From positions 1-11,158 of the forward strand of contig JAJAZJ010000084.1 in the NCBI GenBank assembly GCA_026785795.1: a stretch of 11,158 bases of DNA, read 5' to 3'. Shown here piece by piece: positions 1 through 11,158 of this stretch. Numbering within the stretch: position 1 is the stretch's first letter; every line of letters starts with the position of its first letter. The notes under the pieces were generated by a model that saw only the letters and a list, made by a program, of their open reading frames with translations, ran no database searches and was not told the DNA's origin. The DNA comes from Pseudoxanthomonas sp. GTDB taxonomy: Bacteria > Pseudomonadota > Gammaproteobacteria > Xanthomonadales > Xanthomonadaceae. A program made the translations under genes and the position numbers.

Positions 1-385
1 CCTGGTAACGCTGCAGGTCATCGGGCAGTTCATCGCGTATCGCATCGATGCGCTCACGGGCTTCGGAAGCGGCGATCGCGACATCACGTTCCCAGTCCGA
101 GAACTGGATGAACACTTGCGCGCCATCGGCGTTGGCCGAGGCGTTGATGCTCTTGATGCCGCTCATCGTGGCCACGGCCTCCTCCACCGGCCTGAGCACG
201 GTCCGCTCCACTTCCTCGGGCGTGGACCCGGCATACGGCAGCTGCACGAAGATGAAGGGCGGGGAGATCTCCGGGAAGGCTTCAAGCGGCAGGCGGAAGG
301 CCGCGATCAGGCCGATCGCGACCAGCGACACGAAGAACATGATCGTGGTGACCGGCCGCTTGATGCTGAACTCGGCGACGCTCAT
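1..385 (-). CDS. RND efflux permease, N-terminal part only (runs off the left edge)
   Basis: Reading the complement from the ATG at 385-383 gives 128 codons without a stop, up to the window edge. The product begins MSVAEFSIKRPVTTIMFFVS, the usual opening of the HAE1/AcrB type of RND permease: a short cytoplasmic start, TM1 at about residues 11-31, then the porter-domain start with the family features FPEI (37-40) and YAGSTPEEVE (51-60). RND permeases are proton-driven inner-membrane pumps that take substrates from the periplasm or membrane. The ATG overlaps the TGA of the upstream permease gene by 4 bases (ATGA at 385-382), which indicates translational coupling. It is clearly a different protein from its neighbour, so the operon encodes two permeases, as in MdtB/MdtC-like systems. 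The remaining roughly 900 residues lie outside the window. The family is secure; the substrate cannot be told. Confidence 0.93.
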   Translation of the reverse strand, partial: MSVAEFSIKRPVTTIMFFVSLVAIGLIAAFRLPLEAFPEISPPFIFVQLPYAGSTPEEVERTVLRPVEEAVATMSGIKSINASANADGAQVFIQFSDWERDVAIAASEARERIDAIRDELPDDLQRYQ

Positions 386-3300
386 GCGGGCTCCAGCCCA
401 GCGCCAGCGGCAACGCGGGCCAGGCTTTCACGGTTGCGACGCCCGCGCTCGGCGTAGTCCTCGTCGGGGCGGCGGTCCAGCAGGTCATTGACCACCGGGA
501 TCACCACCAGGGTGAGCAGGGTCGATACCAGCAGGCCGCCGATCACGGTGATGGCCATGGGCGAGCGCACTTCAGAGCCCGGGCCGAAGGCCAGCGCGAG
601 CGGCAGAAAGCCGAACAGCGTGCACAGGGTGGTCATGGCAATCGGGCGCAGGCGCGAGCGTGCGCCCTGCACCAGCGCCTCGCGCTTGGGCACGCCCGCT
701 TCGCGCAGCTGGTTGACCTTATCGATCAGGATGATCGCGCTCTTGGTCACCAGCCCGACCAGCAGGATCAGGCCGATGAACACCACCACCGAGATCGGTG
801 ACCGGGTCAGCAGCAGGGCCAATATCGCGCCCACCAGCGCCAGCGGGATGGTGAACAGGATCACGAACGGGTGCAGCAGCGATTCGAACTGCGAGGCCAT
901 CACCAGGTACACCAGGAAGATGGCCAGGCTGAAGGCAAACAGCAGAGCGCGGATGGATTCGGACAGCTCCTCGCCCTGCCCGCCCATGTGCATGCCGATG
1001 CCGGCACCCAGCGAATCCTCGGCCACCATCTCCTGTACTTCATTGACCGCGGCGCCCAGATCGATGCCGCGCAGGTTGGCCGAGACAATGGCCACGCGGG
1101 TCTGGTTGGCACGGTGGATTTCACTGGGGCCGGTGGTGGACACCACCTCCGCCACTGACTCCAGGGTCACCGGCCGCGAACTGCCCGGATTGACGATCAG
1201 CTGGCGGATGCTGTCCACCGTATCGCGATCGGATTCCCGTGCCCGCACCAGCACGTCGATCTTGCGGTCGCGGAAGCTGTAGCGCGTGGCCACGTCGCCG
1301 CGCACCTTCTTCACCACCACGTCGGCGATCTGGCGCGTGGTCAGGCCCAGCGCACCTGCACGGTCCTGGTCGAAACGGATCTGGATTTCGGGGAAGCCCT
1401 CCTCCACCGTCGACTTCACGTCGGCGTAGTGCGGGTTGTTGCGCAGCATTCCCGCCAGCTTCTGCCCCGCACGCTCGATTCCCTGCATGTCCTGGCCGCG
1501 CAGCTCGATCTCCAGCGGCGCCGCGAAGCTGAAGAGCTCCGGACGCCGGAAATCCGCCTGTGCACCCGGGTGGTCCTTCATGCTGGCGCGCAGTTTTTCG
1601 GTCTGCCTGGCTTCCAGCCTGCGGCTGCCGCCATCGGCCATGACCACGGTGATCTTGCCGATGTTCTCGCCGCTTTCGGTGGGGCTGGCGTCCAGCCGCG
1701 TACCGGTGCCGCTGACGGCATACATCGCGCTGACCCCGTCGTCGCCAGCGTGCTTCTGCTGCAGCTCGCGCACCAGGCGATCGGTGTCGCTCAGCGGCGT
1801 TCCCGGCGGCAGCTTGACCGTCATTTCGTAGCGATCCTGGGCCAGCTGCGGGATCAGGTCGGCGCCCAGCAGGGGAATCGCCAGCAGGGTGAGCACGAAA
1901 GCAATGCCGGAAACGCCCAGCACCAGGCCCGGCTTGCGCAGGGCGCCGGGCAGCAGGTCAAGGTAGCGGGTCTCGGCCCGGCCGTAGAATCTCATCGCCA
2001 GGTCGCTGGCTTTGTGCATCACCGGGGTGACCACCGCGGCGATCCAGCGCCACAGGCGCACGAAGAACCAGCTCACACCTAAGAAAATGGGGCCTGCACA
2101 TGCAGTAAAGAACAGCACCAGTGTCCAGATGGGTAAAACCAATACAAGCCTGATCGGAAGCAATACTAGCCAAACCACCCAACCCAATGCTGACGGCCAC
2201 CGGTCATTGTCAAGGGGCCATCGAAAGAGGGGCGAATGCGACAGAAACGCTGCTTTGAAGCTCCCTAAAAGAAAAAGAGCCGGGAACAGCAAAATAGCCA
2301 TAGGCCACGCGATCCAAGCAGGAATTCCTCGTTCCAGTGGCAGTCTCGTTACGCCAAACACCGTATTGATGGCTGCTGACATCGTCGGCGTGCGCGGATG
2401 TGGTGCCTCTTTCGGGAAGGCCAGCGGCGGGCGACCCTTCAGCGAGCTCAACATCGGGATCAGGGTCATGGCCACGGCCAGCGAAACGGCGATGGCGATG
2501 GCCACGGTCAGGGCCTGGTCGCGGAACAGCTGGCCGGCGATGCCCTCCACGAAGATCAGCGGCAGGAACACGGCAATGGTGGTCAGGGTGGAAGCGACCA
2601 CCGCCATGCTGACTTCGCGGGTGCCCACCACCGCGGACTCGAGTATTCCCAGGCCCCGTTCCCTGGCTTTGGCAATGCTTTCCAGGACCACGATGGAGTC
2701 ATCCACCACCAGGCCGGTAGCCAAGGCCAGGCCGCCCAGCGACATGACGTTGAGGCTCAGGTCCAGCTGGTCCATGAAAAAGAAGGTGGTGATGATGGAG
2801 GCCGGCAGCGACAGCGCCACCACGAACGTGCTCCAGCCATCGCGCAGGAACAGGAAGATGATCAGGATGGCCAGGATAGCGCCGATCAGCGCATCGACCT
2901 TGACGTCGCTGATGGCGTGGTTGATGAACACCGACTGGTCGTCAATGGTGGTCAGCTCCACGTCCGGCGGAATCTGCGACTTGATCTTTTCCAGCTGCGC
3001 CTTGACCGCATCGGCGCTCGCCACGGTGTTGGCGTCGCCTTCCTTGTAGATGGCCAGCTCCACGGCCTCGTCGCCGGCCAGGCGGATGATTCCTTCGCGC
3101 TCCTTGTACCCCTGGGTCACGGTGGCCACGTCGCGCAGCCGCACCGGCACGCCGGCAGCAATTCCGCTGCTGCCGGAAGAGTCATCCTGCAGCGAGGCCG
3201 CGGCGGCCATGGTGGCTGCATCGCCGCTGGAGGCGGCAATGGCCGACATCTGCCGTGCAGCGCTGGATGAATCATTGCCGGCAGCGCCCTGCGTGCTCAC

Positions 3301-4122
3301 CAGCATGTTGCGGATTTCCTCGACCGTGGCGAACTGGTTGACGGTGCGCACCAGGTAGCGCTGCGAGCCCTGCTCCAGGCGACCACCGGAAATATTGATG
3401 TTCTCCTGCTGCAGGCGCTGGATCACGCTTTCGATCGGCAGGTTGAGCTGGGCCAGTTTCTGCTGATCCAGTTCCACCTGGATTTCATCTTCCAGCCCGC
3501 CGCCCACCTTGACCGCGGCGACGCCGGCCACCGGCTCGAGCTTTTTCTTCAGGTCGTCGTTGGCGTAGCGGCGCAGCTCGGTCAATTGACGCACGGCATC
3601 GGCGTCGGTCTTGCCTGCGGTCTTGGCCGATAGTGCAAGGCGCATGATCGGCTGCGTGGACGGGTTGAAGCGCAGCAGCACCGGCGGCTTGGCCTCCAGC
3701 GGAAGCTGCAGCGTTTCCATCTTGTCGCGCACGTCCAGGCTGGCCTGGTCCATGTCGGTGCCCCAGGCGAACTCCAGCACCACGTCGCTCTGGCCGGTGC
3801 GCGAGACGGACTTGAGCTTGCGCAGGTTCTTCACTACGCCCACCGCTTCTTCCACCTGCTCGGAAATCAGGGTCTCGATCTCCGACGGCGCGGCGCCGGT
3901 GTACTCGGTGCGCACAGTCAGGGTGGGATAGCTCAGGTCCGGCAGCAGGTTGACCTTGAGCGAGGTCAGCGAGATCAGGCCGAACAGGATCATGGTGATC
4001 CAGAACATGGCCACGGTGACCCGCCTGCGGATAGAGAATTCAACCAGGCCGCCGCCGCGCAGCAGCGCTGCATCCGCCTGCGGCTGCTTGTCGTTTGCGG
4101 GTTCGCTGGCATGGCCGCTCAT
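382..4122 (-). CDS. RND efflux permease, unusually long (1246 aa), with two internal insertions
   Basis: This is an AcrB/HAE1-like inner-membrane proton/substrate antiporter. Visible landmarks are TM1 at about 38-57, porter domain 60-405, TM2-TM6 at about 407-558, TM7 at about 732-752, second porter region 760-1050 and TM8-TM12 at about 1056-1215. The proton-relay acidic pair is D474-D475 in TM4 (GLVVDDSIVV), and the partner lysine is K1127 in TM10 (VTKSAIILID), so the pump looks functional. Usual family length is about 1020-1060. The surplus comes from an N-terminal extension of about 26 residues, an Ala/Ser/Asp-rich insert at about 278-324, and a large insert at about 565-697 between TM6 and TM7 with extra hydrophobic stretches. 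The start is chosen because its ATG overlaps the TGA of the adaptor gene (ATGA, 4122-4119); the stop overlaps the next permease in the same way. No SD-like sequence is needed if translation is coupled. Substrate unknown. Confidence 0.95.
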   Translation of the reverse strand: MSGHASEPANDKQPQADAALLRGGGLVEFSIRRRVTVAMFWITMILFGLISLTSLKVNLLPDLSYPTLTVRTEYTGAAPSEIETLISEQVEEAVGVVKNLRKLKSVSRTGQSDVVLEFAWGTDMDQASLDVRDKMETLQLPLEAKPPVLLRFNPSTQPIMRLALSAKTAGKTDADAVRQLTELRRYANDDLKKKLEPVAGVAAVKVGGGLEDEIQVELDQQKLAQLNLPIESVIQRLQQENINISGGRLEQGSQRYLVRTVNQFATVEEIRNMLVSTQGAAGNDSSSAARQMSAIAASSGDAATMAAAASLQDDSSGSSGIAAGVPVRLRDVATVTQGYKEREGIIRLAGDEAVELAIYKEGDANTVASADAVKAQLEKIKSQIPPDVELTTIDDQSVFINHAISDVKVDALIGAILAILIIFLFLRDGWSTFVVALSLPASIITTFFFMDQLDLSLNVMSLGGLALATGLVVDDSIVVLESIAKARERGLGILESAVVGTREVSMAVVASTLTTIAVFLPLIFVEGIAGQLFRDQALTVAIAIAVSLAVAMTLIPMLSSLKGRPPLAFPKEAPHPRTPTMSAAINTVFGVTRLPLERGIPAWIAWPMAILLFPALFLLGSFKAAFLSHSPLFRWPLDNDRWPSALGWVVWLVLLPIRLVLVLPIWTLVLFFTACAGPIFLGVSWFFVRLWRWIAAVVTPVMHKASDLAMRFYGRAETRYLDLLPGALRKPGLVLGVSGIAFVLTLLAIPLLGADLIPQLAQDRYEMTVKLPPGTPLSDTDRLVRELQQKHAGDDGVSAMYAVSGTGTRLDASPTESGENIGKITVVMADGGSRRLEARQTEKLRASMKDHPGAQADFRRPELFSFAAPLEIELRGQDMQGIERAGQKLAGMLRNNPHYADVKSTVEEGFPEIQIRFDQDRAGALGLTTRQIADVVVKKVRGDVATRYSFRDRKIDVLVRARESDRDTVDSIRQLIVNPGSSRPVTLESVAEVVSTTGPSEIHRANQTRVAIVSANLRGIDLGAAVNEVQEMVAEDSLGAGIGMHMGGQGEELSESIRALLFAFSLAIFLVYLVMASQFESLLHPFVILFTIPLALVGAILALLLTRSPISVVVFIGLILLVGLVTKSAIILIDKVNQLREAGVPKREALVQGARSRLRPIAMTTLCTLFGFLPLALAFGPGSEVRSPMAITVIGGLLVSTLLTLVVIPVVNDLLDRRPDEDYAERGRRNRESLARVAAGAGLEPA
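2101..2340 (-). other. Low-GC segment inside the RND permease gene (extra hydrophobic loop)
   Basis: Counting bases line by line gives 124 G+C of 240 (about 52%) here, while sampled flanking lines reach about 77% (1921-1980) and 70% (2461-2520). The segment encodes roughly residues 595-674 of the permease. These belong to an expansion of the TM6-TM7 cytoplasmic loop, which is about 40 residues in AcrB and about 170 here. Hydrophobic stretches are visible at about 601-622, 646-664, 665-677 and 678-698. The reading frame stays open throughout, so this is not a disrupting insertion. No flanking direct or inverted repeats were noticed at the borders. Confidence 0.8.
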
Positions 4123-5258
4123 TGCGGCTTACCGGGGGTCTTTGCCTCCGCTGTTGGGGCGGCTTTGGCCGGGGCCGGTTGCCCGATCACTTCGACCTGG
4201 GCACCCTCGCGCAGCGCGACCTTGCCTGCGGTAACCACCTGGTCACCCAGCTTGAGGCCTTCGCGCACTTCAACCCACTCACCATCCATGTAACCGGGCT
4301 TGATCGGAACCCGCGTCGCCTTGCCGTCGCGAACCACGAACACGGTGGGCGCGCCCTCGTCATCCAGCAGCGCGATGCGCGGCACCACCACGGCCTCGGC
4401 ACGCTGGTCGTAGTCGATCTTGATGCGGCCGAACATGCCCGGCTGCAGCAGGCCGCCGCCGTCGAACGTGCTGACCACGCGGAACGTGCCGCTGCCCGCA
4501 TCCACCACCGGGGCGATGCGGGTCACGCTGCCGGTGAAGGCCTGGCCGGGCAGCGCATCCACCGCCAGCTGCACCGGCTGACCCACCTTCAGCGTGGCGA
4601 TCTCACGCTCGGGCACGTTGAGGGTTGCCTCCAGCCGTGAGTCGTCCACGATCCGGAAGATCGGCGTGTTGATCTGGACGAAGTTGCCGGTCTTGATCGA
4701 GCGCGAGGCAATGACCCCGGAAATGGGCGCCTTGACCGTGGCATAGGACAGCTCGAGTTCGGCCATCTTGTGCTGGGCGCGCGCGTTTTCCAGGTCGAAC
4801 CTGATCTGGTCCAGGTCATTGGCGCTGATCATCTGCTGTGACACCAGCTGCTGGGCGCGGCGGTAATTGTTTTCCAGCTTGCTCTTCTGCGCCGAGGCCT
4901 GGGCCACGGACAGGCGCGCCCGATCCGAGTCCAGGCGCACCAGCGCCTGACCCGCGGTCACCGACTGACCTTCCTCGGCCATTACTCCAAGGGCTACGCC
5001 GGAGGTCTTGGCCACCACCTGCGACTCGGCCCGCGGCTCCAGCGCGGCGGTGCCGGTGTAGCTGGCGGCGATGGGACGCTTGGCGGTGGCGAACACCTCC
5101 ACCGGGACCGCGGCGACCTTGTTGGCGTCCTCATCCTTCTTGTCGTCCTTGCCCCCTTTGCAGGCGGCCAGCGACAGCAGGCCCAGTACCAGCAGGGTGT
5201 ACAAGGCTGCTCGCGCAGGAAATGGGCTGGAAGCAAAGCGATTGCTGGACAGGGACAT
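4119..5258 (-). CDS. RND efflux periplasmic adaptor (membrane fusion) lipoprotein
   Basis: This 379-residue AcrA/HlyD-family adaptor bridges the RND permeases and an outer-membrane channel. It has a lipoprotein signal peptide with a hydrophobic core at about 18-30 and lipobox LAAC with C33 as the lipidated cysteine, followed by a charged linker (K/D-rich, 34-47). Next come the first lipoyl half (about 73-110, with EGQSVTAGQALVRLD), a coiled-coil hairpin (about 111-172), the second lipoyl half (about 173-207, VKAPISGVIASR), a beta-barrel (about 208-285) and a membrane-proximal domain (about 286-358). It ends in a short Ala/Pro/Lys tail. It is the first gene of the operon and overlaps the permease start by 4 bases. 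The leader just upstream of the ATG (5259-5287) is C-rich with no purine Shine-Dalgarno sequence, so initiation is probably SD-independent or the start is slightly different. The signal peptide fits the chosen start well. Confidence 0.95.
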   Translation of the reverse strand: MSLSSNRFASSPFPARAALYTLLVLGLLSLAACKGGKDDKKDEDANKVAAVPVEVFATAKRPIAASYTGTAALEPRAESQVVAKTSGVALGVMAEEGQSVTAGQALVRLDSDRARLSVAQASAQKSKLENNYRRAQQLVSQQMISANDLDQIRFDLENARAQHKMAELELSYATVKAPISGVIASRSIKTGNFVQINTPIFRIVDDSRLEATLNVPEREIATLKVGQPVQLAVDALPGQAFTGSVTRIAPVVDAGSGTFRVVSTFDGGGLLQPGMFGRIKIDYDQRAEAVVVPRIALLDDEGAPTVFVVRDGKATRVPIKPGYMDGEWVEVREGLKLGDQVVTAGKVALREGAQVEVIGQPAPAKAAPTAEAKTPGKPQ

Positions 5259-5293
5259 GGGCGGCCGCGGGTGGGTTGGTGGGTGTTGTAGCT

Positions 5294-5303
5294 ATGTATA
5301 TCA
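5294..5303 (-). promoter_or_regulatory. Candidate extended -10 for the efflux operon
   Basis: On the minus strand this reads TGATATACAT, a TG followed at one base by TATACA, an extended -10-like element in an AT-rich patch within GC-rich DNA. Transcription would start near 5287-5290, giving a leader of about 30 bases before the adaptor ATG at 5258. No convincing -35 was found; TTCTGG lies upstream but only 14 bases away. The call rests on sequence resemblance only. Confidence 0.4.
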
Positions 5304-5310
5304 CCCTAGT

Positions 5311-5337
5311 ATGACCAGAACATGCGCCGAAGGTCAT
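5311..5337. repeat. Inverted repeat ATGACC-N15-GGTCAT, possible operator
   Basis: ATGACC (5311-5316) and GGTCAT (5332-5337) are perfect 6-base inverted arms with centres 21 bases apart, two DNA turns, the geometry of a site for a dimeric regulator. It lies immediately upstream of the candidate -10 of the efflux operon. TCACC (5301-5305) and GGTGA (5338-5342) add a second, unequally spaced pair. It may be chance; six-base arms are short. Confidence 0.35.
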
Positions 5338-5362
5338 GGTGACTTGTGCCGGCCACCGGGTG

Positions 5363-5398
5363 GGATGCGCGGGGGCGGACCACATTCTGTCCGCATCC
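5363..5398. repeat. Nested inverted repeats in the divergent control region
   Basis: GGATGCG (5363-5369) pairs perfectly with CGCATCC (5392-5398); with one bulged G the match extends outward by GTG (from 5360) and CAC (to 5400 region). Inside, GCGGAC (5375-5380) pairs with GTCCGC (5389-5394) around an 8-base loop. The two pairings share bases on the right arm, so they are mutually exclusive alternatives. No U-tract follows, so it is not an intrinsic terminator. It could be a binding site or an RNA hairpin; function unknown. Confidence 0.45.
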
Positions 5399-5454
5399 AC
5401 TGTGCTTGTCATCGCCCAATCCGGGCAGCGCGCCCGTCGGGTGCAAGGGATGAG

Positions 5455-5485
5455 ATGACAGGCTGGCGAGGACGCACGCTATACT
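5455..5485 (+). promoter_or_regulatory. Candidate sigma70 promoter of the cytochrome pair
   Basis: TATACT at 5480-5485 matches five of six -10 consensus bases. ATGACA at 5455-5460 matches five of six -35 bases, but the spacer is 19 bases, longer than the ideal 17. Transcription would begin near 5492, leaving a leader of about 68 bases that contains the palindrome at 5508-5520. Confidence 0.5.
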
Positions 5486-5507
5486 GGATCGGCGCTGGCG
5501 CACCACC

Positions 5508-5520
5508 TTGCACCGTGCAA
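5508..5520. repeat. 13-base palindrome TTGCAC-C-GTGCAA in the cytochrome leader
   Basis: These are perfect 6-base arms around a single central base. The site lies about 16-28 bases downstream of the inferred transcription start, where a bound repressor could block transcription. The one-base centre is too tight for an RNA hairpin loop, so a DNA-binding site is more likely than an RNA structure. The cognate regulator is not identifiable; it does not match the FNR consensus (TTGAT-N4-ATCAA). Confidence 0.4.
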
Positions 5521-5559
5521 TGCCACGCGCCAATCAATCCAGAGAATCCGGATCAATCC

Positions 5560-5958
5560 ATGATGCGACCGCTGCCGCTCGCCGCCTTGCTTGCCCTTGC
5601 CGCCGCCCTCTCGGTTGCTGCCGTTACCGCCCAAGTCGCACCGGGAACGACGGCTGCAGCCGCCCCCGCTGCCTCCGACTTGGCTCCAGCCGCTGCACCC
5701 GTGCTGGTCGGCAATGCCGAAAACGGCCGCATCCTCGCCTATACCTGCCAAGGCTGCCATGGAGTCACTGGATACAAGAACGCCTACCCCAGCTTCCATG
5801 TGCCGCTGATCGGCGGCCAGACGCCGGAATACATCACCCAGGCGCTTAACGAATACAAGGCCGGTAACCGCAAGCACTCGACCATGCAGGCGCAGTCCGA
5901 AAGCTTCTCCGCGCAGGACATCGCTGACCTGTCCGTCTACCTTTCCTCCTTGAAGTAA
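5560..5958 (+). CDS. Small periplasmic c-type cytochrome (c4/c5-like single domain)
   Basis: This 132-residue protein has a Sec signal peptide (hydrophobic core about 6-22, likely cleavage near VTA at 22-24) and an Ala/Pro-rich linker to about residue 48. The class I cytochrome c domain carries the haem-attachment motif CQGCH (C63, C66, H67). M109 is the likely distal haem ligand. The stretch PLIGGQTPEYITQALNEYKAG (83-102) and the ending IADLSVYLSSL are typical of c4-type domains. ATGATG at 5560-5565 gives two adjacent possible starts; upstream only a weak AGAGA (5541-5545) is seen. It lies 7 bases before a second cytochrome and probably shares its transcript. It would carry electrons in the periplasm; the partner oxidase or reductase is not in the window. 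The open frame extends further upstream, but a start there would bury the signal peptide. Confidence 0.92.
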   Translation: MMRPLPLAALLALAAALSVAAVTAQVAPGTTAAAAPAASDLAPAAAPVLVGNAENGRILAYTCQGCHGVTGYKNAYPSFHVPLIGGQTPEYITQALNEYKAGNRKHSTMQAQSESFSAQDIADLSVYLSSLK

Positions 5959-5965
5959 GCCGCCC

Positions 5966-6412
5966 ATGTCGAACGCCGTGCACGCCCCGCGCCTAGCCCT
6001 CGCCCTGCTCGCCGCCCTCGCCCTGGCGGCCTGCTCCCAGAACAAGGACGTCGCTGCCGGCGACCCCGGCAATGCCAGCGGCCAGCACGGCTCCAGCTCT
6101 TCTGCCGGGCTGCCGGGCGGCCGCATCCCCATCGGCGAGCAGTTGGCCAGCGCCAAGGGCAAGGCCACCGGTCAGAGCTGCATCGATTGCCACGGCGCCG
6201 ACGGCAATGCCCCTATCGACCCGACCTACCCCCTGCTCGGCGGCCAGTACGCGGACTACCTGGCCCATTCCCTGCAGGCCTACCGCGCCGGCGATCGCCA
6301 ACACGCGCTGATGACTTCACAGGCCGCGGCGTTGACCGACCAGGAGATCTCCGACTTGGCCGCGTACTTCGGCTCGCGCCCCACCAAGCTGCGCGACCTG
6401 CACGGACTCTGA
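5966..6412 (+). CDS. c-type cytochrome lipoprotein (c4/c5-like single domain)
   Basis: This 148-residue protein has a lipoprotein signal (hydrophobic core about 9-21, lipobox LAAC, C23 lipidated) and a flexible Gly/Ser/Ala linker (about 31-52). The single haem domain has CIDCH (C72, C75, H76) and probable axial M116. The region LLGGQYADYLAHSLQAYRAGD closely echoes the same region of the preceding cytochrome, so the pair probably arose by duplication, or represents the two halves of a dihaem c4 as separate proteins. It starts 7 bases after the first cytochrome and ends 24 bases before the terminator, so the two form a compact operon. Being membrane-tethered, it could hand electrons between a membrane complex and the soluble partner (inference). 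The start at 5966 is supported by the signal peptide; the upstream purines (GAAGTAAG) are only a weak ribosome-binding match. Confidence 0.92.
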   Translation: MSNAVHAPRLALALLAALALAACSQNKDVAAGDPGNASGQHGSSSSAGLPGGRIPIGEQLASAKGKATGQSCIDCHGADGNAPIDPTYPLLGGQYADYLAHSLQAYRAGDRQHALMTSQAAALTDQEISDLAAYFGSRPTKLRDLHGL

Positions 6413-6436
6413 TCCGATCCAGCCGCCAGTCAAAAA

Positions 6437-6460
6437 AAAAGAGGCCGCGAGGCCTCTTTT
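6437..6460. terminator. Bidirectional intrinsic terminator between cytochromes and ggt
   Basis: AAAAGAGGCC (6437-6446) and GGCCTCTTTT (6451-6460) form a perfect 10-base stem around a GCGA loop. The plus strand continues TTTTCTGTTTTC, ending the cytochrome operon. On the minus strand the run of nine A at 6432-6440 becomes a T-tract, ending the ggt transcript coming from the right. Between this and the ggt stop (6461-6578) I see no gene. Confidence 0.93.
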
Positions 6461-6578
6461 CTGTTTTCGATGCCGGTAACTAACGCGCAGACGGCAGCTT
6501 GAGCTGGGAGCCGAAGATTCCGAGTGATCGTCCAGAGATGCTTCAGCGCTTTTTACGAATCCAGATGCGTGCGCCAGC

Positions 6579-8444
6579 TCACGGCAGGTGCCGCGCTGGT
6601 GGATCGCTTTGGCGTACATGACACGCCGGTGGCAAGTGCGTAGACGGCGGGGCAACCGTTGTTGAGGCAGCCAACCGTGGAAACGAGCCTGTCAGCGCGG
6701 CCTGACTGTCAACCCCCACCTGAGGCGAACGGCAATGCACCAACGCCAGCTGCCTCGCTTCAGCATTTGCCAGCGACTGCGCCACAACCACGCCTACTCC
6801 GCGCCCTCGTGGGTCGGAGGCTGTTTCCACCTGCGTGCCGTTGACGCGGATTGCCTGGATATCGCCCATCTCCCAACCCTGGTCATCGAGGACATAGCCC
6901 ATGCCTTTGAGCTCATCGGCAACTTTGCCGGTCAGCGGCGCATAGCTGTCGTAATAAATAGTGTCCTTGGGCAGCAGCTGGTGGTGCACGCGCTGCGCCG
7001 CCACGGCTTTTTCCAGGGGCAGGTCATAGTCGTAGAGGTTGTTCAGCACCTGGAAGATCGAGGTGAAAATCCGCGAACCACCGGGAGTACCCAGCACCAG
7101 GGTGACCTTGCCGTCGCGGGTCACCAGACTCGGGCTCATGGACGACAACATGCGCTTGCCGGGAGCGATGGCGTTGGCGTCACCGCCCACCACGCCGAAG
7201 GCATTCGCCACGCCGGGCTTGGCGCTGAAATCGTCCATCTGGTCATTCAGCAGGAAGCCCGCGCCCCTGATCACCACGCCGCTGCCATAGTCCCAGTTCA
7301 GCGTGTAGGTGTTGCTCACCGCATTGCCCTGGGCATCGACGATGGAGAAATGGGTGGTCTGGTGCCGCTCAAGCCCCGGACGCACCTTCTCGGTAGGCGA
7401 GATGGCGTTGGGGTTGACTTCGGCGGAACGTTGTTTGAGGTAAGCCGGATCGGTCAACTGCTTGACCGGTACTTCGGAAAAAGCCGGATCACCCAGGTAA
7501 TCCGCACGGTCGGCGAACACCCGCTTCTCGATTTCTGCCAGCAGGTGGATGTACTTGGCCGAGTTCAGTCTGACGCCTTTGAAGTCCGCCGCGCGCGCTT
7601 CCTTGATGCCGATCAGCTGGGCCAGCGCGACCCCGCCCGAGCTGGGTGGCGGCGCGGTGTACAGGGTATTGCCACGAAAGCTCACCTGCAGCGGCTCACG
7701 CCACACGACCGTGTAATCCTGCAGGTCCTGCCTGGTGATAAGCCCCTGGTCTGACTGCATCTGCGCCACCAGTAAATCGGCGGTTCTGCCGCTGTAAAAC
7801 TCGTTGACGCCGAGGTCTGCGATGCGCTGCAGGGTCGCGGCCAGCTCCGACTGACGGAAGATTTCCCCGGACTTCATGCTGCCGAAGTAATCACTGAAGT
7901 TGGTGCTTGCATTGAACAATTCCAGCGCGTCTTCACGATACTGGTACTGCGTTTCGGCCACGATAAAGCCGTTTTTCGCGTAGCCCACTGCCGGGGCAAT
8001 CAACTCGCTCCAGGGCAATGTGCCGAACCTATGGTGCGCTTCCCACAGGCCCATCACCGTCCCCGGTACCCCGGCGGCTCGGGCGCCGATCAGGCTCAGG
8101 TTCTCGATCACCTCCCCGTTCTCGTCCAGGTACATGTCACGGGTGGCAGCATTGGGCGCGGTTTCGCGGTAATCGAGGAAGTAGGGCTTGCCGTCGATGT
8201 ACAGGGTCATGAAACCGCCACCGCCGATATTGCCTGCCTCGGGATAGGTCACGGCCAAGGTGAAGGCCGTGGCTACCGCGGCATCCACCGCATTGCCGCC
8301 CTGCTTCAGGATCTGCGCTGCAACTTCCGCGCCATACTGGTCCGGCGCGGCCACCGCACCGCCTTCCAGTGCATCGGCAAAGGCCGGCGAACTGGCGATG
8401 AAGGCGGCCGTCAGCCCCAGCGCCTTGGATAGGAAGAAACGCAT
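6579..8444 (-). CDS. ggt: Gamma-glutamyltransferase (gamma-glutamyltranspeptidase) precursor with extended C-terminus
   Basis: This enzyme cleaves and transfers the gamma-glutamyl group of glutathione and related peptides in the periplasm; the precursor self-cleaves into large and small subunits. From the ATG at 8444 it is 621 residues. The signal peptide ends AFA at 21-23. R93 in YRETAP matches the substrate-binding arginine region. The catalytic, autoprocessing threonine is T363, the first T of TTHFS; the small subunit starts there. The lid loop with LNDQMDDF (399-406), SSMSP (434-438) and the oxyanion GTPGG (452-456) are all present, so it should be active. The family normally ends shortly after a DPRG motif (here 544-547), but this protein continues about 65 residues past VGVVV (550-554) with Pro/Ala/Ser/His-rich sequence. 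The frame also opens 21 codons further upstream (to 8507); I reject that start because it would bury the signal peptide. Confidence 0.95.
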   Translation of the reverse strand: MRFFLSKALGLTAAFIASSPAFADALEGGAVAAPDQYGAEVAAQILKQGGNAVDAAVATAFTLAVTYPEAGNIGGGGFMTLYIDGKPYFLDYRETAPNAATRDMYLDENGEVIENLSLIGARAAGVPGTVMGLWEAHHRFGTLPWSELIAPAVGYAKNGFIVAETQYQYREDALELFNASTNFSDYFGSMKSGEIFRQSELAATLQRIADLGVNEFYSGRTADLLVAQMQSDQGLITRQDLQDYTVVWREPLQVSFRGNTLYTAPPPSSGGVALAQLIGIKEARAADFKGVRLNSAKYIHLLAEIEKRVFADRADYLGDPAFSEVPVKQLTDPAYLKQRSAEVNPNAISPTEKVRPGLERHQTTHFSIVDAQGNAVSNTYTLNWDYGSGVVIRGAGFLLNDQMDDFSAKPGVANAFGVVGGDANAIAPGKRMLSSMSPSLVTRDGKVTLVLGTPGGSRIFTSIFQVLNNLYDYDLPLEKAVAAQRVHHQLLPKDTIYYDSYAPLTGKVADELKGMGYVLDDQGWEMGDIQAIRVNGTQVETASDPRGRGVGVVVAQSLANAEARQLALVHCRSPQVGVDSQAALTGSFPRLAASTTVAPPSTHLPPACHVRQSDPPARHLP

Positions 8445-8477
8445 CAGGTGAGCATCTTTCAATATTGGGCAGGAACA

Positions 8478-8507
8478 ACAGTAGGCGCAGAGATCCGCGC
8501 TTGGCAA
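8478..8507 (-). promoter_or_regulatory. Weak candidate promoter for ggt
   Basis: On the minus strand TTGCCA (8507-8502, five of six -35 bases) is followed after 18 bases by TACTGT (8483-8478, three of six -10 bases). The inferred start near 8471 would leave a leader of about 27 bases to the ATG at 8444. The 72-base gap after the preceding gene has no clear terminator, so read-through from nfuA and its neighbour is also possible. Confidence 0.3.
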
Positions 8508-8516
8508 TCGGCGCGA

Positions 8517-10076
8517 TTAACTGTCGGTCGGGATGGGCTGCCGCTTCACCGGGATATCCGGCGGCGGCTTGCCGCTGGAAGGCTGATCGTTGAGGTTGGG
8601 GTCTGACAGGGAGCAGGCGCCGCCCGCCTGCAGGACGGAGATGATGCACGTGATCTTCTTCGACGTGCCCGGGATGGGCACTTCCACTTCGCGGATCGCG
8701 CGGCGCACCCATTCGGCCAGGAGCGACTCGTTGGGCACCCAGAACTTGTCGAACATGGTGGGCGCGTACGGGAACTGCGGACGTTCCAGCCACTTGCTCG
8801 CGCGGTCGGCGTCGGCACGCTGCTGCTGGGCCGAGCCCGGTGCCCCGGGGTTGCTCGCACCATTGGTGCCTTGATCCGGGATGCGCACGCTGCCATCGGC
8901 GTTGAAAAGTCCCGCACTGGCGCCCGCCCGCCCGGCCGTGTTGCGGGTAGAGGCGCCCCAATCATCGCCGCGCTGTGTGCTGGGCGCGGCGCCGGCGCGA
9001 TTGGCGGACGCAGACCCGGACGCGGTCGCATCAGGCTGGGTACCGCGCGGCGTGCTGGCGGCTGGCGTTGCCGAAGCAGCGCCGCTGGCCGTGGTCGCGC
9101 TGCTGCTGGCGGACGCTGCGCCGCGTTCCGGCAGCGCGATTTCCAGCTCGCGCACGCCGGGGATGGGTGCGCTGAGATTGGGCAGGGCCAGCGCAGGCGC
9201 GGGTAGCTGCATTGGCCTGACCTGGGGCAGCGGGGTCGGAATTTCGCGCATGCGCACTTCAGGCACGGCCACCAACACCTCGGGTACAGCCACCTCGCGC
9301 GGCGGCAATTCGCGCTGCAGTATCTGCACTTCCACCCGGGTGATTTCCCGCTCAGGCACGGACACCTCGCGCGGCGTGATTTCAGGCGGCACGATTTCGC
9401 TTGGCGTGGTCTGCGGAGTACGCGCAATCACCGGCGGCAGGACGAAGTCGGTGGTCGGTGTCTCGGTCACGGTGACCTGGGTGTTCTGCTGGGCCACTTC
9501 GGGTGCGGGCTCGACGGGCTGCTCGGTCGTCGCGGACGCGGCGGCGGCAGGCGCGGCCGCCGGGCTGGGAGCTGCCGAAGCATTGGACGGCGCAGGCTGC
9601 GCGACCGCAGCCGCGTCATCCGGCAGTCCGCCGCCCTGATCTTCCGGGGTGCCCTCCCCGATGAACTCCACCTGCACCCGGCTGCTTTGCTCCGGCGCCG
9701 GCAGGGGCGGCACCCGTACCAGCGCCAGCAGCACCAGCAACAGCAAGAACATCAGGTGCATCAGAAAACTGGTGGCACCGGCGAACCAGCGCAGGCCGCG
9801 TTCCTCGCGCAGCGGTGGCTCGAACCCGTGGTAGAACAGCGCGCGGAACGCCTGCCAGCGATTCAACGCGGCTGCGCGTGGACGCGCTGCCGGCAGCGGG
9901 CGCTGGGCCAGTAGCGCAACCATGGCGTCGGCCTGCTCGCGGCCTACTGTGCCCAACCGTTCCTTCAGGCTACGCAGCCACAGGCCCCAGCCATAGGGCA
10001 AACCGGTCTGGCGCTCCATCACCGGTGCCGGTCTGACGGCCAACAGCGCTGCAATGATGTCGGCGGCTTGCGTCAC
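8517..10076 (-). CDS. TonB/TolA-like single-pass protein with Pro-rich repetitive periplasmic region
   Basis: This 519-residue protein begins at GTG, 13 bases after the nfuA stop. Residues 1-99 are cytoplasmic and basic (R/A-rich, no recognised domain). There is one TM at about 100-122 (LMHLMFLLLLVLLALV). A long periplasmic part follows: Ala/Pro-rich (150-195), then Val/Glu/Arg/Pro motifs repeated as PREV, PERE, PPREV, VPEV and VPEV (235-275), then Ala/Ser/Gly-rich low complexity (320-420). A compact C-terminal domain lies at about 427-492, with a cysteine pair C477 and C488 (CIISVLQAGGAC) suited to a disulfide. The layout resembles TonB or TolA, but the cytoplasmic part is far longer than TonB's. 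No ExbB/ExbD or TolQ/R is nearby. Proteins of this sort are annotated 'transmembrane repetitive protein' in xanthomonads (from memory); the function is unknown. No clear SD precedes the GTG; the alternative ATG at residue 20 is possible. Confidence 0.85.
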   Translation of the reverse strand: MTQAADIIAALLAVRPAPVMERQTGLPYGWGLWLRSLKERLGTVGREQADAMVALLAQRPLPAARPRAAALNRWQAFRALFYHGFEPPLREERGLRWFAGATSFLMHLMFLLLLVLLALVRVPPLPAPEQSSRVQVEFIGEGTPEDQGGGLPDDAAAVAQPAPSNASAAPSPAAAPAAAASATTEQPVEPAPEVAQQNTQVTVTETPTTDFVLPPVIARTPQTTPSEIVPPEITPREVSVPEREITRVEVQILQRELPPREVAVPEVLVAVPEVRMREIPTPLPQVRPMQLPAPALALPNLSAPIPGVRELEIALPERGAASASSSATTASGAASATPAASTPRGTQPDATASGSASANRAGAAPSTQRGDDWGASTRNTAGRAGASAGLFNADGSVRIPDQGTNGASNPGAPGSAQQQRADADRASKWLERPQFPYAPTMFDKFWVPNESLLAEWVRRAIREVEVPIPGTSKKITCIISVLQAGGACSLSDPNLNDQPSSGKPPPDIPVKRQPIPTDS

Positions 10077-10089
10077 CGGGGAAGCGGAA

Positions 10090-10686
10090 TCAGGCCGCGT
10101 TGTCGCGCGGGATGTAAGGTGCGTCGCCGGTGTCGTGGTCGGTGATGTCGCGCACGGCGGTCACGCCGGGCACGCGCGCCATCAAGGTGGTCTGGATCCC
10201 CTGCTTCAGGGTGACGTCGGCCATGCCGCAGCCATTGCAGCCGCCACCGAAGCGCAGCAGCACCAGGCCATCGCTGTCCACCTGCTCCACCGCCACCCGG
10301 CCCTTGTGCTGGGCCAGCTGCGGATTGATCTCGTTGTCCACCACCCAGCGCACCCGCTCCACCAGCGATGCGGATTCGGCGGGCGCCATTCCCTTGATCT
10401 TCGGTGCCTTGATGGTCAGCTGGCTGCCTGCGCCCTCGGTGACGTAATCGATCTGCGCGCCGTCCAGCCAGGCCACGCTGTGGGCGTCGACGTAGAGGGT
10501 GAAACCATCGCAATCCATTGCCCACTCATCGCCCAGCAAATCGCGGGGTTCAGCGAATTCAAGCCGCGCATCGGCGCGAACCGTACCCGGATCCACCGCG
10601 CACAGGCGCACGCCCATGCCGGGCAGGGCCTCGCGCTCGATCAACTTGCGGAAATGGGTCTGGGCGCTGTCTGAAATCTGGATCAT
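10090..10686 (-). CDS. nfuA: NfuA, Fe-S cluster carrier/biogenesis protein
   Basis: This 198-residue cytoplasmic protein (E. coli NfuA is 191) has an N-terminal degenerate A-type-like domain (about 1-95) used for target recognition and a C-terminal Nfu domain (about 105-185). The cluster-binding CNGC motif, C150 and C153, binds a [4Fe-4S] cluster across a dimer and delivers it to client enzymes, especially under oxidative stress or iron limitation (family knowledge). The N-terminal domain lacks the three conserved A-type cysteines (only C29 and C59 seen), as expected for NfuA. The ATG at 10686 begins [15 protein letters not shown], the normal family start. TAGAAT lies just 6 bases upstream, which would place transcription start at the ATG itself. 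The TonB/TolA-like gene follows 13 bases downstream, suggesting one transcript. Confidence 0.96.
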
Positions 10687-10692
10687 GCGGCT

Positions 10693-10698
10693 ATTCTA
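10693..10698 (-). promoter_or_regulatory. Candidate -10 (TAGAAT) of nfuA, possibly making a leaderless mRNA
   Basis: TAGAAT on the minus strand matches five of six -10 bases and ends 6 bases before the nfuA ATG. If it is used, +1 falls on the A of the ATG at 10686. No Shine-Dalgarno sequence is visible between it and the ATG (AGCCGC), which fits a leaderless start. No good -35 is seen about 17 bases upstream. Confidence 0.4.
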
Positions 10699-10770
10699 TC
10701 CACCTGCGGCGCCACCAGCCCAGACCTGGCCATTACGCTGCGCGTGTTACGTTCAGGCTGCATCCTCGCC

Positions 10771-10775
10771 AAGGA
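10771..10775 (+). promoter_or_regulatory. Ribosome-binding site of phhB
   Basis: AAGGA lies 8 bases before the ATG at 10784. This is the clearest Shine-Dalgarno sequence in the window and fixes the phhB start; most other starts here lack one. Confidence 0.75.
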
Positions 10776-10783
10776 AAACCATC

Positions 10784-11128
10784 ATGTCCGACCTTATTCC
10801 GCTGGTCCAGGCCCACTGTCTTCCGCTCAAGGGCAGCGAGCACAAGCTCACCCAGGCCCGGGTGGCCGAATTGATTGTCCAGCTCGAGGGCTGGGCGCTG
10901 GTGGAAGACGGTCGCGCGATCAGCAAGACTTTCGGCTTCGACAATTACTTCCAGACCATGGCATTCGTGAACGCGCTGGCCTACGTGGCCCACGGCGAAG
11001 ACCACCATCCTGACCTAGGCGTGCATTACAACCGCGCCGTGGTGCGTTTCTCCACCCACGACGTGGGTGGCCTGAGCGAGAATGATTTCATCTGCGCGGC
11101 CAAGGCCGATGCGCTGGTGTCGCAGTGA
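10784..11128 (+). CDS. phhB: Pterin-4a-carbinolamine dehydratase
   Basis: This 114-residue cytoplasmic enzyme, the usual family size, dehydrates 4a-hydroxytetrahydrobiopterin to quinonoid dihydropterin, recycling the cofactor after aromatic amino acid hydroxylation (phenylalanine hydroxylase PhhA in bacteria). The signature is complete: H70, then H74-H75-P76-D77, Y82, and [10 protein letters not shown] at 90-99 with H92. The early part has the family features EGWALVE (35-41) and [21 protein letters not shown] (46-66). The AAGGA ribosome-binding site 8 bases before the ATG supports the start. It is divergent from nfuA across 97 bases; no phhA gene is visible in the window. The last 30 bases (11129-11158) show nothing assignable. 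Confidence 0.96.
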
Positions 11129-11158
11129 ACCCTGCTGCCGGTTCGCGCTTGCCGGCCG

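Follow-up and report, generated by a model that had tools for sequence, protein, structure and literature searches.

The locus described here raises the question of what the long hydrophobic segment between transmembrane helices TM6 and TM7 of an RND permease is, how it came to be there, and whether it is likely to matter to the pump. The window (the whole 11,158-nucleotide stretch of Pseudoxanthomonas sp. DNA that was analyzed) comes from a genome of 2.0 Mb in 359 contigs. It contains, on the minus strand, a periplasmic adaptor gene of the MFP type (positions 4119 to 5258; TIGR01730, 282 bits against a cut-off of 94.9), followed by and overlapping with the gene for permease 1 (382 to 4122; 1246 residues; Pfam ACR_tran, 812 bits against a cut-off of 28), the stop codon of which forms an ATGA overlap with the start of a gene for permease 2 (1 to 385) that is truncated by the contig end. 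In Pseudoxanthomonas sacheonensis DSM 19373 the operon is complete and consists of the adaptor, permease 1 (1254 residues), permease 2 (1038 residues), and a 477-residue open reading frame, which we take for the outer-membrane factor and which had no match in the NCBIfam search. Permease 1 of the window is the first gene of a two-permease RND operon, with two adjacent, different permease genes and one adaptor.

This overlapping order of adaptor, permease 1, and permease 2 is the same as in MdtABC, MuxABC-OpmB, and SmeIJK, the last of which is described as having two transporters (PMC4229105) and is likened to the window operon in this make-up. For both permeases, MdtB was the top match among solved structures by sequence. 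However, permease 1 differs from the Mdt and Mux systems in that it fell far below the NCBIfam equivalog cut-offs, reaching 425.4 of 1584 bits for MdtB/MuxB and 444.9 of 1774 bits for MdtC/MuxC, and in that the insert described below is found in permease 1 only.

Residues D474, D475, and K1127 of permease 1 were invariant in a 22-row alignment and are likely to be the counterparts of D407, D408, and K940 of AcrB, so that the relay residues would be intact. The AcrB residues are important in the proton relay (PMC8277102). A Foldseek search with a near-full model of permease 1 gave a probability of 1.00 to OqxB, MtrD, AdeJ, and MdtB, as expected of an RND fold, with a TM-score by query length of about 0.57 from a weak input model.

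The remainder of the window holds two small tandem cytochrome c genes that diverge from the pump operon (5536 to 6412, plus strand), a gamma-glutamyltranspeptidase gene (6579 to 8507, minus strand), a gene for a 519-residue protein (8517 to 10076, minus strand) in which a single hydrophobic segment and an extended stretch rich in Pro, Glu, and Arg were recognized by eye and which had no Pfam match, and, at 10090 to 11128, genes for an NfuA-like protein with Fe-S_biosyn and NifU domains (minus strand) and a pterin-4a-carbinolamine dehydratase (plus strand). Except for the 519-residue protein, these assignments are from Pfam.

An earlier note on this DNA had claimed that about 170 residues, including a large hydrophobic insert, lie between TM6 and TM7 of permease 1, and this was borne out, with the insert placed at residues ~577 to 680. 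The alignment of permease 1 to Pfam and NCBIfam models and to solved RND pumps falls into three stretches; it breaks off at residue ~559 to 566 and resumes at ~703 to 711 or later, and most of the segment 2025 to 2430 (residues 565 to 699) is unaligned to these models and structures. The centers of the Kyte-Doolittle peaks, at residues 608 to 620 (maximum 2.05), 651 to 681 (maximum 2.47), and 688 to 689 (1.49), fall close to the hydrophobic stretches that had been named. The loop as we measured it, from P556 to L735, is 180 residues long (1918 to 2457, minus strand), and in the short forms of the protein it is 102 to 103 residues long. The AcrB loop, in contrast to the ~170 residues and hydrophobic two-unit insert found here, has about 40 residues, a figure that we take over from the earlier note. 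The excess over AcrB thus holds in part: the loop is unusual by an extra 70 to 77 residues, but the rest of the difference is common to the subfamily, in which even the short loop has 102 to 103 residues.

The distribution of loop lengths was evaluated in several ways. Among 186 full-length relatives, a set biased to long forms because the queries were long, the P556-L735 length was bimodal: 102 to 103 residues in 166 and 172 to 180 residues in 20, with nothing between. Outside this count are 13 of 198 database proteins (<1100 residues), including one (P0013) with a long loop. A search with a profile of the insert, in which 11 candidates were scored per genome, gave a full insert in 8 of 395 sampled genomes of the family and a partial match in 5 others. 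Searches with the full-length protein agreed, finding the long form in 2 of 38 genomes of the genus of the window (with no match in another 2 of the 38), in 3 of 11 genomes of genus g27, and in 3 of 8 of genus g39. Therefore the insert is not the norm of the family, being missing from most of the relatives sampled.

In genera g55 and g40, which gave the five partial matches, the RND loop is intermediate in length, and inspection by eye shows one unit in it, related to unit 2 (see below). In G522 and G649, which belong to a different family of the order, the loop contains two hydrophobic units of the WPxx type. Measured from a PxLx to an LGxDLIP motif, on which scale long forms have ~190 to 196 residues (motif subtracted), these two loops are 196 residues (equal to the long form) and 222 residues (the longest measured), respectively. 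On this scale, a search of the order gave 30 loci, of which 29 could be measured; 28 of them had 102 to 134 residues, and the 29th was that of G522. The insert is thus optional and patchily distributed, with single-unit and other arrangements in other genera.

A local alignment of 20 long loops indicated that the insert is built of two related Pro/Trp/Arg-rich units, the boundaries of which were drawn by eye. In unit 1 (residues 591 to 630; 2233 to 2352, minus strand) P595, P614, and G620 are invariant in all 20, as are P636, L654, R658, W666, and P678 in unit 2 (residues 631 to 682; 2077 to 2232, minus strand); P664 (19 of 20) and W635 and P656 (18 of 20 each) are nearly fixed. Comparison of the two units by hhalign gave a probability of 89 (P 2e-6), and 87 (P 4e-6) when repeated with controls, over an aligned part of 24 to 25 columns. 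The controls, in which 11 native transmembrane segments of the same proteins were compared with both units (22 comparisons), gave probabilities of at most 5.2.

The structure of the loop was predicted with AlphaFold2 from a fragment of 236 residues (20 alignment rows, mean pLDDT 83.5). The model contains helices at residues 529 to 562 (TM6; 2437 to 2538, minus strand), 579 to 592, 602 to 627, 644 to 729, and 731 to 756 (TM7; 1855 to 1932, minus strand). The earlier note had named a disordered cytoplasmic loop as the opposite outcome; the loop is instead predicted to be helical, with block means of pLDDT of 81 to 95 over residues 579 to 729 in the fragment model. A near-full model was poorer (mean pLDDT 66) and agreed on the loop helices, apart from a break at residue 612. 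A structure search with the fragment model gave no informative structural match. Compared with MdtB and OqxB, permease 1 also has ~44 additional residues, rich in Ser and Ala, in its periplasmic part (residues ~280 to 323; 3154 to 3285, minus strand), and the segment 275 to 330 that contains this second insertion is 48 to 57 residues long in 107 relatives.

The hydrophobic moment was 0.40 to 0.51 in 18-residue windows starting at residues 676 to 712, compared to 0.05 to 0.28 for windows inside the insert. The amphipathic helix that had been expected at about 700 to 730 does cover these residues, but it begins earlier, and we place it at residues 676 to 729 (1936 to 2097, minus strand), which are helical in both models. 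It is likely the counterpart of α6-7 (Iα) of AcrB. Permease 1 and the AcrB/HAE-1 permeases are accordingly alike in family, in fold, in their likely proton-relay residues, and in having an amphipathic helix at the same place.

Upstream of this helix, the models add a predicted helix at residues 602 to 627 (2242 to 2319, minus strand) and another at 644 to 674 (2101 to 2193, minus strand), the latter present in both models as the first part of the helix that reaches residue 729. Among the 50 structure-aligner matches listed, 18 end at residues 672 to 675 and 8 begin at 675, which suggests a bend in the long helix at 672 to 675. P614, which lies in the first added helix, is close to the break at 612 in the larger model, but no break is present there in the better fragment model. 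One reading of the models is a hairpin of two crossings, 602 to 627 and 644 to 674, leading into the amphipathic helix. The linker of residues 623 to 646 contains on average 3.6 Lys plus Arg and 0.35 Asp plus Glu, and is net positive in 19 of the 20 long forms. Because such a positive linker is expected on the cytoplasmic side and is ill-suited to a periplasmic loop between crossings, each unit may instead be re-entrant. Therefore, of the models that had been put forward (two or four added helices, or re-entrant segments), two added helices remain live given the modeled helices 602 to 627 and 644 to 729, whereas the charge of the linker argues for re-entrant units. RND proteins with 13 or 14 transmembrane helices are mentioned, in general terms, in PMC8277102.

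The relationship between the loop and the rest of the protein was evaluated with the flanking sequence. A database protein, P0008, was 99.2% identical to the window protein over 959 flank positions, and yet it has a short loop. Within the set, the nearest flank relative was a short form for 7 of the 20 long rows, this pair among them. In a tree made from the flanks only (959 columns; 89 rows, namely 20 long forms and 69 short forms thinned by identity from 166 after rows with >20% gaps had been dropped; quick method, LG+G4, no bootstrap), loop type changes 10 times, and at least 8 of the changes are forced by starred branches. The arrangement of the long forms as one clade was rejected on this tree (p-AU 4e-47).

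Three pairs of loci were compared as DNA. P. sacheonensis and a short-loop relative, G385 (L137 and L131), share 97.1 and 93.4% identity in the two stretches that precede the loop. The loop itself has been replaced. Past it, identity rises stepwise through 63, 83, 85, and 90% up to residue 870, to 98.5% at residues 871 to 1000, and is 94.7% beyond. Genomes G053 and G100 (L133 and L132) are 88 to 90% identical over ~18 kb in two blocks, for which the loop (~357 bp vs. 135 bp) is the sole break, with another unaligned gap near the start of the stretch compared. The third pair (L135 and L134) is 84 to 86% identical before the loop, 55 and 66% at residues 681 to 740, and 84 to 89% after it, with two more gaps upstream. 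This pattern, a local loss of identity between genes that otherwise nearly match, is that of mosaic alleles. A small partner gene that co-varies with the insert, as had been proposed, was not found by DNA collinearity of these three pairs, of which L137/L131 and L135/L134 have further unaligned gaps.

The GC content at third codon positions (GC3) of the window gene is 0.55 at codons 577 to 680, compared to 0.87 at codons 301 to 576, 0.91 at 681 to 735, and 0.86 to 0.91 across other parts; the 16 codons 561 to 576 have a value of 0.69, and the lowest 104-codon window outside codons 560 to 700 has 0.79. The GC3 drop and the absence of the segment from P0008 delimit the exchanged cassette at codons ~577 to 680 (2083 to 2394, minus strand). 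The insert GC3 in seven other long genes was 0.73 to 0.97, and so the low GC marks the import into the window gene and not the insert as such. Judged from GC3 together with protein identity, the insert of the window lineage was probably imported from lower-GC DNA; the closest inserts that we found are ~55% identical to it. The short loops have a conserved sequence of their own and are not long loops minus a piece. Because P0008 has a short loop, loop type changes at least 10 times in the tree, DNA identity breaks at the loop, and the insert of the window differs in GC3, we interpret the loop as a cassette that has repeatedly been exchanged, long against short, by homologous recombination. The nearest parallel for the recombination is that of the mosaic mtr alleles of Neisseria gonorrhoeae, in which an RND operon was altered by acquisition from other species (PMC6083905). 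The difference is that here the exchanged piece brings in or takes out an entire membrane module, and does so at a single site, repeatedly, across several genera.

The ratio dN/dS of the insert was 0.24 to 0.69 in five pairs of long forms, compared to 0.035 to 0.17 in the flanks; in the pair that includes the window gene, synonymous change was saturated. In five pairs of short forms the loop had values of 0.11 to 0.62. These figures indicate that the loop is constrained but changes fast in both long and short forms, and weak constraint is another possible reading of the high rate in the insert. It is possible, if on balance unlikely, that the insert is a linker expansion, tolerated and close to neutral, in which hydrophobic units are gained and lost, that it has no specific role, and that recombination moved it only through its homologous flanks. 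The greater rate of insert and neighboring loop than of the flanks in both forms would fit this explanation, as would the range of loop lengths across the order, where the measured segment runs from 102 to 222 residues. It is opposed by the sharp separation of two lengths in the homologue set, by dN/dS values below 1 in all five long pairs, and by the eight positions that are invariant in 20 of 20 long forms, which include R658, in a hydrophobic stretch, and four prolines. The insert is more than a chance expansion, we argue, because of these eight residues and dN/dS values, and because it recurs in G053 and G135. The same recurrence bears on whether the insert of the window is a chimeric assembly from a mixed sample. 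The fragmentation of the genome into 359 contigs would fit this, as would the absence of the insert from P0008, the closest sequence found, but we regard a chimera as barely credible: the insert is in frame and has the family-invariant positions, and the same feature is present in P. sacheonensis and in G053 and G135, the genomes of which are listed as one contig each.

Two further explanations concern the switching itself. An external agent that binds the loop or the transmembrane surface, such as a bacteriocin, a phage product, or an inhibitor, might select for loop switching as in the diversification of receptors, and repeated switching with conserved flanks and a fast loop does resemble the diversified parts of receptors. 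We consider this improbable, since by RND topology the loop should lie at the cytoplasm or the inner leaflet and not outside, and dN/dS stayed at or below 1 in every pair examined, five long and five short. Alternatively, the long loop may be ancestral and have been lost many times, in which case exchange is not needed; parsimony counts cannot separate gain from loss, and units like these are also present outside the family, in G522 and G649. This too seems very improbable to us, given that the short loops are conserved in a sequence of their own rather than being trimmed long ones, that low GC3 is confined to the insert of the window, and that in the P. sacheonensis and G385 pair the lowered identity runs past the loop to residue ~870.

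The explanation that we favor, by a little more than even confidence, is that the ~100 residues of the insert form an optional helical cassette within the membrane, added as a hairpin that would tune coupling or substrate preference in permease 1 of a two-permease RND pump. We found neither functional data on the long or the short form nor, in our literature search, a description of this insert; most subscription papers lay outside the scope of the search, so that absence from print is not implied. AcrB with Gly-Ser in place of α6-7 no longer conferred drug resistance, and the study's authors expect the helix to act as a pivot (PMC5546932); the two transmembrane halves that are joined by an amphipathic helix move as rigid bodies (PMC8277102). 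A module fused to this helix would most simply act on the same step. The cassette would add a hairpin of two crossings or two re-entrant elements, which may anchor the pivot helix in the inner leaflet and touch transmembrane helices and lipid. By analogy with AcrZ on AcrB, this anchoring might alter coupling or substrate preference allosterically, and the pump would have two settings, a long and a short loop, between which recombination toggles.

AcrZ, together with lipid, modulates AcrB allosterically, and interaction was lost when its bend proline was replaced by alanine (PMC7267776). The likeness that we see is in the way of working only: AcrZ has a proline-bent hydrophobic helix at the transmembrane domain (PMC7267776), and P614 is present in 20 of 20 long forms here. 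The difference is that AcrZ is a separate protein in E. coli, whereas the module described here is built into the permease.

A broader reading, which we put forward tentatively and think somewhat short of an even chance, is that RND pumps of the order carry a swappable hinge cassette of Pro/Trp/Arg membrane units, variable in number and arrangement, that homologous recombination passes between species and that may reset coupling or the response to lipid or substrate, like a built-in AcrZ. The TM6-TM7 linker connects two rigid halves that move relative to each other as protons are coupled to drug export. A natural, exchanged insertion at this place provides matched pairs of pumps that differ mainly in the module, and makes the role of the helix directly testable. 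It suggests that RND pumps can evolve by the swap of a membrane module, beyond point changes or wider mosaics.
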